Assembly: GCA_002591745.1 (NCBI GenBank)
Contig: PDLQ01000019.1
Location: forward strand, 1-64,000
Source: Lewinellaceae bacterium SD302
GTDB lineage: Bacteria > Bacteroidota > Bacteroidia > Chitinophagales > Saprospiraceae
Direction: 5' to 3'
DNA: 64,000 nucleotides
Shown: positions 1 to 64,000 of the stretch, piece after piece
Position numbering within the stretch: the stretch's first letter is position 1
Layout of the letters: every line of letters begins with the position of its first letter
Made by a program: the position numbers and the translations under genes
The notes under the pieces: model-generated
Database searches by the model: none
Seen by the model: the letters and a program-made list of their open reading frames with translations, nothing else
What the model was told of the DNA's origin: nothing

Positions 1-2
1 TT

Positions 3-89
3 TCAACATCGACTTCAGAACACGAAGTTGATTATTTAAAAGCCAAAGTTCAGCACTTGCAGTATTTGCTGAGGAGAGCGGCGGCATGA
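3..89 (+). CDS. C-terminal fragment of unidentified protein
   Basis: Open frame entering from the left edge and ending in TGA at 87-89 (28 codons). The visible tail (EVDYLKAKVQHLQYLLRRAA) is a charged leucine-heptad helix, the kind of coiled coil found at the end of small transposon-encoded or regulatory proteins. An ATG overlaps the stop (ATGA, 86-89) and opens a 35-codon frame to 193, but that frame only translates the direct repeats that follow and is probably not a gene. The family cannot be named from this fragment; an insertion-sequence protein is my guess because of the repeats beside it. Confidence 0.35.
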   Translation, partial: STSTSEHEVDYLKAKVQHLQYLLRRAAA

Positions 90-133
90 AACAATCAATC
101 ACCGCTAAAGTCAAGCTAAATCCCCCTTTTCCA

Positions 134-189
134 TTCGTGACACCCAATTGTACGTTCGTGACACCCAACCGTCCGTTCGTGACATCGGG
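134..189. repeat. Three direct repeats with 21-bp period
   Basis: TTCGTGACACCCAA starts at 134 and 155, and TTCGTGACATC at 176, so the three copies sit exactly 21 bp (two helical turns) apart. Spacing on one DNA face suggests a multimeric DNA-binding site, such as a transposase-binding end of an insertion sequence or an iteron-like operator. No partner copy was noticed elsewhere in the window. Confidence 0.6.
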
Positions 190-313
190 CTGATTTCACC
201 TACCCTCCCTCGCTAGTTTTGGTCTATCGAAAGGGAAGTAACACACGCTACTTCCCCGGATATACAACCATAATCAGGGGTGCCTACTCCGGTCTCCCGC
301 AATACCAAAACAC

Positions 314-2005
314 ATGCGTTTCTTTACCTTAAACATCCTGCTCTGCCTCGGCCTGCCCCTCTTCGCCCAGGTACAAAACCCGGACATCCGTTTCCTCTGG
401 AAAATTGACGACGCCTTTGCCAATTTCAACGATGAAATCGGACAGGAAGAATACACCATGTCCTTCAGTTTTTCCGATGGCCAAAACATAGGCTCTACCT
501 GTGCGACCTTTGAGGGAGACGGCGCAGGTACCTTCGACGGTTCTTCGTCTGCTACCTTCCAGGAAGATTGGAATTTCGGTACTACTTTCATTATGCAACT
601 GGTCGCCTGGGAAGACGATAACGGCGAACGCTGCGAGTTCGACGATGGCGACGACAACGGTTACGTCGGCACCAATACCATCTTCGGTGGAACCATCTCC
701 GAAACTGGTGGCCCCAGCCGCTGGCTGTTCAATACGGGAAATTTTGGTTCTCAGTGCGTCGGAGAGGCCCTCTTGCCACTTACCAGCGACTGGAATTTCT
801 GTTATTCCATTATGTGGCGACACCAAGCCGGCAACGTTTCTAATGATCCATTGATCTTCAACAGCAATTTCTTCACCGGAGCCAAAACCCATTTCAACTC
901 AAACCGCGACGGCGAAACCTCCGTAGAATATACCAACACCTTCGGCGAACCATCCGCCGACGTCCACTACGCCTTCACCCTCGACGAAGATTACGCCAAC
1001 GTAGTCATCACCACCGATTATGACGATACTAACTTCGACACCAAAATCTATCTGCTCCAAAACGGAAACATCATCGAAGAAAACGACGACATCGACGAAG
1101 ACAACCTGCAATCACGGATCGAACGCAGCCTCTGTGCCGGCTCTTACCAGGTCATTGTGGAAGGTTTTGATGTCAACACCGGCGACTTCCGGATCGGGGT
1201 AGATGCTTCCGGATTCGTGGGACCACTAGAGACCTCCACCAGCCTGACCAACGCCACCTGCTCCAACGCCGACGATGGTACGGTGACGGCCAACGCCAGT
1301 TTCGGCGTCCCGCCTTACACTTATCAGCTTTTCGGCCCCGACGGTCTCTCCCTTCCTTTTGAAGACGGCACTTATTCCGAACTGGAAGCCGGTAGTTTCT
1401 ACTTCTACACCGTCACCGACGCCTGTGGGCAAAGCGTTGACAGCGAAAACTTTACAGTAAGCGTATTTGACAATATCGACCCCGTAGCGGTTTGCGTAGG
1501 AGCAACGATCACCCTGAACGATACCGTGGTCAACTCCATGTTTACCGCCGGCGAGATCAGTCAACTGATCGGCCAGAGTACGGACAACTGCGGCATTGAA
1601 AGCGGCGAAATATTCCCCAATACCATTTCCGCTTCCGACGGCCCGGTCTTCTCCTACGAACTTACCGTATACGACACTATGGGGAACTCCGGCTCCGCCC
1701 TGTGTGAGTTGAATATTGACGTGGTTGCCGGCGTCAGCCAGAGCGAAGTACTCAATACCGCATTGTCTACCTATCCCAACCCAACCAATGGATTGTTACA
1801 AATCAGGATCAGCGATTTTCCGATTCGGAGCGGCAAATTGTTCCTGCGCGACCAGATTGGTAAGCCGGTGCTCCAACGATCCATCCAGAACAGCCCGTCC
1901 ACCCACACGGAGACTCTGGACCTTACGGGACTTCCCGCCGGCGTCTACACTCTCCAATTACAGACACCCGATGGGCAATTGACCCGTCGAATCGTCAAGC
2001 AGTAG
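314..2005 (+). CDS. Secreted multidomain protein with T9SS C-terminal domain
   Basis: 563 aa. It begins with a signal peptide (LLCLGLPLFA, cut before Gln). The middle holds a pre-peptidase-type beta domain (about residues 215-300, with DVHYAFTLDEDY and CAGSYQVIVEGF), a SprB-like repeat (about 305-380, SLTNATCSNADDGTVTANAS) and an HYR-like domain (about 385-475). The last ~80 residues (STYPNPTNG...GVYTLQLQT...RRIVKQ) are a type A T9SS sorting domain, so the protein should cross the outer membrane by T9SS and be anchored or released. No catalytic motif was seen; an adhesive or matrix role is inferred. It converges with the metalloprotease gene at 2113. Confidence 0.85.
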   Translation: MRFFTLNILLCLGLPLFAQVQNPDIRFLWKIDDAFANFNDEIGQEEYTMSFSFSDGQNIGSTCATFEGDGAGTFDGSSSATFQEDWNFGTTFIMQLVAWEDDNGERCEFDDGDDNGYVGTNTIFGGTISETGGPSRWLFNTGNFGSQCVGEALLPLTSDWNFCYSIMWRHQAGNVSNDPLIFNSNFFTGAKTHFNSNRDGETSVEYTNTFGEPSADVHYAFTLDEDYANVVITTDYDDTNFDTKIYLLQNGNIIEENDDIDEDNLQSRIERSLCAGSYQVIVEGFDVNTGDFRIGVDASGFVGPLETSTSLTNATCSNADDGTVTANASFGVPPYTYQLFGPDGLSLPFEDGTYSELEAGSFYFYTVTDACGQSVDSENFTVSVFDNIDPVAVCVGATITLNDTVVNSMFTAGEISQLIGQSTDNCGIESGEIFPNTISASDGPVFSYELTVYDTMGNSGSALCELNIDVVAGVSQSEVLNTALSTYPNPTNGLLQIRISDFPIRSGKLFLRDQIGKPVLQRSIQNSPSTHTETLDLTGLPAGVYTLQLQTPDGQLTRRIVKQ

Positions 2006-2074
2006 TCAATAACAATAGTGGCCGTAAAGCCAAGCTGCGAAAGCCTGGGCAGAACGACCACTATGGTTGTATTC

Positions 2075-2110
2075 GAAATCCGGTTACTGAGAGATCAGTA
2101 GTCGGATTTC
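2075..2110. terminator. Hairpin between convergent genes
   Basis: GAAATCCG-g-TTACTGA (2075-2090) pairs with TCAGTA-gt-CGGATTTC (2095-2110) around a 4-nt loop. A second, weaker inverted pair (ATAGTGG 2015-2021 / CCACTAT 2058-2064) lies just upstream. The position between two convergent stop codons fits a bidirectional terminator. Confidence 0.55.
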
Positions 2111-2112
2111 CG

Positions 2113-4224
2113 CTATCGTTTTACCACTTTACGGGATTCCTCACCGATTTTCAGCCAGTATACACCTTGCGGGATTTGGTTGGTTAGCAAAGTAGCAGTG
2201 CCGCTGGTTCGGCTGACGCCACGACGCAGTACCTCCCGGCCACTCACGTCAAAAAGAATAATTTCTTCAACTCCGGTTCCAATCCCGGAGATCGTTAGTT
2301 GTTCGTTGAAAGGGTTCGGTCCCAGTATCAGTTCATCAAGCCCTGCTACTTTGCCAGCCACCCTGACGACTCTGCTGAGGTTGATCGTACCGTCAAAATC
2401 GCGCTGCGCCAATCGGTAGTAACTGATGCTACTCAATGGTCTTGTATCCAGGAAACCGTAACTTAATTCTCCGCGGCTGTTTCCATTCCCGACTACGCGG
2501 CCGATATCGTTGAAGGTTCGCCCGTCTACACTACGTTGAATGATGAAAGCCTCGTTATTTAGCTCGAAAGCCGTCCTCCACTCCAGTTCCACAACTCCTT
2601 CCTTTCTAAATCCGTCGAAGCTAAGGTAGCTAACCGGAGCGGCTACCGCACCGCAATCTTCGGCCACATCATAGGTGGTATACTGGCGGGCGAAAGGGAA
2701 GTCGTTGGCCGGATTGCAATTGATGATGGGTGGGTTGTAAGCAAGGGATAGATTCTTTACGAAAGCGGCTCCGGTGCTGGCTCCGGTACTGATGTTAATG
2801 ACATTACTACCGGTATTGGAGGAGAAATGCATCAATTCCATCGGATTATTGACGTGAGAGAGCTGGTGGGCGTGACCCAACTCATGAAGAGCGGTAGATT
2901 CAAAACTGGACTGATTAAAGTTCTGGCTACCGATGCCATAGTACCAGTTTACCGACCCTCCGGTATTGTTGGGATCACCGTTGCGGCGGAAGAAAATGTC
3001 TACGTTGACCAGTTCGAATTCCGAGGAACCACAAGCTGAGTAGTCAGAGAAAGCTACGCCGATGGTGGCGTCACTCAACTCATCGTCGAAATCATAGGCA
3101 TTGTTGTCGTAGCTGATCACATTCACCCCGTCGTTGAGGGGTTGCTGAATGGTGGTCGTTCCGCAATTTGCCCCGGCGTAACCGGCATATTCGGCTCCCG
3201 GGTCTTGTTGCCAGGTGCCAAGGGCGCGTTCGAAAGCGGCTCGGGCATCAGCGTCGGCGGCAAAACTCACTCCTGCGTTGGCCGTGCTGGAGCTATAGAC
3301 GTAGCGGTAGCCACCGTCGTCATCGTGCATATCATCGATCATTCGGGAATTAACGGAGCCTGATGCCGTACCGAGTGTCGTTACGGCAAAAGTGATGGTA
3401 AGATTTGAGGCCGAAGTGCCATTCATTCCATTTGCGGCTTGAACAATAATGGCTCCGGTACCGGCTTGGCCAGGAATAGCTACCTGGATCTGGTTGTCGT
3501 TCCAGCTAACCACGTCTCCGGGAAGGGCTGCACCGAAACTACCTCCACTGCCGTCGTCGGGATTATCGAAGAAGACAGTGCCCTGAGCCGCCCCGAAACC
3601 ACTACCGTCGATGGTCAATATCGTGCCGGTCCCCGCACTCGCCGTAGTTGGGCTGAAGTTGTTGATCACCACCATCGCGTTACGGCCGCTGGCCGGGCGG
3701 TCGGTAGCAGTAAGCATGGCCTTTTTGACCGTTGGAGCCTGTCCGTAGAAATTCTCAATCATTTGAGCCAGATCGTTTCCGGTAAAGCTGTCACCACGGT
3801 CCGAGAAATTACCGGTAAGCGGATTGCGGGCCAAAAGCGATTCAGAGACCGCCACTGGCCGGAACTTGCCATTTTCATGGGCATAGGGGCGTAGTAAGAA
3901 TAAGCCGCTCTGCCCGCTTTGTAATTGTAATGCTGGATTTACCACGGAGAGTTCTTCGTTGATCTGGCCGCCATGGGTGATCACTTCCGCCACTTCCAGA
4001 TTGGTATTTCCCCGAAAAATTTCGTGAATGTCCAACTCATGCCGGGTCATGATCCGCCCCAGGTGGTTGTAAAAGGGCGTAGAACTAGTGACGGTCGCCG
4101 AAACCACCAGTTCACTTTTATGCAATCGCTCTTCTAAAGGGGTGGATTCAAAACACTGGGCGGTAAGTAGGTTGGTCGTGGAAATCCCGACCAATAAAAA
4201 TAAGGTGAGTAGTAGTTGTTTCAT
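2113..4224 (-). CDS. Secreted zinc metalloprotease with IPT/TIG domain, T9SS substrate
   Basis: 703 aa. The signal peptide is cut at LLTA|QCFES. After an N-terminal region of ~180 residues, an IPT/TIG immunoglobulin-like domain follows (about 188-275, INNFSPTTASAGTGTILTIDGSGFG). The peptidase domain carries the extended zinc motif HELGHAHQLSH (about 446-456) and a downstream Met (MELMHFSS), which places it among metzincin/matrixin-like proteases; Glu in HELGH is the expected base. The C-terminus (LILGPNPFNEQLTISG...GVYWLKIGEESRKVVKR) is a T9SS sorting domain. Likely an extracellular protease for nutrition or surface processing. A copy of the interspersed motif lies in the sorting domain region, encoding ATLLT. 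Confidence 0.88.
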   Translation of the reverse strand: MKQLLLTLFLLVGISTTNLLTAQCFESTPLEERLHKSELVVSATVTSSTPFYNHLGRIMTRHELDIHEIFRGNTNLEVAEVITHGGQINEELSVVNPALQLQSGQSGLFLLRPYAHENGKFRPVAVSESLLARNPLTGNFSDRGDSFTGNDLAQMIENFYGQAPTVKKAMLTATDRPASGRNAMVVINNFSPTTASAGTGTILTIDGSGFGAAQGTVFFDNPDDGSGGSFGAALPGDVVSWNDNQIQVAIPGQAGTGAIIVQAANGMNGTSASNLTITFAVTTLGTASGSVNSRMIDDMHDDDGGYRYVYSSSTANAGVSFAADADARAAFERALGTWQQDPGAEYAGYAGANCGTTTIQQPLNDGVNVISYDNNAYDFDDELSDATIGVAFSDYSACGSSEFELVNVDIFFRRNGDPNNTGGSVNWYYGIGSQNFNQSSFESTALHELGHAHQLSHVNNPMELMHFSSNTGSNVINISTGASTGAAFVKNLSLAYNPPIINCNPANDFPFARQYTTYDVAEDCGAVAAPVSYLSFDGFRKEGVVELEWRTAFELNNEAFIIQRSVDGRTFNDIGRVVGNGNSRGELSYGFLDTRPLSSISYYRLAQRDFDGTINLSRVVRVAGKVAGLDELILGPNPFNEQLTISGIGTGVEEIILFDVSGREVLRRGVSRTSGTATLLTNQIPQGVYWLKIGEESRKVVKR
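2182..2200 (+). repeat. Interspersed dyad motif, copy 1
   Basis: Reads GGTTAGCAAAGTAGCAGTG inside the metalloprotease gene, on the strand opposite to the gene. The gene reads it as ATLLT. Confidence 0.75.
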
Positions 4225-4372
4225 AAGTCCGTGTATTATATGGAGGAATGGGTTCGCTGAATCTATAACTGTTACTTAAGATAGGGGTCTTTTGTTCATC
4301 TACTATCCCGGGTCAAGCCCACTAAAGAATGCTTGTTACAAGTCAAATTCTACTTCAATTGAGTTAGTGTAG

Positions 4373-4403
4373 TTTAGTGACGAAGCAAATCTTCGTACCT
4401 TCG
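4373..4403 (+). promoter_or_regulatory. Promoter of adk
   Basis: A -7 box TACCTTCG (4396-4403) lies 19 nt after TTTA (4373-4376), close to the Bacteroidota TTTG-N19-TAnnTTTG arrangement. The predicted transcript would have a leader of roughly 35 nt. Confidence 0.5.
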
Positions 4404-4442
4404 TGCCGCTCTGACTGACTTGACCACACACCAACTCGATTT

Positions 4443-5036
4443 ATGTACAATTTAATTCTCTTCGGCCCTCCGGGTTCAGGTAAAGGCACCCAGGCCAAGA
4501 TTATGCAGGAAAAGTTCGGCCTGCTCCAGATCAGTACCGGCGATCTGTTCCGCGCCGAACTGGGTAACCAGGACAAAGGCATCGAGCCGACCGAGCTGGG
4601 CAAGGAAGCCCGTAGCTACATGGACAAGGGCCAGTTGGTTCCGGATAGTGTCACTATTCGCATGCTGGAAAATCACGTTGAGAAGAATCCTGACGTTCCA
4701 GGTTATATTTTCGATGGTTTCCCCCGCACCGAAGCCCAGGCCCAGGCCCTCGACGGGTTTCTGGAAGACCGCAACGAAACTGTATCCGACCTCATTATGC
4801 TGGAGGTTGACGACGAGGAAATCGTCACCCGCCTTCTGGAACGTGGCAAAGACAGTGGCCGCGCCGACGATGCTAACGAAGAAGTCATCCGCAACCGCAT
4901 TGAAGTCTACCGCGAACAAACTAGCCCGGTCTACGATTACTACGATGCCAAGGAACTCGCCCGAAAAGTAGATGGCCTGGGCTCTTTGGAAGAAGTCGCC
5001 GCACGACTTCATGCAATCATCGAACCGAGTATTTAA
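4443..5036 (+). CDS. adk: Adenylate kinase
   Basis: 197 aa cytoplasmic enzyme converting ATP + AMP to 2 ADP. The P-loop GPPGSGKGT is at residues 8-16, the NMP-binding region follows (STGDLFRAEL, 31-40), DGFPR is at 91-95, and the LID segment near 135-150 is short with no zinc cysteines, as usual for the ~190-residue adenylate kinases of Bacteroidota. It begins at the first ATG after a good -7 box. It precedes obg on the same strand with about 100 bp between them, so the two may be co-transcribed. Confidence 0.97.
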   Translation: MYNLILFGPPGSGKGTQAKIMQEKFGLLQISTGDLFRAELGNQDKGIEPTELGKEARSYMDKGQLVPDSVTIRMLENHVEKNPDVPGYIFDGFPRTEAQAQALDGFLEDRNETVSDLIMLEVDDEEIVTRLLERGKDSGRADDANEEVIRNRIEVYREQTSPVYDYYDAKELARKVDGLGSLEEVAARLHAIIEPSI

Positions 5037-5138
5037 TCTGATGGTATTGATAGTATGGCGATAGTCCAAAGAACAGACTGCCATACTACCAGGGATTATC
5101 CTTTACTATCGGACCACCGTTATTACACTACAGAAAGC

Positions 5139-6173
5139 ATGGCTCGCCAGAACTTCGTCGACTACGTAAAAATCCACGTCACCTCCGGTAGCGGTGGAGC
5201 CGGGTCTGCCCACCTCAAACGGGAGAAGTACAATGCTTTCGGCGGGCCCGACGGTGGTGACGGCGGGCGTGGCGGCCACGTCATTCTGAGAGGTAACCGC
5301 AACCTCTGGACTCTGCTGCAATTCAAGTTTCGCAAACACGTCAAGGCCGGCGACGGTGGCCGTGGGAGCGGTAGTCACTCCAGTGGCGCACAGGGCGAAG
5401 ATGTCATCCTGGACGTACCACTGGGTACTATGGTCCGAGACGGAGATACCGGTGAATACCTCTTCGAAATGACCGAACACGACGAAACCCGCATCCTCCT
5501 CAAAGGTGGCCGTGGCGGTTTAGGCAACGATCATTTTAAAACTTCCACCAATCAAACACCCCGCTACGCACAGCCGGGTGAGGACGGGCAGGAAGCCTGG
5601 CGTATCCTGGAACTTAAAGTCCTGGCCGATGTCGGCCTGGTCGGTTTTCCCAACGCCGGCAAGTCTACCCTTCTTTCCGTACTGACTGCCGCCAAGCCAG
5701 AGATCGGTGCCTACCCGTTCACCACCATCACTCCGAACCTGGGCATCGTCCAGTATCGCGACGGTCGCAGTTTTGGAATAGCCGACATTCCCGGTATCAT
5801 CGAGAACGCCCACTTGGGTAAAGGACTAGGCCATCGTTTCCTTCGTCACATCGAACGCAATGCCACCCTGTTATTTTGTGTACAATCCGATGCCGATAGC
5901 ATTAGCGAGCAATATCGCATCCTGCTCAACGAACTCAAGCAGTACAATGAGGAGTTGCTCGATAAACCGCGCCTCCTGGCTATTACTAAAGCTGATTTGG
6001 TCGACGAAGAGCTCAAAGAGATGATCAGCCCGGACATCCCTGCCGACATACCTCACCTATTTATCAGTGCCGTAACCGGCGAAGGCATGCAGGAACTCAA
6101 GGATACGCTCTACCGCATGGTAGCCGCGAATCGCGAAGGAGATGATGCTCGCGGTGCGATGGAAGAGGAGTAA
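5139..6173 (+). CDS. obg: Obg/CgtA family ribosome-associated GTPase
   Basis: 344 aa from the chosen ATG at 5139. An earlier in-frame ATG at 5055 would add 28 residues not typical of the family, whose members begin close to FVDYVKIHV. The glycine-rich Obg fold covers about 1-158 ([22 protein letters not shown]), then the G domain with P-loop GFPNAGKST (169-177), switch region ADIPGII and the TKAD specificity motif. Obg GTPases act in large ribosomal subunit maturation and growth control. It ends in a short acidic tail. A long inverted repeat follows the stop. Confidence 0.95.
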
Positions 6174-6312
6174 TTAGTATGCTTTGCATTAGTACGCTAC
6201 GCGTTATTACGGCTTCGCCGTTAGTACGCTGCGCGTTGGTCTAACGCGTAGCGTACTAAAATTGCAAGTTTACTAACGCGAGGACCGAGCGTACTAATGC
6301 AAAGCATACTAA
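6174..6312. terminator. Long nested inverted repeat between convergent genes
   Basis: A perfect 25-bp inverted repeat (6174-6198 with 6288-6312) encloses a perfect 17-bp inverted repeat (6190-6206 with 6242-6258) and a small hairpin ACGGC-TTC-GCCGT (6209-6221). The arms are built from repeated TTAGTACGCT and CGCGTTA words. It fills the whole space between obg and the TolC-like gene and probably ends transcription from both sides. Confidence 0.6.
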
Positions 6313-7773
6313 CTACTCCACCACCAAAGCCTCCCCGCCGATAAAGTCATACAAGGTCAATCGCCGCAGTTCGTAGTAGCCCAGCCAGAAGTTGCGCAAG
6401 GCACTGAAATACTGGCTCCTGGCGCTATCCATCGAACTAACGGCCAGATTCAATTCCGTGACGCTGATCTTCCCGATCAGGTAACGTTTACGGGTAATTT
6501 CTTCGCCACGACGGGACACCTCGTAGGCCCGGTCCGCCAGATCGACCTGATTACGGAGCAGATCGAATTGCTGTACCTGAAGTCTGACCCGGCGTTCCAG
6601 ACTGATCCTTTCCTGGGTGACGTTAAGTTGTTCCAATTCCCGGTTCGAGCGGGCTACTTCGATGCGGGAACGCGCCTTGCCAAAATCAGCGATAGGTACG
6701 GAAACGCCCAGACTGAACACTTCCTGGTCAATCAGATCGGAGTAAGCGTTTGAGAAGCTCTGGGAAGTACCGGAAAGACCAAACTGCCCATTCACATCCA
6801 CCTGAAAACCGTTGGATTTTACGGCACGGTCCACGTTGGCTTCGGCTTCCAGTAAGCGGCGTTCGTAGGCCAGAATTTCGCTGCGGTAACGATTGGCGTA
6901 TTCCATGGCCAAACTCTCGTCTACCACTACGTTGGGAATATCCGCCGGGGGCACCAGTTCAAAAATCACGTTACCGGTCAGGCCCAGAAAGCGACGCAAG
7001 GCTTCGTTGGCCGTCTGGGCATTCAAGGTAGCCTGGGCGTAGGCGGCGTTGGCATTCATCACACTCAACTCAATTTGCAACAGGTCAGTTTCGGCAATTC
7101 GCCCTACCCCGAAACGCCCCTGGCTGATGCTGTACAAGGTGTCGGCATTGGCTTTGTTATTGGCCGTCGCTTCGAAGTTTAGCTGAGCGATAAGCAGGTC
7201 GAAGAACAAGCGGGCAGATTCCGCAGCGGCAATTTCCTTTTCCTCGTTGAACGAGCGCTGTTGCTCTTCATAACGGATCGGCTCGATCTTTTTATTCCAT
7301 TTCAACTGGTTGAAAGTACGCAGTGGTTGTACAAAGCCCAGGGAGACGGGCGTCGACAGATAAGAGATAGAGCCGTCGTTGAAGTCATTCTTGAAAATAT
7401 CCAGTCGTCGCAGACCGGTGGATAAAAAGACCTGCCCTCCGGTCGCCACGATCGGTTGGCTCAGGGAAACGCCCAGGCTGTTGCGCATCAGGGAGCGGGA
7501 AATAAAATCCTCATTACCATCCGGCAGTGTAATGCTCTCAATCGAACGATTTAGGTTGGGCAGAGTAGCATCCAGCTGAATCTGGGGGCGCAAATCCGCC
7601 TGAAAAGAACGGAAACGCCAGTAGTTGTTATTCAGCCGGGTTTTGGCCAGTACCGCATCGGGGCTCTTGCTACGGGCAATTTCAGTAACTTCCGGGAGAG
7701 TGAGCCGGTAAGTATCCTGTGCTTTTATATTTGGACTAACAAAGTAGCAGAGTAAGAAGAGGAAGATAAACAT
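6313..7773 (-). CDS. TolC-family outer membrane efflux channel
   Basis: 486 aa from the ATG at 7773, chosen because it gives a signal peptide (MFIFLFLLCYFVSPNIKA|Q). The open frame extends to 8040, but that part reads through palindromic repeats and is unlikely to be translated. The body has the TolC-type repeated helical hairpins (TLPEVTEIARSKSPDAVLAKTRL, the AESARLFFDLLIAQLNFEAT segment, VGRIAETDLLQIELSVMNANAAYAQ, and a second similar half with RSRIEVARSNRELEQLNVTQE and ITRKRYLIGKISVTELNLA). It probably pairs with the permease at 8832 and the adaptor at 10173 as a tripartite exporter, although the RAYT unit separates it from them. The interspersed motif supplies part of its signal peptide. 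Confidence 0.9.
   Translation of the reverse strand: MFIFLFLLCYFVSPNIKAQDTYRLTLPEVTEIARSKSPDAVLAKTRLNNNYWRFRSFQADLRPQIQLDATLPNLNRSIESITLPDGNEDFISRSLMRNSLGVSLSQPIVATGGQVFLSTGLRRLDIFKNDFNDGSISYLSTPVSLGFVQPLRTFNQLKWNKKIEPIRYEEQQRSFNEEKEIAAAESARLFFDLLIAQLNFEATANNKANADTLYSISQGRFGVGRIAETDLLQIELSVMNANAAYAQATLNAQTANEALRRFLGLTGNVIFELVPPADIPNVVVDESLAMEYANRYRSEILAYERRLLEAEANVDRAVKSNGFQVDVNGQFGLSGTSQSFSNAYSDLIDQEVFSLGVSVPIADFGKARSRIEVARSNRELEQLNVTQERISLERRVRLQVQQFDLLRNQVDLADRAYEVSRRGEEITRKRYLIGKISVTELNLAVSSMDSARSQYFSALRNFWLGYYELRRLTLYDFIGGEALVVE
7731..7752 (+). repeat. Interspersed dyad motif, copy 2
   Basis: GGACTAACAAAGTAGCAGAG, antisense to the TolC-like gene, which reads it as CYFVSP in its signal peptide. 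Confidence 0.8.
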
Positions 7774-7812
7774 CCGGCTACCGTTCGAAGCTAGAACTTT
7801 TACGAACTTAAA

Positions 7813-7988
7813 AAGCCCCTGGTGGAGGACCTCCGGTCCGACGTACTCGTTAAAGCGGCAAAATTGGTTTAATCTAGCTATGAAACTTCTATCGGATAGT
7901 CGATTAAAATTCCTGGCTCCTATTAAGTTTTCAGCCTCTAACCGCCGATGCGACATGGTCGCACCGGAGGTCCTCCACCGGGGGCTAC
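7813..7988. repeat. REP palindrome pair, left of RAYT
   Basis: Arm 7814-7852 (GCCCCTGGTGGAGGACCTCC, then GGTCCGACGTACTCGTTA) is inverted relative to arm 7950-7987 (GCGACATGGTCGCACCGGAG, then GTCCTCCACCGGGGGC). Each arm holds an internal hairpin GGAGG-A-CCTCC. The ~100-bp spacer contains no gene. This matches the paired, inverted arrangement of REP/BIME elements near a RAYT transposase. Confidence 0.75.
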
Positions 7989-8019
7989 TGGTTTTTGATT
8001 GAGTTTGGGTTTTCATCGG

Positions 8020-8043
8020 CATTGCTACTTTGTTAGTCAAAAA
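8020..8043 (-). repeat. Interspersed dyad motif, copy 3
   Basis: CATTGCTACTTTGTTAGTC followed by an A-run, intergenic, between the left REP pair and the end of the RAYT gene. One of the best matches to the consensus. Confidence 0.85.
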
Positions 8044-8046
8044 AAA

Positions 8047-8700
8047 CTAAAATACTTCAGCATATTCTGGGTTCAGCCAAGTGTTTGGCCACTCCTTCCA
8101 GTTATCCACCAGACCTGCCTTCACGGGATTTTTCAGTACATACCACATGGCCGTGAAGAATTTTCCGGAGCGTACCCGCCGATCGAAGTAGTTGGTAGCC
8201 CAAAAAGACTGACCGGTCCTACCCAGTAATTTGTTGGCCTGACCAGCCGTAAAGGTTTTGTGGGCCTTCACGACTTTGCCCATATCCAGTTCGTCCACGC
8301 CCTCCGGTGCTTGTAGAATGAGGTGAACGTGGTTACTCATGACGCAAACGACGTAGAGGTATATCTTACCGGTCGCGTAGATGTATTGCCAGGAATCCAG
8401 GACAAGTTTGGCGATTTTGGGATTGTTGAGATGATAGGGGCCGCTGGTGGCGTGGAGGGCGGCGTCGATGGCTTGTTCGTGGTGGGCGTTGATCTCGCTG
8501 ATGCTGAGATTGAATTCTCTCGTCCTACGTTCATCGGGCACATCCAGCAGCCTGGATTCCAAATCCATTAACTTCCTTTCCCTCCTCCGTTTCAGATCAC
8601 TGAAGATCGTTTTCGGTAAGCTTCCTGCCAAGCGGTAGGTAAGATGAATGGGCGTTGTGCCCAGGCGATCATGTGGAAGTTTGGCTTTTCGCTTGTGCAT
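8047..8700 (-). CDS. REP-associated tyrosine transposase (RAYT, IS200-like HUH)
   Basis: 217 aa Y1-type HUH single-strand transposase. The HUH motif is SNHVHLIL (H124, H126) and the likely catalytic tyrosine is Y171 (FWATNYFDRRVR). The N-terminus (MHKRKAKLPHDRLGTTPIHL) is basic. Enzymes of this family cut and join palindromic REP sequences and are thought to spread them; each RAYT is usually a single domesticated gene flanked by its own REPs. That is the arrangement here, with REP pairs at 7813-7988 and 8731-8827. It is inserted in an efflux gene cluster on the same strand, between permease and channel. No terminal repeats of a full insertion sequence are visible. Confidence 0.9.
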   Translation of the reverse strand: MHKRKAKLPHDRLGTTPIHLTYRLAGSLPKTIFSDLKRRRERKLMDLESRLLDVPDERRTREFNLSISEINAHHEQAIDAALHATSGPYHLNNPKIAKLVLDSWQYIYATGKIYLYVVCVMSNHVHLILQAPEGVDELDMGKVVKAHKTFTAGQANKLLGRTGQSFWATNYFDRRVRSGKFFTAMWYVLKNPVKAGLVDNWKEWPNTWLNPEYAEVF

Positions 8701-8730
8701 AGAAATGAAAAATTTATCATTAGAAATTAA

Positions 8731-8827
8731 GCCCCCGGTAGAGGACCTCCGGTCCGACGTACTCGTTAGAGCAGTTTACCTGATGGCCAAAGCGACATGG
8801 TCGGACCGGAGGTCCTCCACCGGGGGC
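8731..8827. repeat. REP palindrome pair, right of RAYT
   Basis: Arm 8731-8768 (GCCCCCGGTAGAGGACCTCC, then GGTCCGACGTACTCGTTA) is inverted relative to arm 8792-8827 (GCGACATGGTCGGACCGGAG, then GTCCTCCACCGGGGGC), with a 23-bp spacer. It is nearly identical to the left pair and ends 4 bp from the stop codon of the permease gene, so it may also shape the 3' end or stability of the permease transcript. Confidence 0.8.
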
Positions 8828-8831
8828 CGCC

Positions 8832-10160
8832 TTAATCCGACCGCAGCGCCTTAATCGGATCCAACTTCGCCGCCCGCCTCGCGGGAAACAGCCCAAAGAT
8901 CAGTCCGATGGTAGAGGCCACTACGAACGACAGTATGACACTCCAGCCCGACACCTCCGTGGGGATGTCGTAATTCGCAGCAATGAACCGCGCGGCGCCT
9001 ACGCCCAGTAAAATACCCGTTATCCCGCCCAGCAAGCTGATGAATACGGCCTCCAGCAAAAACTGCTGGACAATGTCCTGGCGGGTGGCACCGAGGCTAC
9101 GGCGGGTACCGATCTCCTTAGTTCTTTCCAGCACTGAAGCAAGCATTATGTTCATGATGCCGATACCACCAACCAACAGGGAGATGCCAGCGATAAAGCC
9201 CAGCACTTTGTTAAAAGTCTCCTGGGTCTGCTGCTGGGCTTCGAGCATTTTCTCGGGCACCCGCATCTCGTAGTCCACCACTGTTTGGTGACGGCGTTTG
9301 AGTAAGCGGGCTACGACGTTACTGGTGGCCAGCAGTTCCTCCGAGTCCTTGACGCGTACGACTAATCGATCCAGTTGATGGTAATTTTCCGGTGCGCCGT
9401 TGTCCCGGCCGTTATTATTACCAATGTTACGGGCGTGGGCGTAGCTGCGGTCCTTGAAACGGATCAGAGCGGTTTGTAATGGTACGTAAACGTCCTGATT
9501 GTAATCGCGAATCCCGAGGTTCTCCAATTGGTCATCCTTTACGATCCGGCGTTCCATTACCCCGATAATGCGCAGCCAGGTTTGCCCGGCTTTGATCCGC
9601 TGGCCGAGTGGGTCGCCCTGGCTGAAAAACTTGCGCTGAATATCCTGACCAATGATGCAGACCGGGTCGCCGCGCTCCAGGTGAACATCGTGAAAGAAAG
9701 TTCCCCTTTCCAATCCCAGGTTATTAAGTTCAAAAAAGGCATTCGTCACTCCCACCGCCCTGCTCTTACCGATCTTGCCGTCGTTGATCAGGGTTGCCGG
9801 TAAGATCACTTCGGGACTGATCTCCTCCACCCCCGGCAGAATGCGGGTGATGGCGTTCACATCGCCCATATTCAGGCCTGGTGACCAAGGCAGGGTATTC
9901 TTTTCCTGACCGGAGCTACTCAGGTCGGCATCGTCGCCACCTTCGCCCCCGCTATCCATGGTACTTTCGATGACGATATTATTCGCCCCGATCAGCCGCA
10001 TCTGGGCCAGGATGGTCTCCTTGGCACCGGTGCCGATGGCCAGCATCGCAATTACTGCCCCTACCCCGAAGACGATCCCCAGGGCGGTTAGAAAAGCACG
10101 TAGTCGATTGGCCCCGACCCCTTCGATGGCCAGTTGAAAATTAAAAATTAGTCTTTGCAT
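8832..10160 (-). CDS. MacB-like ABC transporter permease
   Basis: 442 aa inner membrane protein. It has an N-terminal transmembrane helix (LRAFLTALGIVFGVGAVIAMLAIG), a large periplasmic MacB_PCD domain (about 50-300), and three C-terminal helices of the FtsX fold (VLGFIAGISLLVGGIGIMNIM; FLLEAVFISLLGGITGILLG; VILSFVVASTIGLIFGLFPARRA), ending in the conserved KLDPIKALRSD. No ATPase domain is fused, so a separate ATP-binding subunit must come from elsewhere. The stop is 12 nt from the adaptor start side (adaptor gene upstream at 10173), indicating an operon. Confidence 0.93.
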   Translation of the reverse strand: MQRLIFNFQLAIEGVGANRLRAFLTALGIVFGVGAVIAMLAIGTGAKETILAQMRLIGANNIVIESTMDSGGEGGDDADLSSSGQEKNTLPWSPGLNMGDVNAITRILPGVEEISPEVILPATLINDGKIGKSRAVGVTNAFFELNNLGLERGTFFHDVHLERGDPVCIIGQDIQRKFFSQGDPLGQRIKAGQTWLRIIGVMERRIVKDDQLENLGIRDYNQDVYVPLQTALIRFKDRSYAHARNIGNNNGRDNGAPENYHQLDRLVVRVKDSEELLATSNVVARLLKRRHQTVVDYEMRVPEKMLEAQQQTQETFNKVLGFIAGISLLVGGIGIMNIMLASVLERTKEIGTRRSLGATRQDIVQQFLLEAVFISLLGGITGILLGVGAARFIAANYDIPTEVSGWSVILSFVVASTIGLIFGLFPARRAAKLDPIKALRSD

Positions 10161-10172
10161 GGCTGATCCGAT

Positions 10173-11558
10173 CTAAAACATGATCATGAAACCACCATCG
10201 CTCCCGCCACCGGTTTCTACCGGCTCTTCTGCGACAAGACTAGCTTCTTTCTGATTGGCAATTTCTCTTCGCTCCTCTTTTTCGGTCAGTAAGTCCGATT
10301 CTGTCTTGATCCGAATACCTTCGGCCAGGGGCTGGAGCTCCAGTTCGTCGTAGTTCGCAGGAGCGGTCAGGTAAACCTGGTCGCCCGCCGCCAGTCCCTG
10401 GGCAATCACCACCTCATTTTCGTTGGTCCAGCTGGTGATCACCTCTTGTTTAACGGGGCGTCCGTTCTCCTGCTTGTAGACGAAGGTTATACTGTCTTTG
10501 TAGAGTGCTTCCAGCGGGATAAAGAGCTTGTCTTCCAGAACATCGGTGATGATCTCGTTACTCGTCGTCATGGCTGGCCGCAGAATGGAATCATTCTGAT
10601 TCAGCTTTATGATGACCTCAAAGACTTTAGAGTCGTAATTCCGCAGTTGCTCGCCGATGTTGGCTACTTGCAGCACCGCACCGCTGTATTCGTTGTCGGG
10701 GAAAGCGTCTACCTTCATTTTCACCTCCTGTCCTTTGCGCACCCGGCTGATGTCAACCTCGTTAACGTAAGTTTTGGAAATCATTTCGCTCAGGTCCGGC
10801 AACTCGGCCACCACCGGATCCCAGGCACGCAGTTGGGAACCGGCCTTGACCTTTCCATCCCAATTACGGGCGTAGATGACCATTCCATCCTTGGGCGCCT
10901 TGACGACAAACTCCTTGGCCAAATCCTGCAGGCGGGTCAGCTTAATTTGCTGGCTGCGCAGATCGGCCAGGATTTCGTTGATCTGGGTTTCAGCTTTTTC
11001 CTGGCTCAGGGCGTACTTGGTTTTCAGCTGGTCCAAATCGCGTTGACTTCGTTCCAGTTCGATTTCGGCGCGCTGGATAACCATGGGGGCTTCGTAGGCA
11101 CTCTGCTCTACTTCCAACCGCTTTTCCCGCATCCCGAAGTCCATGTTGATCACCTGGTCGCGCAATCCACGCATCTCAATGGCCGTATCGATCTTCGCTG
11201 CTTCCAGTTTGGTGTTGATCTTGTCCATCTCGTTGAGAATCTCCTTGATCTTGGTATCCAGTTCGGTCTTGTCCAGAGTGGCAACGTAGTCACCTTCCTC
11301 CACCATTGTTCCCTCGGGCACCAGGTCGGTGATGCTGGTCTGATAAATTTGATTGGTCCGCATTCCGGAGGGTCCGGTGATTTTTTCGGAACGCTTTGCC
11401 TGTAATTCGCCGGTTGCGATAACGTTCATTAAAAACTCCCCTTGTCGGACGGGGGCGAGTAATACGGCGGCATCTTCGGTTTCGGCTGGCTGCATGAACC
11501 ACCAGATGGCGGCGACGGCCAACAACAGGCCGCCCAGGGGCAGTAGGTATTTTTTCAT
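10173..11558 (-). CDS. HlyD/MacA-family periplasmic adaptor
   Basis: 461 aa. One N-terminal membrane anchor (LLPLGGLLLAVAAIWWFM) is followed by a biotinyl-lipoyl-like half (VIATGELQAKRSEKITGPSG, VEEGDYVATLD), a long alpha-helical hairpin (about 95-210), the second lipoyl half (VVKAPKDGMVIYARN) and beta-barrel/membrane-proximal domains. The C-terminus is acidic and glycine-rich. It should link the permease encoded 12 nt downstream to a TolC-like channel, coded further down after the RAYT insertion. The substrate is not predictable; MacAB-type pumps export peptides, macrolides or lipoproteins. Confidence 0.92.
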   Translation of the reverse strand: MKKYLLPLGGLLLAVAAIWWFMQPAETEDAAVLLAPVRQGEFLMNVIATGELQAKRSEKITGPSGMRTNQIYQTSITDLVPEGTMVEEGDYVATLDKTELDTKIKEILNEMDKINTKLEAAKIDTAIEMRGLRDQVINMDFGMREKRLEVEQSAYEAPMVIQRAEIELERSQRDLDQLKTKYALSQEKAETQINEILADLRSQQIKLTRLQDLAKEFVVKAPKDGMVIYARNWDGKVKAGSQLRAWDPVVAELPDLSEMISKTYVNEVDISRVRKGQEVKMKVDAFPDNEYSGAVLQVANIGEQLRNYDSKVFEVIIKLNQNDSILRPAMTTSNEIITDVLEDKLFIPLEALYKDSITFVYKQENGRPVKQEVITSWTNENEVVIAQGLAAGDQVYLTAPANYDELELQPLAEGIRIKTESDLLTEKEERREIANQKEASLVAEEPVETGGGSDGGFMIMF

Positions 11559-11655
11559 TGGTGGGGCTTGGTTATGGAAAGGCTTAGATGAGAGATGCTA
11601 AATATACAGTTTTTGGTTGTTGCGTGGCGGACTTTAACAAGCGGTCAACAAAGTT

Positions 11656-12570
11656 TTACAAACTGCCGGGAATGAATTGCCGCAAGTACGCATAACTCAT
11701 TCGCAGCGCCCGCAAACGGTCTTCCAGGCTGCCTTCGTAGGCTCGGTCTTCTACTTCCACACAGACCGGCCCGCGATAATCGGCGTCATTCAAAGCGGCG
11801 ACGAAGCGCCCCCAGTCAACGTCGCCCAGTCCCGGCAATTTCGGCGTGTGCCAAAGTTTGGGATGGGCAAAAACACCGTGATGATTCAGCTCTTCCCGGT
11901 CAATCCTCAGGTCTTTGGCGTGTACATGTACCAAGCGATCGGCGTAGTTGCGGATTGCTTTTTCGTAGTCCATGAATTGTAATACAAAATGGCTGGGGTC
12001 GAAATTGAGGCCGAAGTGATTGTCCGAAATATCCGTGTACATCCGGTCCCAGATCGCCGGGCTCACCGCTAAATTTTTACCGCCCGGCCATTCGTCCTCC
12101 CCGAAACTCATGGGACAATTCTCAATACCGATCCGGACATTTTTCTCCTTCGCATAAGCAACAATCGGTTGCCAGGCCGCCAGAAACCGGGGCCAGTTAT
12201 CATCGAAAGACCGGGTATGATCCCGCCCTACGAAGGTAGTCATCCGTTCCAGCCCCAGAGCAGCGGTGGCCTCGATTACCCGCCGGATGTGTCGCTGATA
12301 AATCTGAGCTGCTTCCTCATCGGCCACCAAAGGATTCGGGTAATAGCCCAGAGCAGAGATGAAAACGCCGTATTTTTCACACAGGTCATGTACCTTCTCC
12401 ACGTCGAAATCTGTCACATCCAGATGGGTCACGCCGGCGTAGCGTCTTGCTGCTTTTCCGGGCGGCCAGCACATCAACTCCACACAATCGTAGCCGATCT
12501 CGGCGGCGGTACGCAGTACTTCTTCGAGGTTTAAGTCGGGCAGAATAGCGGAGACGAATCCTAGTTGCAT
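11656..12570 (-). CDS. Sugar phosphate isomerase/epimerase (TIM barrel)
   Basis: 304 aa protein of the xylose isomerase-like AP endonuclease 2 superfamily. It shows the usual barrel segments: [31 protein letters not shown], a metal/substrate strand [25 protein letters not shown], and the final [12 protein letters not shown] with a likely metal-binding Glu. Such proteins isomerise or epimerise sugars or inositol derivatives in the cytoplasm; the exact substrate cannot be told. It stands alone, divergent from the DUF1223 gene, with a motif copy in the spacer. Confidence 0.85.
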
Positions 12571-12608
12571 GGCTCGGGCTTTGTCGTGAAGCTACTAAAT
12601 ATGGATTA

Positions 12609-12628
12609 TGGCTGGCAAAGTAGCAATG
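12609..12628 (+). repeat. Interspersed dyad motif, copy 4
   Basis: TGGCTGGCAAAGTAGCAATG in the divergent spacer between the isomerase-like gene and the DUF1223 gene. Confidence 0.75.
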
Positions 12629-12697
12629 TTAGTGGTGCTAATTTCATTATTAACAGTCCACGACGTAGCCGGAATGGCAATAATAAATTAACCGACC

Positions 12698-13459
12698 ATG
12701 AAGTACTCAAGCATTCTCATTACCACTCTGCTTTGTCTAGGCCTGTATGCCTTCACCTGTCCGGCAGAACCTGGAAAAGCTCAGCCGGTTACCAGAACCG
12801 ACGACGGTACCTCATTCGCCCTCCTGGAATTATTCACCTCCCAGGGTTGTAGCAGTTGCCCTCCGGCTGATGAGCAACTGGCCCGTTTCGCTGAGCGAAC
12901 CAAAGCAGGTGAAGCGATTTACGCCCTTTCTTACCACGTCGATTACTGGAATTACCTGGGTTGGGAAGACCCTTTCAGCGACGCCCGTTTCAGCGCTCGC
13001 CAGCGTAATTACGCCGAGCAACTTCGAAGCAGAGTTTATACTCCCCAGCTCGTTGTCAATGGTCAGACTGAAATGATCGGTAGCCGCAAAGGAGAAACCG
13101 AAACAGCCGTACGCTCCGCACTAGAGAGCCGCCAACCTTATTCGCTTAGCTTCACCTACATCTTGGAGGGTGATGCCATTGAGATCAATTATCAATTGAC
13201 CGGGGATGAACTGCCCCAAAGTGCATACCTGGTGGCCGTAGCCGTGCAGCCCGATGCCAGTCGTTCCGTCAAGCGCGGGGAAAACCGGGGGCGGGAACTG
13301 AGGCACGTTAACGTCGTGCGGGCCTTTCAACAACAACCGATCGAAGATTTACAAGGAAGCATAGAGCTTACTCCTCCAACTGGTCTGGAAAATTATGAAC
13401 TGGTACTTTTCGTCCAGGAGGGGGAAGCCGGAGAGGTGTTGGCTGCCGCTAAGGGCTAG
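12698..13459 (+). CDS. Exported DUF1223 (thioredoxin-fold) protein
   Basis: 253 aa with an N-terminal signal peptide (SSILITTLLCLGLYAFTCPA). The DUF1223 signature is clear: LLELFTSQGCSSCPPADEQLARFA with a CxxC at C51/C54, then ALSYHVDYWNYLGWEDPFSDARFSARQRNYA and YTPQLVVNGQTEMIGSR. The family has a thioredoxin-like fold and is suspected to be a periplasmic redox protein, but its function is not established. It is a single gene followed by a hairpin. Confidence 0.88.
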   Translation: MKYSSILITTLLCLGLYAFTCPAEPGKAQPVTRTDDGTSFALLELFTSQGCSSCPPADEQLARFAERTKAGEAIYALSYHVDYWNYLGWEDPFSDARFSARQRNYAEQLRSRVYTPQLVVNGQTEMIGSRKGETETAVRSALESRQPYSLSFTYILEGDAIEINYQLTGDELPQSAYLVAVAVQPDASRSVKRGENRGRELRHVNVVRAFQQQPIEDLQGSIELTPPTGLENYELVLFVQEGEAGEVLAAAKG

Positions 13460-13479
13460 TCATCGTCTGCACGCTCGAC

Positions 13480-13536
13480 GACGAAGGAAGGCGGCGGCCT
13501 GACGACTTATTAACTGCTCTGCCCGCCTTCTTCGTC
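13480..13536 (+). terminator. Hairpin downstream of DUF1223 gene
   Basis: GACGAAGGAAGGCGG (13480-13494) pairs with CCGCCTTCTTCGTC (13523-13536) with one bulge. The loop is 28 nt and no strong T-run follows, so termination is only probable. Confidence 0.45.
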
Positions 13537-13562
13537 AAGTGTACTGGCAGTGTATTAACCAG

Positions 13563-13585
13563 CCTTGCTACTTTGAAGTCAAAAG
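13563..13585 (-). repeat. Interspersed dyad motif, copy 5 (variant)
   Basis: CCTTGCTACTTTGAAGTCAA, intergenic. The left half differs from the main consensus (CTTC instead of CTAAC) and matches copy 8 at 25895, suggesting a subfamily. Confidence 0.65.
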
Positions 13586-13673
13586 ATAGAGAAGGTGAGA
13601 TGCCCAATATGAGATGTTGCGAACACGTGTACCCGCCAGAATGGCAAACATCTCACATCGGACATCATATATT

Positions 13674-14390
13674 TCATTCCTTCACTTTAAAGAAAAAGCC
13701 CACTCCGTGCACATTTTCGATCTCTAACTTGGGATCGGCGGACAGGTATTTGCGGAGGCGACTGATGAACACATCCAGGCTACGCCCCAGAAAATAATCG
13801 TCCTTACCCCAGATCTTTTGCAGAATGATGCCGCGCTCAATGACCTTATTGCGGTGTTCGCTGAGATAGCGGAGTAAATCGCTTTCACGACGGGTAAGCC
13901 GGCGGGTTTCGCCGGTTGGCTCGTGGCTGAGGTGGAGATTGGATGCTTCGAAAGTAAAGTCACCGATCTTGCCGACGTCGAAGCCGATCTCCTCGAGTTC
14001 GTGAGCCGGTCGAATACGGTTGCGGCGCAGGAAAACTTCGATTTTAAGGATGAGTTCTTCAATGCTGAATGGCTTTACGATGTAGTCATCCGCCCCCAGT
14101 TTGAGGCCGTGAATGCGGTCCTCCTTGAGGCTTTTAGCCGTGAGGAAGAGGACGGGCAGATCGCGATCCTTACGACGGATAAGTTCGGCCAGCTGAAAGC
14201 CATCGACGCCGGGTAGCATCACGTCCAGCAAGCAACAATCGAAGTCATCCAGCCCGCCTTCGATAACTTTGGTGGCTTGGTGACCGTCGGCGCAATGGGT
14301 GACCTTGAAGCCGTTGATCTCCAGATGATCACGGGTGACGAAGGATAAACTCTGATCGTCTTCTACGTAAAGGATGTTGGCTTTGGTCAT
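13674..14390 (-). CDS. OmpR-family response regulator (RprY-like)
   Basis: 238 aa. The receiver domain (1-~120) has acidic residues E10-D11-D12, phospho-acceptor D56 (LLDVMLPG), LTAK and the IVKPFS lysine. The C-terminal winged-helix Trans_Reg_C domain (~140-235) includes RRLTRRESDLLRYLSEHRNK and FISRLRKYL. It follows the sensor kinase gene with a 6-nt gap on the same strand, so the two form a two-component system. Similarity in layout to Bacteroides RprX/RprY suggests an envelope or stress response, but the signal is unknown. Confidence 0.92.
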   Translation of the reverse strand: MTKANILYVEDDQSLSFVTRDHLEINGFKVTHCADGHQATKVIEGGLDDFDCCLLDVMLPGVDGFQLAELIRRKDRDLPVLFLTAKSLKEDRIHGLKLGADDYIVKPFSIEELILKIEVFLRRNRIRPAHELEEIGFDVGKIGDFTFEASNLHLSHEPTGETRRLTRRESDLLRYLSEHRNKVIERGIILQKIWGKDDYFLGRSLDVFISRLRKYLSADPKLEIENVHGVGFFFKVKE

Positions 14391-14396
14391 AGTGGA

Positions 14397-15683
14397 TTAT
14401 GCTGGCTTAATGGGTGGCAGGGTGATGCTGATGCGGGTCCCGCTAGGCTCGGCGGTGTGAATATTGATAGACCAATCGTGGGCCTTGCAGATACTACGAA
14501 CGTAATAGAGACCCAAGCCAAAGCCCTTTACATCGTGCACGTTGCCAGTGGGAATTCGATAAAATTTTTCAAATACTTTCTCACGTTGGTCTGGCGGAAT
14601 ACCCGGGCCGTGATCTTCGATACTCAACACGTAACGTTCGTTACTTTGCTCGGTCACACTGACGCGGACGAAGGGTTCCGGGCCTCCATATTTAATCGCA
14701 TTATCGATCAAACTGTGCAGAATATTGGACAAGTGCATAGGATCGGCGGAAATGAAGATGGGCCGGTCCATCAATTCGGTGACCAGCTTGCCGCCTTGCT
14801 CTTCTACCCTGAGGCTGGCGCTGGACAAAAGGGGCTGCAGCTGCTGATTGAGTTCCAGGTTTTCTCTATTTAATTTGAAACCGCCCTCCTCCACCCCGGC
14901 GATCTGGAGAACTTTCTCTACCTGCCCGTTAAGGCGGTCGTATTGCTCGTGGATAATATCGGCGTAACGGCTCAGGCGATCATCGGCCTTTATTCTTTCA
15001 TCGCGCTGAAAAACCCCGGCGGCAATACGAATCGTGCTGAGCGGCGTCTTGAATTCGTGGGTCATGTTGTTGATGAAATCCTTCTGCATGGTGGCCAGCC
15101 GCCGTTGCCGCAGGATGATGACCAGGGCGTAGGAGAAGAAAAAGACCGTTAGCAGCAATATACCGGATAAGAAGAGCACCAGTTGCATATCCTGTAATAT
15201 AAAGCTGGAGCGACCGGGAAACTTGACCGAAAAATAGTAGGTGAAATCCGCTTCCTTGGCAAAATTACTCGCCGGTGGCTGAACGGCGGCCAGGCTTTCG
15301 GCTTCACTGACACAGTAGCCGCCGTAGAGCATCTGATTCGTACTACAATCAAAAATAGCGTATTCAAAATTAACGTTAAGGGCCAGTTTGGTCAGTTCCT
15401 GCTGGAGTAGATATTCCAGCATGGGGGCATAGATCTCGCTCTCAGTGTTGACAACGAAGGTATTACCGCTGCGCTGACGGACGATATCCCGCGGCGGCAA
15501 TTCGGTTCCGTTGAGCCCGGATAAACGCTCGGCTACGTTATAAAGTGCCAGGCGGGCTTTTTGGTCAAAAGCCTGCTCGTTGATGTTCCAACTGGTGACC
15601 AACCAATAGGACTGGGTGCCCAGGATGCCCGCGATGGCGATGGCCCCCAGGATAACTATCCGCCTGATGATGGTGTATTGCAC
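14397..15683 (-). CDS. Sensor histidine kinase (RprX-like)
   Basis: 428 aa from a GTG at 15683 (VQYTIIRRIVILGAIAIAG). The open frame runs further to 16064, but that extension overlaps the divergent DUF4271 gene and looks untranslated. TM1 is near the start, a periplasmic sensor of about 170 residues follows, then TM2 (LVLFLSGILLLTVFFFSYALVIIL). The DHp box is DFINNMTHEFKTPLSTIR (His is the phosphorylation site); the ATPase domain has N box SLIDNAIKYGG, G1 DHGPGIPPDQ, F box FEKFYR and G2 GFGLGLYY. No HAMP domain is evident. Pairs with the response regulator downstream. Confidence 0.9.
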   Translation of the reverse strand: MQYTIIRRIVILGAIAIAGILGTQSYWLVTSWNINEQAFDQKARLALYNVAERLSGLNGTELPPRDIVRQRSGNTFVVNTESEIYAPMLEYLLQQELTKLALNVNFEYAIFDCSTNQMLYGGYCVSEAESLAAVQPPASNFAKEADFTYYFSVKFPGRSSFILQDMQLVLFLSGILLLTVFFFSYALVIILRQRRLATMQKDFINNMTHEFKTPLSTIRIAAGVFQRDERIKADDRLSRYADIIHEQYDRLNGQVEKVLQIAGVEEGGFKLNRENLELNQQLQPLLSSASLRVEEQGGKLVTELMDRPIFISADPMHLSNILHSLIDNAIKYGGPEPFVRVSVTEQSNERYVLSIEDHGPGIPPDQREKVFEKFYRIPTGNVHDVKGFGLGLYYVRSICKAHDWSINIHTAEPSGTRISITLPPIKPA

Positions 15684-15743
15684 GCTACAAATATCCGTTT
15701 TCCCGCCGGCAACCGCCAGCATCCTCTTCCTGTTAACAACGCA

Positions 15744-15775
15744 TTTGCCTTTACCGCTGGTGTATGGTAAATTGC
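15744..15775 (+). promoter_or_regulatory. Promoter of DUF4271-hemD-Nudix genes
   Basis: TTTG (15744-15747), 20 nt, TAAATTGC (15768-15775): a good match to the Bacteroidota -33/-7 pattern. It ends 7 nt before the ATG at 15783, so the leader would be only a few nucleotides. Confidence 0.45.
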
Positions 15776-15782
15776 ACGCCAG

Positions 15783-16673
15783 ATGCGGAGCCCGATAATT
15801 TTTTTCCTGTTCATTTCCTGCTTCACCTGCCTGCTTGGTCAGGGGGGAGAAGACAATCCTTTTGAAATCCAGGGAGACGCATCCGAAGATACACGGGTGC
15901 CGGAACGGCCCGCACGGCCCGACAACCCTTTCGAGATTGCCCCGGTACCCGAAGCAGAGCCGGAAAACGATGCTGTCATCGAACGCACCGACGGCCCTTT
16001 GCTGATCCGCCGCGACAGCGATCCTGCCGTATTGGATGCCCGCGGCCGTACGTTGGGCATCCACATTTTGTTATTGGTCTTTATGGGCTTGGCCTGGATC
16101 TTTTTCCGTCAACTGATCTCCCGCTGTTACAGCGCACTTTTTAACGAAGGCCTCTTCAACCAAATTTACCGCGACCGTAAAAATGGCAAACTCGGCCTGT
16201 TTCTCTTCACTTACCTTATCTTTTTCGGTGCGGCCGGCTTTTTTGTCTACCTCGCTGGTCAGGTAATGGAGTATTTCCCATCAGATCAACCCTGGCCCTT
16301 TTGGCAGCGATTGAGTTTGGGGATCGCAGGCTACTACCTGGGCAAGCACTTGCTGCTGTGGTTAATTGGCCAGCTATTTGACGTGGAAGAAGCAAGCAGT
16401 AAATACAGCTTTCTGATCATGATCTTCGCCATCGTCACCGGCATGTTTCTCGTTCCCATTAATTTACTGCTTTCTTATACGCCCGATGACGCTACCCGAC
16501 TGATCCTTTACCTCAGTCTTTTCCTCCTCGCCCTGATCTACCTGCTACGGGCTACCCGGGCGCTTTTGCTGACCAGCCGATTCTGGAGTACGGGAGCCTT
16601 GCACTTTTTATTGTATATTTGCGCCGTTGAATTAGCCCCTCTTTTGATCCTTTACCGGGTTATCGGAGGGTAG
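15783..16673 (+). CDS. DUF4271 membrane protein
   Basis: 296 aa. A signal-like start (IIFFLFISCFTCLLG|QGG) is followed by a ~75-residue Pro/Glu-rich stretch with two copies of DNPFEI, and then six or so hydrophobic helices (LGIHILLLVFMGLAWIFF; LGLFLFTYLIFFGAAGFFVYLAG; LSLGIAGYYLGKHLLLWLIG; FLIMIFAIVTGMFLVPINLLL; LILYLSLFLLALIYLL; ALHFLLYICAVELAPLLILYRV). This fits DUF4271, an inner membrane family found in Bacteroidota, commonly beside hemD as here. Function unknown; the linkage hints at haem or envelope physiology. Confidence 0.85.
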   Translation: MRSPIIFFLFISCFTCLLGQGGEDNPFEIQGDASEDTRVPERPARPDNPFEIAPVPEAEPENDAVIERTDGPLLIRRDSDPAVLDARGRTLGIHILLLVFMGLAWIFFRQLISRCYSALFNEGLFNQIYRDRKNGKLGLFLFTYLIFFGAAGFFVYLAGQVMEYFPSDQPWPFWQRLSLGIAGYYLGKHLLLWLIGQLFDVEEASSKYSFLIMIFAIVTGMFLVPINLLLSYTPDDATRLILYLSLFLLALIYLLRATRALLLTSRFWSTGALHFLLYICAVELAPLLILYRVIGG

Positions 16674-16710
16674 TCACCCCCCCATTTTCACTAAGCTTTT
16701 CCTCATCAAT

Positions 16711-17490
16711 ATGGCTACTAAAGGAGCATCCGTGGAGGAATCCCGTCGACCAATCAAATCAATCCTCATTTCTCAACCCAAACCGGAGCGAAGCGATTTC
16801 TTTCGCCTCGCTGAGAAATACGATCTTAAGATCGACTGGCGCCCGTTTATCGAGGTCAAGGGCCTCGATGCCAAGGAATTTCGTAAGCAGCGGATCAACC
16901 CCACTGACTATACTGCGGTGATTTTTACGGCTAAGAGTGCTATTGATCATTTCTTTCGCATCACTAAGGAAATGCGGCTGGAAATGCCGGGTGACACCAA
17001 ATACTTCTGCATTTCCGAAGCCGTAGCCAACTACTTGCAAAAGTTCATTACTTATCGTAAGCGTAAAGTTAGTGTAGGCACCCGTACTATTCAGGACCTC
17101 GCCCCCTACCTCAAAAAGCACAAAGCCAAAGAGAAATTCCTCCTCCCCTGTAGTAACCTGGGTGCTGAATTCGTCTCCAAATTTCTCAACGATAATGAGT
17201 TCGACTGGCAAGACGCGCTGATGTACCGTACCGTGGCCGCAGACCTCAGCGACCTGGAGGATGTGTTTTACGATTGCTTGGTCTTTTACAGTCCGCTCGG
17301 TATCAACTCCTTGTTCGAGAACTTCTCCGACTTCAAGCAAAAAAACACCCGCCTTGCCGTGGCTGGCCGCAAAACGACCAAGGCGGTAGTGGAGCATGGC
17401 CTGAAAGTCGACATCACCCCCAATCCACCGGAAGTGCCTTCCATGACGGCCGCCATCGAGCGCTACATCAAGGCCGCTCAATCCAAGTAA
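16711..17490 (+). CDS. hemD: Uroporphyrinogen-III synthase
   Basis: 259 aa. The protein starts SILISQPKPERSDFFRLAEKYDLKIDWRPFIEV and has VIFTAKSAIDHFF, FLLPCSNLGAEFVSKFL, VFYSPLGINSLF and RLAVAGRKTTKAVVEHGLKVDITPNPPEVPSM, the segment order of HemD proteins with their two-domain fold. It would cyclise hydroxymethylbilane to uroporphyrinogen III in tetrapyrrole synthesis. As usual for HemD the sequence is poorly conserved. The basic N-terminal ~15 residues may be an extra tail. It sits between DUF4271 and a Nudix gene that starts 6 nt after its stop. Confidence 0.87.
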   Translation: MATKGASVEESRRPIKSILISQPKPERSDFFRLAEKYDLKIDWRPFIEVKGLDAKEFRKQRINPTDYTAVIFTAKSAIDHFFRITKEMRLEMPGDTKYFCISEAVANYLQKFITYRKRKVSVGTRTIQDLAPYLKKHKAKEKFLLPCSNLGAEFVSKFLNDNEFDWQDALMYRTVAADLSDLEDVFYDCLVFYSPLGINSLFENFSDFKQKNTRLAVAGRKTTKAVVEHGLKVDITPNPPEVPSMTAAIERYIKAAQSK

Positions 17491-17496
17491 TTTTCC

Positions 17497-18135
17497 GTGA
17501 GCCATAATTTTCTGCTGCGGCTCCGCTCCGCCCTTGCCACCAACAACCGGCCAGGGGTAGACGCTCAGTTGTCCATGGCCCATATTGGCCGACGTGACCT
17601 CGTGGAGGCTACCGAAACCAGCCGCAGGGCCGCCGTTATGGCTCTCTTCTACCCCCGCGAGAAAACCAGCGACGATCTGAACCTGATCTTCATCCGTCGC
17701 AGCAGTCACGAACCACGCGACCGCCACGCCGGCCAGATTGGGTTTCCGGGAGGCAGCGTCGAGCCTGCTGACGCGCATTTACAGGCCACCGCCCTTCGGG
17801 AAACCTACGAGGAAATTGGAGTTGATCCCGGCCGGGTCGAGGTGCTGGGTAAAATGACGGACTTATTCATTCCCATTAGCAATTTCCTGGTCACTCCCTT
17901 CATTGGCTTTACTCCAAGCCGTCCCGACTATATTCTTCAGGCTAGCGAAGTAGCAGAGCTGATCGAGGTCCCGTTCAGCGACTTCTTTCGGGCGAGCGCC
18001 AGACAAGTATCCGACCGAAAGATTGCGAGTGGTCTACGTTTGAAAGACGTTCCCTATTGGCAGGTTGGCAACGTTGATATCTGGGGAGCCACGGCTATGA
18101 TGACCAGCGAGATAGTAGCCCTGCTGGATGGATAG
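17497..18135 (+). CDS. Nudix hydrolase, CoA pyrophosphatase type
   Basis: 212 aa from a GTG 6 nt after the hemD stop. The Nudix box is GGSVEPADAHLQATALRETY followed by EEIG (about 88-111), preceded by RHAGQIGFPGG, the UPF0035-type signature that marks CoA- and acyl-CoA-hydrolysing Nudix enzymes. The product likely cleaves CoA to 4'-phosphopantetheine and ADP. Translational coupling to hemD is likely. A weak variant of the interspersed motif is at 17941 (ASEVAEL), which may be chance. Confidence 0.87.
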   Translation: MSHNFLLRLRSALATNNRPGVDAQLSMAHIGRRDLVEATETSRRAAVMALFYPREKTSDDLNLIFIRRSSHEPRDRHAGQIGFPGGSVEPADAHLQATALRETYEEIGVDPGRVEVLGKMTDLFIPISNFLVTPFIGFTPSRPDYILQASEVAELIEVPFSDFFRASARQVSDRKIASGLRLKDVPYWQVGNVDIWGATAMMTSEIVALLDG

Positions 18136-18216
18136 AAATTGCCACTCGGCAGTTTTCTGTTAACGAACTTTCACCTCCAGATCGATGTACTAACGGTTGA
18201 ACCAACAACCAGAACT

Positions 18217-18897
18217 ATGCATCGTTTACAGTCGACCGGCTTGGCAATTCTCGCCGTATTACTCATTTTCCTTTCTTTCAGTTGCAATACCAGCAAACGC
18301 ACCAAGGGTGCCGTCATCGGTGGTTCTGCTGGAGGCGTTATCGGCGGAGTAATTGGTAAAAAATCCGGCAATACTGCAGCGGGCATCGTGATCGGCTCCG
18401 TCATCGGCGGTTCCGCCGGTGCCGTTATCGGGGACTATATGGATAAGCAATCCCGCGAGATCGAACAGGTTGAAGGAGCAGAAGTAGAACGGGTCGGCGA
18501 AGGCATTGCCGTTACTTTCGACTCCGGAATTCTATTTGGCTTTGATAGCTACACACTAACCGCTAACAGCAAGCAGAACTTACGTGAACTTGCCGACATC
18601 CTCAATAAATATGCCGATACAGAACTGAATATTGTCGGTCATACCGATAGCAAAGGTACTGAGACTTACAACCAGACTCTAAGCGAGCAACGCGCCGCCT
18701 CTGTAGCTGATTATCTTCGTGGACTAGGGGTTAACTCCAGCCGTATCGATACCCGTGGCCAGGGAGAAATGAGTCCTGTGGCCTCTAACGAAACCGAATC
18801 TGGCCGTGCCCAAAACCGCCGCGTTGAGGTAGCCATTACAGCCAATGAGGAATTACAACGCCGGGCGGAAAACGGAGAAGATATTTCCCCGAATTAG
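18217..18897 (+). CDS. OmpA-family lipoprotein with glycine-zipper
   Basis: 226 aa from the ATG at 18217, which gives a lipoprotein signal (LAVLLIFLSFSC). An upstream in-frame extension exists but spoils the signal. Residues ~30-80 form a glycine zipper (GAVIGGSAGGVIGGVIGKKSG, then AAGIVIGSVIGGSAGAVIGD) that may enter the outer membrane. The C-terminal OmpA domain (~95-210) has FGFDSYTLTANSKQNLRELAD, NIVGHTDSKGTETYNQTLSE and NRRVEV, with the Asp and Arg that bind peptidoglycan diaminopimelate. It should tether the outer membrane to the cell wall. Confidence 0.9.
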   Translation: MHRLQSTGLAILAVLLIFLSFSCNTSKRTKGAVIGGSAGGVIGGVIGKKSGNTAAGIVIGSVIGGSAGAVIGDYMDKQSREIEQVEGAEVERVGEGIAVTFDSGILFGFDSYTLTANSKQNLRELADILNKYADTELNIVGHTDSKGTETYNQTLSEQRAASVADYLRGLGVNSSRIDTRGQGEMSPVASNETESGRAQNRRVEVAITANEELQRRAENGEDISPN

Positions 18898-18905
18898 AGA
18901 TAAAC

Positions 18906-18951
18906 ATGAATAGGTAAGGAGGCGCTTTTAAAGCTCCCCCCACCTATTCAT
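18906..18951. terminator. Bidirectional hairpin terminator
   Basis: ATGAATAGGT (18906-18915) pairs with ACCTATTCAT (18942-18951), with an inner palindrome GCTTTTAAAGC. It lies between two convergent genes. Confidence 0.6.
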
Positions 18952-18957
18952 TTTCAT

Positions 18958-19611
18958 TTATTCGCGATTGTAGACACCGCGATTTTCGTCACGAAAACGG
19001 ATCAAGCCCTCTCCAGGTGCGACCCATATTTCTCGAACATCATTGAATCTCTCGTTGATAATATCAGGTGGAGTCACCATACTCAGTCGAATCACGTCTT
19101 GGTACAATTGCCCGTTAAGGGTTAATGAGTCGAGGCGCGTAGCTTCGGTATTTGTACCTCCAATAAGGTTTTCATCCTCATCAATTAGAGCAATCCTCAC
19201 GTAAGTAGTACCTCCGAAGTCGCTATCCGTCAGATTGATCGTTAATGCGGTTCCTCCGGTCTCTCTATTCAGAAGATTGGTGATCCTGAAGCCCAGGAAA
19301 GTTCTCGTCTCGTCTTGTTCAATTAATGTAAAATCCAGGTAAGGATCGCAAACAGCATTTTCGAAAAGCGTTGATACGGTTGTGTCCGCAAAAGAGAGTT
19401 CACTGGCAACTTGGAATCGACGCTCTTCAATTCCGGTGGAATCCTCCCTGATGAAAATTATAGCATCACCTGGCTCCTGGGGGAAATAGATACGATCTTC
19501 CTCGACAAAAGGCTCGCAGTACACATCGGACAAAGCATCATCATCAATCTTACAGCCAAAGGACAGCAAGGTAATTAGCAACATCAAGGTTGCGGTATAA
19601 GTAAAATTCAT
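18958..19611 (-). CDS. Hypothetical lipoprotein
   Basis: 217 aa. The N-terminus MNFTYTATLMLLITLLSFGC is a lipoprotein signal with the lipid-accepting Cys in SFGC. The remainder is acidic and beta-rich with no motif I recognise (DAIIFIREDSTGIEERRFQV, TFLGFRITNLLNRETGGTAL). It is probably an envelope lipoprotein. It lies downstream of the M28 gene on the same strand with only 31 nt between them, so both may be on one transcript. Confidence 0.7.
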   Translation of the reverse strand: MNFTYTATLMLLITLLSFGCKIDDDALSDVYCEPFVEEDRIYFPQEPGDAIIFIREDSTGIEERRFQVASELSFADTTVSTLFENAVCDPYLDFTLIEQDETRTFLGFRITNLLNRETGGTALTINLTDSDFGGTTYVRIALIDEDENLIGGTNTEATRLDSLTLNGQLYQDVIRLSMVTPPDIINERFNDVREIWVAPGEGLIRFRDENRGVYNRE

Positions 19612-19642
19612 AGTTTGTAAACTGATTGCAGCAAGAGAACGG

Positions 19643-20656
19643 TTACCGCAACGATCCCGCTGCTTCGCGGTAGACCGTTGCTAATACAACCTGACCGACG
19701 GCGCGTAGTGTCCGCTTGTCAATATTGTCCATATTATCCCGGTCCGTATGCCAGTGATCCACGAAAGTCGTGGCGGTAGGTCGATTAATTATGTCAATGG
19801 TCGGTATCTGAGCGATGCGATTAATAAAAAAATGATCGTCGGTAACTGCCCGGCTTTCATCTTCTACAAAATAATTACCGTAACCCATTCGCTTGGCGAG
19901 CCGCCATATCTTCTGACGTATTTCCGGCGCAAAATACTCGCTTACTTCCTCTACGGTAAACCGGGCATTTTTTGCCCCCACCATATCTAATAAAATTCCG
20001 TAACGCGGTTTCACACCACCTGGTAAATTTCGGGAGTAATACTGAGCACCCAATCCCCATGATTCAGGATTATCGGCACCGCTTTCGCCATAATCTTCAG
20101 CATCCAGCATAACAATGTCGACGCCAATGCCCGGTGGAACCTCACCCAAATGGCGAGCGATTTCCAATAAAACCCCCACCCCACTGGCTCCATCGTCAGC
20201 TCCGTCTACGGCTACATCGGTGCGGCCGGTATTTTTTTCGCTATCGGCGATGTGCCGACTGTCCCAGTGAGCACAAAGCAATATGCGATCGGTCGCATTT
20301 GGTTCGTATCTGGCAATGACATTGGTGCCCCGCAAGTCTTCGCCGGTATACGCCCTGGCCACAAATTCCTGCCGGCTGACTTCCGCTCCGAAAGCTTCCA
20401 GCTTCCTCACCATCCATTCCAGATTGCGTTCGTGGGCCTCCGTATTCATCACCCTGGGGCCGAAACTCACCTGTTTGGCGATGTACTGATAAGCCGAATC
20501 CCGGTTAAAGACCGGTATTTTCACAACTTTTTTAGGTACCTCGGTTACCGTAGCAGCAGGTTGGGTAGTTGTTTCCTCCGAACCACAGGCCGCTACCAAC
20601 AACCACAGCAGCAGGCAGCAAGATCCGAGTCGTCGGGTTATCTTCAATCTTGTCAT
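19643..20656 (-). CDS. M28-fold lipoprotein, glutaminyl-peptide cyclotransferase-like
   Basis: 337 aa from the ATG at 20656; an earlier ATG at 20707 would overlap the upstream gene. The lipobox is LLVAAC. Zinc-site motifs of M28 are present: LLCAHWDSR, DGADDGASGVGVLLEIA, MLDAEDYGE, VTDDHFFINR, and a C-terminal FVDHWHTDRDNMDNID. The pattern (AHWDSR, SWGLGAQYY, LLDMVG, the WHT near the end) is closer to glutaminyl cyclases than to aminopeptidases. It would convert N-terminal Gln to pyroglutamate on exported proteins at the inner or outer membrane, which fits the many signal peptides here cut before Gln. An aminopeptidase activity cannot be ruled out. Confidence 0.82.
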   Translation of the reverse strand: MTRLKITRRLGSCCLLLWLLVAACGSEETTTQPAATVTEVPKKVVKIPVFNRDSAYQYIAKQVSFGPRVMNTEAHERNLEWMVRKLEAFGAEVSRQEFVARAYTGEDLRGTNVIARYEPNATDRILLCAHWDSRHIADSEKNTGRTDVAVDGADDGASGVGVLLEIARHLGEVPPGIGVDIVMLDAEDYGESGADNPESWGLGAQYYSRNLPGGVKPRYGILLDMVGAKNARFTVEEVSEYFAPEIRQKIWRLAKRMGYGNYFVEDESRAVTDDHFFINRIAQIPTIDIINRPTATTFVDHWHTDRDNMDNIDKRTLRAVGQVVLATVYREAAGSLR

Positions 20657-20675
20657 ATTGTTTGCGAGTATGGTG

Positions 20676-21146
20676 CTACTTGCCGGATTCAGCAATTTGT
20701 TCGGCATCGACCATGATGTACATCAGCCGGTTGATATTGTCTTTGTTCAGCAGCAATTTCCCCCGTAGTTTAATACGGTCCGTAGTAAATTTCACTGGTT
20801 CATTGGCCGTTACTTCCATCACCGTTTCGGGCCCGGCTCCTCCACAGAAAAAACACATATTGTAAGGATAAGCACTGAAAACAAATTCTTCGTGGCTCTT
20901 ATAGCCTTCAACCGGAACGATATAGCCGCTGATCTCTACAACCTGCGCCTCTAATGCCTGAACTTCCTCGTGAAATACAGGGACATCTACCTTGAAGCCT
21001 AATAGCTCATCGTACTTCTTCTCGAAGGTAACCTTGGCCAGGGTCTTCCATAAATTAGGAGGCGACTGTGGTGGCGCGGGTTGGGCGTAGAGATTCCCGC
21101 AAAACAGGGTAACAATTAAAGTAAGGGCGAGGGTTGACATTTTCAT
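20676..21146 (-). CDS. Small exported protein, DUF3299-like
   Basis: 156 aa with a signal peptide (LALTLIVTLFCGNLYA|Q). The core EVQALEAQVVEISGYIVPVEGYKSHEEFVFSAYPYNMCFFCGGAGPETVMEV has the strand pattern and cysteine pair of small periplasmic DUF3299-like proteins; the family call is tentative. It is 19 nt upstream of the glutaminyl-cyclase-like gene on the same strand, so they are likely co-transcribed. A -7 box ends 4 nt before its start codon. Confidence 0.6.
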   Translation of the reverse strand: MKMSTLALTLIVTLFCGNLYAQPAPPQSPPNLWKTLAKVTFEKKYDELLGFKVDVPVFHEEVQALEAQVVEISGYIVPVEGYKSHEEFVFSAYPYNMCFFCGGAGPETVMEVTANEPVKFTTDRIKLRGKLLLNKDNINRLMYIMVDAEQIAESGK

Positions 21147-21150
21147 GGCG

Positions 21151-21158
21151 CGAAGATA
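21151..21158 (-). promoter_or_regulatory. -7 box abutting a start codon
   Basis: TATCTTCG on the minus strand, 4 nt before the ATG at 21146. Transcription would start at or next to the start codon. Confidence 0.4.
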
Positions 21159-21229
21159 CTAGTTCGTTATGAGAACGTTTGATCCACGCAAAAGGTGCAG
21201 GCATTAAGATTTCCATAGGGATCAATCGT

Positions 21230-22018
21230 CTATTTTAATCCAAACCGCTCCACAATCGCCATCAACTTAGTATCGTAATCCGGATCCGTCGTATAATTGG
21301 TCCGCGCTAGCATCGATATCCAGTTCTCTACGGAGCCTGCGTAAGCTTTCAGGTCTCCGTACTCTTTGGCGATCAAATCGCTGTGGGCACGCCAGTTCGC
21401 CCAGGCGTTAGCGTAATAGCCATTAGCAGTTACCGACCCAAAGTGGTTGTTATATTCTCTGGCTTTCGGACTGAGCCCCGCTTCGCTTTCATAAATGGCG
21501 ATGGCGAGCTTGGCTGCCGCAGGAATCTGATACTTATCTTCCTCCGTTTGAGCGACGCGCTGAAAGCGGTCGATATACTGCTGGGCGGCCACCTCATCGA
21601 TGTCCATGACAGACCAACTCGCGGGGGCAGGATTACTTGCCAGCGTAGGCAGTACACTCATTTGAGCGTTATTTGAAACCTTACGTGGAGAACCGGTTAC
21701 CGTCGTCGTACTTTTCTCCACCTCGGTTGTATTATTGGCGGCGGCGACCCCCAGTTTACCAACCGACACCGTGAAGTCTACCTGCTTCTGGGTAAATACA
21801 AAAATAGCAATGGCCACCAAGCCTAACCGAAACCAGCTGAAGCGAAAATTGGTAGCCCAGGCCGGTGGGGTATATTCTGTTTGCTCCGCACGGTGGCGGG
21901 CTGACCTGAACAGAGCAGTAAAACGCGTTCGCAGTCGGGCGAACAGCAATCTCCAATCAATAGTCAGGATACGATCTCCGGCACTTTGCCGCAGGGAAGA
22001 GTCATTTCGGGAAGCCAT
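21230..22018 (-). CDS. Glucosaminidase-domain (GH73-like) cell wall hydrolase
   Basis: 262 aa from the ATG at 22018 (MASRNDSSLRQSA); the longer frame to 22090 lacks support. A basic N-terminal region is followed by one transmembrane helix (FRLGLVAIAIFVFT) and a linker, then the lysozyme-like glucosaminidase domain from ~150 (QYIDRFQRVAQTEEDKY, AKLAIAIYESEAG, NNHFGSV, YGDLKAYAGSVENWISML). Glu in YESEAG is the likely catalytic acid. It would trim peptidoglycan from the periplasmic side of the inner membrane, perhaps to let large envelope machines assemble. Confidence 0.85.
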   Translation of the reverse strand: MASRNDSSLRQSAGDRILTIDWRLLFARLRTRFTALFRSARHRAEQTEYTPPAWATNFRFSWFRLGLVAIAIFVFTQKQVDFTVSVGKLGVAAANNTTEVEKSTTTVTGSPRKVSNNAQMSVLPTLASNPAPASWSVMDIDEVAAQQYIDRFQRVAQTEEDKYQIPAAAKLAIAIYESEAGLSPKAREYNNHFGSVTANGYYANAWANWRAHSDLIAKEYGDLKAYAGSVENWISMLARTNYTTDPDYDTKLMAIVERFGLK

Positions 22019-22113
22019 AAAAACTGATTTTTGCAACAATACTTCAAACAAGAATATTACAAATTTAAAGCAAATTGTTTTAAAAATCAATCATCAACCA
22101 ACAAAAAGTTGTT

Positions 22114-22776
22114 TTATCTTTTCTTCAGCAGTACCCTCGCCGGACTTCCGTCACAGTCTTTGATCTTAAGGGGCATACAAATAGTTTCGTAATCACCCTC
22201 TTCGATCTCGCGCAGGTCTAGCCCTTCCACGATCCACACGTCACCATTAATCAGTGAGCGGTGAGTAGCGGGAGTTGTTTCGTAAGGCCCTACGGAGAGA
22301 TAATCTACGCCCACCAGGGCAACCTTCCGTTCGGCCAGCCAGTCCGCCGCCGCGTTACCGATGGCTAGATAACCGTAATTAAAAGGCTTATCCAGCCAGA
22401 ATTCGTTGCTATTCTTGGTGCGCATGAACAAACGTTCGCCGGCTTTTATGGGTCGGGTACGGAATTCGTATTTTTCCAGGTCATCGGGCGTGATCTCTCT
22501 TTCCGAATCAAGGTCAGCGACCCTTACCGGTCCCATCCCGACACTAAGCGGAAAACTGGCAATGTCGGGTGCGTTTTCCACGAAGTGGTTCGGCCCGTCC
22601 ATATGAGTTCCCGTATGTGCGCTGAGATGCAGGATACTCACCTTGGCTCCTTCGCCACAGTGGACGTGGCTGATCTCATCGAAGCTCACTGCGGGCTGAT
22701 CGGGCCAGCCGGTACAGTTCTCAAAAATCGGGTAAGTGATGTCGATCCAGTCTTCGTTCCAGTTGTTCATATTCAT
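22114..22776 (-). CDS. Cyclase-family hydrolase (kynurenine formamidase-like)
   Basis: 220 aa cytoplasmic protein with the metal-binding signature HTGTHMDGPNH (H54-H64), the hallmark of the Cyclase/KynB family (HxGTHxDxPxH). Other parts are VALVGVDYLSVGPYE and SPARVLLKKR. Members include kynurenine formamidase, isatin hydrolase and antibiotic cyclases. No tryptophan catabolism gene lies nearby, so the substrate stays open. Confidence 0.85.
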   Translation of the reverse strand: MNMNNWNEDWIDITYPIFENCTGWPDQPAVSFDEISHVHCGEGAKVSILHLSAHTGTHMDGPNHFVENAPDIASFPLSVGMGPVRVADLDSEREITPDDLEKYEFRTRPIKAGERLFMRTKNSNEFWLDKPFNYGYLAIGNAAADWLAERKVALVGVDYLSVGPYETTPATHRSLINGDVWIVEGLDLREIEEGDYETICMPLKIKDCDGSPARVLLKKR

Positions 22777-22818
22777 TTATTTCTCTCTCCAAGGAAGAAG
22801 CCGATCAATTGTTTTCAT

Positions 22819-22840
22819 TTTGGCTAACAAAGTAGCATAG
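22819..22840 (+). repeat. Interspersed dyad motif, copy 6
   Basis: TTTGGCTAACAAAGTAGCAT, in the divergent spacer between the cyclase and serine protease genes. Confidence 0.85.
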
Positions 22841-22920
22841 CTCCGGGTAAATAAATACATAATCCTCGAATTCAAGTAGCTTGATTTTCATCCTATATCA
22901 GCCCTACAAGCAACATTACG

Positions 22921-22928
22921 TACCTTTG
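22921..22928 (+). promoter_or_regulatory. -7 box of the serine protease gene
   Basis: TACCTTTG, a perfect Bacteroidota -7 element, 24 nt before the ATG at 22953. A -33 TTTG at the expected distance is not evident. Confidence 0.45.
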
Positions 22929-22952
22929 CATTAGAGTCTACTATCGTTTTGC

Positions 22953-24800
22953 ATGATCCCAAACAACAAAATCCTGCTAGCCGCCCTTTTCTGGTGCTGC
23001 TCCTTATCCCTTTTCGCCCAGTCCGGCGAGTGGCGTATTCCCGCCCCAGACATTGATTCGCTAGCCAAGGCCGACGCCCGGATGGACTACCAGCGCTTCG
23101 CTGCTCCCTTCCCGCTTGACCTGACCACCGAAGCTGGGGTCTGGACCATTAATAATGGCGTAAACGGCACTTGGAAACTCACCATTTCCATGCCTACCGC
23201 CCGGGGTCTGGCGCTTTACCTCGATCGGGTTAAACTTCCCGCCGGAGCTACCATTTCGCTCCGCAACCAGCAGGGCAGCCAAGGGCCATTCACCAGTAAA
23301 GACGTGAGCGCCCTGGGTCGTCTCTTCACCGGTTTTTTGCCCGGTGACGAAGTAACCCTCACCTATCGGGGTACCATTTTTCCTACTGACCAATCCCCCT
23401 TTCACGTTTGGCGGGCCGATTATGCCTACCGCGCCGATCTGTTCCAGCCACGTTCTGCCGGCGTTGCTCTCAACTTTGGCAACAGCAACGATTGTGAGAT
23501 CAACGTCAATTGTAATACCGGCAACGGGTATGATGACGAAAGGAATGGCGTGGCTCGCGTCATTGCAGTAGCTGCTGAAGGCTCTTTCTATTGCAGCGGC
23601 AGCCTTGTGAATAATACAGCCGAAGACGGTCGCCCGCTCTTTCTGACCGCCTATCACTGCCAGGCCGGCCTTACCCCTCTTTATGATCTCTGGCGCTTCG
23701 ATTTCGGTTATCGTGCCCCCACCTGTACCGATCCGGTCAGTGAACCGCCGTTCACCGCCTATAACGGTTCGCTCTTCCATGCCGGCCGGGAAGAAAGCGA
23801 TTTCCTGTTGTTGGAAATAGTCGACCCCGACTTCAACGGTGAAAGTCACTATTTCAATGGCTGGAATCGCTCGGACGAAGATGTTAGCGGCATCTCCGTC
23901 GGCATTCATCACCCAGTGGGGGACATCCAAAAAGTCTCTAACAGTACCTTCACCGGACTTACAATTTGGGGTAACTCCATCAACTGGGAAAGCATCACTA
24001 CCCCACCCGATCATCACTTACGCATGATCGTGGACGAAGGCTCGGCCGAAGAAGGTTCCAGCGGCAGTCCTATCTTCGATCCCGACGGGCGTATTCGTGG
24101 CCAGTTACACGGCGGTAACATCAACTGCCCGGGTACCAATGTACTTTACTATGGCCGCGTTTTCCAATCCTGGACCGGCGGCGGAACGGCCGATAATCGC
24201 CTCAGCGACTGGCTGGACCCTCTCGGCCTGGAACCACAAACGCTTGACGGCACCTATCTGAACGGAAACGGGCTCGGCCGTATCCTGCGTGGCAATGCCA
24301 ATTGGCTCGGCCAGCCCGTAGAAAACGTCCGGCTTATCCTCAACTGGGGAAGTTCCATAGACACAGTCTTTACGGATGCAAATGGCGATTATGAGGTCAT
24401 CCGCCCGGAAAACACGACCAGTGTCAACATTGCCACTTTCTACGATGAGGGCGACGAAGACTTCGGCGTCAACATTACCGATATCATCTCACTTCGCCGC
24501 CACCTTCTTGGCCTGGATACCCTAGACGCCCGCACCCTGGTAGCCGCAGACGTGACCAATAACGGCGTGGAAAGCGTCGGTGACATCGTTCGCATTTCCC
24601 AGGTCATTCTCCAGCTGAGCAACTGGATAGATCGCCCCAATTGGCTCGTTTATCCTGCCATCCTGGACATCAGTGGTCTGCCAAGTAACATTTTCGGTCC
24701 TTTCAATATCGGTATCGCTAACCCCGACGCGGGTATCATCACGATCGACTTCGAAGTGAGCAAGAATGGGGATGTGAATGATAATGTATACGGGAACTAG
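22953..24800 (+). CDS. Secreted trypsin-like serine protease with dockerin-like region, no sorting domain
   Basis: 615 aa with a signal peptide cut at LFA|QSGEW. The N-terminal ~150 residues form a beta prodomain. The protease domain has CSGSLV, the His box FLTAYHCQA (H~233), DFLLLEI (Asp ~283) and the Ser box EEGSSGSPIF (Ser ~371), resembling lysyl endopeptidase-type enzymes. A linker domain (GRILRGNANWLGQPVENVRL) leads to a dockerin-like pair of calcium loops (NITDIISLRRHLLGLD; GVESVGDIVRISQVIL). The protein stops at KNGDVNDNVYGN, where relatives continue with another domain and a T9SS signal. That end looks truncated, so its route out of the cell is uncertain. Confidence 0.85.
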   Translation: MIPNNKILLAALFWCCSLSLFAQSGEWRIPAPDIDSLAKADARMDYQRFAAPFPLDLTTEAGVWTINNGVNGTWKLTISMPTARGLALYLDRVKLPAGATISLRNQQGSQGPFTSKDVSALGRLFTGFLPGDEVTLTYRGTIFPTDQSPFHVWRADYAYRADLFQPRSAGVALNFGNSNDCEINVNCNTGNGYDDERNGVARVIAVAAEGSFYCSGSLVNNTAEDGRPLFLTAYHCQAGLTPLYDLWRFDFGYRAPTCTDPVSEPPFTAYNGSLFHAGREESDFLLLEIVDPDFNGESHYFNGWNRSDEDVSGISVGIHHPVGDIQKVSNSTFTGLTIWGNSINWESITTPPDHHLRMIVDEGSAEEGSSGSPIFDPDGRIRGQLHGGNINCPGTNVLYYGRVFQSWTGGGTADNRLSDWLDPLGLEPQTLDGTYLNGNGLGRILRGNANWLGQPVENVRLILNWGSSIDTVFTDANGDYEVIRPENTTSVNIATFYDEGDEDFGVNITDIISLRRHLLGLDTLDARTLVAADVTNNGVESVGDIVRISQVILQLSNWIDRPNWLVYPAILDISGLPSNIFGPFNIGIANPDAGIITIDFEVSKNGDVNDNVYGN

Positions 24801-24907
24801 TAATTGAGAGTGCCTTAGTCGGTAGTCTTTCAGTCTGGAATAGGGTAATTTTATGTTCATATAGCAGCTACTACCAGACTTTTGACTAAAACACTCCCGG
24901 CTCCCCC

Positions 24908-25333
24908 CTACTGCGGCCTATGCCAGACCCCCATTCTCACCAGTAGTTGCCGTTCCAGTAAGCGGTCTACGTGGTTGAACTGCAATAGTAATACCGTTCC
25001 ATAGCCAATTCTGGTCAGGGGCTTGATAGCGTCTTCATCCAACCGAAAGTGATTTTTCCAGCGATCGAATCTCGGATGATAGAGGCGTACCGTAGTGCGA
25101 TCATTTTGGTCTAACAAAGTAGCAATGTCACTGCCCTTATTGAGATTACAAGTCCGGCAGGCGAGCGCCAGATTGCCTTCGTGGGTTTCCCCGCCGTGTT
25201 TTTCGCTGATGATGTGGTCAACGTGATGACTGAAATAAGCCAGGCTTTCCGGATAACCACAGTACTCACAGCAGTGGCCGGCGCGTTCACGCACCAGCAG
25301 TTTCAAAGCTTTGGGAATGTAAGTCTTACTCAA
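24908..25333 (-). CDS. HNH endonuclease
   Basis: 141 aa. It shows CCEYCG (C22, C25), HHVDHIISEKHGG (H37, D39, H40), HEGNLALACRTCNLNKG (N54, C59, C62), a complete HNH nuclease with a zinc-binding cysteine set, followed by a conserved tail (PRFDRWKNHFRLD, PLTRIGYGTVLLLQ, NRLLERQLL-like). It overlaps its upstream partner by the stop/start codons. I recall the same two-gene layout in cyanobacteria and other bacteria; its role is not known to me. A motif copy lies inside, encoding ATLLDQND just after the HNH core. Confidence 0.88.
   Translation of the reverse strand: MSKTYIPKALKLLVRERAGHCCEYCGYPESLAYFSHHVDHIISEKHGGETHEGNLALACRTCNLNKGSDIATLLDQNDRTTVRLYHPRFDRWKNHFRLDEDAIKPLTRIGYGTVLLLQFNHVDRLLERQLLVRMGVWHRPQ
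25104..25127 (+). repeat. Interspersed dyad motif, copy 7
   Basis: TTTTGGTCTAACAAAGTAGC then AATG, antisense inside the HNH gene, which reads it as ATLLDQ. Confidence 0.85.
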
Positions 25334-25584
25334 GCCGCCTGGGCACTTTTTCCTTCCAGGGCATAGAGTTTGGCCATGCGGATCATGTGTTCGGCCATCA
25401 GGAAATTATCCGCTTCGCGGGTCTCATCGGGGGTGAGACCTTCCGTCTTCTTCTTCTTGATCAGATAATCAAAACGGGACTGTTCTTCCTCGCTGGGACG
25501 AAAATCAATAATGGCTTCAGCGCTGGGCGCACTGGCCAGTAATTTCACTACTTTATTGATTGGATCTAGCCCCACCATGCTCAT
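25330..25584 (-). CDS. Small partner protein of the HNH endonuclease
   Basis: 84 aa from the ATG at 25584; a longer reading from 25641 is possible but would start inside an inverted repeat. The sequence has IIDFRPSEEEQSRFDYLIKK, then LTPDETREADNFLMAEHMIRMAK, a helical, charged protein. It resembles the small proteins that precede HNH nucleases of this type in other phyla. Stop and start overlap the HNH gene, implying translational coupling and perhaps a protein complex. An antitoxin, immunity or targeting role is speculation. Confidence 0.7.
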   Translation of the reverse strand: MSMVGLDPINKVVKLLASAPSAEAIIDFRPSEEEQSRFDYLIKKKKTEGLTPDETREADNFLMAEHMIRMAKLYALEGKSAQAA

Positions 25585-25635
25585 TAAGCGGATTGATTTA
25601 CTCCAAATATAACGATTTACCGGGAAAGAAGTTGC

Positions 25636-25677
25636 CTGCATATTTTACCGGCGCTTGCCGCCTGATAAAATATGCAG
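25636..25677. repeat. 12-bp inverted repeat upstream of the HNH pair
   Basis: CTGCATATTTTA (25636-25647) is inverted perfectly as TAAAATATGCAG (25666-25677) with an 18-nt GC-rich loop. It lies 52-93 nt upstream of the small partner gene and could be an operator or a hairpin in the leader. Confidence 0.55.
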
Positions 25678-25823
25678 ACGGGCTCAGTTAAATTAAGAAG
25701 GCTTTACATTCCGGAATGTAGGGCCCTTCGGTCCGGCCTGACGTAGCAAAATCAAAACCTCTGCTCTTCTGCGATCCTCCGCATGGACCAGTATATAGTT
25801 TCTGAAACTACTAATTGCCGCGC

Positions 25824-25886
25824 TTACGAGTACCTCGGACCAGAGGTTCTCGACCCATTCTTCGATCCAGGACCTCTGGTCGATGG
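25824..25886. repeat. Diverged REP palindrome
   Basis: TTACGAGTACCTCGGACCAG then AGGTTCTCGACC (25824-25855) is a decayed inverse of the RAYT-linked arm TAACGAGTACGTCGGACCGG; a second arm GGACCTCTGGTCGATGG follows (25870-25886). It is 17 kb from the RAYT and shows that the palindromes have spread. Confidence 0.6.
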
Positions 25887-25894
25887 CTCAGCAG

Positions 25895-25918
25895 CTTTGC
25901 TACTTTGAAGTCAAAAAA
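25895..25918 (-). repeat. Interspersed dyad motif, copy 8 (variant)
   Basis: CTTTGCTACTTTGAAGTC followed by an A-run, next to the diverged REP. Same variant as copy 5. Confidence 0.65.
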
Positions 25919-26021
25919 GTATAACGTATAACGTTTGATCCATAATGTTTGTCAGCATCGCTTACTCCCTTATTGAGCAAACGTTACCCATCTGACATTA
26001 AGCCTCACCCGTCCAATGCCC

Positions 26022-27371
26022 TTAAGGCTTTGCCGCCGTACTGTCAATTACCACCTCTTCTATTTTCGGGGCGGGGATTTCAATACCATTGAGTTCCTGA
26101 TAAAGATCTTCCTTGTAGATCAGGAAGTCTTGCAGGAGACTATCCGGCAGCGGCTCGGCGGTCGGAAAATCGATCTTGGTATGGTCCACCTGTTTACCGT
26201 TTTCCCAGAAGCGGAAGCAAACGTGGGGGCCGGTAGCCAAGCCGGTTGAACCAACGTAGCCGATGATATCACCCTGACTGACGTGAACGCCCGGCTTAAT
26301 GCCCTCGGCAAACTTTTGCATGTGCAGGTATTGGGTGGTGTACTGTTGGTTGTGACGAACCTTGACGAAGTTACCATTACCGCCGCGGCGACCAGCTTCG
26401 GCGATTACCCCGTCGGCCACTGAGTGGATAGGAGTGCCGTAAGGAGCAGCGTAATCCGTACCGTAATGGGGGCGGGTTCGCTTTAGGATCGGGTGGAAGC
26501 GGCGCAGATTGTAGCTGCTACTGACGCGGCCATACTTAAGCGGGGCTTTCAGGAAAGTCGATTTCATTGGCTCCCCTTCCAAATCGTAATAACCAGCGTG
26601 CTTACCGTCTTTGTCACCCGGGTAATAGAAAGCATAGTAGTCTTTGGATGCCGTATGGTAATAGGCAGCCTTGACCGGGCCGATTCCGGCTTCCTTACCC
26701 TCCACGAATTCTTTTTCGTAAACGAGTTTAAAGCTCTCGTCGGGCTGAACGTGATAGAAGTCGATGCTCCATTTAAGGGCGTCTTCCATTTTGTCCGTCA
26801 GTTCAAAGCTATGGCCATTACCCACCATGGCATTCCAGAGACTGGACTCGATGCGGCCACCGGCGGTACTCATCTTCGTCGTTACCGGCAATCGAACCCG
26901 CTCGGTACGGCCCTGCCCCTGAAGATCGAGGCGAACGTATTCGTACACGGAAGGCTGATAGACGAAAAAGTCCTGCCCTTCAGTATCGGCATCGTCCACC
27001 AGCGTATAAGTACGGCCGGCACGGAGTGCGCGCAGTTCCATAACGGAATCTGCTTCAACACTCAGCCCATAGATATCCGAGGCATCCACACCGGCAATCG
27101 TCAGCAAAGTGCTGAGCGTCTGGCCTTCCTGAATGGTATCGACGGAGATGGAGAGGGTATCGAGTGCCAGGCCGTAGCGCAGGGTCGGCTCGGCGAGGGG
27201 GAATGATTTTTGCGACAGTCGTAGCGGGGCCGGGGCGGAACTGTTTAAAAACAGTACGCCGTATAATCCGGAAGCCAATACAAGACTAACAACTGAGGCG
27301 GCCAGACTGAGTTTGGCGAAGCGGGGGAGCTTGCCATTTTTCAACCTGACCCAGAATTCGGGTAGATCCAC
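26022..27371 (-). CDS. M23-family peptidase (LytM), membrane anchored
   Basis: 449 aa. One N-terminal transmembrane helix (FAKLSLAASVVSLVLASGLYGVLFL), a LysM/OapA-like N-terminal region (VDTIQEGQTLSTLLTIAGV) and a C-terminal LytM domain. The first zinc motif is HYGTD (about H301-D305). The usual HxH appears as GPHVCF (about 380), so the second His is replaced by Cys. The enzyme or pseudo-enzyme acts on peptidoglycan cross-links in the periplasm, like MepM. It stands alone. Confidence 0.87.
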   Translation of the reverse strand: MDLPEFWVRLKNGKLPRFAKLSLAASVVSLVLASGLYGVLFLNSSAPAPLRLSQKSFPLAEPTLRYGLALDTLSISVDTIQEGQTLSTLLTIAGVDASDIYGLSVEADSVMELRALRAGRTYTLVDDADTEGQDFFVYQPSVYEYVRLDLQGQGRTERVRLPVTTKMSTAGGRIESSLWNAMVGNGHSFELTDKMEDALKWSIDFYHVQPDESFKLVYEKEFVEGKEAGIGPVKAAYYHTASKDYYAFYYPGDKDGKHAGYYDLEGEPMKSTFLKAPLKYGRVSSSYNLRRFHPILKRTRPHYGTDYAAPYGTPIHSVADGVIAEAGRRGGNGNFVKVRHNQQYTTQYLHMQKFAEGIKPGVHVSQGDIIGYVGSTGLATGPHVCFRFWENGKQVDHTKIDFPTAEPLPDSLLQDFLIYKEDLYQELNGIEIPAPKIEEVVIDSTAAKP

Positions 27372-27518
27372 GTTCTAATTTCTTTGTGCAGTTTATCCGC
27401 CAGGCGGACACAAGGTTCTGCAAAGCTCTTTTTTCGAACCAATCGGCTCGGGGCCAAAGATAGTGAAATAAGCTAAATCAAATTTCGTGCGTTACATTAG
27501 AAGAGTAAATCAAGCAAG

Positions 27519-27905
27519 ATGAAGCCAAAACTGAGTCGTTTCCGTCAATTCTTTTCCGAATCCGCCTTCTTCGGCAAGCTGGCCGGTTTCGGTCGTTCCC
27601 TGGGTGGTAAAACTGTGTATACCGCTCTGCTACTCTATTACGCCTATCAACGTAAAGACACCCCCGCCTGGGCCAAACGTATTGTACTGGGTGCCCTGGG
27701 CTACCTGGTCATGCCTTTGGATGCACTACCCGACCTCTCCCCTTTCGTGGGCTATACCGACGATATCGGTGTACTCTCCTTCGGCCTGGTGACCATTGCT
27801 GCTTACGTCAACGATGAAGTTAAGGGCAAAGCCCGCGAACAGTTGAGTAAATGGATTCCACGGGTAAAGGAGGCAGATTTACAGGAAGTGGAAGACAAGT
27901 TGTAG
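27519..27905 (+). CDS. DUF1232 (YkvA-like) membrane protein
   Basis: 128 aa with the DUF1232 core TPAWAKRIVLGALGYLVMPLDALPDLSPFVGYTDDIGVLSFGL: a hydrophobic helix, then the PLDxLPD and DD motifs. Function is unknown. The gene begins about 20 nt downstream of TACATTAG, a possible -7 box, and dnaX follows 50 nt after its stop on the same strand. Confidence 0.87.
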   Translation: MKPKLSRFRQFFSESAFFGKLAGFGRSLGGKTVYTALLLYYAYQRKDTPAWAKRIVLGALGYLVMPLDALPDLSPFVGYTDDIGVLSFGLVTIAAYVNDEVKGKAREQLSKWIPRVKEADLQEVEDKL

Positions 27906-27942
27906 CCCTGATCGTAGTGTAGTAGTTTTCTTCATTCCTTCG

Positions 27943-27950
27943 TACCTTCA
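27943..27950 (+). promoter_or_regulatory. -7 box next to the dnaX start codon
   Basis: TACCTTCA, 5 nt before the ATG at 27956, so a transcript from it would be leaderless or nearly so. Confidence 0.4.
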
Positions 27951-27955
27951 CCGCC

Positions 27956-29869
27956 ATGAGTAATTTCGTCGTCTCGGCCCGCAAGTACCGTCCAGTTCGC
28001 TTTGATGAAGTGGTGGGGCAGCAACACGTCTCCCAGACGCTGAAGAATGCCTTGCAAACCGATCATCTGGCGCACGCTTTTTTATTCTGTGGGCCGCGGG
28101 GTGTAGGAAAGACAACGAATGCCCGTATCCTGGCCAAGGTGCTCAATTGTGAGGACCGTACCGAAGACTTTGAGCCCTGTAATACTTGTGGCAGCTGCGA
28201 TTCCTTCAACAACAATGCTTCGCTGAACATCACTGAGTTGGATGCCGCGAGCAACAACAGCGTGGAACATATCCGGGCACTGATCGAACAGGTCCGCTTC
28301 CAGCCGCAACAGGGGCAGTACAAGGTATTCATCATCGATGAGGTGCATATGCTCAGCCAGCAAGCCTTCAACGCTTTCCTGAAAACACTGGAGGAGCCGC
28401 CTTCTTACGCCATCTTCATCCTGGCCACGACGGAAAAACACAAGATCATCCCCACCATCCTCTCACGTTGCCAGATCTTCGATTTCAAGCGGATCCAGGT
28501 ACAGGATATGGTAAAACACCTGGAGGGTATCTGCGAGGAGGAAGGCATTACCGCCGATCCCGACGCTCTGCACATTATCGCCCAAAAAGCCGACGGTGCG
28601 CTGCGGGATAGTCTGTCCATCTTCGACCGCATCACCTCCTTTAGTGGTAAAGAAATCACTTACGAAGGCGTAATTGAGAACCTTAACGTCCTTGATTACG
28701 ACTACTTTTTCCGGGCCACCGACATGCTTTTAACCGAAGACAGAGCCGGCATTATGCTGCTTTTCGACGAAGTACTGCGCAAAGGCTTCGATGCAGACCT
28801 GTTTATCAATGGTCTGGCAGGCCACCTGCGCAATCTACTCGTCTGTAAAGAAAAAGCTACGCTGGATTTGCTGGAAACCGGCCAGCGGCTGCGTGAACGC
28901 TATCACCAGCAAAGTGCCATCACGCCGGTGGACATGATCCTGACCGCCCTTAACCTGATCAACGACTGCGACCTCAACTACAAGATGGCTCGCAACCAGC
29001 GGCTGCACGTAGAAATGACACTACTTAAATTGGTCAGTATTCGCCGCGCTTTCAGCCTGACTGAATTGCCAGTGGGCGCCGTTGAAAAAAAAACGGCTGA
29101 CCTAAGTGCCGAAGCCATTGCCCCTTCTTTTTCTCTTCCTCCGAACGCCGAAATCAGCGAGCCGATCGTGCCCGGTGGGCGTCCGGCTCCTCCGGAAGCC
29201 ACCCCGGAGGTCACCGAAGTAGCAGCGAAGGAAGCAGTCTCGCCTCCCCAAAACATAGCCGCCGGGCCCATTCCTCAGTCCGCCGGAACTGAAGAGCAGT
29301 CCCCGGAATCTACGACCCCCACTACATCACCCTCAGCTGAAGAGCTAGCAAAGACTACATCCACCGCCACAACGACAGCGGCTACCGCCAGTTCTCCGTT
29401 AGCCATGCCTGGTTTATCGCTCGGAGCAGTAGACCCAGCGGCCATGCTGGAGCAGTTCAAAGCCGAAACCAGTAGTTCTCCAGATATCGAGATCGAATTG
29501 CCGGAACTGACCCCGGAAGCCCTGCAAGAACACTGGGCCACTTTTCAAAATGGCCACGCCGCGGCCACCCTTCGTGAGATGATGAAACTCGCCAGGCCGG
29601 AATTACGGGATGACGAAGTAATCGTGAAGGTCGGCTCCCAACGCACGGCCTCCATGTTGCGGGCCGACGACAGCCTGATCAAATACCTGCGCGACCAATT
29701 TAAACGCCCTAATCTCTCCATGCGTCAAGAGGAAGATGCCTCGATGAACGACATAAAGCCCACCATCAAAAAGCGGCTGACCGCCAAGGACAAGTACCTG
29801 GCCATGCGTGCCAAAAATCCGGCGCTGGATGATCTGCGGAAGCGATTTGATCTGCGGCCGGAGGAATAG
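27956..29869 (+). CDS. dnaX: DNA polymerase III subunit gamma/tau
   Basis: 637 aa. The AAA+ clamp-loader ATPase has P-loop GPRGVGKTT (46-54), zinc cysteines C65, C75, C78, C81 (CNTCGSC), DEVH box IIDEVHMLS, sensor 1 LATTE and the SRC arginine finger. Domain III ends near residue 365. A Pro/Glu/Thr/Ala-rich, low-complexity linker (about 375-510) leads to a C-terminal tau domain (EALQEHWATFQNGHAAATLREMMKL). It loads the sliding clamp and couples polymerases at the fork. No obvious slippery heptamer for a gamma frameshift was noticed, although an A-run is at 29086-29094. Confidence 0.96.
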   Translation: MSNFVVSARKYRPVRFDEVVGQQHVSQTLKNALQTDHLAHAFLFCGPRGVGKTTNARILAKVLNCEDRTEDFEPCNTCGSCDSFNNNASLNITELDAASNNSVEHIRALIEQVRFQPQQGQYKVFIIDEVHMLSQQAFNAFLKTLEEPPSYAIFILATTEKHKIIPTILSRCQIFDFKRIQVQDMVKHLEGICEEEGITADPDALHIIAQKADGALRDSLSIFDRITSFSGKEITYEGVIENLNVLDYDYFFRATDMLLTEDRAGIMLLFDEVLRKGFDADLFINGLAGHLRNLLVCKEKATLDLLETGQRLRERYHQQSAITPVDMILTALNLINDCDLNYKMARNQRLHVEMTLLKLVSIRRAFSLTELPVGAVEKKTADLSAEAIAPSFSLPPNAEISEPIVPGGRPAPPEATPEVTEVAAKEAVSPPQNIAAGPIPQSAGTEEQSPESTTPTTSPSAEELAKTTSTATTTAATASSPLAMPGLSLGAVDPAAMLEQFKAETSSSPDIEIELPELTPEALQEHWATFQNGHAAATLREMMKLARPELRDDEVIVKVGSQRTASMLRADDSLIKYLRDQFKRPNLSMRQEEDASMNDIKPTIKKRLTAKDKYLAMRAKNPALDDLRKRFDLRPEE

Positions 29870-29918
29870 AATTCCAAGAATCGAAGGTTGAAGGATTGAG
29901 GAGCAAAACCACTTACCA

Positions 29919-30527
29919 ATGAAAAACTACGGTCTTCTAATTGCTTTATTATTGCTTTCGATCGGCCTCTTTGGCCAGGAGCCACCGGCCCCGGTCCAGG
30001 AAGAAGCATCGCCTGCTCCTTTGGTAGAAATAGAAGCAGAGTTCAACTTCCAACCCTTCCCCGGCGGTTACTTAGGCGTATGGGAAGGCGAGTTAAAAAT
30101 CTATGCGGCTGATGGCTTAAAGCAGAGCGTCCCAATGGAGCTGGATATCTCCCCCATTGACGATAGTACGTTCACCTACACAATCATCTATGGCGAAGAT
30201 CGGGAAGCCGGTAAACGTGATTACCTTCTGCGTAAAGGAAAAGAAGGTTCAAATCACTGGGTTATCGACGAGCAAGACGGTATTCTATTGGATAATTTCT
30301 ACGTTGGGGGAATACTCCACGGCCCCTTCATCGTCATGGGCAGCCAACTTTATAGCCAGCTGGAAAGGCGTGGCATGCACCTCCACTACTCCATCGCCAG
30401 TGGCTCTTCCAAGAGTTTTCGGGAGTCCGGGACTACTACTGAGGTTAAGGGGGAAGAACAACGCATTGATGTGGAGGCCTTCAAAATCGGCAGCTATCAA
30501 ATGGCGGTCTTGAAAAGGCGGGAGTAG
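29919..30527 (+). CDS. Hypothetical exported protein
   Basis: 202 aa with a signal peptide (LLIALLLLSIGLFG|QEPPA) and a Pro/Glu/Ala stretch. The remainder is beta-rich with a lipocalin-like flow (GGYLGVWEGELKIY, FTYTIIYGED, GILLDNFYVGGILHGPFIVMGSQLYSQLERRGMHLHYSI), suggesting a small barrel that binds a ligand. I do not recognise the family. It follows dnaX on the same strand after 49 nt. Confidence 0.65.
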   Translation: MKNYGLLIALLLLSIGLFGQEPPAPVQEEASPAPLVEIEAEFNFQPFPGGYLGVWEGELKIYAADGLKQSVPMELDISPIDDSTFTYTIIYGEDREAGKRDYLLRKGKEGSNHWVIDEQDGILLDNFYVGGILHGPFIVMGSQLYSQLERRGMHLHYSIASGSSKSFRESGTTTEVKGEEQRIDVEAFKIGSYQMAVLKRRE

Positions 30528-30570
30528 ATTTTCAGCCGGTGTTACTAAGCCGCTTTTAGGAGATGGTTAT

Positions 30571-30593
30571 TTTTAACTAACAAAGTAGCAGTG
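30571..30593 (+). repeat. Interspersed dyad motif, copy 9
   Basis: TTTTAACTAACAAAGTAGCA then GTG, intergenic. A degenerate look-alike, TTTTGGCTAAAAAACTTGC, is at 30674-30692, next to the following gene. Confidence 0.85.
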
Positions 30594-30711
30594 CTGATTT
30601 AGCGAAAAAACGGCCATTAACCATTTACCCAAGACTTTTTCCTCAAGCCTGTAATTGGACTCCGACCCGAACATTTTGGCTAAAAAACTTGCTTTGATCT
30701 AAAAGCCAAAA

Positions 30712-31380
30712 ATGAAAATCATCAGATTTAGTTTACTGTTATTCAGCTTATTGACCCTTAATTTTCTTTCGACTCAGACACCCGCGGAGTCTCGCACCAG
30801 CTCGTCAAGCAAATACGCAGCTAATCAACCCATTGGGAATGAAAAGGCCGCTGCACTCGACGCCGTCTTCGATGAGATGCCCGTTAGCATGCTCAAAGTA
30901 CATGCTATGAGCGCCAGCCAGGAAGGTGATGAATATTTAATTGAAGGCCGAAAGATCGCCGGTGACTATCTTGATCTGTTTCCCGCGAAATACCGCCGCT
31001 TTGGTCGCCGCACTGATACCGACGTATACGCCGGCGCGGCCGTACCTACTGCAGGTGATGTAATGTACGTTGTTCGTTTTGTACGTGATGATGAAGAGAG
31101 GATAGAATTATTCAAGTTGGTCGGTGAGACCATGCGGCATCAGCAAACCCTGGCGATGTATAGTTGTCGTAATGGAAATTGCAAGGAAGTGATTTCTTAC
31201 CTCACTGATATTGACATGGATGGGGTGCCGGACATTGCCCGCCTCTACCGGCAGATGGATAAAAATAATAACCTCCGCAAATCAGGTCGCCAAATATTTA
31301 TCATGAATGACGACGGCAAGTATAAACGCTCCAAAAATTACGATTTGGACCCGACAATGCGGAACACTTTTCAGTTTTAG
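30712..31380 (+). CDS. Hypothetical exported protein
   Basis: 222 aa with a signal peptide (RFSLLLFSLLTLNFLST). The mature part has LDAVFDEMPVSMLKVHAMSA and, near the end, an EF-hand-like loop DIDMDGVPDIARLYRQMDK that could bind calcium. The family is unknown to me. The start codon directly follows an inverted repeat TTTTGGCT/AGCCAAAA (30674-30681 / 30704-30711). It converges with the small gene at 31389, 8 nt away. Confidence 0.65.
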   Translation: MKIIRFSLLLFSLLTLNFLSTQTPAESRTSSSSKYAANQPIGNEKAAALDAVFDEMPVSMLKVHAMSASQEGDEYLIEGRKIAGDYLDLFPAKYRRFGRRTDTDVYAGAAVPTAGDVMYVVRFVRDDEERIELFKLVGETMRHQQTLAMYSCRNGNCKEVISYLTDIDMDGVPDIARLYRQMDKNNNLRKSGRQIFIMNDDGKYKRSKNYDLDPTMRNTFQF

Positions 31381-31388
31381 GTGAAAAT

Positions 31389-31673
31389 TTATTCTTCTTC
31401 TGTGTTGAGACTGGATTTAACTTGCTCATAAAATTTCAGTGAAGGCTCGGTCATATCAGTTAAATAGGGCGTAACGTCTTGCTGAGAAAGAATTTCCAGA
31501 AGGCAATTCATCCGGCCTTCCACATCGTAGAATTTATTAACCACGGCAATACGCCGGTCCTCCACCACACAGTAGCCGGATTGAAAATTGCCCTTTTCGT
31601 AGCGGATGGTATACTCCAGTTCTTTAAAGAGAGTTTCCAGCTTTTTAAGATTTGTGCGGCTATATCGGATCAT
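31389..31673 (-). CDS. Conserved small cytoplasmic protein of unknown function
   Basis: 94 aa with no signal or membrane segment. The sequence LKKLETLFKELEYTIRYEKG, then FQSGYCVVEDRRIAVVNKFYDVEGRMNCLLEIL, has an alternating helix-strand pattern. I remember similar short proteins in many Bacteroidota but no function. It sits divergent from the outer membrane protein gene at 31749. Confidence 0.65.
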   Translation of the reverse strand: MIRYSRTNLKKLETLFKELEYTIRYEKGNFQSGYCVVEDRRIAVVNKFYDVEGRMNCLLEILSQQDVTPYLTDMTEPSLKFYEQVKSSLNTEEE

Positions 31674-31736
31674 GTCGGCGAGGCGTTATAAATCGTAAAG
31701 ATAATAGCGACTGTCTTTAATCTGCTTCTCTGACAA

Positions 31737-31744
31737 TATCTTTG
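31737..31744 (+). promoter_or_regulatory. -7 box abutting a start codon
   Basis: TATCTTTG, a good TAnnTTTG match, 4 nt before the ATG at 31749. A weak TTTA lies 17 nt upstream (31716-31719). Confidence 0.45.
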
Positions 31745-31748
31745 CCGC

Positions 31749-32384
31749 ATGAACATCGTCCGTTTACTTTTCTTCTTCGTGCTGCTTTTCGCAGCAAACT
31801 CCAGCACTGCTACTTTGCTAGGACAAACTTTCCAGGCTTCCGCCCTACTGGGGGCTAACGTTGCTCAAATCGATGGCGACGACCTGATCGGCTTCAACCA
31901 GTGGGGCTATAATGCCGGGTTGCGGGTGGTCGCTAAATTGGGAGACCGCTGGCGCGTAGGGCCGGAAATCCTGTACAGCCAGCAGGGCAGCCGGAGCGGA
32001 GCAAACAATCTCAACGCCAGCGAATTCGACCAGGTCACCATCAACACCGTGGAAGTTCCGCTGATGGCTTACTTCAAGGATTGGAAGATCACCGCCGAGG
32101 CCGGTTTTGCTTACCAGCGGCTGATCAATTATCAGATCATCAACTCCGACGGTGCCGACGTAACGGAGGATATCCCCTTTCGTGACAACCTGGTGAATTT
32201 TCAAGCCGGAGTCACCTATTATGCCTCACCGAACTGGGGTTTCAATTTTCGCTGGTCCAAGCACATTAGCGACCTGGAAGCCAGTGACGATAATCTTAGC
32301 CTGAAGGGCCGTAGCCTGAGTTTCCGACTAGTTTATACCTTTGGCGACGGGGAAAAACTGCCTAAACCGACCCCCGTTGAATAG
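31749..32384 (+). CDS. Outer membrane beta-barrel protein (PorT-like family)
   Basis: 211 aa. After a signal peptide (LLFFFVLLFAANSSTATLLG|Q) the protein alternates aromatic/hydrophobic strands typical of an eight-stranded barrel (ASALLGANVAQIDGDDLIGF, GYNAGLRVVAKL, WRVGPEILYSQQGSR, VEVPLMAYFKDW, NFQAGVTYYAS, GFNFRWSKHISDL) and ends LSFRLVYTFGDGEK. This matches the outer membrane beta-barrel family 2 common in Bacteroidota. A motif copy forms the end of the signal peptide. A two-gene set (lipoprotein, Ppx/GppA) follows closely. Confidence 0.82.
   Translation: MNIVRLLFFFVLLFAANSSTATLLGQTFQASALLGANVAQIDGDDLIGFNQWGYNAGLRVVAKLGDRWRVGPEILYSQQGSRSGANNLNASEFDQVTINTVEVPLMAYFKDWKITAEAGFAYQRLINYQIINSDGADVTEDIPFRDNLVNFQAGVTYYASPNWGFNFRWSKHISDLEASDDNLSLKGRSLSFRLVYTFGDGEKLPKPTPVE
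31805..31827 (-). repeat. Interspersed dyad motif, copy 10
   Basis: CACTGCTACTTTGCTAGGAC then AAA, sense within the outer membrane protein gene, read as TATLLGQT at the signal peptide end. Confidence 0.8.
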
Positions 32385-32394
32385 AGAACCGACC

Positions 32395-32874
32395 ATGAAT
32401 TTACTTCACTCACTTTTTATTGGCCTGACGCTACTGTGTCTTTTTGCCGCCTGCGGTAACGACAACGCTGCAACTTCGAACCCGCAAGTGACGGCTACTG
32501 CGCCCCCCACCAGCTACCCCAGTATCTCCATCGACCGTTTGGAGTATCTGTGGAATAACGCCGATTATATGGACGTGGTCTTCTACGAATTGCCCATTTC
32601 GCTGAACCAGAGCACCCAGGAGCAGGTCCGGTCCACCATTGCCCATATTTCCGAGAAAACACCAGTGATCAACCCAGCCTGTAAGTCAGTGGGTCGCCTT
32701 TTTTTCCAGGTCAAGGGCAAAAACGTTGAGGAAGCCGAAATTTATTTTGAGAATGGCTGTACCTACTACGTTTGGTTAGAGAATGGTAAACCAGCCTACG
32801 CCAATACGATCACTCAGGCGGGCATCGATTTTTACAATAATGTTTACGTTCAGGCGCAGCAGTTGAACCAGTAA
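32395..32874 (+). CDS. Hypothetical lipoprotein
   Basis: 159 aa from the ATG at 32395, which gives a lipoprotein signal (SLFIGLTLLCLFAAC). The longer open frame from 32341 overlaps the preceding gene and is not needed. The mature part has YMDVVFYELPISLNQSTQEQ and CTYYVWLENGKPAYANTITQ with two further cysteines. No known domain was recognised. It starts 10 nt after the barrel gene and ends 6 nt before the phosphatase gene, so the three form an operon. Confidence 0.75.
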   Translation: MNLLHSLFIGLTLLCLFAACGNDNAATSNPQVTATAPPTSYPSISIDRLEYLWNNADYMDVVFYELPISLNQSTQEQVRSTIAHISEKTPVINPACKSVGRLFFQVKGKNVEEAEIYFENGCTYYVWLENGKPAYANTITQAGIDFYNNVYVQAQQLNQ

Positions 32875-32880
32875 AATCTA

Positions 32881-33804
32881 ATGCCAAAAACTTCCTCCAG
32901 CCGGGCCGTCATTGACCTGGGCACTAATACTTTTCATTTACTGATCGTACGATACCGTCCCGAGCAAGATGACTTTGAGGAAATTCATCGTGACCGCCAC
33001 TTTATTAAACTGGCCGAAGAAGGTATCGAACGCATCGGTGAAGCTGCCATCGACCGCGCACGGAAAGTACTGTTGGGTTTTCGCAGGCAAATGGATGCTA
33101 ACGGGGTTGAACTGTACCGTGCTTTCGGAACCGCTGCCTTTCGCAATGCTGCTAATGGGCCGGCTTTCGTAGACTGGGCCGCCCAGGAAGCCGGCATTGA
33201 AATCACGACCATTGATGGTTACGAGGAAGCACGACTGATTACCCAGGGCGTGCTCCTGGCCCTACCTCCTCTAAAAACTGCCGATAACCGACTGTTGATC
33301 ATGGATATTGGTGGCGGATCGGTAGAATTCATTATTGTAGACGGAGACGGCCTACGCTACGCCGAGTCTTTTCCCGTAGGAGTAGCCATATTGAGACGCA
33401 GTTTTCATCGCCACGAACCCATTGGGAGTGAAGAATTAGCAGAATTGCAGGCTCATTTATACCAGGTATTCGCGCCACTACGCTCTGCCCTGGAACGCTC
33501 TCCCACTGATCACCTCGTGGGTGCCGCAGGTACTTTCGACGTCATTGCCCGTCTGATGGCCAGGGGCCGGCCGACTAAGCACAGCCACGCTATCGATCTA
33601 GATCAATTCGACGCCTTACACCTACGCTGCCGTCAAGCTACTCTTAACGAACGCATGGCGATGTCCGACCTTCCCGATAATCGGGCTGATATGATGGTCG
33701 TAGCCCTGGAATTGATCCATTCGGTATTGGAAATGGCCGGTGTTAATCGATTAACGGTTTCCGATTATAGCTTGAAAGAGGGTGCGCTATTGGAAATGGG
33801 GTAA
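32881..33804 (+). CDS. Ppx/GppA-family phosphatase
   Basis: 307 aa cytoplasmic protein of the ASKHA fold: phosphate 1 AVIDLGTNTFHLLIV, EEARLITQGV, phosphate 2 LLIMDIGGGSVEFII, and AAGTFDVIARL. Family members degrade polyphosphate or convert pppGpp to ppGpp. The ~300-residue length means only the catalytic core is present, without the C-terminal HD-like domain of E. coli Ppx/GppA; this short form is common. It converges with the OmpA gene at 33811. Confidence 0.9.
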   Translation: MPKTSSSRAVIDLGTNTFHLLIVRYRPEQDDFEEIHRDRHFIKLAEEGIERIGEAAIDRARKVLLGFRRQMDANGVELYRAFGTAAFRNAANGPAFVDWAAQEAGIEITTIDGYEEARLITQGVLLALPPLKTADNRLLIMDIGGGSVEFIIVDGDGLRYAESFPVGVAILRRSFHRHEPIGSEELAELQAHLYQVFAPLRSALERSPTDHLVGAAGTFDVIARLMARGRPTKHSHAIDLDQFDALHLRCRQATLNERMAMSDLPDNRADMMVVALELIHSVLEMAGVNRLTVSDYSLKEGALLEMG

Positions 33805-33810
33805 TAAACG

Positions 33811-34986
33811 CTACTCAATCTTGAGAACCTTCACGTCCACCCGCTGATTCCGGCGCTTACAATCCGCTGATTCGTCGTAACAAACCGGCTTGGATTTACC
33901 GTAGCCTTTGGGGAACATTCTTCGTGGATCAATACCCCGGGTTCTTAGGTACTCAACAACGCTTCCGGCCCGGCGCATCGAAACTCGATTGGCGAAATCA
34001 GCCGTAGCTTTCTGGCTGGCGTGTCCACCGATCTCGATAATCACATTGTCGTAAATAGTCAGGAAGTCTACAATCTCCTGCAGAGAAGCGGAAGATTCCG
34101 GAGTCAATTCGGATTCGTTGGCTACGAAAGTAATATCCGGCACTTCAAAGACAGCGTCAACCGCCAGTACTTGCTTGGACTGGCCCAATTGAACCTGCGG
34201 CTCCGGGTCGGGTTGCGGATCACCAGATTTGGTCGTAGGTTGAGTTACAACTACCGGACCGGGAACGGGGTCAGTTGAGATCGGCTCTTTTTGGTCATCG
34301 TTAACCAGCGGGCTGTTTACCGCCACCACTTCCTCACATGGGCTAGGTATCAGCGTAGAGGCGTTATCCAGCAACAAGTTACCGTTGTAAGGAATCAGCG
34401 TCGGCGTTTCGTAAAACACCTCGAAGACCAGGTGCGTATAATCTTCGGTCGGACTCAGTTTGATGGCATATTCCTGCCAGTTGTAATTTCTTACCATGTC
34501 CGACTCGCCGATCAATTCCTGGCGATCACAAAAATCGTAGCCGGCGTGGATGCGTAATTTAGCCGGAGTAACGTAATTGGCGGGTTTATTGGAAACCCGA
34601 CTCTGCGACAGATAAACCTTAGATCGCGCCAGGTTGATCCAAAAATCATAACACTGCCCAGCTACCAACGGCTCGCTCAGTTCCTGGCCCACACTTTCCC
34701 AGGTATCATTGTCACGGACGACCATACCTAAATAGGTACGGCCATGTTGCGGCCCCATCCCTACCTGAAACTGGTTCATGGGGTCGGGGTGTACGTCCGG
34801 CGGCGTCTCGGCGGGAAAGCCGCAGTTGTACCAGCCTACGGGGGCCCGGCTGTTGCGGGGAATATCCTCAAAAGAAGCATTCCGCAAACGGATGGGTGCC
34901 GGCTCATTCAATTGCGCCGATAAATCGGCGGAAGGAGCAAGACAACAGATTAAAGTAATAACTAAAAAGTAAGCGATCGTACGCAT
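33811..34986 (-). CDS. OmpA-family secreted protein with N-terminal carbohydrate-binding-like domain
   Basis: 391 aa with a signal peptide cut at DLSA|QLNEP. The N-terminal ~190 residues form a jelly-roll-like domain (IRLRNASFEDIPRNSRAPVGWYNCG, YLGMVVRDNDTWESVGQEL, GQCYDFWINLARSKVY), seen in surface proteins of this group. A Pro-rich linker (~225-265) leads to an OmpA peptidoglycan-binding domain (~275-390) with TFVANESELTPESSASLQEI, IIEIGGHASQKATADFANRV and NQRVDVKV. It is likely a cell-wall-tethered outer membrane component. Confidence 0.85.
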   Translation of the reverse strand: MRTIAYFLVITLICCLAPSADLSAQLNEPAPIRLRNASFEDIPRNSRAPVGWYNCGFPAETPPDVHPDPMNQFQVGMGPQHGRTYLGMVVRDNDTWESVGQELSEPLVAGQCYDFWINLARSKVYLSQSRVSNKPANYVTPAKLRIHAGYDFCDRQELIGESDMVRNYNWQEYAIKLSPTEDYTHLVFEVFYETPTLIPYNGNLLLDNASTLIPSPCEEVVAVNSPLVNDDQKEPISTDPVPGPVVVTQPTTKSGDPQPDPEPQVQLGQSKQVLAVDAVFEVPDITFVANESELTPESSASLQEIVDFLTIYDNVIIEIGGHASQKATADFANRVSMRRAGSVVEYLRTRGIDPRRMFPKGYGKSKPVCYDESADCKRRNQRVDVKVLKIE

Positions 34987-35037
34987 AGGAAAAAAGGTAT
35001 ATCCGGTTAGTGTAACGTACTGGGGGTGGGGAAATTA

Positions 35038-35096
35038 TAATGATTGAATGAGACAATGACAAAATGATTTAATCATCAACTCATTCAATCATTGTT
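35038..35096 (-). terminator. AT-rich inverted repeat after acyl-CoA dehydrogenase gene
   Basis: ATAATGATTGAATGAG (35038-35053) mirrors CTCATTCAATCATTGT (35081-35096) with an inner ATGATTTAATCAT. It follows the stop of the acyl-CoA dehydrogenase gene and precedes the OmpA gene promoter region. Confidence 0.5.
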
Positions 35097-35104
35097 TCAC
35101 TAGC

Positions 35105-36322
35105 TTATTTGAACGCATTAAGGCCAGTAACTTCCATGCCCGTAATCAGCAAGTGGATGTCGTGGGTGCCTTCGTAAGTAATTACCGATTCGAGGTTGGC
35201 CATGTGGCGCATGATCGGGTATTCGTTGGTAATGCCCATCCCGCCGTGCATTTGACGAGCTTCACGGGCGACCTCCAAGGCCATATTTACGTTGTTACGT
35301 TTGGCCATGCTGATCTGGGCCGGGGTGGCCTCACCTTTGTTGGCCAGCGTACCCAATCGCCAGGCCAGAAGCTGACCTTTGGTGATCTCGGTGAGCATCT
35401 CGGCCAGTTTTTTTTGGGTTAGCTGGAAGCCGGCCAGCGGCCGGCCAAACTGCTCCCGTTCCAGGGTGTAACGCAGGGCACTATCATAACAATCCAGCGC
35501 AGCACCCACGGCTCCCCAGGCAATACCATAGCGGGCTTTGCTGAGACAACTGAGCGGTCCGCGCAAGCCTTTGATATCGGGAAATACATTTTCTTTGGGC
35601 ACTTTCACGTCTTCAAAAACGAGTTCACCGGTGATGCTGGCGCGCAGGCTCAGTTTACCGTGAATTTCGGGGGCGCTGAAACCTTCCCAGCCGCTTTCCA
35701 CGACCATCCCGCGAACTTTCCCTTCCTCGTCTTTAGCCCAGACAACGGCCAGATCGGCGATGGGGCTGTTGGTGATCCACATCTTGGCACCATTAAGTAC
35801 GTAGTGGTCGCCGGCGTCCTTGATATTGGTCACCATACTGCCCGGATCTGAACCGTGATCCGGCTCAGTAAGGCCGAAGCAACCGATGAAATCACCGGAG
35901 CCGAGTTTGGGCAGGTATTTTTTTCTCGTCTCTTCGTTGGCGTATTTATAGATCGGGTACATCACCAGACTACCCTGAACCGAAGCCATGGAGCGCAAGC
36001 CACTATCGCCACGCTCGAGTTCCTGCATAATAATGCCATAGGCGATCTCATCCATGCCGCCACCGCCGTATTCTACCGGCAGGCTGGGTCCGAAGGCACC
36101 GATTTCGGCCAATCCTTTAAACAAGTGAGTAGCACAGACTCCACGTTCGTAAGAGTCTTCGATTATGGGCGAAACTTCAGCTTTTACCCAGTCGCGAACT
36201 GCCTGACGAGCCATACGGTGGTCATCATCCAGCAAATCATCTACCAGGTAATGGTCGTGAAACTGAAATCGGTCGCCCTTGGCGGCGCGGTGAAAAGTGG
36301 GGTGTTCGATATTCTTGGTCAT
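35105..36322 (-). CDS. Acyl-CoA dehydrogenase, glutaryl-CoA dehydrogenase type
   Basis: 405 aa flavoprotein. It has LTEPDHGSDPGSM (FAD/substrate loop), WITNSPIADLAVVWAK, REQFGRPLAGFQL, RQMHGGMGITNEYP and TYEGTHDIHLLITG; the Glu in YEGT (about 384) is the catalytic base. The YEGTHDIH ending and overall pattern fit glutaryl-CoA dehydrogenase, which turns glutaryl-CoA into crotonyl-CoA in lysine/tryptophan breakdown. No partner gene of that pathway is near, and specificity within the family is inferred. Confidence 0.9.
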   Translation of the reverse strand: MTKNIEHPTFHRAAKGDRFQFHDHYLVDDLLDDDHRMARQAVRDWVKAEVSPIIEDSYERGVCATHLFKGLAEIGAFGPSLPVEYGGGGMDEIAYGIIMQELERGDSGLRSMASVQGSLVMYPIYKYANEETRKKYLPKLGSGDFIGCFGLTEPDHGSDPGSMVTNIKDAGDHYVLNGAKMWITNSPIADLAVVWAKDEEGKVRGMVVESGWEGFSAPEIHGKLSLRASITGELVFEDVKVPKENVFPDIKGLRGPLSCLSKARYGIAWGAVGAALDCYDSALRYTLEREQFGRPLAGFQLTQKKLAEMLTEITKGQLLAWRLGTLANKGEATPAQISMAKRNNVNMALEVAREARQMHGGMGITNEYPIMRHMANLESVITYEGTHDIHLLITGMEVTGLNAFK

Positions 36323-36373
36323 TTAAAATCTGATTAGGGAGCGCTAAGATAAGGGGACTTCCTGATAAGCACT

Positions 36374-36381
36374 TACCTTTG
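36374..36381 (+). promoter_or_regulatory. -7 box abutting the glycosyltransferase start
   Basis: TACCTTTG, a perfect -7 match, 4 nt before the GTG at 36386. The transcript would be leaderless. Confidence 0.45.
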
Positions 36382-36385
36382 GGCC

Positions 36386-37381
36386 GTGCAAAAGGTTCTA
36401 ATCGTCCGCTTTTCGTCCATTGGTGACATCGTGTTGACAAGCCCGGTTGTCCGCTGCCTGAGTGAACAGACCGGCGCAGAGGTCCATTTCCTTACCAAGG
36501 CCGGTTTTGCCGGCATCGTGGAGCCCAATCCGCACATCACGAAGGTCTGGACCATTGAGAAACACGTCACCGAGATCATCTCAGAACTTAGGCAAGAAGG
36601 CTTCACCCAGGTCATTGATTTGCACCGAAATCTTCGTACCCGAACGTTGGCACTGCTACATTGGCAGCCAAAATACTACCGCTTCAATAAGCTCAATTGG
36701 GCCAAATATCTGCTCACCCGCTGGAAGGTCGACCGCATGCCCGACCTACACATCGTAGATCGTTACCTGGATACTGTGCGCCCCTTGGGGGTAATCAACG
36801 ACGGCAAGGGACTGGATTACTTTACAAAGGAGGGGACTAGCAAAGTAGCCATGCAAAAGCTCCGAAAAATCGGCGCATCGCTGCCGGACGAGCCCTACCT
36901 GGCCTTCGTAATCGGGGCAGCACACGCTACCAAACGCCTCACCGAAGCACAAATAGTCGATTTCTGCCGCAGCTATACCGGCCGCATCCTGTTGTTGGGC
37001 GGACCGGCCGAGGCCGACCAGGGCGACCGTATCGCCAAAGCCGGAGATCACGTTATCAATACCTGCGGCAAATTCAAATTGTCCGAGTCCGCCGAACTGG
37101 TGAAGGCCGCCGCCGCTGTCCTTACCCACGATACTGGTCTAATGCACATAGCCGCCGCGTATCGCAAACCCATCGTTAGTATCTGGGGCAATACTGTTCC
37201 CGCTTTTGGCATGTACCCTTACTTACCCGGTGAGGAGGAGCTTGAAAAAGACCGCCGAATAGAAACTCTCGGTTTGGAATGTCGTCCCTGTTCGAAAATC
37301 GGGCATCAAAAATGTCCGCAGGGGCATTTTAGGTGCATCAGGGAAATTGAAGTGGCGGATATTATAAAGAAACTTGGCTAG
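36386..37381 (+). CDS. Glycosyltransferase family 9 (heptosyltransferase-like)
   Basis: 331 aa starting at GTG (QKVLIVRFSSIGDIVLTSPVVRCL), the classic GT9 N-terminus. Further features are VIDLHRNLRTRTLALL, VIGAAHATKRLTEAQIVDF, LLGGPAEADQGDRIA, VLTHDTGLMHIAAAYRKPIVSIWGNT and a Cys-containing tail. Such enzymes add heptose or related sugars to the lipopolysaccharide inner core at the cytoplasmic face of the inner membrane. A motif copy sits in the linker between the two Rossmann domains (TSKVAMQK). Confidence 0.9.
   Translation: MQKVLIVRFSSIGDIVLTSPVVRCLSEQTGAEVHFLTKAGFAGIVEPNPHITKVWTIEKHVTEIISELRQEGFTQVIDLHRNLRTRTLALLHWQPKYYRFNKLNWAKYLLTRWKVDRMPDLHIVDRYLDTVRPLGVINDGKGLDYFTKEGTSKVAMQKLRKIGASLPDEPYLAFVIGAAHATKRLTEAQIVDFCRSYTGRILLLGGPAEADQGDRIAKAGDHVINTCGKFKLSESAELVKAAAAVLTHDTGLMHIAAAYRKPIVSIWGNTVPAFGMYPYLPGEEELEKDRRIETLGLECRPCSKIGHQKCPQGHFRCIREIEVADIIKKLG
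36832..36853 (+). repeat. Interspersed dyad motif, copy 11
   Basis: GGACTAGCAAAGTAGCCATG within the glycosyltransferase gene, sense, read as TSKVAMQK. Confidence 0.75.
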
Positions 37382-37441
37382 CAACCTCCCGGTCGCTCTC
37401 TGACCGCATATTTCCAGAGTGAACAGGAGGTCGCTAACCAC
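37378..37441. repeat. Second palindrome family, inverted pair
   Basis: GCTAGCAACCTCCCGGTCGC at 37378-37397 (inverse of AGCGACC-GGGAGGTTGCTAGC) faces AACAGGAGGTCGCTAACC (37424-37441). The same AGAGCGACC-AGGAGGTCGCTAACC unit recurs at 47727. Each unit can fold as GCGACC/GGTCGC. It lies right at the end of the glycosyltransferase gene. Confidence 0.55.
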
Positions 37442-37442
37442 A

Positions 37443-37475
37443 CAAAAACGGCCCCGCAGCAAAAGCCACGGAGCC
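37443..37475 (-). terminator. Intrinsic terminator of the metalloprotease gene
   Basis: On the minus strand GGCTCCGTGGC-tttt-GCTGCGGGGCC forms an 11-bp stem (three G-U pairs in RNA) followed by GTTTTTG. On the plus strand the same bases mismatch, so it acts for the minus-strand gene ending at 37519. Confidence 0.65.
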
Positions 37476-37518
37476 GCGAATCCAAAAAGCGGTGTCAACT
37501 CTTTGGGGTGTCCTAATT

Positions 37519-39951
37519 CTAATTCGCCCTGGTGAAGCGCAATGTTTTCATGTTGCCGTCTGTGGCTGTAAAGCGTAAGAAGTAAGCACCAGGGCTAAGG
37601 TTCGTCACGTTGATGGCCGTGCTGCCTTCGCCGGCCTGGCCGGTGGCAATCTGCTGACCAGTAGTGCTAACGATCTCGTAGGTACCGGCGGTGATACTAC
37701 GCAGTTGCAGGGATTCGCCAGCCGGATTGGGAGAAACCGAAATACTTTCTTCCAACTGTCCAGTGACTGATGCCGGTAAGGACTGACTGTTGCCATCGCA
37801 GGGCTCGCTCTCATAGATGCGAACATTCTGGTAAAAAGAGTTGCCGTTACGTGCCCCCAGATCATGGTCGGCACTGAAGAAAAGGTAACTGGCTTCGCCC
37901 GACAGATAGTCGCCCACGGGAATGACGTAATGTTGCCACTGACCGTTATCGGCATAATTATCGAAATCTCCGTTGCCCCAGGTTTGGGTCCCGTGTAGGC
38001 GGAAAGTGAATTCAGGCGAGATCCCCAGATTATCGTCGAAGCCAATGCCGTGAATCTCCCCTTCGATTGTTGATCGAAAATCAAACTCAAGTATGGTTTC
38101 CGGGGTGATGTCATAGGCCAACTCCACGCCTTTCCAGGCATTGTTACGAATTTCCAGGGTATTGCCACTGTTGCTCACCGTATGCTGGCCGACGTCCTGG
38201 CTCATCCCGTAGCTGATCACGGGGTACTCATTGAAATTAAGCTCGATACACTCTTCGTTGCTCACGGGAGGCTCTCCGTCGGGAAGGCAGAAATCGGTCA
38301 CTTCCGCATCCTCGAATTCAGCACCTTCGGCGAGGATCTCTCCGTCGGGACCGGTAAGTAGGTAGCCGCCTTCACCATATTCGCAGCAGATGCCGTCATC
38401 GTCCTCATCTTCCAGCCGGAAAACGTAGCAATCTTCCACCAGACAGAAAGTATCACGAATCACTGTGCCGGATAGTTTCTTGCCGTACGGGCCACCACTG
38501 GCCAGCACTTGCTGATTCTCGTCTTCCAACGTCCAGGTCGTTTCCATACCGAAGTGATCCAGGGTAAGTTCCAGTACAACAACGTAATCCTCACATTCGT
38601 CGGTTGGTGGTGGGGGTGGAGGCGGTGGGTTACCGCCACAGGTATTTCCGGCAATACAACTAGCGGCGTTAATCGTATTGAAAATTACGGAAGCCGGTTG
38701 AGTACCGAAACCTACGTTGAAATTGATTCCCGCGCCGGTCAGGTGGCAGTATGACATAATGTTACCGCCATTCGATGGGTTACCAGGATTGGGGCAACTT
38801 CCTTCGGTAAATCCGGCACAGCCGTCAATGGCCGTACCATTGCCGTTCCAGACACAGGCGTGGGTATGCTGACTACCCAACAAATGACCGAGCTCATGGG
38901 CAATTACCATGATCGTCCAACTGTAAGTCGGCACCGTCTGAAAATTGGAACCGATGCTAGAGAAGCTCATTCGGGCCGCCGAGATTGGGTGACAAAGCCC
39001 GTTCAGCACGGCGATTCCGCCACTGGCCGAGTAGCTCAGTAATTGGGCCACATCGCCGTTAAAACTCGGCCGGTGTTGCTGAAACTGGGTCAGCAGGGTC
39101 CCCGAGCTGGTTCCACCGTAGGGAGAGGGAGTATCCCAGACGAAAATCTCACTGATCGTCAGGTCAACGTTACTGGCCGCATACAGGGCTGCCACTTCAT
39201 TGAAGGCTGCCGTCACGTAACCGGCGGTGTTGATTCCTTTCTCCTGGTAGATGTTGTAATCGACCTCGAAGTAAACACCCACGCAATTGTTAGAGACACT
39301 CCGGGGCGTTGCCGGCATTTCCAACATTTCGGGGAGGTAGTCTACGTTGGTGTCTTCGGTGGCGCAATCCAGCTCCTGACTAGCGAAAACCGGATCATCC
39401 TGGTAAAGAATGTAAGTGGTAGCATTACGATCATCCTCCCGTAATTTTCCGAGTACCAGATTTTGGCCATCAGCCCCGGCGATCAGACCGGTCAGCTCGC
39501 CGTCCAGCAAACTCAGGGCCACGTGACTGCCATTGCGGCCAACTACCCTTCCCCGGTAATGAATACCTGCTTCGGACTGGTTTGCGATCCGCCCGGAAGC
39601 AGTACGCAACCGGAAGTTTACGGATAATGGATAGGCACGTTCCAGGCGCAGCGTCATGCTACCACGAGATCCGGGAATTTCCAGTTCCAGCTGTCCGGCG
39701 GCCCTGGCTTTTAACTCGGTCAGGCTTTCAACGTTCAACGCCATTAATTGGAATTCGGTGATGTTGTCATCTACCAGCTGGTTTTCCGGTGCCCGTTCCG
39801 GAAGCTGGGTGAAAAGGTCGCTGGCCGTAGCTACTGAACGCTCATTGGTTAGCGGAGTTCCGTAGGCTTGCCGCGTTTGAATTTGGGCATGAAGATTTAG
39901 AGTCAGGCATAGGCACATTAGCCCGCTGACGAGGGAAAAAATAAATTTCAT
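37519..39951 (-). CDS. Secreted reprolysin-like metalloprotease, T9SS substrate
   Basis: 810 aa with a signal peptide cut at NLHA|QIQTR. A propeptide-like region (to ~200) precedes the catalytic domain (VGVYFEVDYNIYQEKG) with zinc motif HELGHLLGSQH (about 352-362) and Met-turn NIMSYCH, the M12B/metzincin pattern. After a Pro8-type stretch (about 445) come two beta modules: a calcium-rich acidic one (VFRLEDEDDDGICCEYGEGG) and a jelly roll (ILEFDFRSTIEGEIHGIGFD). The C-terminus (ISVSPNPAGESLQLRS...GAYFLRFTATDGNMKTLRF) is a T9SS sorting domain. An extracellular protease. Confidence 0.9.
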   Translation of the reverse strand: MKFIFSLVSGLMCLCLTLNLHAQIQTRQAYGTPLTNERSVATASDLFTQLPERAPENQLVDDNITEFQLMALNVESLTELKARAAGQLELEIPGSRGSMTLRLERAYPLSVNFRLRTASGRIANQSEAGIHYRGRVVGRNGSHVALSLLDGELTGLIAGADGQNLVLGKLREDDRNATTYILYQDDPVFASQELDCATEDTNVDYLPEMLEMPATPRSVSNNCVGVYFEVDYNIYQEKGINTAGYVTAAFNEVAALYAASNVDLTISEIFVWDTPSPYGGTSSGTLLTQFQQHRPSFNGDVAQLLSYSASGGIAVLNGLCHPISAARMSFSSIGSNFQTVPTYSWTIMVIAHELGHLLGSQHTHACVWNGNGTAIDGCAGFTEGSCPNPGNPSNGGNIMSYCHLTGAGINFNVGFGTQPASVIFNTINAASCIAGNTCGGNPPPPPPPPTDECEDYVVVLELTLDHFGMETTWTLEDENQQVLASGGPYGKKLSGTVIRDTFCLVEDCYVFRLEDEDDDGICCEYGEGGYLLTGPDGEILAEGAEFEDAEVTDFCLPDGEPPVSNEECIELNFNEYPVISYGMSQDVGQHTVSNSGNTLEIRNNAWKGVELAYDITPETILEFDFRSTIEGEIHGIGFDDNLGISPEFTFRLHGTQTWGNGDFDNYADNGQWQHYVIPVGDYLSGEASYLFFSADHDLGARNGNSFYQNVRIYESEPCDGNSQSLPASVTGQLEESISVSPNPAGESLQLRSITAGTYEIVSTTGQQIATGQAGEGSTAINVTNLSPGAYFLRFTATDGNMKTLRFTRAN

Positions 39952-40721
39952 AGAATAGTTGCGTGTCTGCTTGGGCCGGCCTGGCGACGGGCCAAAATTC
40001 TTAAATCGGTTGATGATACTACAGGGACGTCACATAAGGTCAACGTACCCGTCCACGTCAGCTCGCCCGGGAAAAGGCGAGTTGGATTGCCAACGTAGTA
40101 GTGGCTGGCGCGTAACTGTAAACCGATCAACGGACCAGACCAGGTTGAGAGAACTCGGGCTGATTGATGAACGGATCATCAGTACGTACCGATGCCGTTA
40201 AAAATATATTAGATGTGGAAACGTAATCCCGGAGACCATCCACTAATGTGGGGCTCTTTTACTACGTGCGCCCGGTTCCGTTCGGGGGAGGTGACGGCAG
40301 GGCTAAAATGTATATGTTCACGGGATTAATACGACGAATGGTGGGAATAAATAAAATACTGAATTCGCCGAAAAAAAAAATTGAAAGGCTTAAAATAGAA
40401 TATGGGTATACTCGTAAAATCTGGAAGGGATTGATTTTGGGTGTCTTCCGTTCGGTTCGTAAAGGTAACGGCCGCTTTTCTGGCATCTTGTGTGCTTACG
40501 GATAAAATTTATCGCCGCTTAGGTAACGGGGTGTTTTAACCAGGGAGCGGTAAAAATAAACGAGCCGACGCCGAAATAAATCGGCGTCGGCTCGTGAAAC
40601 CACGAAGGGTCATGGTCCGTCGTTATACTTTGTCAGGATTTTCTAAGCATGAAATACAGCGGAGCTAATCTGGCCAAAGAAAATCGACTTTAGACAAAGG
40701 ATGAAAGTCCTAATCAAGCGC
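39952..40721. other. 770-bp intergenic region without a convincing gene
   Basis: Short open frames here (up to 85 codons) lack signal sequences, domains or normal codon pattern and I do not call them. The stretch 40280-40520 is AT-rich with an A10 run at 40370-40379. A strong hairpin is at 40561-40594. The left part should hold the promoter of the metalloprotease gene. Confidence 0.55.
40561..40594 (-). terminator. Perfect 14-bp hairpin
   Basis: CGAGCCGACGCCGA (40561-40574), loop AATAAA, TCGGCGTCGGCTCG (40581-40594). It lies 128 nt past the stop of the DUF4783 gene, whose transcript runs towards it. Confidence 0.65.
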
Positions 40722-41108
40722 TTACTCCTCGTCGAATGACATTTTTTTGATCTTGAGGGCTCCGTTGACCTGCGCCAAATAGATCACTACCCGGAAAGTC
40801 TTGCCGCCGGCCTCCAGGTTGCCGATGCAGTATTCGGCCTGGGTGGTGGGAGAGGTTCCCGTATGGATCTGGGTGAATTTGGTAGCGGCGTGTTTGGCAA
40901 AAAAGCTTTTCAGTTGTGCCGTAGCCTCGGCTTTGCTGAAAAAGTCGTCCGCGCCGAGCACGGAAAGTTCCACCTCACTATCCAGGAATTTGTCCAGGGC
41001 AGCTACGTCTCCGGCACCGAGTGCACGGGAAATATCCGCCAGACTTTCTACGCTACTGGCCAGTAGTAAACTCGGTAACAATAGCAGTTGGATGAATAAT
41101 AGTTTCAT
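40722..41108 (-). CDS. DUF4783 exported protein
   Basis: 128 aa with a signal peptide (LLFIQLLLLPSLLLASS). The mature part (ADISRALGAGDVAALDKFLDSEVELSVLGADDFFSKAEA, AEYCIGNLEAGGKTFRVVIYL, GALKIKKMSFDEE) matches DUF4783, a Bacteroidota family with an NTF2/SnoaL-like fold. Function is unknown; probably periplasmic. It is a single gene with a hairpin downstream. Confidence 0.85.
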   Translation of the reverse strand: MKLLFIQLLLLPSLLLASSVESLADISRALGAGDVAALDKFLDSEVELSVLGADDFFSKAEATAQLKSFFAKHAATKFTQIHTGTSPTTQAEYCIGNLEAGGKTFRVVIYLAQVNGALKIKKMSFDEE

Positions 41109-41136
41109 GGTATTCTAATTTTAGGAGACGAGAACT

Positions 41137-41155
41137 ACCACTAAAGTAGCAGATT
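41137..41155 (+). repeat. Interspersed dyad motif, copy 12 (partial)
   Basis: CACTAAAGTAGCAGAT. The core AAAGTAGCA is intact and the left side is shortened (CTA then AAG, missing the C and one A). Confidence 0.5.
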
Positions 41156-41362
41156 TAAAGCAGTTGAATCGAGATTCGGTCTGCTTTAACGTCACCATTT
41201 AGACGAGCCTGGGATAGTCCCGTCACAAATTGTCACACCAACGACGTTTCACCGGCACCGACACCCCATAAACGAGCTTTTGGTATGCCTATTACAAATT
41301 TTAACGTTTCAGGTGCATGATGGGTCATGACTTCAACTCCAAGGACCGAAGGGATGATCAGC

Positions 41363-41380
41363 GAAGCTAAAGTAGCCATG
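41363..41380 (+). repeat. Interspersed dyad motif, copy 13 (partial)
   Basis: GAAGCTAAAGTAGCCATG. The core is intact and lacks two bases of the central spacer. Confidence 0.55.
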
Positions 41381-41466
41381 TTTTAGAGTCCCCATTCAAT
41401 TTTGCCGGCACTTGCCACTTGGTACAATCGTGGGAATCATATCTTACGGCCAGAAAATATGACCCC

Positions 41467-43002
41467 ATGGAAGCCAGCAAAGCATTTTTGATCATTTTAG
41501 ACGGTTGGGGCCTCGGCCAACGCCCGGAAGCCGACGCCATCGCCCAGGCCGACACCCCCGTTTTTGACAAGCTGTGGGCCGAGAACCCCCATGCTACCTT
41601 GGTAACCTACGGCGAAGAAGTAGGTCTACCCGAAGGTCAGATGGGCAACAGCGAAGTCGGCCACCTTAATATTGGAGCCGGAAGAGTGGTCTATCAAAGT
41701 TTCGCCCGCATCAACAAGGCGATTCGCGACGGGGAACTGGAAAAACATCCAATCCTGCAAAACGCCCTGAAACTGGCCAGAGAAAATGACAAGCAGGTGC
41801 ACCTGGTGGGGCTGCTCAGCGACGGCGGTGTCCATAGTCACATCAATCATTTGCTGACCCTTTGCGACATTGCTAACGATGCCGGCAACGAAAAAGTGAG
41901 GGTACATGCCTTTACCGATGGTCGGGACGTAGCCCCCGGCAGTGGCTCCACTTACCTTGCTACTTTGTTAGCCAAAATCAAAGGCAAACCCATCAAACTG
42001 GCCAGTATCACCGGTCGCTTCTACGCCATGGACCGCGATACCCGCTGGGAAAGAATCAAGGTTGCCCACGATGCCCTGGTAAACGGCCACGGGGAAAAGA
42101 CCACCGACCCCCTGGCGACTATGGAGGCCCGCTACGCCGCCGGACAGACCGATGAATTTATCGAACCGATCATCTGCACCGATGCCGATGGAGAACCCGT
42201 GGGCAATATCGAAGCCGGCGACACCGTGATCTTCTTTAATTTCCGGACCGACCGCCCCCGCCAAATCACCCGTGCTCTCCACCTGGAAAGCTTTCCGGAG
42301 CAGGACATGCACCCGGTGGCCAATCTCCACTACGTGACCATGACGCAGTACGACGAGAATTTCACCAACCTCAATATTCTATACCCACAGGAGGAACTGC
42401 GCAAAACCATCGGTGAGGTCGTCAGTGCCGCCGGCAAGACCCAGGTGCGGATCGCCGAAACAGAAAAATACGCTCACGTTACTTTCTTCCTGAATGGTGG
42501 AGAGGAAAGCGAATTCCCCGGCGAACGGCGCATCCTCGTCGATTCCCCCCGCGATGTAGAGACCTACGACGAAAAGCCAGAAATGAGTGCCCGCGAAGTC
42601 ACTGCGGCCATCATCGACGACATGAACGCCAACCAGCCGGATTTCATCTGCCTGAATTTTGCCAACACCGATATGGTGGGCCACACCGGCAGTATGGACG
42701 CCGCCAAAGCCAGCGCCGAAGTGGTGGATACTTGCCTGGGGCAGATTCTGGAAACCGCCGAACGCCACGACTATCAGGTTCTCATCATCGCCGACCACGG
42801 CAACTCCGATATTATGTTCACTGAGCAGGGCGACCCGCACACCGCCCACACCACCAACCTGGTGCCGGTGATCTACGTGGGCAAAGATGCCGATAAAGTG
42901 AAACTGAATAGTGGAAAACTGGGTGACGTGGCCCCTACCCTATTGGCATTGATGGGCATTGAGGTGCCGGAGGAGATGACGGGGGAGAATTTAATACGGT
43001 AG
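41467..43002 (+). CDS. gpmI: 2,3-bisphosphoglycerate-independent phosphoglycerate mutase
   Basis: 511 aa from the ATG at 41467 (MEASKAFLIILDGWGLG); the frame is open back to 41419 but the family starts just before the LILDGWG strand. Metal/nucleophile motifs: D12 (LDGWG), S62 (GNSEVGH), GRDVAPGSGS, NFRTDRPRQI, NFANTDMVGHTG and ADHGNSD, the full set of the two-manganese enzyme. It interconverts 3- and 2-phosphoglycerate in glycolysis. Standard length. A motif copy encodes ATLLAK in the phosphotransferase insert domain, a tolerant region. Confidence 0.97.
   Translation: MEASKAFLIILDGWGLGQRPEADAIAQADTPVFDKLWAENPHATLVTYGEEVGLPEGQMGNSEVGHLNIGAGRVVYQSFARINKAIRDGELEKHPILQNALKLARENDKQVHLVGLLSDGGVHSHINHLLTLCDIANDAGNEKVRVHAFTDGRDVAPGSGSTYLATLLAKIKGKPIKLASITGRFYAMDRDTRWERIKVAHDALVNGHGEKTTDPLATMEARYAAGQTDEFIEPIICTDADGEPVGNIEAGDTVIFFNFRTDRPRQITRALHLESFPEQDMHPVANLHYVTMTQYDENFTNLNILYPQEELRKTIGEVVSAAGKTQVRIAETEKYAHVTFFLNGGEESEFPGERRILVDSPRDVETYDEKPEMSAREVTAAIIDDMNANQPDFICLNFANTDMVGHTGSMDAAKASAEVVDTCLGQILETAERHDYQVLIIADHGNSDIMFTEQGDPHTAHTTNLVPVIYVGKDADKVKLNSGKLGDVAPTLLALMGIEVPEEMTGENLIR
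41955..41977 (-). repeat. Interspersed dyad motif, copy 14
   Basis: CCTTGCTACTTTGTTAGCCA then AAA inside gpmI, on the gene's own strand, read as LATLLAKI. Confidence 0.85.
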
Positions 43003-43183
43003 GCCTCTAAAAAATAAATAAAATTGAATTAAAACCAAGCCTTAAAAGATATTTTATTTCGATAAATTGAATATTTATTTATATTTATTCTTTTCGTGTG
43101 TGAACATCTGATATTGTAATAACGTATCAGCCACCCAAGCATTTTTAAACACCTAATATTTCATAACTCTTAAACCGTTTCGA

Positions 43184-44982
43184 ATGAAACTATTTACCCC
43201 CCCCATTTCATAGCCCTGTTATTCGCGCTTTTCGTGGGTAGTCTTGGTGCCCAAAACACCGATTGTGGTGAGCTTTCCATCGAGAATGTCCAATACCTCG
43301 GTGATGATGCATTTTCCTTCGACATTCGTTTAGAGAACAGCCTAAATCCATCGGATTGTTACACTGGTTTTGAATTCGATGTATCCTTACCCGGTATCCT
43401 CACTATCTCTTCCTCCGTTGCGGCTGGTGTCGAATTGAATTCCAGCGTAAATGGAAGTACGGTCGAGTTTGTCGGTGCTTCTAATGATGCAGATATTCCA
43501 AATGGGCTTCTCGGCTCAGTTACCTTTAGCCAACCCGACGATGGTTGTGTGCAAACCGCGTTGACGATGAGTTCTTCTTTTACTTGTAATCCGCTGACCA
43601 TTTGTGACGGGCCGAGCGCACTACCAGGACCAGAAATTTGCAATACTTTCCTTACCGTAGCGGGTGAAGTGTATAGCCCAGTCCCTGGCATGGGCACCGC
43701 CGAATTACCAGAGTTTGGTATCAGGACTGAAATTGGCGGTGACAAATATGATAATTCAGCAGTATTTAACTCTGTAAACACTGAAAACGAATACATAAAT
43801 GAAGGTATCCCGACCACTGATGCACAAGATGATGGTTTTACGGCGGGTTTGATTGACCCTGCTGAGACCGAGCTAACTTTACCCGATGTCGAAGACGCAT
43901 GTGGTGTAAATATTGTTGACATCATAGCCACCCGTCGCTTATTTTTGGGCCTTGAAGACTTAGTTGGATGGCAAAGAGTTGCGGCGGACGCTAATCAAAA
44001 TGATCTTATTAGTACGCAAGACATAATTTTGATGACTCGGTTAATTCTCGGAATTGAACCGGACCCTTTCGACTACAGTGTGCGATTTCCCACCCCTGCT
44101 AACCTGGATGATCTCGATGACTTATCGATGAATACACAAGATGCTAGTTACAGTGGAACTCGTGCGTGGGAACCATTAGGGTCGAGTCAGGCAGATGTTG
44201 ACTTTGCTGCCGTAAAACTCGGCGACGTTACCGGCGACTGTTTTCTTTTAGGTGCTTCCGACGATCCTATGGACGAACAAGACACCACCAGGCTTACCAG
44301 CACCATCGACTTCACCATAAGTCCTGTATCAGGTACAACCGACCAGTACGAAACTAACTTTTACGCAGCTGATTTCAACGCCAATAGCATCTTAAGTATG
44401 GAATTTTTACTCAACGCAGGTTTCGAGGTTGTTTCCATCGCTGACGGTGCCGTTGAGTTTAGTCCAGACAACCACGTCTTGAAGTCGACGAACGAATCTC
44501 TAAGGTTTATTCACGTGGATTCTACTTTTTCTGGCACCTCCACCCTAATATTCTCAGCCATAATCGAGCAGACCGACCCGAGCGCAGATATCTTGCAGGC
44601 GATTAATCCTGCTCCAGCTAACGGCTACCTCGGTGAACTTTACGTCGGCGAAGACAACGGTGAGGCGGATATCCGCAATCTAACCCTAAATCGCATTACC
44701 ACGCCTCCGTCCACGCCTTCTTCTTCTACAACAAAAGGCAACGCAACCATCTTCCCGAACCCAGCCAACGAAGTATTAAGCTATCGCTTTGATCAACCGT
44801 TAGCCAAGAACGCGACTTTACGGGTGCTTTCTATCTCGGGTCAGCAAATATTGGAAGTTATCCCTGAGCCAAACGCCACCTTCGGTTCAATTAATATCCG
44901 CTCGCTTCCCACGGGTTTCTTTATCCTCACGACCGAGTTTGAAGACGGTTCCATCATTACACATCGTTTCGTCAAGCAATAA
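43184..44982 (+). CDS. T9SS surface protein with cohesin/dockerin-like domains, frame broken at a C8 tract
   Basis: The ATG at 43184 (MKLFTPP) is followed by eight C (43197-43204) and then a stop at 43211 in that frame. With nine C the frame continues as HFIALLFALFVGSLGA|QNTDCGE, a complete signal peptide, into the 580-codon frame. As read, only a signal-less GTG start at 43234 is possible. The mature part has a cohesin-like beta domain (~20-125), a linker, dockerin-like loops (NIVDIIATRRLFLGLED; LISTQDIILMTRLILGIE), a second cohesin-like domain (~350-475) and a T9SS sorting domain (NATIFPNPANEVLSYRF...RFVKQ). Base composition is more AT-rich than its neighbours. Phase variation, pseudogene or sequencing error are all possible. 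Confidence 0.75.
43197..43204 (+). repeat. Poly-C (8) tract in signal peptide
   Basis: Homopolymer at codons 5-7 of the surface protein gene. Eight bases place the start codon out of frame; nine or six would restore it. Confidence 0.8.
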
Positions 44983-44996
44983 TTCTAAACCCTTTT

Positions 44997-45026
44997 CCCT
45001 CTGTACGCTTCGTACAGGGGGATTTT
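44997..45026 (+). terminator. Intrinsic terminator between the two surface protein genes
   Basis: CCCTCTGTACG-ctt-CGTACAGGGGG (one T-G pair) followed by ATTTTT. A textbook hairpin and T-run 15 nt after the upstream stop, so the two genes are separate transcripts. Confidence 0.8.
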
Positions 45027-45040
45027 TAAATTAATGGATG

Positions 45041-47693
45041 ATGAAAAGATGGACCTATCTTGTTATATTTCTTATTCTATATAGCCTACAGTTAAAAACC
45101 CAATTTTTTTTTAGCAGCCATCGAAGGTGGCCTTGCTCAATATAATGCCATCACTTGCGACACAATCCTTTATCCAGAAACCATCCGTCCAGGAGCAATA
45201 GGCCCTAACGGGCTTCTGTATCGAGCATTTAGCGTTTCTTCCGACGACAGCGTTCGTCTCCGGCGTTACGACATAAACGGAGCTAGTTTTAACAACATGA
45301 TCTTACCCGCAAGAGAGGGTTATTTTGACAATACGAATCCTCAGCTAGTTGGCCTCACCAATACCGGCAGTAAATTTATGTTCGCCAGTCGATTCAGGCT
45401 AGGGGAGTACTCTCCAGAAATCGACACAATAAGGCCCTTACCATTATTCAACGGATTCATTACGGGAGACGTAACATATCTTAACGGTCATTATTTCGGA
45501 ATATCACTAAATTTCAATACTGGACAAAATCAAGTTATAAAAATTGATTCCATCAGTGGGCAAATTCTTGACACCATATTCCAAGATGATTTCTTGATTG
45601 CTGATTTAAAGGTAGATTTTCTACCCGGTATCAGTACTGCTGAAGATGATGATTGTAGTGGAGGCTCTTATCTCATTCAGCCTTTCAGGCTACTGGACAC
45701 TAGTGAAAATGCCGATCCCTTTCCTGACTTCGCTCCGTTTGGGGTCGTAATAATTGACCCTGAGAGTGGCACCCACGAAATACGATGCTTACAAGAACAT
45801 CAGGTTACGAACGCGCAAGCGGGATTTTACGATGCGGCATCCCTCGACATTCACCGCCAAACCTGCGAAGTCCGCCTGGACCTGGACGCCGATAATCGCG
45901 CCGGGCGCGTAGGGCCACACTTCCAAAGTTTTCTCATGTGTGCAGATCGCTTTCCTTTAGCCGATGAAGACGTAGAAATCTGGACGGTCGACGACCGTCC
46001 CATTGACTCGATGACGGTCATAATCAAGGACGACGGACCACTGGGAAGTGCCGCGCCGAGTTTACATTATCCAGGCACGGAGGGTTTTACAGTCGTCAAT
46101 CAGGCCGATACGTTGCTGCGGGTATATCCGAACGACCCTAGCGTGGCCGGCAATTACGCAGCATGGACGGCCTTCATTCAGCAAGTGGAACTGGAAATTC
46201 CACTGCCCCGTCCTGAAGGCTATCGGGTAACCGAAATTTTCCTTCACGCCGACGGATTAACTTCCGATAGAGCGAGAAGTTACCTATACGGGCGGCCTGA
46301 TTTTTTTCCTACCGGACGCGACATCACCATTTATGTGTGCCGCAACAATACGGCGCTACCATTCAGCGCTTTGCCCGATGCCTTCCCCGGTGGCCGCTGG
46401 GAACCGGAACTGGGTACTAATTTTCAAGACGATCCATTTTTCGATAATACCGTTCATCCATTCGGCACCTACCACTACATCACGGATTTTGAAAATTGCC
46501 AGCCGGATACCGCCATCGTCCGAATACTACCCCGTCCGGAACCGGAACTGGCTTTCCCCAACCAAAACGACACCGTTTACATCTGCGCGGGCGAAAGTTA
46601 CGTCTTCGACCCTGCCAGCCGACCAAATACAGTCTTTTATTTCTACAATGATTTTTTCCCCGAGAGTTACCGGGAGATTTCAGAACCGGTGACCGTTCAG
46701 GCTTTCGTCAGTTATTTAGACGCTACTACTGGTGGAGATATTATCCCTTGTCAAGAGACCATCTCCCTCACCGTGCTGGACACCACGGCCACGGCCCTCA
46801 CGCGTAACCTGGACACCACCATCTGTGCCGGCGACAGCTTGTACTTAGCCGGTTTCAGCTTTTTCGAGGCGGGGCAGTTTACTTTCACCGCCGGGGGCAA
46901 TGGCTGTGATACACTCTACGACCTCACGTTGAGTTTACAGGAAGAAGAAAGCGCCGAGGTCTCCTTCACCCTTTGCCCCGGCGATAGCCTCCTATTCGGC
47001 GGCCAGGTGTACCTCACGCCCGGCAGCTACGAACTGGCCTCGGCCGGTCCGGGTTGCGACACCCTCTACCAAATTGAGATACTGCCCGCCGAAGTGCCCG
47101 CAGTAAATCTGGACACCAGCATTTGCGTGGGCCAAATCCTGGAAATAAGCGGTGAAGCTTTTTCCGAGGCGGGCAGCTATTTTTTCTCGGTCCCGGCCGC
47201 AGGCGGGGCGGGTTGTGATACGGCCTATTCTCTGCAACTCACGGTAAGACCCCTGGTCCAGTTCGATGCGGACACTATTCTCCAGGAAGGGCAAACCTTT
47301 CAAGCTCCGGGTATACTAGTTTCCGCGCCCATCGATACGGTCTACCAGTGGCCGGGGCAAAACGGCGACTGCGACACCATCGTAAAACTGGTGGTGGATT
47401 ACGTGAGCAGCACGCATGTTCCAGGCTCGGCGATCACCCAGGGCTACCGCATCCAGAATCCGCTGCGGGCCGGGGAGCGTTTCCGGCTCTGGCAGATCAA
47501 CGAAAATGGCACGCCGCAACCAATAGGCTGGCAAGACCTGCAACTGTTCAGTGCGCGCGGGCATTCCACTGGCATCATTTCCTCTGATCGTGAACGCATA
47601 GTAAATGATTTACCGGTCGGGCTGTACTATTACCGGCTACGGACGGTGAACAGTAGTTCTTGGGTAAGTGGGAAGGTCTTGCTTGTCCGTTAG
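45041..47693 (+). CDS. Secreted repeat protein with C-terminal sorting-like domain, frame broken at a T9 tract
   Basis: ATG at 45041 starts MKRWTYLVIFLILYSLQLKTQ, a basic plus hydrophobic export signal, and meets T9 at 45104-45112. The main frame is open from 45096 and reads FFLAAIEGGLAQYNAITCDTILYPETIRP before the first internal ATG at 45297. Removing one T joins the two. The main frame (to residue ~880) ends in four tandem ~48-residue repeats with C-x-GDSL and GCDTLY motifs and a C-terminus GLYYYRLRTVNSSSWVSGKVLLVR that resembles a degenerate T9SS domain. The DNA changes from AT-rich to GC-rich near 45840. No enzymatic motif was found. Confidence 0.7.
45104..45112 (+). repeat. Poly-T (9) tract near the gene start
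   Basis: Nine T between the export signal and the main reading frame of the secreted repeat protein. Eight would place both in one frame. Confidence 0.75.
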
Positions 47694-47726
47694 TGTCTTG
47701 CCGGAAAGGGTGAATCTAGTTACTAA

Positions 47727-47748
47727 GAGCGACCAGGAGGTCGCTAAC
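47727..47748 (+). repeat. Second palindrome family, single unit
   Basis: AGAGCGACCAGGAGGTCGCT then AACC: hairpin GCGACC-AGGA-GGTCGC. It matches the units at 37378-37441 and may act as terminator for the secreted repeat protein gene. Confidence 0.55.
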
Positions 47749-47773
47749 CGGTATCCCCTCAAATTTACTTTAG

Positions 47774-47795
47774 CCCTGCTACTTTGCTAGTCAAC
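47774..47795 (-). repeat. Interspersed dyad motif, copy 15
   Basis: CCCTGCTACTTTGCTAGTCA then AC, intergenic. Its TTTG falls at the -33 position of the next promoter. Confidence 0.8.
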
Positions 47796-47812
47796 ACGAA
47801 AAATTACCTTTA
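47783..47812 (+). promoter_or_regulatory. Promoter of the adenylate cyclase gene
   Basis: TTTG (47783-47786, inside the interspersed motif), 18 nt, TACCTTTA (47805-47812). The ATG at 47819 follows 6 nt later, so the transcript would be nearly leaderless. Confidence 0.5.
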
Positions 47813-47818
47813 CGGAGT

Positions 47819-49504
47819 ATGCAACGTCTATTTATTATTTCCCTGCTCCTGCTACTCTGCGGCGGGTTTTCTGATTTGTACTGTCAAACCCGCCCGGCTG
47901 ACAGCCAGGTCGGACGGGGTAGCTCTAATGATCCCGCGAAGCTGAAAGAGCAGCTGGCCCAGGCGACCGACAAAAAAGAGCGCTACTCCATCCTTTTTCA
48001 GCTTACGAAAGTGCTGACCAAGGACGAAGCTGAACAAGCCATCGATTACGGTAAAGATGCCGTGGACGTAGCCGAATCCATCGGGGACCGTCAATTGATC
48101 GCCGATGCCAGTTATGCCCTGGCCCTGGCTTACGAGCGCGACCGCAACCTGGGAAAAACCGAGGCCTGGCTGAAGACCACTACCCGCCACGCCATGGCCG
48201 TTAAAGATGCCAACCTTATCCTGCGGGCCGTAGATAAACGTACCCGTATGGCGACTCGCGACCGCAACTACCGCCGGGCCACCGAGATCAATCGGGAAGC
48301 ATTGGACTTTTTCACCCAGGATGGCAACGACATCGCCAGCCTCCGCGCCGAAGCCGAAGGAGAACGCAGCCGATTGGAAAAAATGGCGAACGACCTCGCC
48401 AGGCGCCGCGCTCAACTGCAGGACGAACTGGAAATTTTGCAAGAAGAGCAGGAGATTCTGGAAGAAGAAAACGACCAGCTACTGACCGCCAACGAGCGGC
48501 GTAAAAAGCAGTTGGAGCAGAAACAGGAGGAGCTCAGCCAGGTAGAACAGGAAAAAGTAGAGGTAGAAGAACGCATGGCCGTCAGTGAGGCTCAGGTAGC
48601 CAGCCTATCGCGCGAAGCACTGGAAAAGCAAGCCGCCGTAGACCGGGTGGAACGGGAACTGGCCGAACAGGAGCTGGCCGCCAGCCAGGCCGAACTACGG
48701 GCCGCTGAAGCGGAAGTGGCCCAGAATGAAAGCGAAAATCTGCGCAACTACGCCATCGGTATCGGGTCCATCCTTTTGTTGCTGTCCGGCTTGCTTTACA
48801 CCCGTTTCGTTTCCAAGCGCAGGGATGCCAAGGCTCTGGCCGCCAGCAACGCCGAACTGGCCGAGAGCCGCGAACGCTCCGATGAACTGCTGTTGAATAT
48901 CCTTCCGGCCAACATCGCCGAAGAACTGAAACAAAACGGTAAAGCTGCCGCCCGAAAATTCGAAGACACGACCATTCTGTTCAGCGATTTCGTCAATTTC
49001 ACCAGTATCAGCGAAAAACTGGGGCCGGAAGACCTGGTAAAGGAACTTGACGTCTGCTTCCGCGCCTTCGATGAGATCGTGGACCAGTACGATGACGTGG
49101 AAAAGATCAAAACTATCGGTGATGCCTACATGGTTGCTCACGGGCTGGACAATCGCAAGTCTATTCCCGTCAACCTCATCGAGGCCGCCAAGCAAATGCA
49201 GGAGTTTTTAGCCCGACGCGGAGAAGAGCGCACCCGCCTGGGTCTGCCATATTTCACTTCCCGTATCGGGCTGCATACCGGACCGGTAGTAGCCGGTGTG
49301 GTGGGCGTAAGAAAGTTTGCCTACGATGTCTGGGGAGATACCGTGAACACCGCTGCCAGGGTAGAGAACCAATGCGAGCCGGGCCGGATCAATGTATCGG
49401 AGACAACTTACCGCCTCATCAAGTATCAGTTTGAATGCCAGTACCGGGGTAAGGTAATGGCGAAGAACAAGGGCTATATCGACATGTACTACGTCAATTT
49501 ATAG
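47819..49504 (+). CDS. Class III adenylate cyclase with TPR-like and coiled-coil sensor
   Basis: 561 aa. A signal-like start (LFIISLLLLLCGGFSDLYC|Q) leads to TPR-like helices (~40-165), a long coiled coil (~180-300, EELEILQEEQEILEEEN-type), one transmembrane helix (YAIGIGSILLLLSGLLYTRF, ~307-328) and a cytoplasmic cyclase domain. The domain has metal Asp in TILFSDFVNFTS, Lys and Asp in EKIKTIGDAYM, GLHTGPVVAGVVG and YDVWGDTVNTAAR. The Lys/Asp pair specifies ATP rather than GTP, so cAMP is the likely product. The periplasmic helices would sense an unknown signal. Confidence 0.92.
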   Translation: MQRLFIISLLLLLCGGFSDLYCQTRPADSQVGRGSSNDPAKLKEQLAQATDKKERYSILFQLTKVLTKDEAEQAIDYGKDAVDVAESIGDRQLIADASYALALAYERDRNLGKTEAWLKTTTRHAMAVKDANLILRAVDKRTRMATRDRNYRRATEINREALDFFTQDGNDIASLRAEAEGERSRLEKMANDLARRRAQLQDELEILQEEQEILEEENDQLLTANERRKKQLEQKQEELSQVEQEKVEVEERMAVSEAQVASLSREALEKQAAVDRVERELAEQELAASQAELRAAEAEVAQNESENLRNYAIGIGSILLLLSGLLYTRFVSKRRDAKALAASNAELAESRERSDELLLNILPANIAEELKQNGKAAARKFEDTTILFSDFVNFTSISEKLGPEDLVKELDVCFRAFDEIVDQYDDVEKIKTIGDAYMVAHGLDNRKSIPVNLIEAAKQMQEFLARRGEERTRLGLPYFTSRIGLHTGPVVAGVVGVRKFAYDVWGDTVNTAARVENQCEPGRINVSETTYRLIKYQFECQYRGKVMAKNKGYIDMYYVNL

Positions 49505-49544
49505 CAGGCACCCCTATTCCTAATGCTGTATTATTAAAATAAAA

Positions 49545-49573
49545 AAGCCTTCCGACTGAGAGTCGGAAGGCTT
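49545..49573. terminator. Bidirectional intrinsic terminator
   Basis: AAGCCTTCCGACT-gag-AGTCGGAAGGCTT, a perfect 13-bp stem, flanked by an A-run on the left and TTTATTTT on the right. It serves the convergent cyclase and OmpA genes. Confidence 0.9.
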
Positions 49574-49604
49574 CTTTATTTTAACGAAGCTTACTAAGCG
49601 GTGC

Positions 49605-50348
49605 TTAGTTGTTGTTCATCAGGGTACCGAGGGCCGGGTTAGGCACGATCTCGGTACGGCGGTTTTCGGAACGACCTTCGCTGGTGCTGTTGTCACCGAT
49701 GGGGTCGTGCTCGCCACGGCCGGCTACGGTCAGCATTTCCGGGCTCATGCCCTTACGGATGAGGCGGGAGGCAACGGCCTTGGCGCGGCGGTAGCTGAGG
49801 TCCCAGTTGTCCATACCTTTCTGGCTGTCGGCGTGGCCGACGATGGTCAGTGGGATGTTGCTTCCAGCCAGTTTCTCGGCCATAGCATCGATGGCGTTGC
49901 GCTCATCGCGGCTCAGGCGAGCGCTACCGCTACCGAAGTTAAAGGGAGTTTCGGTGGCGATGTAGAGCTGGCCGTCGCGGTTGGCAACAGTCAGGCCGGC
50001 GGTTTCGTACTGATTGAACAGATCAGAAACCATCATGCGAGCTTTTTCGAGCTCGGCTTCAGTAGCAGACAAGCGAGTATTGATCTCGTTCATCTGAGCG
50101 GCCTGGGCGTCCATGTCGCTACGCAGTCCGGAAATCTCACCGTTGAGGCGTTCTTTCTCAGACTTCATTTCCATGGCCAGGGCATCCTTTTCGGATTCCA
50201 GGTCTTTGAGTTCGGTGCGGGTTTGAGCCAGTTGGGCGTCGGTGGCAGCTTTAGAGGCACTCAGTTCTTCGTATTTCTTTTTGGAGACACAACTTGAGAA
50301 GCCCGCCAGAAGGACGACGAAGGCTAACATTTTGGTAGTAAAACGCAT
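49605..50348 (-). CDS. OmpA-family lipoprotein with coiled coil
   Basis: 247 aa from the ATG at 50348 (RFTTKMLAFVVLLAGFSSC), giving a lipoprotein signal; the longer frame to 50429 is not needed. A coiled coil (~30-115, KKKYEELSASKAATDAQLAQ onwards) leads to a C-terminal OmpA domain (~130-240) with FNFGSGSARLSRDERNAIDA, TIVGHADSQKGMDNWDLSYR and NRRTEIVPNP. Likely a peptidoglycan-binding outer membrane lipoprotein with a periplasmic stalk. Confidence 0.9.
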   Translation of the reverse strand: MRFTTKMLAFVVLLAGFSSCVSKKKYEELSASKAATDAQLAQTRTELKDLESEKDALAMEMKSEKERLNGEISGLRSDMDAQAAQMNEINTRLSATEAELEKARMMVSDLFNQYETAGLTVANRDGQLYIATETPFNFGSGSARLSRDERNAIDAMAEKLAGSNIPLTIVGHADSQKGMDNWDLSYRRAKAVASRLIRKGMSPEMLTVAGRGEHDPIGDNSTSEGRSENRRTEIVPNPALGTLMNNN

Positions 50349-50596
50349 TGTTTTGGTTTTGTGAAAAGAATTTCCGGTTAGCACGAATACTAGCCGGTTG
50401 TTGGTTATAGTAGATGTATGAAGTTGCAAAGCAACGGAATTTTGTGGGAATCCTCCCTTTATTCTTAGCCGATTAATTTAGCAAAAGTTCACTTTTTAAC
50501 GTTTTTGTCCATCTTTGTGCTGTATTTGAGGCTATTTTGGACCAAAAGCTATAGTCCTTAGTCAGCGCTCAGGTGATCTTACATCCTAACCACATT

Positions 50597-51358
50597 ATGC
50601 AATACGCCTACGAAAGAGACGGTAAATACGAGTTCCTGGAAACCGGTACGGAAACCAAGGAACCCCTGATGCTATTACATGGCCTCTTCGGCGGACTAAG
50701 TAATTTCGGAGAAGTGATCACTCATTTCTCTCCGCATTACAACGTCGTGATGCCAACGCTTCCGATGTTCGACCTTCCGCTACGCAAGGTTTCTCTCTCC
50801 GGCCTGGTCGATCACCTGGCCGATTTCATCGAGTACAAAGGCTACGAGCGCGTACATATTCTGGGTAACTCCCTGGGCGGCCACGTCGCCATCCTTTACG
50901 CCCTGGCCCACCAGGAAAAACTGGCCACCATTACCCTGACGGGCAGTAGCGGTCTATTTGAGAGCGCAATGGGCAATACTTTTCCCAAGCGGAATAATTA
51001 CGAGTTCATCAAACAAAAGACCGAAAGCACCTTTTATCGACCGGAAGTGGCCACTAAAGAGTTGGTCGACGAGGTTTTCAACACCGTTACCGATCGCAAT
51101 AAAGGCCTGCGGGTAATCATGACGGCCAAAAGCGCCGTACGCCACAACCTGGGCGACAAACTACACCTTATCCAGCGCCCCACTTTGCTGATCTGGGGTA
51201 ACCAGGATACGATCACGCCGCCCTTCGTAGGGGAGAAATTCAATGAGCTTATTGAGGATTCCGAACTACACTTCATCGATGAATGCGCCCACGCGCCAAT
51301 GATGGAAGAGCCGGAACAGTTCAATGCTATTTTGGAGCAGTTCTTGAATAAACAATGA
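50597..51358 (+). CDS. Alpha/beta hydrolase
   Basis: 253 aa from the ATG at 50597; an earlier in-frame start at 50573 is possible. The fold is clear: oxyanion LLHGLFGGLSNFG, nucleophile GNSLGG (S92), acid WGNQDTITPP and base CAHAPMMEEPEQF. There is no signal peptide, so it is cytoplasmic. The substrate is not predictable; small esters or C-C bonds are handled by relatives. Convergent with the polyprenyl synthase gene. Confidence 0.9.
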   Translation: MQYAYERDGKYEFLETGTETKEPLMLLHGLFGGLSNFGEVITHFSPHYNVVMPTLPMFDLPLRKVSLSGLVDHLADFIEYKGYERVHILGNSLGGHVAILYALAHQEKLATITLTGSSGLFESAMGNTFPKRNNYEFIKQKTESTFYRPEVATKELVDEVFNTVTDRNKGLRVIMTAKSAVRHNLGDKLHLIQRPTLLIWGNQDTITPPFVGEKFNELIEDSELHFIDECAHAPMMEEPEQFNAILEQFLNKQ

Positions 51359-51422
51359 TAAAATGAATTAATGTTTGAGTGATCTAATGTGCTATTTAAT
51401 CATTGTCTCATTTGATCATTGA
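51359..51422. terminator. AT-rich inverted repeat between convergent genes
   Basis: GTGATCTAATG (51377-51387) faces CATTGATCAC (51417-51426), with further ATTTAATCATT/TCATTTGATCATT words. It resembles the 35038-35096 hairpin in its word content. Confidence 0.4.
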
Positions 51423-52397
51423 TCACTTCCGTCTTTCAACGACATAATTCACCAGTTTCTCCATCGATTCTCGTGCCGGGCTGTCCGGAAGGCGCCTCAA
51501 CAGAGCGAAAGCTTCATCACGATAGCGGTACATCACTTCTTCGGCGTAACGCATCCCGCCACTTTTGCGAACGAAATCAATCACTTCGGCCACTTTTTTC
51601 TTGTCTTCGTTGTGGTACTTGATCAGCTTCATGATGCGGCGACGATCACGGCGTTCTGCGTTTTGCAGGGCATGGATGAGTGGCAGGGTCATCTTTTTTT
51701 CCTTGATGTCGATGCCGAGTGGTTTACCAACGTCGTCAGCCCCCAGGTCGAACAGATCGTCTTTGATCTGGAAAGCAATACCGATCTTTTCGCCAAAATC
51801 ATGCAAGAGCGCCTGGGTATCCTCATCTTCGGTTACCGAAGCAGCCCCCGCCTGGCAACTGGCTGCGATCAGTGAAGCCGTCTTCTGGCGAATAACCTCG
51901 TAGTAGACTTCTTCATCGATGTCTAGCCGGCGGGCTTTTTCAATCTGTAGTAATTCTCCCTCGCTCATGGCTTCCACGGCTTCGGAGGTGATTTCCAGAA
52001 TGCGGTACTGTTTATGTTTCAGTGCGATCAGCAGCCCCTTACTCAGGAAAAAATCACCGACTAAAACGGCGATCTTGTTCTTCCAAAGCGCATTAATGCT
52101 GAAAAAGCCGCGGCGCTCGTAGGCATCGTCCACCACATCGTCGTGTACCAGGCTGGCGGTGTGTAAAAGCTCAATTAATGAAGCAGCTACGTAGCTGTTG
52201 GCTGTAGTGTTGCCACAGACCTTAGCCGCCAGAAATACGAACATTGGCCGCATCTGCTTACCCTTGCGCTTCACGATGTAGTAAGTAATGCGGTCCATCA
52301 GCGGAACCTTGGAACGCAGAATATCTCGGAACTGCCGCTCGAAATTCGACAATTCTTCCGCAATTGGGGCCTTGATCAGGGAAAGGGACTTGCTCAT
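51423..52397 (-). CDS. Polyprenyl diphosphate synthase
   Basis: 324 aa trans-isoprenyl diphosphate synthase. The first Asp-rich motif is VHDDVVDDA (D86-D91) and the second is FQIKDDLFDLG, with GKQMRPMFVFLAA and GDFFLSKGL between. The residues before the first motif (ELLHTASLV, no bulky aromatic close to it) suggest a long-chain product, probably the menaquinone side chain. It is a cytoplasmic or membrane-associated dimer. Confidence 0.93.
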   Translation of the reverse strand: MSKSLSLIKAPIAEELSNFERQFRDILRSKVPLMDRITYYIVKRKGKQMRPMFVFLAAKVCGNTTANSYVAASLIELLHTASLVHDDVVDDAYERRGFFSINALWKNKIAVLVGDFFLSKGLLIALKHKQYRILEITSEAVEAMSEGELLQIEKARRLDIDEEVYYEVIRQKTASLIAASCQAGAASVTEDEDTQALLHDFGEKIGIAFQIKDDLFDLGADDVGKPLGIDIKEKKMTLPLIHALQNAERRDRRRIMKLIKYHNEDKKKVAEVIDFVRKSGGMRYAEEVMYRYRDEAFALLRRLPDSPARESMEKLVNYVVERRK

Positions 52398-52492
52398 CGG
52401 TGGTCGGGTGCCAAAACACCATTTTAGCCAGTTAATGACTATTAAACCCCTCTGGCAAAATTAAGTTTCAGTAAAAATTGAAAGTACAGAGA

Positions 52493-52581
52493 TTAGGACG
52501 CTCGTGCCTCGCTTTAGAACACCTTGCTTTAGTCAGCTAGTAGCGTTCTAAAGCGCAACGTTCCAAAGCGCAGTGTCCTAA
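52493..52581. terminator. Imperfect inverted repeat of repeated words
   Basis: TTAGGACGCTCGTGCCTCGC then TTTAGAAC (52493-52520) mirrors GTTCTAAAGCGCAACGTTCC then AAAGCGCAGTGTCCTAA (52545-52581). Located after the stop of the 52604 gene (minus strand). Confidence 0.5.
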
Positions 52582-52603
52582 AAGAACTACGCCCGCGCCC
52601 TGA

Positions 52604-53410
52604 CTACCATCTTTTCCCTAACTGCACCTGCATGAACAGGCTCAGCCGAAGATTACTGTTCGTGACCCCCGGCGTAAGGTCGCTTTCCACCATGATGTCG
52701 CTATCGCGGAAGAAGAAATCACCTTGTACACCAACTTCCAACGACTTAGCCATTTCATCGTAAGCTCCAAAGCCAAAATGCACGGATGCACGGCCGTGGA
52801 TACCTGGAATCAGTTTGATTTCATCCAGTCCCTTACCCCAGGCGGAAGCGCCGAAAATGCTGAAACGATCCAGGAAAAGCGCCTCGGTTTCTTCGCTGTA
52901 GGCGATGTCACGGACGGTGGGATTGTCGGTTGTGCCAGTCTGTACTTCCAGGTAGTAAGGTTTAAGTAACCCGAGAGTGGGGCCAATTTCCCAGGAATAG
53001 CCCATGGCCACACCTCTCTGCTTTGCTTTTTCGGAGAGATAAACACGCTTACCGAAACCGACGCGCAGGGCGTACAACTGGTTTTGTTTTCCGTACACAA
53101 ATGGCCGGCTTACCTGATTAGTCGATAAAATGATACGCTCGAAATTAGTACGTTGCTCACGACTGTGCCGAATATCACCCAGGTAAACAGTAAAAAAGGA
53201 AGACTTGTTATATGCCTTCAATTTAGCTTTAGTAAAGCCCAGGAAAAGATTGCGTGGTGTGCCCAGGCCGAAGTTGAATGTCCACTCGTTGTCGTAGACG
53301 AATCCGGGACCATTGGCATCGTAAATATTGGCGTTGCCGGGCAGCCGCTTTTGAGCTCCGACGTTGGAGATAGCGAAAACAAACAACAAAAAGGCCAGTA
53401 AACTGCGCAT
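52604..53410 (-). CDS. Outer membrane beta-barrel protein, function unknown
   Basis: 268 aa with a signal peptide cut at NVGA|QKRLP. The rest is strand-rich (EWTFNFGLGTPRNLFLGFTKAK, SFFTVYLGDIRHSREQRTNF, YALRVGFGKRVYLSEKAKQRG, MGYSWEIGPTLGLLKPYYLEV, ASVHFGFGAYDE) and ends LRLSLFMQVQLGKRW, the aromatic last residue typical for outer membrane barrels. I recognise it as a conserved Bacteroidota type without a known function. Confidence 0.75.
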   Translation of the reverse strand: MRSLLAFLLFVFAISNVGAQKRLPGNANIYDANGPGFVYDNEWTFNFGLGTPRNLFLGFTKAKLKAYNKSSFFTVYLGDIRHSREQRTNFERIILSTNQVSRPFVYGKQNQLYALRVGFGKRVYLSEKAKQRGVAMGYSWEIGPTLGLLKPYYLEVQTGTTDNPTVRDIAYSEETEALFLDRFSIFGASAWGKGLDEIKLIPGIHGRASVHFGFGAYDEMAKSLEVGVQGDFFFRDSDIMVESDLTPGVTNSNLRLSLFMQVQLGKRW

Positions 53411-53490
53411 GGGCGGATATGTTAAGAGCTACAATCTACTAAATAAGCCGATAAGCCGCTTTATTGTTTAGGTAGCGCTGATGCGAACCC

Positions 53491-53498
53491 TATCTTTA
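53491..53498 (+). promoter_or_regulatory. -7 box abutting a start codon
   Basis: TATCTTTA, 4 nt before the ATG at 53503; TTGTTTA (53464-53470) lies about 20 nt upstream as a -33 candidate. Confidence 0.45.
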
Positions 53499-53502
53499 CG
53501 CA

Positions 53503-54855
53503 ATGTCGTCAACCAACGAAATCGCCATCCTGGCACCCCACCGGCATCCGCGGCTCCGCTACGTGTTGCGGCAACTCTCCGATTGGTGGGGCGTTAAACT
53601 GCGCCTGTTTACCGAGCGGGACAGCTACCTGGCCCAAACTTCCGAAGTTGGCCGTATCGCTTACGGGGTAGCGAGTAGTGATCTTGAGGAGGTCCATTTA
53701 TTCGCCGATGCCTTCATGCAGGGGGAGGATAGTGTCGTGGCTAACAAAGTAGCAATGCCCATGGAGAACACGGGGCGCACGCTCCCGAGTGGTCTGTTCC
53801 CCAACCCAACCGCCAGCGACTTCGACCCTTTCGCCGCCATTTTTTTCTGTCTCAGTCGTTTTGAGGAATATCAACCCTTCAAGGCCGATTCTCACGGGCG
53901 ATTTTCCGCAGCGGCCTCCCACGCCCACAGACATCAATACCTGACCAGGCCGGTAGTTAATCAGGTCGTAAATGATCTGGCACGGCGGCTGAATTCTCAT
54001 TTCCCCGATCTTGAGCTAAAACTACCGCCACCCAGTTTACAACTCACCTACGACGTAGACGTCCCCTACGCTTATCGCTACCGGGGCTGGCGGGGTATAG
54101 CGTCTGGGCTGCGGGATGCATTAACCGGCCACCCCGGCCGTAGTATCAAACGACTTCGAGCAGCCAATGGTAACACAAAAGTCGGTGATCCTTACGACAC
54201 TTTCGACTGGCTGGAAAAAATTCACCAGCGTCACGGCATCCGGGCCACCTACTTCTGGCTACTGGCTAACAAAAGGACCTCCCTGGACCCAAATCCAGAC
54301 CCCGATACTCCGGCCATCCAGCAACTGATTAGGCATCTGGACGGAAAAGCAGATACCGGCATCCATCCTTCCTATCGCAGCAGTGACGATACAGGACTCT
54401 TCACCAGCGAAAAGGAAAAGCTGGCCGGGATAGTCGGTCATTCGGTGGAAAAAAGCCGCCAACATTTCCTCCGTTTCCGATTGCCGGTCACCTACCGTGA
54501 AATTCTACGCGCTGGCCTCCGCCAGGATTACAGCATGGGATATGCCGATGCCAGCGGTTACCGTGCCGGCACCAATCTCCCCTTTTACTGGTACGACCTG
54601 GAAAGAGAAGAAGCTAGCTGGCTGAAAGTCCATCCGTTCGTCGCCATGGACGTCACCCTCGCCAAGTACCAAAAGCATGGCTACTTTGCCAGTCAAAAAA
54701 TTCTTCTCAAAATGGCCGAAGACATTCAGGAAGCCGGTGGTCCATTCACCCTTTTATGGCACAATAGCAGCTTCGCGCCCGAGTTTGGCTGGAAGGGCTG
54801 GGCGGAGATGTACGAGGGTTTAGTTGGTGAGTTGAATGCGCTTTTTAAGACATAA
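53503..54855 (+). CDS. Polysaccharide deacetylase-like protein
   Basis: 450 aa cytoplasmic-looking protein. The N-terminal ~180 residues match the DUF7033-type domain that precedes NodB-like deacetylase domains in Bacteroidota. The catalytic region begins with LTYDVDVPYAYRYRGW (TYDVD as the first metal motif), followed by GIRATYFWLLANKR, IGIHPS-type GIHPSYRS, and LLWHNSSF near the end. It may deacetylate a surface polysaccharide precursor. Two interspersed motif copies lie in it (ANKVAMP and GYFASQK). Confidence 0.82.
   Translation: MSSTNEIAILAPHRHPRLRYVLRQLSDWWGVKLRLFTERDSYLAQTSEVGRIAYGVASSDLEEVHLFADAFMQGEDSVVANKVAMPMENTGRTLPSGLFPNPTASDFDPFAAIFFCLSRFEEYQPFKADSHGRFSAAASHAHRHQYLTRPVVNQVVNDLARRLNSHFPDLELKLPPPSLQLTYDVDVPYAYRYRGWRGIASGLRDALTGHPGRSIKRLRAANGNTKVGDPYDTFDWLEKIHQRHGIRATYFWLLANKRTSLDPNPDPDTPAIQQLIRHLDGKADTGIHPSYRSSDDTGLFTSEKEKLAGIVGHSVEKSRQHFLRFRLPVTYREILRAGLRQDYSMGYADASGYRAGTNLPFYWYDLEREEASWLKVHPFVAMDVTLAKYQKHGYFASQKILLKMAEDIQEAGGPFTLLWHNSSFAPEFGWKGWAEMYEGLVGELNALFKT
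53736..53759 (+). repeat. Interspersed dyad motif, copy 16
   Basis: GTGGCTAACAAAGTAGCAAT then GCC in the deacetylase gene, sense, read as VANKVAMP. Confidence 0.85.
54676..54700 (-). repeat. Interspersed dyad motif, copy 17
   Basis: CATGGCTACTTTGCCAGTCA then AAAAA in the same gene, read as HGYFASQK. Confidence 0.75.
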
Positions 54856-54875
54856 GACCACTTGTTCGCTTCACT

Positions 54876-55034
54876 CACTGCGTAGGAAGGATGCCAGCTC
54901 TCTCGTGTGCGCTCGTAGGAATAGTTCCCAGCCACGCTCTTGGCGTAGCGAACGCGAGTGACCTGCCGCAAAGCGGCTGTGGGGATTATTCCTATTAGCG
55001 TACACGCAACAATGGGTTTCCTTCCTACGCAGTG
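54876..55034. terminator. Long inverted repeat after the deacetylase gene
   Basis: A perfect 15-bp repeat CACTGCGTAGGAAGG (54876-54890) / CCTTCCTACGCAGTG (55020-55034) encloses a second pair (CGCTCGTAGGAATA / TATTCCTATTAGCG). It could fold as a long hairpin; no gene is in the interval. Confidence 0.5.
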
Positions 55035-55115
55035 GCCAATGGCCACGAGCTATCTTGCGTCTTTTCAGTAGTGAACTAAAAGTAACGGTCACCTATTTAA
55101 TCTAAAACGAAAAAT

Positions 55116-55760
55116 ATGTCCATCGACACCGGCGACCTCCGCGTAGACTATCAACTCGGCGAACTCGTTGAAGGCCAGGCTTCTGATAATCCGTTCGAGC
55201 AATTCGAGCAGTGGTTTAAAACGGCTAAAGATTCGGACTGCCCGGAGCCCAACGCCATGATCGTGGCGACCGTACAGGCTGATGGTCGCCCCGCCGCCCG
55301 GGTTGTGCTGCTGAAAGAAGTGACGGAAAAAGGATTCATTTTCTACACCAACTACAACAGCCGCAAAGGCCAGGAACTGGATGAGAACCCCGTAGCGGCC
55401 CTGGTCTTCAACTGGCTGGAGTTACAGCGTCAAGTTCGCATCGAGGGGCGGGTAGAAAGAGTCAGCCCGGAAAAATCGACAGCCTACTATCAAAGTCGGC
55501 CGAAAGGGAGTCAGTTGGGTGCTTGGGCCAGTCCACAGAGCCAGGTTATCGAGAGTCGTGAAGTGTTGGAAAAGAATAAAGCCGCCTTGGAAGCGGAATT
55601 TGCGGACCAGGACAACCTCCCCCGCCCCGATCACTGGGGAGGCTATCTCGTCAAACCCGATCTGATCGAATTTTGGCAAGGAAGGAGCAGCCGTTTACAT
55701 GATCGTTTGTGCTATCGACTGATAGACGGGGAATGGACGAGGGAGCGGCTGGCACCTTGA
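55116..55760 (+). CDS. pdxH: Pyridoxamine 5'-phosphate oxidase
   Basis: 214 aa FMN flavoenzyme of the split-barrel fold. Typical segments: [16 protein letters not shown]-like start, [72 protein letters not shown], and the C-terminal [20 protein letters not shown] and WTRERLAP. It oxidises PNP or PMP to pyridoxal phosphate. Standard length, all conserved blocks present. Confidence 0.96.
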
Positions 55761-55781
55761 GAAGTATGGTCAGTCTAGAGT

Positions 55782-55831
55782 CAGTCTAGAGTCGAGAGTG
55801 CCCGGGCTCACAAACTCTCGACTCTAGACTG
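55782..55831. terminator. 17-bp inverted repeat after pdxH
   Basis: CAGTCTAGAGTCGAGAG (55782-55798) pairs perfectly with CTCTCGACTCTAGACTG (55815-55831). The arms and flanks are made of repeated GTCTAGA/GACTGACT words. It separates convergent pdxH and pdeM. Confidence 0.65.
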
Positions 55832-55863
55832 ACTGACTCCTGACTAACTGCACTCTCGACTGC

Positions 55864-56517
55864 CTACCGACTCACTGCCACCACCTCTCCTTCCGCCAAT
55901 ACAAATACCCGATCGCCTTCGCGAACCGTCACCTCGGCGCAACCCGTAAATTCTCCGAACGCGGGTAAGATGGCTTGTTCCACTCCGAAGTAGAAGCAGG
56001 GTAATTTCAGCTGATTGCGGCGGCCGTTATTGAGGGTTACACAGGGGTGCAAGTGACCGGAAAAATTGTAAAGATCCGGATTAACCTCCTCCGCTTTCTG
56101 CGGATAATGAGAGAAAGAAAAAGGTGGACTAACAAAGTAGCAAGGGTGGATTTTAAGGGAAGAATCCCGGTAATCCTGGTCGGGTAGAATGTCGTGATTA
56201 CCTGGGACCAGCTCAAAACTGACCGTTGGTCGTTCGGTCATGAAATTTTTGAATAGCGGCCAGACATGGTTGTAATCGCTGTGGAAAAGATCGCCGAGTA
56301 GCAAGACCGTTTCAGGTTGAAAATCCTGTAGCATTTTATCCAGCCGCTGAAAATTGCCACTCGTAACGGCAAGGGGTACCGGGATACCGGCTTTACGAAA
56401 ATGAGCTCCTTTCCCAAGGTGAAGGTCGGCAACTAACAAAGTTGACCTGGCTTCCCAAAAAATACCCTTTTCGGGGTGAAGCCACATTTTTTCGCCACGG
56501 ATAAACTGGTGTTCCAT
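55864..56517 (-). CDS. pdeM: Ligase-associated DNA damage response endonuclease PdeM
   Basis: 217 aa metallophosphoesterase. Metal motifs: LLVADLHLGKG (D, H), LLLGDLFHSD (GD), LVPGNHD (GNHD) and FSGHLHPCV (GHxH). This short form with LHLGKGAHFRKAGIPVP is the PdeM type that usually neighbours a DNA ligase/exonuclease/helicase set (LigD-Lhr-Exo); that set is not in the window, so this copy is separate. The interspersed motif falls between the GNHD and GHLHP motifs and is read as CYFVSP. Confidence 0.88.
   Translation of the reverse strand: MEHQFIRGEKMWLHPEKGIFWEARSTLLVADLHLGKGAHFRKAGIPVPLAVTSGNFQRLDKMLQDFQPETVLLLGDLFHSDYNHVWPLFKNFMTERPTVSFELVPGNHDILPDQDYRDSSLKIHPCYFVSPPFSFSHYPQKAEEVNPDLYNFSGHLHPCVTLNNGRRNQLKLPCFYFGVEQAILPAFGEFTGCAEVTVREGDRVFVLAEGEVVAVSR
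56124..56145 (+). repeat. Interspersed dyad motif, copy 18
   Basis: GTGGACTAACAAAGTAGCAA then GG, antisense in pdeM, read as CYFVSP. A degenerate copy AACTAACAAAGTTG is at 56431-56444 in the same gene. Confidence 0.85.
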
Positions 56518-56524
56518 CTAGGCG

Positions 56525-56532
56525 CAAAAGTA
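56525..56532 (-). promoter_or_regulatory. -7 box just upstream of pdeM
   Basis: TACTTTTG on the minus strand, 7 nt before the ATG at 56517; the leader would be a few nucleotides at most. Confidence 0.4.
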
Positions 56533-56686
56533 CGTCGCCAAACGCCATTGACCCCTAAAAAATGACCGTTTCGAAAGTGAGGTGTCTGGAATGATACAAT
56601 TGTTAAATTTATATCCGTTATTAAGGAAGCGGCTGAAACTGATTGTTCAAACCGCTTTCATTAGAACTATCTATTTATAATCTTGA

Positions 56687-57604
56687 ATGAACCGCATGGC
56701 TAAACTTCTTTGTCTCCTCTTTACTGTACTGATTTACTACTATTCAACCACGGATATCCAGGCCCAGGCTCCGGCACCGGTCGGGTACGACTTCGACCAT
56801 CCGACCTTACTGGCGAAGTTGCCCAAAAAACTGAAAGAAATTTCCGGCCTGAGTCTCAGCCCCCGGAATAATGAATTATTGGCCGTCCAAGACGAAGACG
56901 GACTCTTTTTCCGATTGGATATTCGCGACGGCCAATTGCTGGGATCCACGGAGTTCTGGAAGGACGGCGATTACGAAGGTATCGAAGCCGTGGGTGAAGA
57001 TATCTGGATAGTAAAGAGCACTGGCACGCTGTACAAAATTACCAACCCTGGTACCGGAGGGCAGGAAGTAACCAAATACAACGGATTCCTGAGCGAGGAG
57101 AACGACGTGGAAGGCCTTACTTACGACCGGGCCAACAACCGCCTCCTGCTTTCCTGCAAATCGCATTACGGTGGGTTTACCGAAACACGTTCGGTCTTTT
57201 CATTCGACCTCGCTACCCGTCAATTCAAAGGCAGACCCGTCTTTACCGTTGGTCGGGAGGCACTTAAGGATTATCTGATGCAGTGCCCCAAGAGTAGTCG
57301 CCACGAAAAAATTTTCGAGTTCGTAAGTGAAAAAAAGGATTTTAATCTGGGGCCTTCCGCCATTGGCATTCACCCGATAACGGGTAGAATTTTCATTGCC
57401 TCTTCGGCCGGCAAATTAATCCTGGTACTTACTCCTGACGGGAAGGTCGAGCACCTACGTCGCCTCGACAAAAAGATATTTCCTCAACCGGAAGGCCTTG
57501 CCTTTACCAGCGACGGTACGCTGTATATCAGTACCGAGGCCAGGGATGATGAGCCGGCCAAGATTTACAGACTACCCTATCAGCCGGGATTCAACGGACT
57601 ATAA
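56687..57604 (+). CDS. SdiA-regulated/YjiK-like exported beta-propeller
   Basis: 305 aa with a signal peptide cut at DIQA|QAPAP. It has a propeller repeat pattern: KKLKEISGLSLSPRNNELLAVQDEDGLFF, DYEGIEAVGEDIWIVKSTGTLY, NDVEGLTYDRANNRLLLSCK, GPSAIGIHPITGRIFIASSAGKLI and QPEGLAFTSDGTLYISTEA. These features fit the SdiA-regulated domain family, whose function is unknown. Likely periplasmic; an enzyme role is not apparent. Confidence 0.82.
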   Translation: MNRMAKLLCLLFTVLIYYYSTTDIQAQAPAPVGYDFDHPTLLAKLPKKLKEISGLSLSPRNNELLAVQDEDGLFFRLDIRDGQLLGSTEFWKDGDYEGIEAVGEDIWIVKSTGTLYKITNPGTGGQEVTKYNGFLSEENDVEGLTYDRANNRLLLSCKSHYGGFTETRSVFSFDLATRQFKGRPVFTVGREALKDYLMQCPKSSRHEKIFEFVSEKKDFNLGPSAIGIHPITGRIFIASSAGKLILVLTPDGKVEHLRRLDKKIFPQPEGLAFTSDGTLYISTEARDDEPAKIYRLPYQPGFNGL

Positions 57605-57612
57605 AATAGTGA

Positions 57613-57674
57613 GGACTGAAGAGTGGAAATCAGGCTGGTTACCAGCTACCATTCATTCCTTCATCCTTCAGTCC
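57613..57674 (+). terminator. Inverted repeat after the propeller gene
   Basis: GGACTGAA (57613-57620) faces TTCAGTCC (57667-57674) with an inner GCTGGT/ACCAGC pair (57634-57647). Confidence 0.45.
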
Positions 57675-57682
57675 TTGCTTAT

Positions 57683-57690
57683 TACCTTTG
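57683..57690 (+). promoter_or_regulatory. -7 box of the 57713 gene
   Basis: TACCTTTG, perfect match, 22 nt upstream of the ATG. Confidence 0.45.
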
Positions 57691-57712
57691 GCCGCCCAAA
57701 TAACCCCAACGA

Positions 57713-58477
57713 ATGAGTTTCCGTTTCGGCCTAGCTATTACTGCCCTGTTTATCCTTGGAACCGGGTGTTCAGACCAGCGCGATATTCGTGATTACTATT
57801 TCCCGGTTCGTGATTTGGACGAGGGGCTCGTTTATGCCTACACCCCCCAGAATAGTCCAGATACCAATACAGTCTATTGGTACGCCATCGGTCTAGATCA
57901 GGACACTGCCCTTTACCTCAACATTACCACTTACGATGAAAGGCTCAACCCTGCCACCCTGGTCAGTGAGGCTATAACCAATGAAGGAGTGGTCACTCGC
58001 CAAGTGCTTATTTACTCCACCGACTCCACCGGCCGCAGTGTTAAAACCCAGGCTGATATTTTATTTGACCAAAGCTTCCCTTTTTTCGTAGCCCGGAATT
58101 ATGAGGATGATCAGAACATTCAGGTCTATCAAATCGATTACAGTCCCGTTACCAGCCCCACAAGCCGTTATCGAATCACTTACAACCGCAGTTTCAGCAG
58201 AGATACCATTGCGATGATCGACGGACTGGAATATCCAGCCATTCGCCTGGAAATGACCGGAGAAACCAGCGTTCGTGATGCCGTGGAAGGAGATATCTCC
58301 CCCACCTTCCGGGGTTTCGAGATCTACGCTAAGGGTGTCGGCCTCGTAGAGAGTTACCGGAACTTCGATGGCTTCATTTTACACCAAAAACTGACTGATC
58401 GTTTTTCCATGGAAGAGCTTCAGCATAAAGCTAAACAGCTTTATGGGACGTCGTCCTCCGCCGGAGGTAGCGATTAA
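57713..58477 (+). CDS. Hypothetical lipoprotein
   Basis: 254 aa with a lipoprotein signal (FGLAITALFILGTGC). The mature part is beta-rich (DYYFPVRDLDEGLVYAYTPQN, NTVYWYAIGLDQDTALYLNIT, YRITYNRSFSRDTIAMIDGLEYPAIRLEMTG) and may be a small barrel or a LolA-like fold; no family was recognised. Its last 47 bp overlap the 3' end of the convergent EamA gene. Confidence 0.75.
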   Translation: MSFRFGLAITALFILGTGCSDQRDIRDYYFPVRDLDEGLVYAYTPQNSPDTNTVYWYAIGLDQDTALYLNITTYDERLNPATLVSEAITNEGVVTRQVLIYSTDSTGRSVKTQADILFDQSFPFFVARNYEDDQNIQVYQIDYSPVTSPTSRYRITYNRSFSRDTIAMIDGLEYPAIRLEMTGETSVRDAVEGDISPTFRGFEIYAKGVGLVESYRNFDGFILHQKLTDRFSMEELQHKAKQLYGTSSSAGGSD

Positions 58478-59330
58478 TACCGGCGTAACCGAATACCGCC
58501 AGCATAATGATGAGCGTGCCGAGGTAAAAGCTGGGCGTCAGTTCCTGAGCGTCATTCAGTAGAAAGTAGGCCAGGAAAATACCATAGACTGGCTCCAGGT
58601 TTATCGTCAGGTTAGTGGCGAAAGCCGATAATTTACGTAATGCCCGTAAGCTTAACACGTAAGTCAGGGTAGTACACAGTAAGGCCAGGGTCAATAGATA
58701 TACCCAGTCGATTTCCCGATCCGGCCAGAACGGTTCAGTACCGAAGAACGGCAGCAACAGGGCCAGAAAAACCGTTGCACCGCCCAATTCAACAAAGGTT
58801 ACGCGCAGAGCATCAGTATCCCCCATATAGCGCTTGTTCAGGTTGGTGAATAGTGCGGCCAGAAAGGCGGACACCAGTCCCACCATAATCCCTAAATTCA
58901 TGCTATCCGCGCTGCCATCCACGACCAACCAGATTCCCGGCAGAATGGCTACGCCTAGTAGTAATTCATACCAGCGAAACGGACTACGTACAATTAGTGG
59001 CTCCAAAAGACTACTGAATAGTGAGGTAGTAGCCATACAAATCAGCGCGATACTCGCATTCGCCAGTTTGATACTACCGTAGAAGGCCACCCAGTGCAAA
59101 CCGGTCAACAAGCCGATACCGACCAGAGTCAATAGCTTTCTCCACCCTACCTCACGGTACAGGCTTCCGATTCGGATGAAGGCCAGCAAGCTCATACTCG
59201 TCAGAAACACCCTCCACCAGACCAGCGTCAGGGCCGAAAGGTCAATCAGATCACCGAGGATGGCTGTAAAGCCCCACAGGAAAACGGCGAGGTGCAATTC
59301 CAGATAAGCGCGGGTGGTGGTGTATGCCAT
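58431..59330 (-). CDS. EamA/DMT-family membrane transporter
   Basis: 299 aa with about ten hydrophobic helices in two EamA repeats (LAVFLWGFTAILGDLIDLSAL; LLTGLHWVAFYGSIKLANASIALICMAT in the first; VYLLTLALLCTTLTYVLSLRALRKL and YGIFLAYFLLNDAQELTPSFYLGTLIIMLAVFGYAG in the second). Probably a drug/metabolite exporter of the inner membrane. Substrate unknown. A -7 box lies directly before the start. Confidence 0.9.
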   Translation of the reverse strand: MAYTTTRAYLELHLAVFLWGFTAILGDLIDLSALTLVWWRVFLTSMSLLAFIRIGSLYREVGWRKLLTLVGIGLLTGLHWVAFYGSIKLANASIALICMATTSLFSSLLEPLIVRSPFRWYELLLGVAILPGIWLVVDGSADSMNLGIMVGLVSAFLAALFTNLNKRYMGDTDALRVTFVELGGATVFLALLLPFFGTEPFWPDREIDWVYLLTLALLCTTLTYVLSLRALRKLSAFATNLTINLEPVYGIFLAYFLLNDAQELTPSFYLGTLIIMLAVFGYAGINRYLRRRTTSHKAV

Positions 59331-59334
59331 TGGG

Positions 59335-59342
59335 CAAATATA
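59335..59342 (-). promoter_or_regulatory. -7 box abutting the EamA start
   Basis: TATATTTG on the minus strand, 4 nt before the ATG at 59330. Predicted leaderless. Confidence 0.45.
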
Positions 59343-59453
59343 GACCTTCTAAAAATCTAGCCTAATAACAGCACGCAGACGGTGCCGACGAATAGTCAGG
59401 CTAAGGCAGTCCCACTGACGAGCGGACATTTTGCAAGCATCAATAGCCATACA

Positions 59454-60803
59454 TTACACCTTCACTACATTCAACCCATAGGTGTAAAGTAGTGCCTCTT
59501 CGTTCAGGGTCAGTGGTGGCGCAGCCCCGTCGTTTCGTTTCAGTAAAGTGCAACCGATGCTACATTCCAGGCAGCGGCTTCGGTCACAATAATATTTTTT
59601 CAGTTCCAACAGGGCCTGGGTATCGGCTGCATCGTGGGCTTTCATACCGTTGGCGGCCCATTTGGAGATCAGGTTGTTCTTTTCGGCCGGGACGGAGTTG
59701 AGCAAGTCGATAGCTTGTTCCCGGATGGATTCATCGTCACGGAGCTTGCCGTATAACTCCAGGAGCGGAGCAACGGTGTTGATCAGGATGGAATGAATCG
59801 TACTAATACCCAGCCGCTTGAAACTGCGTTTACTTTCCTGCCCAAAGCGATGGTGGTTACGCCAGTAGTTGCTCAATTCTACGTTGTACATATTTTCTAA
59901 TTCGCGCGTATTGGCGGCGGCCAGGGTCTTTCCAAACAATTGCCCCGAGGTAACAATCAGGCGAGCCAGTTGAGCAATGCGAATGGTTGGAAAATTAGCC
60001 GGACGAAGTCTCAGATAGCGCCAAACGGCCACCGGCAAAGGGCGAAGTTCATACTTAATTGCCAGCAATCGATATTCCCTTAGCAGCACTTGGGGGTAAT
60101 CCTCTTCACTATCTTCGGGTAACAAGCCGGATTGACCAAACAGCAGGGCTTCTACCTGAAGCTGACTGTGTTTGTGTCGCAGTAAAACCCGTAAGGGGAT
60201 CGACCGGGCCAGCATTTCCATCGCATCGGCATTGACTTTGCCCCCTAAACTGCGCGCGATAGACTGGTAGAAGACCTCTTCCCAGTCGCGGCGGCCGTCT
60301 TCCAACCGCTGCTCTAATTCGGCACTGCGTCGGGCCAGTCTCTCCCGTAAAAGACGATCCAGCCACTGCCGGCGAACCAGTTCGGAAACGGAGTCTAATT
60401 GAGTCTGACAGGGAATCCAGTACTCGTTATGCATCAAACGCCAGTAGTTGTTGATCAACCGGGCCGGCACCCGTCCTTTTAGCTCGAGACAGGGAATTTG
60501 TTCTCCATTGGCGCGGTAGACCGGGCGGTCTTCTTCGAGGACGACGTGTAGAATGACGTTATCATAAGCCGGATCCGACTGATGACCATGAGCGTACCAA
60601 TCCGAAGAACGGATGTGAATTTCCACGTGGCCCGCCCAGTTCATACCGTTAATTTTCAGGCGGGCACCGTTGAAATCGGGACCGGCGTTGGAATTGTGGA
60701 GTCCGAAATTGATAATTTCGATCTGCTCGTATGCTGTGGTTCTGAGCTGATGGAGGTCGAAGGCGGCGGTGCGCCAGAGAAAATGGAGAAAGTCTTCACG
60801 CAT
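59454..60803 (-). CDS. DUF2851 protein
   Basis: 449 aa, cytoplasmic. The N-terminus MREDFLHFLWRTAAFDLHQL and the block IINFGLHNSNAGPDFNGARLKINGMNWAGHVEIHIRSSDWYAHGHQSDPAYDNVILHVV are the DUF2851 signature, with conserved His and Asp residues that look like a nuclease-type active site (inference). The C-terminal CDRSRCLECSIGC is a likely metal site. The family is frequent in Bacteroidota; its function is unknown. Confidence 0.87.
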   Translation of the reverse strand: MREDFLHFLWRTAAFDLHQLRTTAYEQIEIINFGLHNSNAGPDFNGARLKINGMNWAGHVEIHIRSSDWYAHGHQSDPAYDNVILHVVLEEDRPVYRANGEQIPCLELKGRVPARLINNYWRLMHNEYWIPCQTQLDSVSELVRRQWLDRLLRERLARRSAELEQRLEDGRRDWEEVFYQSIARSLGGKVNADAMEMLARSIPLRVLLRHKHSQLQVEALLFGQSGLLPEDSEEDYPQVLLREYRLLAIKYELRPLPVAVWRYLRLRPANFPTIRIAQLARLIVTSGQLFGKTLAAANTRELENMYNVELSNYWRNHHRFGQESKRSFKRLGISTIHSILINTVAPLLELYGKLRDDESIREQAIDLLNSVPAEKNNLISKWAANGMKAHDAADTQALLELKKYYCDRSRCLECSIGCTLLKRNDGAAPPLTLNEEALLYTYGLNVVKV

Positions 60804-61033
60804 GGCGTAAATAGTTGTGGAATGGCCCTCGCTTTCTCACCCGATGGCCAGTAGATTGTTGTAATTTCCTTTGTTGGGGCTAAGTTAAAATATTTTTCCA
60901 ATAAAACACATTTTGTTTTAATTATTTTCAACAAGACATCTGCCCGAATACCCCGTAGCAGATGCCACAGCCACCCTCAATTAGGTCGGATCAACTACTG
61001 AGGGATGAGTTTAAGCGAGCTGAACTTCACCGA

Positions 61034-61056
61034 CACTGCTACTTTGCCAGCCAAAA
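61034..61056 (-). repeat. Interspersed dyad motif, copy 19
   Basis: CACTGCTACTTTGCCAGCCA then AAA, intergenic; its TTTG is the -33 candidate of the next gene. Confidence 0.8.
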
Positions 61057-61073
61057 TAAAGAATCTAAGTTTC
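61043..61073 (+). promoter_or_regulatory. Promoter of the aminopeptidase P gene
   Basis: TTTG (61043-61046, inside the interspersed motif), 19 nt, TAAGTTTC (61066-61073). Leader of about 35 nt to the ATG at 61113. Confidence 0.45.
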
Positions 61074-61112
61074 AACCCGTAGATTAGCCGTCCAATATCC
61101 AAACCTCTCCAC

Positions 61113-62894
61113 ATGACCATCCCCCAACGCCTCGCCGCCCTGCGCACCGCCATGAAAGCCCATGATCTGGATGCTTATTACGTCGCCGACCTGGACCCCC
61201 ACCAGAGTGAATATGTAGCTGACCACTGGAAGAGCCGGACCTGGCTGAGTGGCTTCGACGGATCCGCCGGCACCCTGATCGTAACCGCCGACGAGGCCAA
61301 ATTGTGGACCGACAGTCGCTATTTCCTCCAGGGTGAAAGTCAGCTGGCCGGCACCGGGATCGATTTGATGCGGCAAGGTGAAAAAGGTGTAATGACCATT
61401 CAAAAATGGCTGAATAAAAAATTAATCGCCGGGGATAGACTGGGTAGAGATGGCAATATAGTCTCCGTGGGAGCGGCCAATCGACTGGAGGAAAAGCTCT
61501 CGAAACGAGATATTGAGGTCTGCTATGACCATGATCTATTCGCAGACGTCTGGCCGGATCGCCCGCCCTTGCCCGCCACTGAAGCCCTGGAACACGACGA
61601 AAAATTCACCCAGGAAACGCGGACCGAAAAACTACAAAGACTGCGTGATTTCATGGCAAAGAATGAGCTTGAGCATTACCTCCTCGTAGGCCTGGACGAG
61701 ATTGCCTGGACGCTGAACGTGCGCGGAAATGACGTAGAGTTTAATCCACTCGTCCTCTCCTATTTGCTGGTTCACCGAGAAGGAGCTACCTGGTTCTGCG
61801 GGCCAGAGCGCATTCCCGGCGAGTTGAGTAGAAGATTAAAGGAAGAAGGTGTAAAAATAGCCGACTACGCCGATGTTATTCCCGCTCTCCAGCGCATCAA
61901 CGCCACGGATGAGCCCCTCGGACTGGACCCCAACCTCACCGCCGCTTGCATCTACCTGGCGGCCGGAGGCGATCGCACCCACCAAATTTTCAGTCCGGTG
62001 GCTCGCTGGAAATCCATCAAAGGACCCAAAGAAATTGAACACATCCGTGCATCTATGGCCAGGGATGGAGTGGCACTGCTCCGACTGAGGCGTTGGCTGA
62101 GCGAGGCAGTAAATAGGGGAACTAACGAAGTAGCAGTGTCTGAAAAACTCACTGAGCTGAGGGCCACGGGGGCGAACTATTTTGGCGACAGTTTTCCCGC
62201 GATAGTCGGTTATCGGGGCAACGGAGCCATCGTTCACTACCGCGCCGAAGCGAATAGCTGTGCCGAGATCGAAGCTTCTGGATTACTGTTACTGGATAGT
62301 GGCGGGCAATACCTGGATGGCACCACTGATATTACCCGCACCTTTGCCCTGAGCGATCCAACGGCCGACGAAAAATTGCATTATACCCTGGTCCTGCAAG
62401 GTCACATCAACTTGGGCATGGCCCGCTTTCCGGAAGGGACGGTCGGCCGCCAGCTGGATGTACTGGCCCGTAACCCACTCTGGCAACATGCCCTGAACTA
62501 CGGACACGGTACCGGACACGGGGTCGGCTACTTCCTGAACGTTCACGAGGGCCCCATGGGTATCCGCGGCAACCATACCAAAGGCAGCAGCCAGGAAGCT
62601 CTGCGCGCCGGTCAAATCCTGAGTAACGAACCCGGCTATTACCGCACGGGGGAATACGGCATCCGCATTGAAAATCTGGTAGTCGTTAAAGCCACTGAAC
62701 CGGAAGGCTGGCTGGAGTTTGAAGACCTGACCGTTTTTCCCATGGAGCGTAGCCTGGTAGATTTTAGTTTGCTCAGCGAAGCACAGAAAACCTGGCTACG
62801 GGATTATCACGCCAAGGTAGAGGCGGCGATACTCCCTTTGCTGGAAGATGAAGGGGAGATTGACTGGCTCAAGCAAGCTTGTGGAGGTTGGTAG
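61113..62894 (+). CDS. Xaa-Pro aminopeptidase (M24B, aminopeptidase P family)
   Basis: 593 aa, three-domain form: two creatinase-like N-terminal domains (to ~310) and the pita-bread catalytic domain. Metal ligands appear in LLDSGGQYLDGTTDITRTF (Asp, Asp), GTGHGVGYFLNVHEGP (His), NEPGYY (Glu) and GIRIENLVVV (Glu). It lacks a signal peptide, so it is cytoplasmic and removes N-terminal residues before proline. Length is typical for the long bacterial/eukaryotic APP. A motif copy encodes TNEVAVSE in the catalytic domain. Confidence 0.94.
   Translation: MTIPQRLAALRTAMKAHDLDAYYVADLDPHQSEYVADHWKSRTWLSGFDGSAGTLIVTADEAKLWTDSRYFLQGESQLAGTGIDLMRQGEKGVMTIQKWLNKKLIAGDRLGRDGNIVSVGAANRLEEKLSKRDIEVCYDHDLFADVWPDRPPLPATEALEHDEKFTQETRTEKLQRLRDFMAKNELEHYLLVGLDEIAWTLNVRGNDVEFNPLVLSYLLVHREGATWFCGPERIPGELSRRLKEEGVKIADYADVIPALQRINATDEPLGLDPNLTAACIYLAAGGDRTHQIFSPVARWKSIKGPKEIEHIRASMARDGVALLRLRRWLSEAVNRGTNEVAVSEKLTELRATGANYFGDSFPAIVGYRGNGAIVHYRAEANSCAEIEASGLLLLDSGGQYLDGTTDITRTFALSDPTADEKLHYTLVLQGHINLGMARFPEGTVGRQLDVLARNPLWQHALNYGHGTGHGVGYFLNVHEGPMGIRGNHTKGSSQEALRAGQILSNEPGYYRTGEYGIRIENLVVVKATEPEGWLEFEDLTVFPMERSLVDFSLLSEAQKTWLRDYHAKVEAAILPLLEDEGEIDWLKQACGGW
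62118..62138 (+). repeat. Interspersed dyad motif, copy 20 (variant)
   Basis: GGAACTAACGAAGTAGCAGT then G, sense within the aminopeptidase gene. One base differs in the core (CGAAG for CAAAG). Confidence 0.65.
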
Positions 62895-62913
62895 GCCTGC
62901 CAGATTTCTTTCG

Positions 62914-62921
62914 TAACTTTC
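62914..62921 (+). promoter_or_regulatory. -7 box abutting a GTG start
   Basis: TAACTTTC, 4 nt before the GTG at 62926; predicted leaderless. Confidence 0.35.
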
Positions 62922-62925
62922 CACC

Positions 62926-63777
62926 GTGCCCGATTTTAGTAAACAAAAGGCTCTGTTTTTTCTCTCCCTGATCTGGCTGGTCAGCTTCAACGTTGCGGCC
63001 CAGACCCTTCCGTACCCGGATTCCATTGTCAACTACGAGGAAGAAGATTACGGTCAAACGGATCCTTACGAAGAAGAGGAGGTTGGCTACATATACGTTC
63101 CACCACCCGATGAAACCTCTCTAGTTCCGCTATCACCCGATCTCCACCGCGAGCTGATCGAGGAATTCGATTACAACGACGACAAGAAAGACAAAGAGGC
63201 CGAAGAGGAACGCCTGAAGCAACAGGAAGAAAGGGATAACTGGCTGGAGAAATTCTTCGACGGGATTTCCTTCGGCAGTATCGAATTGGGGCCGATCACT
63301 TCCCTCATCTTGATATTACTATTAGCCGGTGGACTAGGCTATTTCATTTTCCGTTTTCTGGATGTACCGACGACCTACCGCTCTAAAGCCGAGCGAGATG
63401 CTGCAAGGGTTGACGTCTCAGAGTTAGAGGACGAAAAACTTACCCTCACCGAAACGGAAAGCCTGCTGCAACGAGCCGAAAAGAACGAGCAATTCGAACT
63501 GGCCGTCCGCCTGCAATTCCTGGCCTTGTTGAAAAGGCTTCATGAGGAAGATTACATTAAATTTGCCAAGGACAAGATCAACCGCGCCTACCTGCGGGAG
63601 ATGGAAGAATACCCGGAGCTCTCCGCCGGCTTTCGCAAACTGACCCACAATTTTGAACGAAATTGGTACGGGCAGTACCCCATCGATCCGTTCACCTACC
63701 GCCTGATTGCCGACACCTACCGGGATTACAACCGTCAACTGGACGTCCACCGCCAAGCTAATACCACCGATGCTTAG
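62926..63777 (+). CDS. DUF4129 membrane protein
   Basis: 283 aa from GTG at 62926. A signal peptide is cut at NVAA|QTLPY, followed by a very acidic region (~35-105), one transmembrane helix (ITSLILILLLAGGLGYFIFRF, ~125-145) and a cytoplasmic C-terminal DUF4129 domain (LTETESLLQRAEKNEQFELAVRLQFLALLKRLHEE, RNWYGQYPIDPFTYR). DUF4129 proteins occur with DUF4350 partners and membrane proteins of a stage II/transglutaminase-like gene cluster; the process is unknown. The next gene overlaps its end by 8 nt. Confidence 0.87.
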   Translation: MPDFSKQKALFFLSLIWLVSFNVAAQTLPYPDSIVNYEEEDYGQTDPYEEEEVGYIYVPPPDETSLVPLSPDLHRELIEEFDYNDDKKDKEAEEERLKQQEERDNWLEKFFDGISFGSIELGPITSLILILLLAGGLGYFIFRFLDVPTTYRSKAERDAARVDVSELEDEKLTLTETESLLQRAEKNEQFELAVRLQFLALLKRLHEEDYIKFAKDKINRAYLREMEEYPELSAGFRKLTHNFERNWYGQYPIDPFTYRLIADTYRDYNRQLDVHRQANTTDA

Positions 63778-64000
63778 TGCCCGACAACAGAACGGCGGCC
63801 CAATCACCCTGTTGGCCTTTCTCCTGCTGACGCTCAGCAGCGGATGCGGCTATTCCTGGTGGGAAAGCTACCGTTATAATAAGGAAGAGCCCTACGATTT
63901 GCACGCGCTTTATAGTCTGCTGGAAGCAAGACCCTCCGGCTTTACCCATAATCGGGATACCCTGGGGGCACTCGACTTCGACAGCAGTCTAGTCGCCAGC
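63770..64000 (+). CDS. DUF4350-like lipoprotein, N-terminal part
   Basis: 77 codons reach the window edge. The ATG at 63770 overlaps the DUF4129 stop. The N-terminus has a lipoprotein-like signal (PITLLAFLLLTLSSGC) and then WWESYRYNKEEPYDLHALYSLLEAR, the opening of the DUF4350-type proteins that normally pair with DUF4129. The strong overlap means translational coupling. The call relies mainly on context. Confidence 0.65.
   Translation, partial: MLSARQQNGGPITLLAFLLLTLSSGCGYSWWESYRYNKEEPYDLHALYSLLEARPSGFTHNRDTLGALDFDSSLVAS

Follow-up and report, generated by a model that had tools for sequence, protein, structure and literature searches.

A gene of Lewinellaceae bacterium SD302 that appears to encode a secreted protein is interrupted by a run of nine T within the DNA of its signal peptide, and we think it probable, from the sequence features set out below, that this gene belongs to a set of contingency (phase-variable) loci whose products are subject to slipped-strand phase variation of export. 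The window analysed here covers the opening 64 kb of a contig of 111,508 bases, part of a draft assembly of 5.48 Mb in 147 contigs; all tract lengths come from this one assembly of the species.

In the proposed mechanism, replication slippage would add or remove units of a simple sequence repeat in the signal-peptide DNA. At one tract length in three the signal peptide and the secreted protein would share a frame (ON), while the other two lengths would bring translation to an early end (OFF), at most an internal start then giving a form of the protein that lacks the signal peptide. Tract length would vary from cell to cell, expression would follow it, and the proteins would be located at the cell surface. 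On this model the T9 gene and an adjacent gene with a C8 run would both be at an OFF length in the present assembly.

Frame breaks in two adjacent genes

The ATG codons at 45038 and at 45041 lie in one forward-strand frame, which encodes MMKRWTYLVIFLILYSLQLKTQFFFSSHRRWPCSI. As assembled, this signal-peptide frame (45038..45145) runs for 35 codons from ATG 45038 (or 45041) to a stop at 45143-45145. The T9 homopolymer at 45104..45112 (+) forms codons 23-25 of the ATG frame and is the point at which this frame and the main frame part. The latter (45096..47693, +) is preceded by TAA at 45093-45095 and is open for 865 codons (45096-47690), the first 67 of which, ahead of ATG 45297, include no ATG, GTG or TTG. 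Deletion of one T fuses the two frames. An earlier note on this DNA had described a hydrophobic export segment running from ATG 45041 into T9, the 67 codons ahead of ATG 45297 and the joining of the frames by removal of one T, and direct reading bears out each of these points.

The earlier note also took ATG 45297 to be internal, and coding scores agree. The upstream stretch that would be lost from a protein started at 45297 (45113..45296, +) is coding-like in the main frame only, near the bottom of the coding range: it scores -1.8 in that frame, against -17.8 and -38.2 for the two remaining forward frames and -11.3 for the best reverse frame, where the 1140 coding windows used as reference have a 2.5th percentile of -2.5 and a 97.5th percentile for the best wrong frame of -10.8. 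The T9 protein matched no Pfam family up to E 0.1; the same kind of scan found no C-terminal Por_Secre_tail domain (PF18962), and the protein is not counted as type IX cargo. An AlphaFold model built on alignment A1 (four rows) had a mean pLDDT of 36 and was set aside. Promoter-like matches occurred at chance level only.

The adjacent gene (43184..44982, +) has a main frame of 602 open codons (43174-44979), which encodes HFIALLFALFVGSLGAQ. At its C-terminus the Pfam scan found Por_Secre_tail PF18962 at 29.8 bits (cut-off 27), the sorting domain that marks type IX cargo. A C8 homopolymer at 43197..43204 (+) in the signal peptide is out of frame as assembled, and the product of the ATG 43184 frame ends after 9 codons. 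Between the two genes lies a terminator-like hairpin (44996..45022, +) of 12 pairs followed by TTTTT, 15 nt before ATG 45038. The repeat tract of the T9 gene is situated in the 5' coding region, as in a contingency gene, and in both genes a change of one unit shifts the frame of an otherwise intact gene (865 and 602 open codons, respectively).

Relatives of the two genes

No full-length relative of either gene was found in the family genomes searched. The gpmI gene of the window is 66-71% identical to gpmI of Neolewinella and Lewinella records, which puts the organism within Neolewinella or beside it, and at 17 gpmI loci from Neolewinella, Lewinella and Saprospiraceae records, whose ORF lists were judged by eye, no similar neighbour gene was present. 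The best relative of the T9 gene has 31% identity over residues 243-706, and the whole gene is lineage-specific. Among 298 family genomes, one besides that of SD302 gave a marginal match to the residues from 45096-45860, confined to residues 106-175 and hence outside the region 45096-45297. For that region the earlier note had held that an absence of conservation in relatives would count against its reading, and none was detected among the 298 genomes; since this is because orthologues are missing, it provides no argument against coding, which codon statistics still back. A distant homologue of the T9 gene, L007 (G014:C48:27540-31230), is without an intact N-terminal frame and has C9 and signal-peptide-like fragments upstream. 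Comparison of the N-terminal part of the T9 gene with L009 by BLAST gave nothing convincing.

Long homopolymer runs across the genome

All 32 distinct C/G runs of at least 8 nt in the genome were classified. Seven fall in the signal peptides of long frames, where 0.9 would be expected from the 4-6-nt C/G runs (188/6678; P 2.5e-5). This P value, like the other C-run P values, is exploratory, as the idea of phase variation itself arose during inspection of these runs. The signal-peptide runs that are out of frame are the C8 of the adjacent gene (C59:43197), the C8 runs at C77:28975 and C56:18564, C10 at C93:43277 and C13 at C137:64188; those in frame are C8 at C57:101389 and G9 at C1:115031.

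Runs of A/T behave differently. After merging of overlaps there are 35 distinct A/T runs of at least 9 nt, three of them within the window. A script flagged 4/35 as lying in signal peptides, compared with 4.9% (701/14400) of 4-7-nt A/T runs (P 0.09), but of these four, one is an artefact and another is doubtful. Since Phe and Leu codons abound in signal peptides, A/T runs within them are little remarkable, an excuse that does not cover the C-runs. The T9 break by itself is not beyond chance and, as A/T runs of this length are not significantly enriched, it is included in the set on account of its anatomy and adjacency. The earlier note had considered homopolymer breaks in two neighbouring surface genes unlikely to be coincidence if they are biological. 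In signal peptides, the genome-wide tests bear out such biology for CA-repeats and C-runs, whose anatomy T9 shares, but T9 taken alone does not stand out statistically.

Several candidates were rejected. The A9 of L078 was flagged by the script, but the run precedes the real ATG; the N-terminus at the T9 of L084 is hydrophobic and not convincingly secreted; the short frame at the C9 of L076 is ambiguous; and the real start at the T8 of L070 apparently follows the run. In-frame runs of 7-8 nt were not counted among the tract loci.

Were the true run one T shorter, the T9 gene would be an ordinary gene for a secreted protein, and the break an error of sequencing or assembly. That T9 is not enriched in signal peptides and that the sequence is a draft of 147 contigs both speak for such an error, which we nevertheless regard as unlikely. 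Long runs inside genes leave frames open in 23 cases (16 C/G runs of at least 8 nt and 7 A/T runs of at least 9 nt), a count that is partly true by definition, as only runs in open frames qualify as gene-internal. For this reason 1.37 Mb were also scanned with a codon model, which gave 115 candidate frame switches. Eight were examined from the best 60 of the 115, and all proved to be gene ends beside new genes, five of them with an overlap that lacks a start codon; none of the eight switches had a run of at least six within 60 nt. As no internal break was present among these eight, a general indel error is unlikely to be the cause of the pattern. Frames are also broken by CA-repeats and by a heptamer, as described below.

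Dinucleotide and heptamer tracts in signal peptides

A scan for repeats with units of 2-9 nt over 1.37 Mb found eight tracts. Two are in signal peptides and both are frame-breaking: (CA)7 in a PF18962 gene and (TCTTCGC)3 ahead of a frame of 1771 codons. The 5' ends of PF18962 genes were also read, the 150 scored genes being a floor (274 candidates at first look) and 4/150 being cut at an edge. Some repeat was present in 18/150 by a loose rule that counts in-frame 7-nt runs, and two further CA loci came to light, one with (AC)7 out of frame and one with (CA)6 in frame. A genome-wide search, made after these CA loci had already been seen, found four (CA) tracts of at least six units, of which 3/4 are in signal peptides of PF18962 genes. 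At C137:21872-21897 there is a (CA)13 tract that is near no long frame.

The (CA)6 gene and the first (CA)7 gene have 37% identity over 1168 positions, with the tract in the same place and differing in phase. They are full-length paralogues, one in frame and the other out of frame. Outside its own genome, the (CA)6 gene has matches near the C-terminus only.

Two further signal peptides have T9 runs, both in frame, at C77:20559 and C66:46682 (L068, GTG start). Tract-bearing signal peptides are thus found at 14 loci, of which 5 are in frame (4/13 if L068, with its GTG start, is left out). One third of 14 is 4.7, and a share near one third is as expected from free slippage; short C/G runs in signal peptides are in frame in 144 cases and not in 44 (Fisher P 0.002 against 5/14). 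In the nine genes that are OFF as assembled, translation ends after 9-65 codons. The presence of mutS means that no general repair defect is indicated. Collectively, the genome-wide pattern of C-runs and CA-repeats, unlike a lone T9 break, exceeds chance and makes it likely that the T9 break is biological.

RNA polymerase can slip on runs of about nine T or A, and the T9 tract is long enough for this to be considered. Transcriptional slippage there would yield mRNAs of mixed length, so that some protein would always be made from unchanged DNA. The breaks at the CA and heptamer tracts would be left unexplained, and the C-tracts would not readily be accounted for, which makes this the least probable of the explanations considered and, in our view, a remote one. 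It might act at T9 in addition to slippage of the DNA, adding some product.

Two long C tracts, C14 at G000:C56:47616-47629 and C10 at C57:97373-97382, are in no long frame and lie between copies of a TACTTTG motif. Ten copies of CCCGACT (L122 8027-8096; G000:C2:43027-43096) immediately precede a gene whose start is signal-peptide-like, and could be a variable promoter tract.

Products of the tract-bearing genes

The PF18962 domain was identified by Pfam scan in the adjacent gene of the window, L075 and L098, and by genome search in the L066 gene, the three CA genes and, in L101, the stretch following an in-frame stop. M12 reprolysin-type metallopeptidase domains were found by Pfam scan in L075 and L101 above the cut-off and in L066 below it. 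L115 and L118 are lipoprotein-like by eye and have no Pfam match. On the minus strand of G000:C93, at 109423-115368, there are four adjoining genes with type IX sorting domains and open frames of 585-624 codons, which are perhaps a tandem family.

In the reprolysin-like gene L101 (13540-14895, -), the signal peptide contains a C8 that is out of frame. This gene is one of the nine that are OFF, and the in-frame stop ahead of its sorting domain means that it is not otherwise intact. A second lesion of this kind in an OFF gene lends some weight to the idea that the T9 gene is a fixed pseudogene, silenced permanently by a one-base insertion, as does the fact that the T9 gene is lineage-specific and its orthologues were not found. 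In the T9 gene itself the remaining 859 codons after the break have stayed open, which none of 5000 shuffles matched (0/5000), and the break is at a signal-peptide repeat, as in eight other genes. A dead gene is accordingly improbable, slightly more so than an assembly error. We return to phase variation by slippage in what follows.

The tract pattern in related genomes

The pattern ATGA-N{2,32}-C8 has 14 matches in the genome of SD302 against 3 in a reversed control, whereas in 20 other genomes of the genus there are 149 matches against 187; these counts include overlapping matches. Among 29 loci of relatives taken from the C8 search, three were flagged by a loose test and one (L135) was convincing by eye. 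Inspection by eye of 23 distinct runs of at least nine C, in loci from six relatives, placed none in a signal peptide and two just before a start. None of eight (CA) tracts of at least six units in relatives was seen in a signal peptide, two of the eight being near a contig end. The tract-in-signal-peptide pattern is not seen across the genus at large, which weighs against the proposed reading.

A dispersed motif resembling DNA uptake sequences

The commonest 10-mer of the sampled DNA is TGCTACTTTG, with 337 copies in 1.37 Mb, which extrapolates to about 1,340 in the whole genome; the mean for its 30 one-mismatch variants is 5.2 copies. The window has 16 copies where 0.1 are expected, located on the plus strand at 2344, 8023, 13566, 25898, 31808, 41958 (inside gpmI), 47777 and 61037, and on the minus strand at 2188, 7740, 12616, 22828, 25115, 30581, 53745 and 56133. 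The motif has an A-rich tail and an extended form, aaCatTGCTACTTTGnTAGCCaaAA. Neighbouring copies of the 8-nt core, CTACTTTG, that are less than 150 nt apart are inverted by 43 to 4. The motif is about six times as dense outside long frames as within them, and within them the two strands are equal (67, 62). In 17 related loci there is one copy in 224 kb. Abundance, inverted pairs and similar traits mark the DNA uptake sequences of Pasteurellaceae and Neisseriaceae, which, by analogy, TGCTACTTTG resembles. A literature search for DNA uptake sequences together with Bacteroidetes found no paper.

Comparison with known systems and significance

The best-known slipped-strand contingency loci are those of host-restricted pathogens. 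In Bacteroides, phase variation occurs by invertible DNA; surface features are switched there too, and in the same phylum, but by recombinase-driven inversion as opposed to the repeat slippage proposed here. The principle of a repeat switch in a signal peptide is already known. In Neisseria opa, CTCTT repeats are in the coding region of the leader peptide (PMC3960869), the number of units sets the frame of a surface protein, and there are several loci per genome. Those tracts are pentamers and belong to a single gene family in a genus restricted to hosts, whereas in the present genome, known from one assembly, the tracts are of the C, T, CA or heptamer type and the Bacteroidota genes that contain them are unrelated. 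Pfam scans of the T9 protein, the adjacent protein and the products of six other tract genes gave no Opa-type match, and the likeness to Neisseria Opa is in mechanism only. In Helicobacter pylori oipA, CT repeats are in the signal-peptide coding region (PMC6327388), a dinucleotide tract of similar length that is ON or OFF by unit number; oipA encodes an outer-membrane protein of a pathogen and has strain data, in contrast to the CA tracts in type IX secretion genes of a single assembly. According to a survey of 1106 genomes for frame transitions, phase variation may occur in non-pathogens and mostly involves environment-exposed proteins (PMC3711429). A search of the literature on Lewinella, Bacteroidetes and type IX secretion with phase variation and repeats, by titles and abstract openings and with most subscription journals outside its scope, found no such loci.

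More tentatively, and with rather less confidence than we attach to the T9 gene, a Saprospiria lineage, separately from the relatives sampled in its genus, may have evolved a Neisseria-like bank of at least 12 independent switches of four repeat types, which would make the export of type IX cargo, metallopeptidase-like proteins and lipoproteins random; exchange of these loci could be aided by the uptake-like motif, of which the genome has more than 1000 copies. Annotation from internal ATGs conceals the secretion of such genes. If the proposal is true, a bank of signal-peptide switches acting on type IX secretion would be a strategy that arose independently in Saprospiria, and selection in the absence of a host immune system, for instance by phages, predators or changing surfaces, would become open to study.
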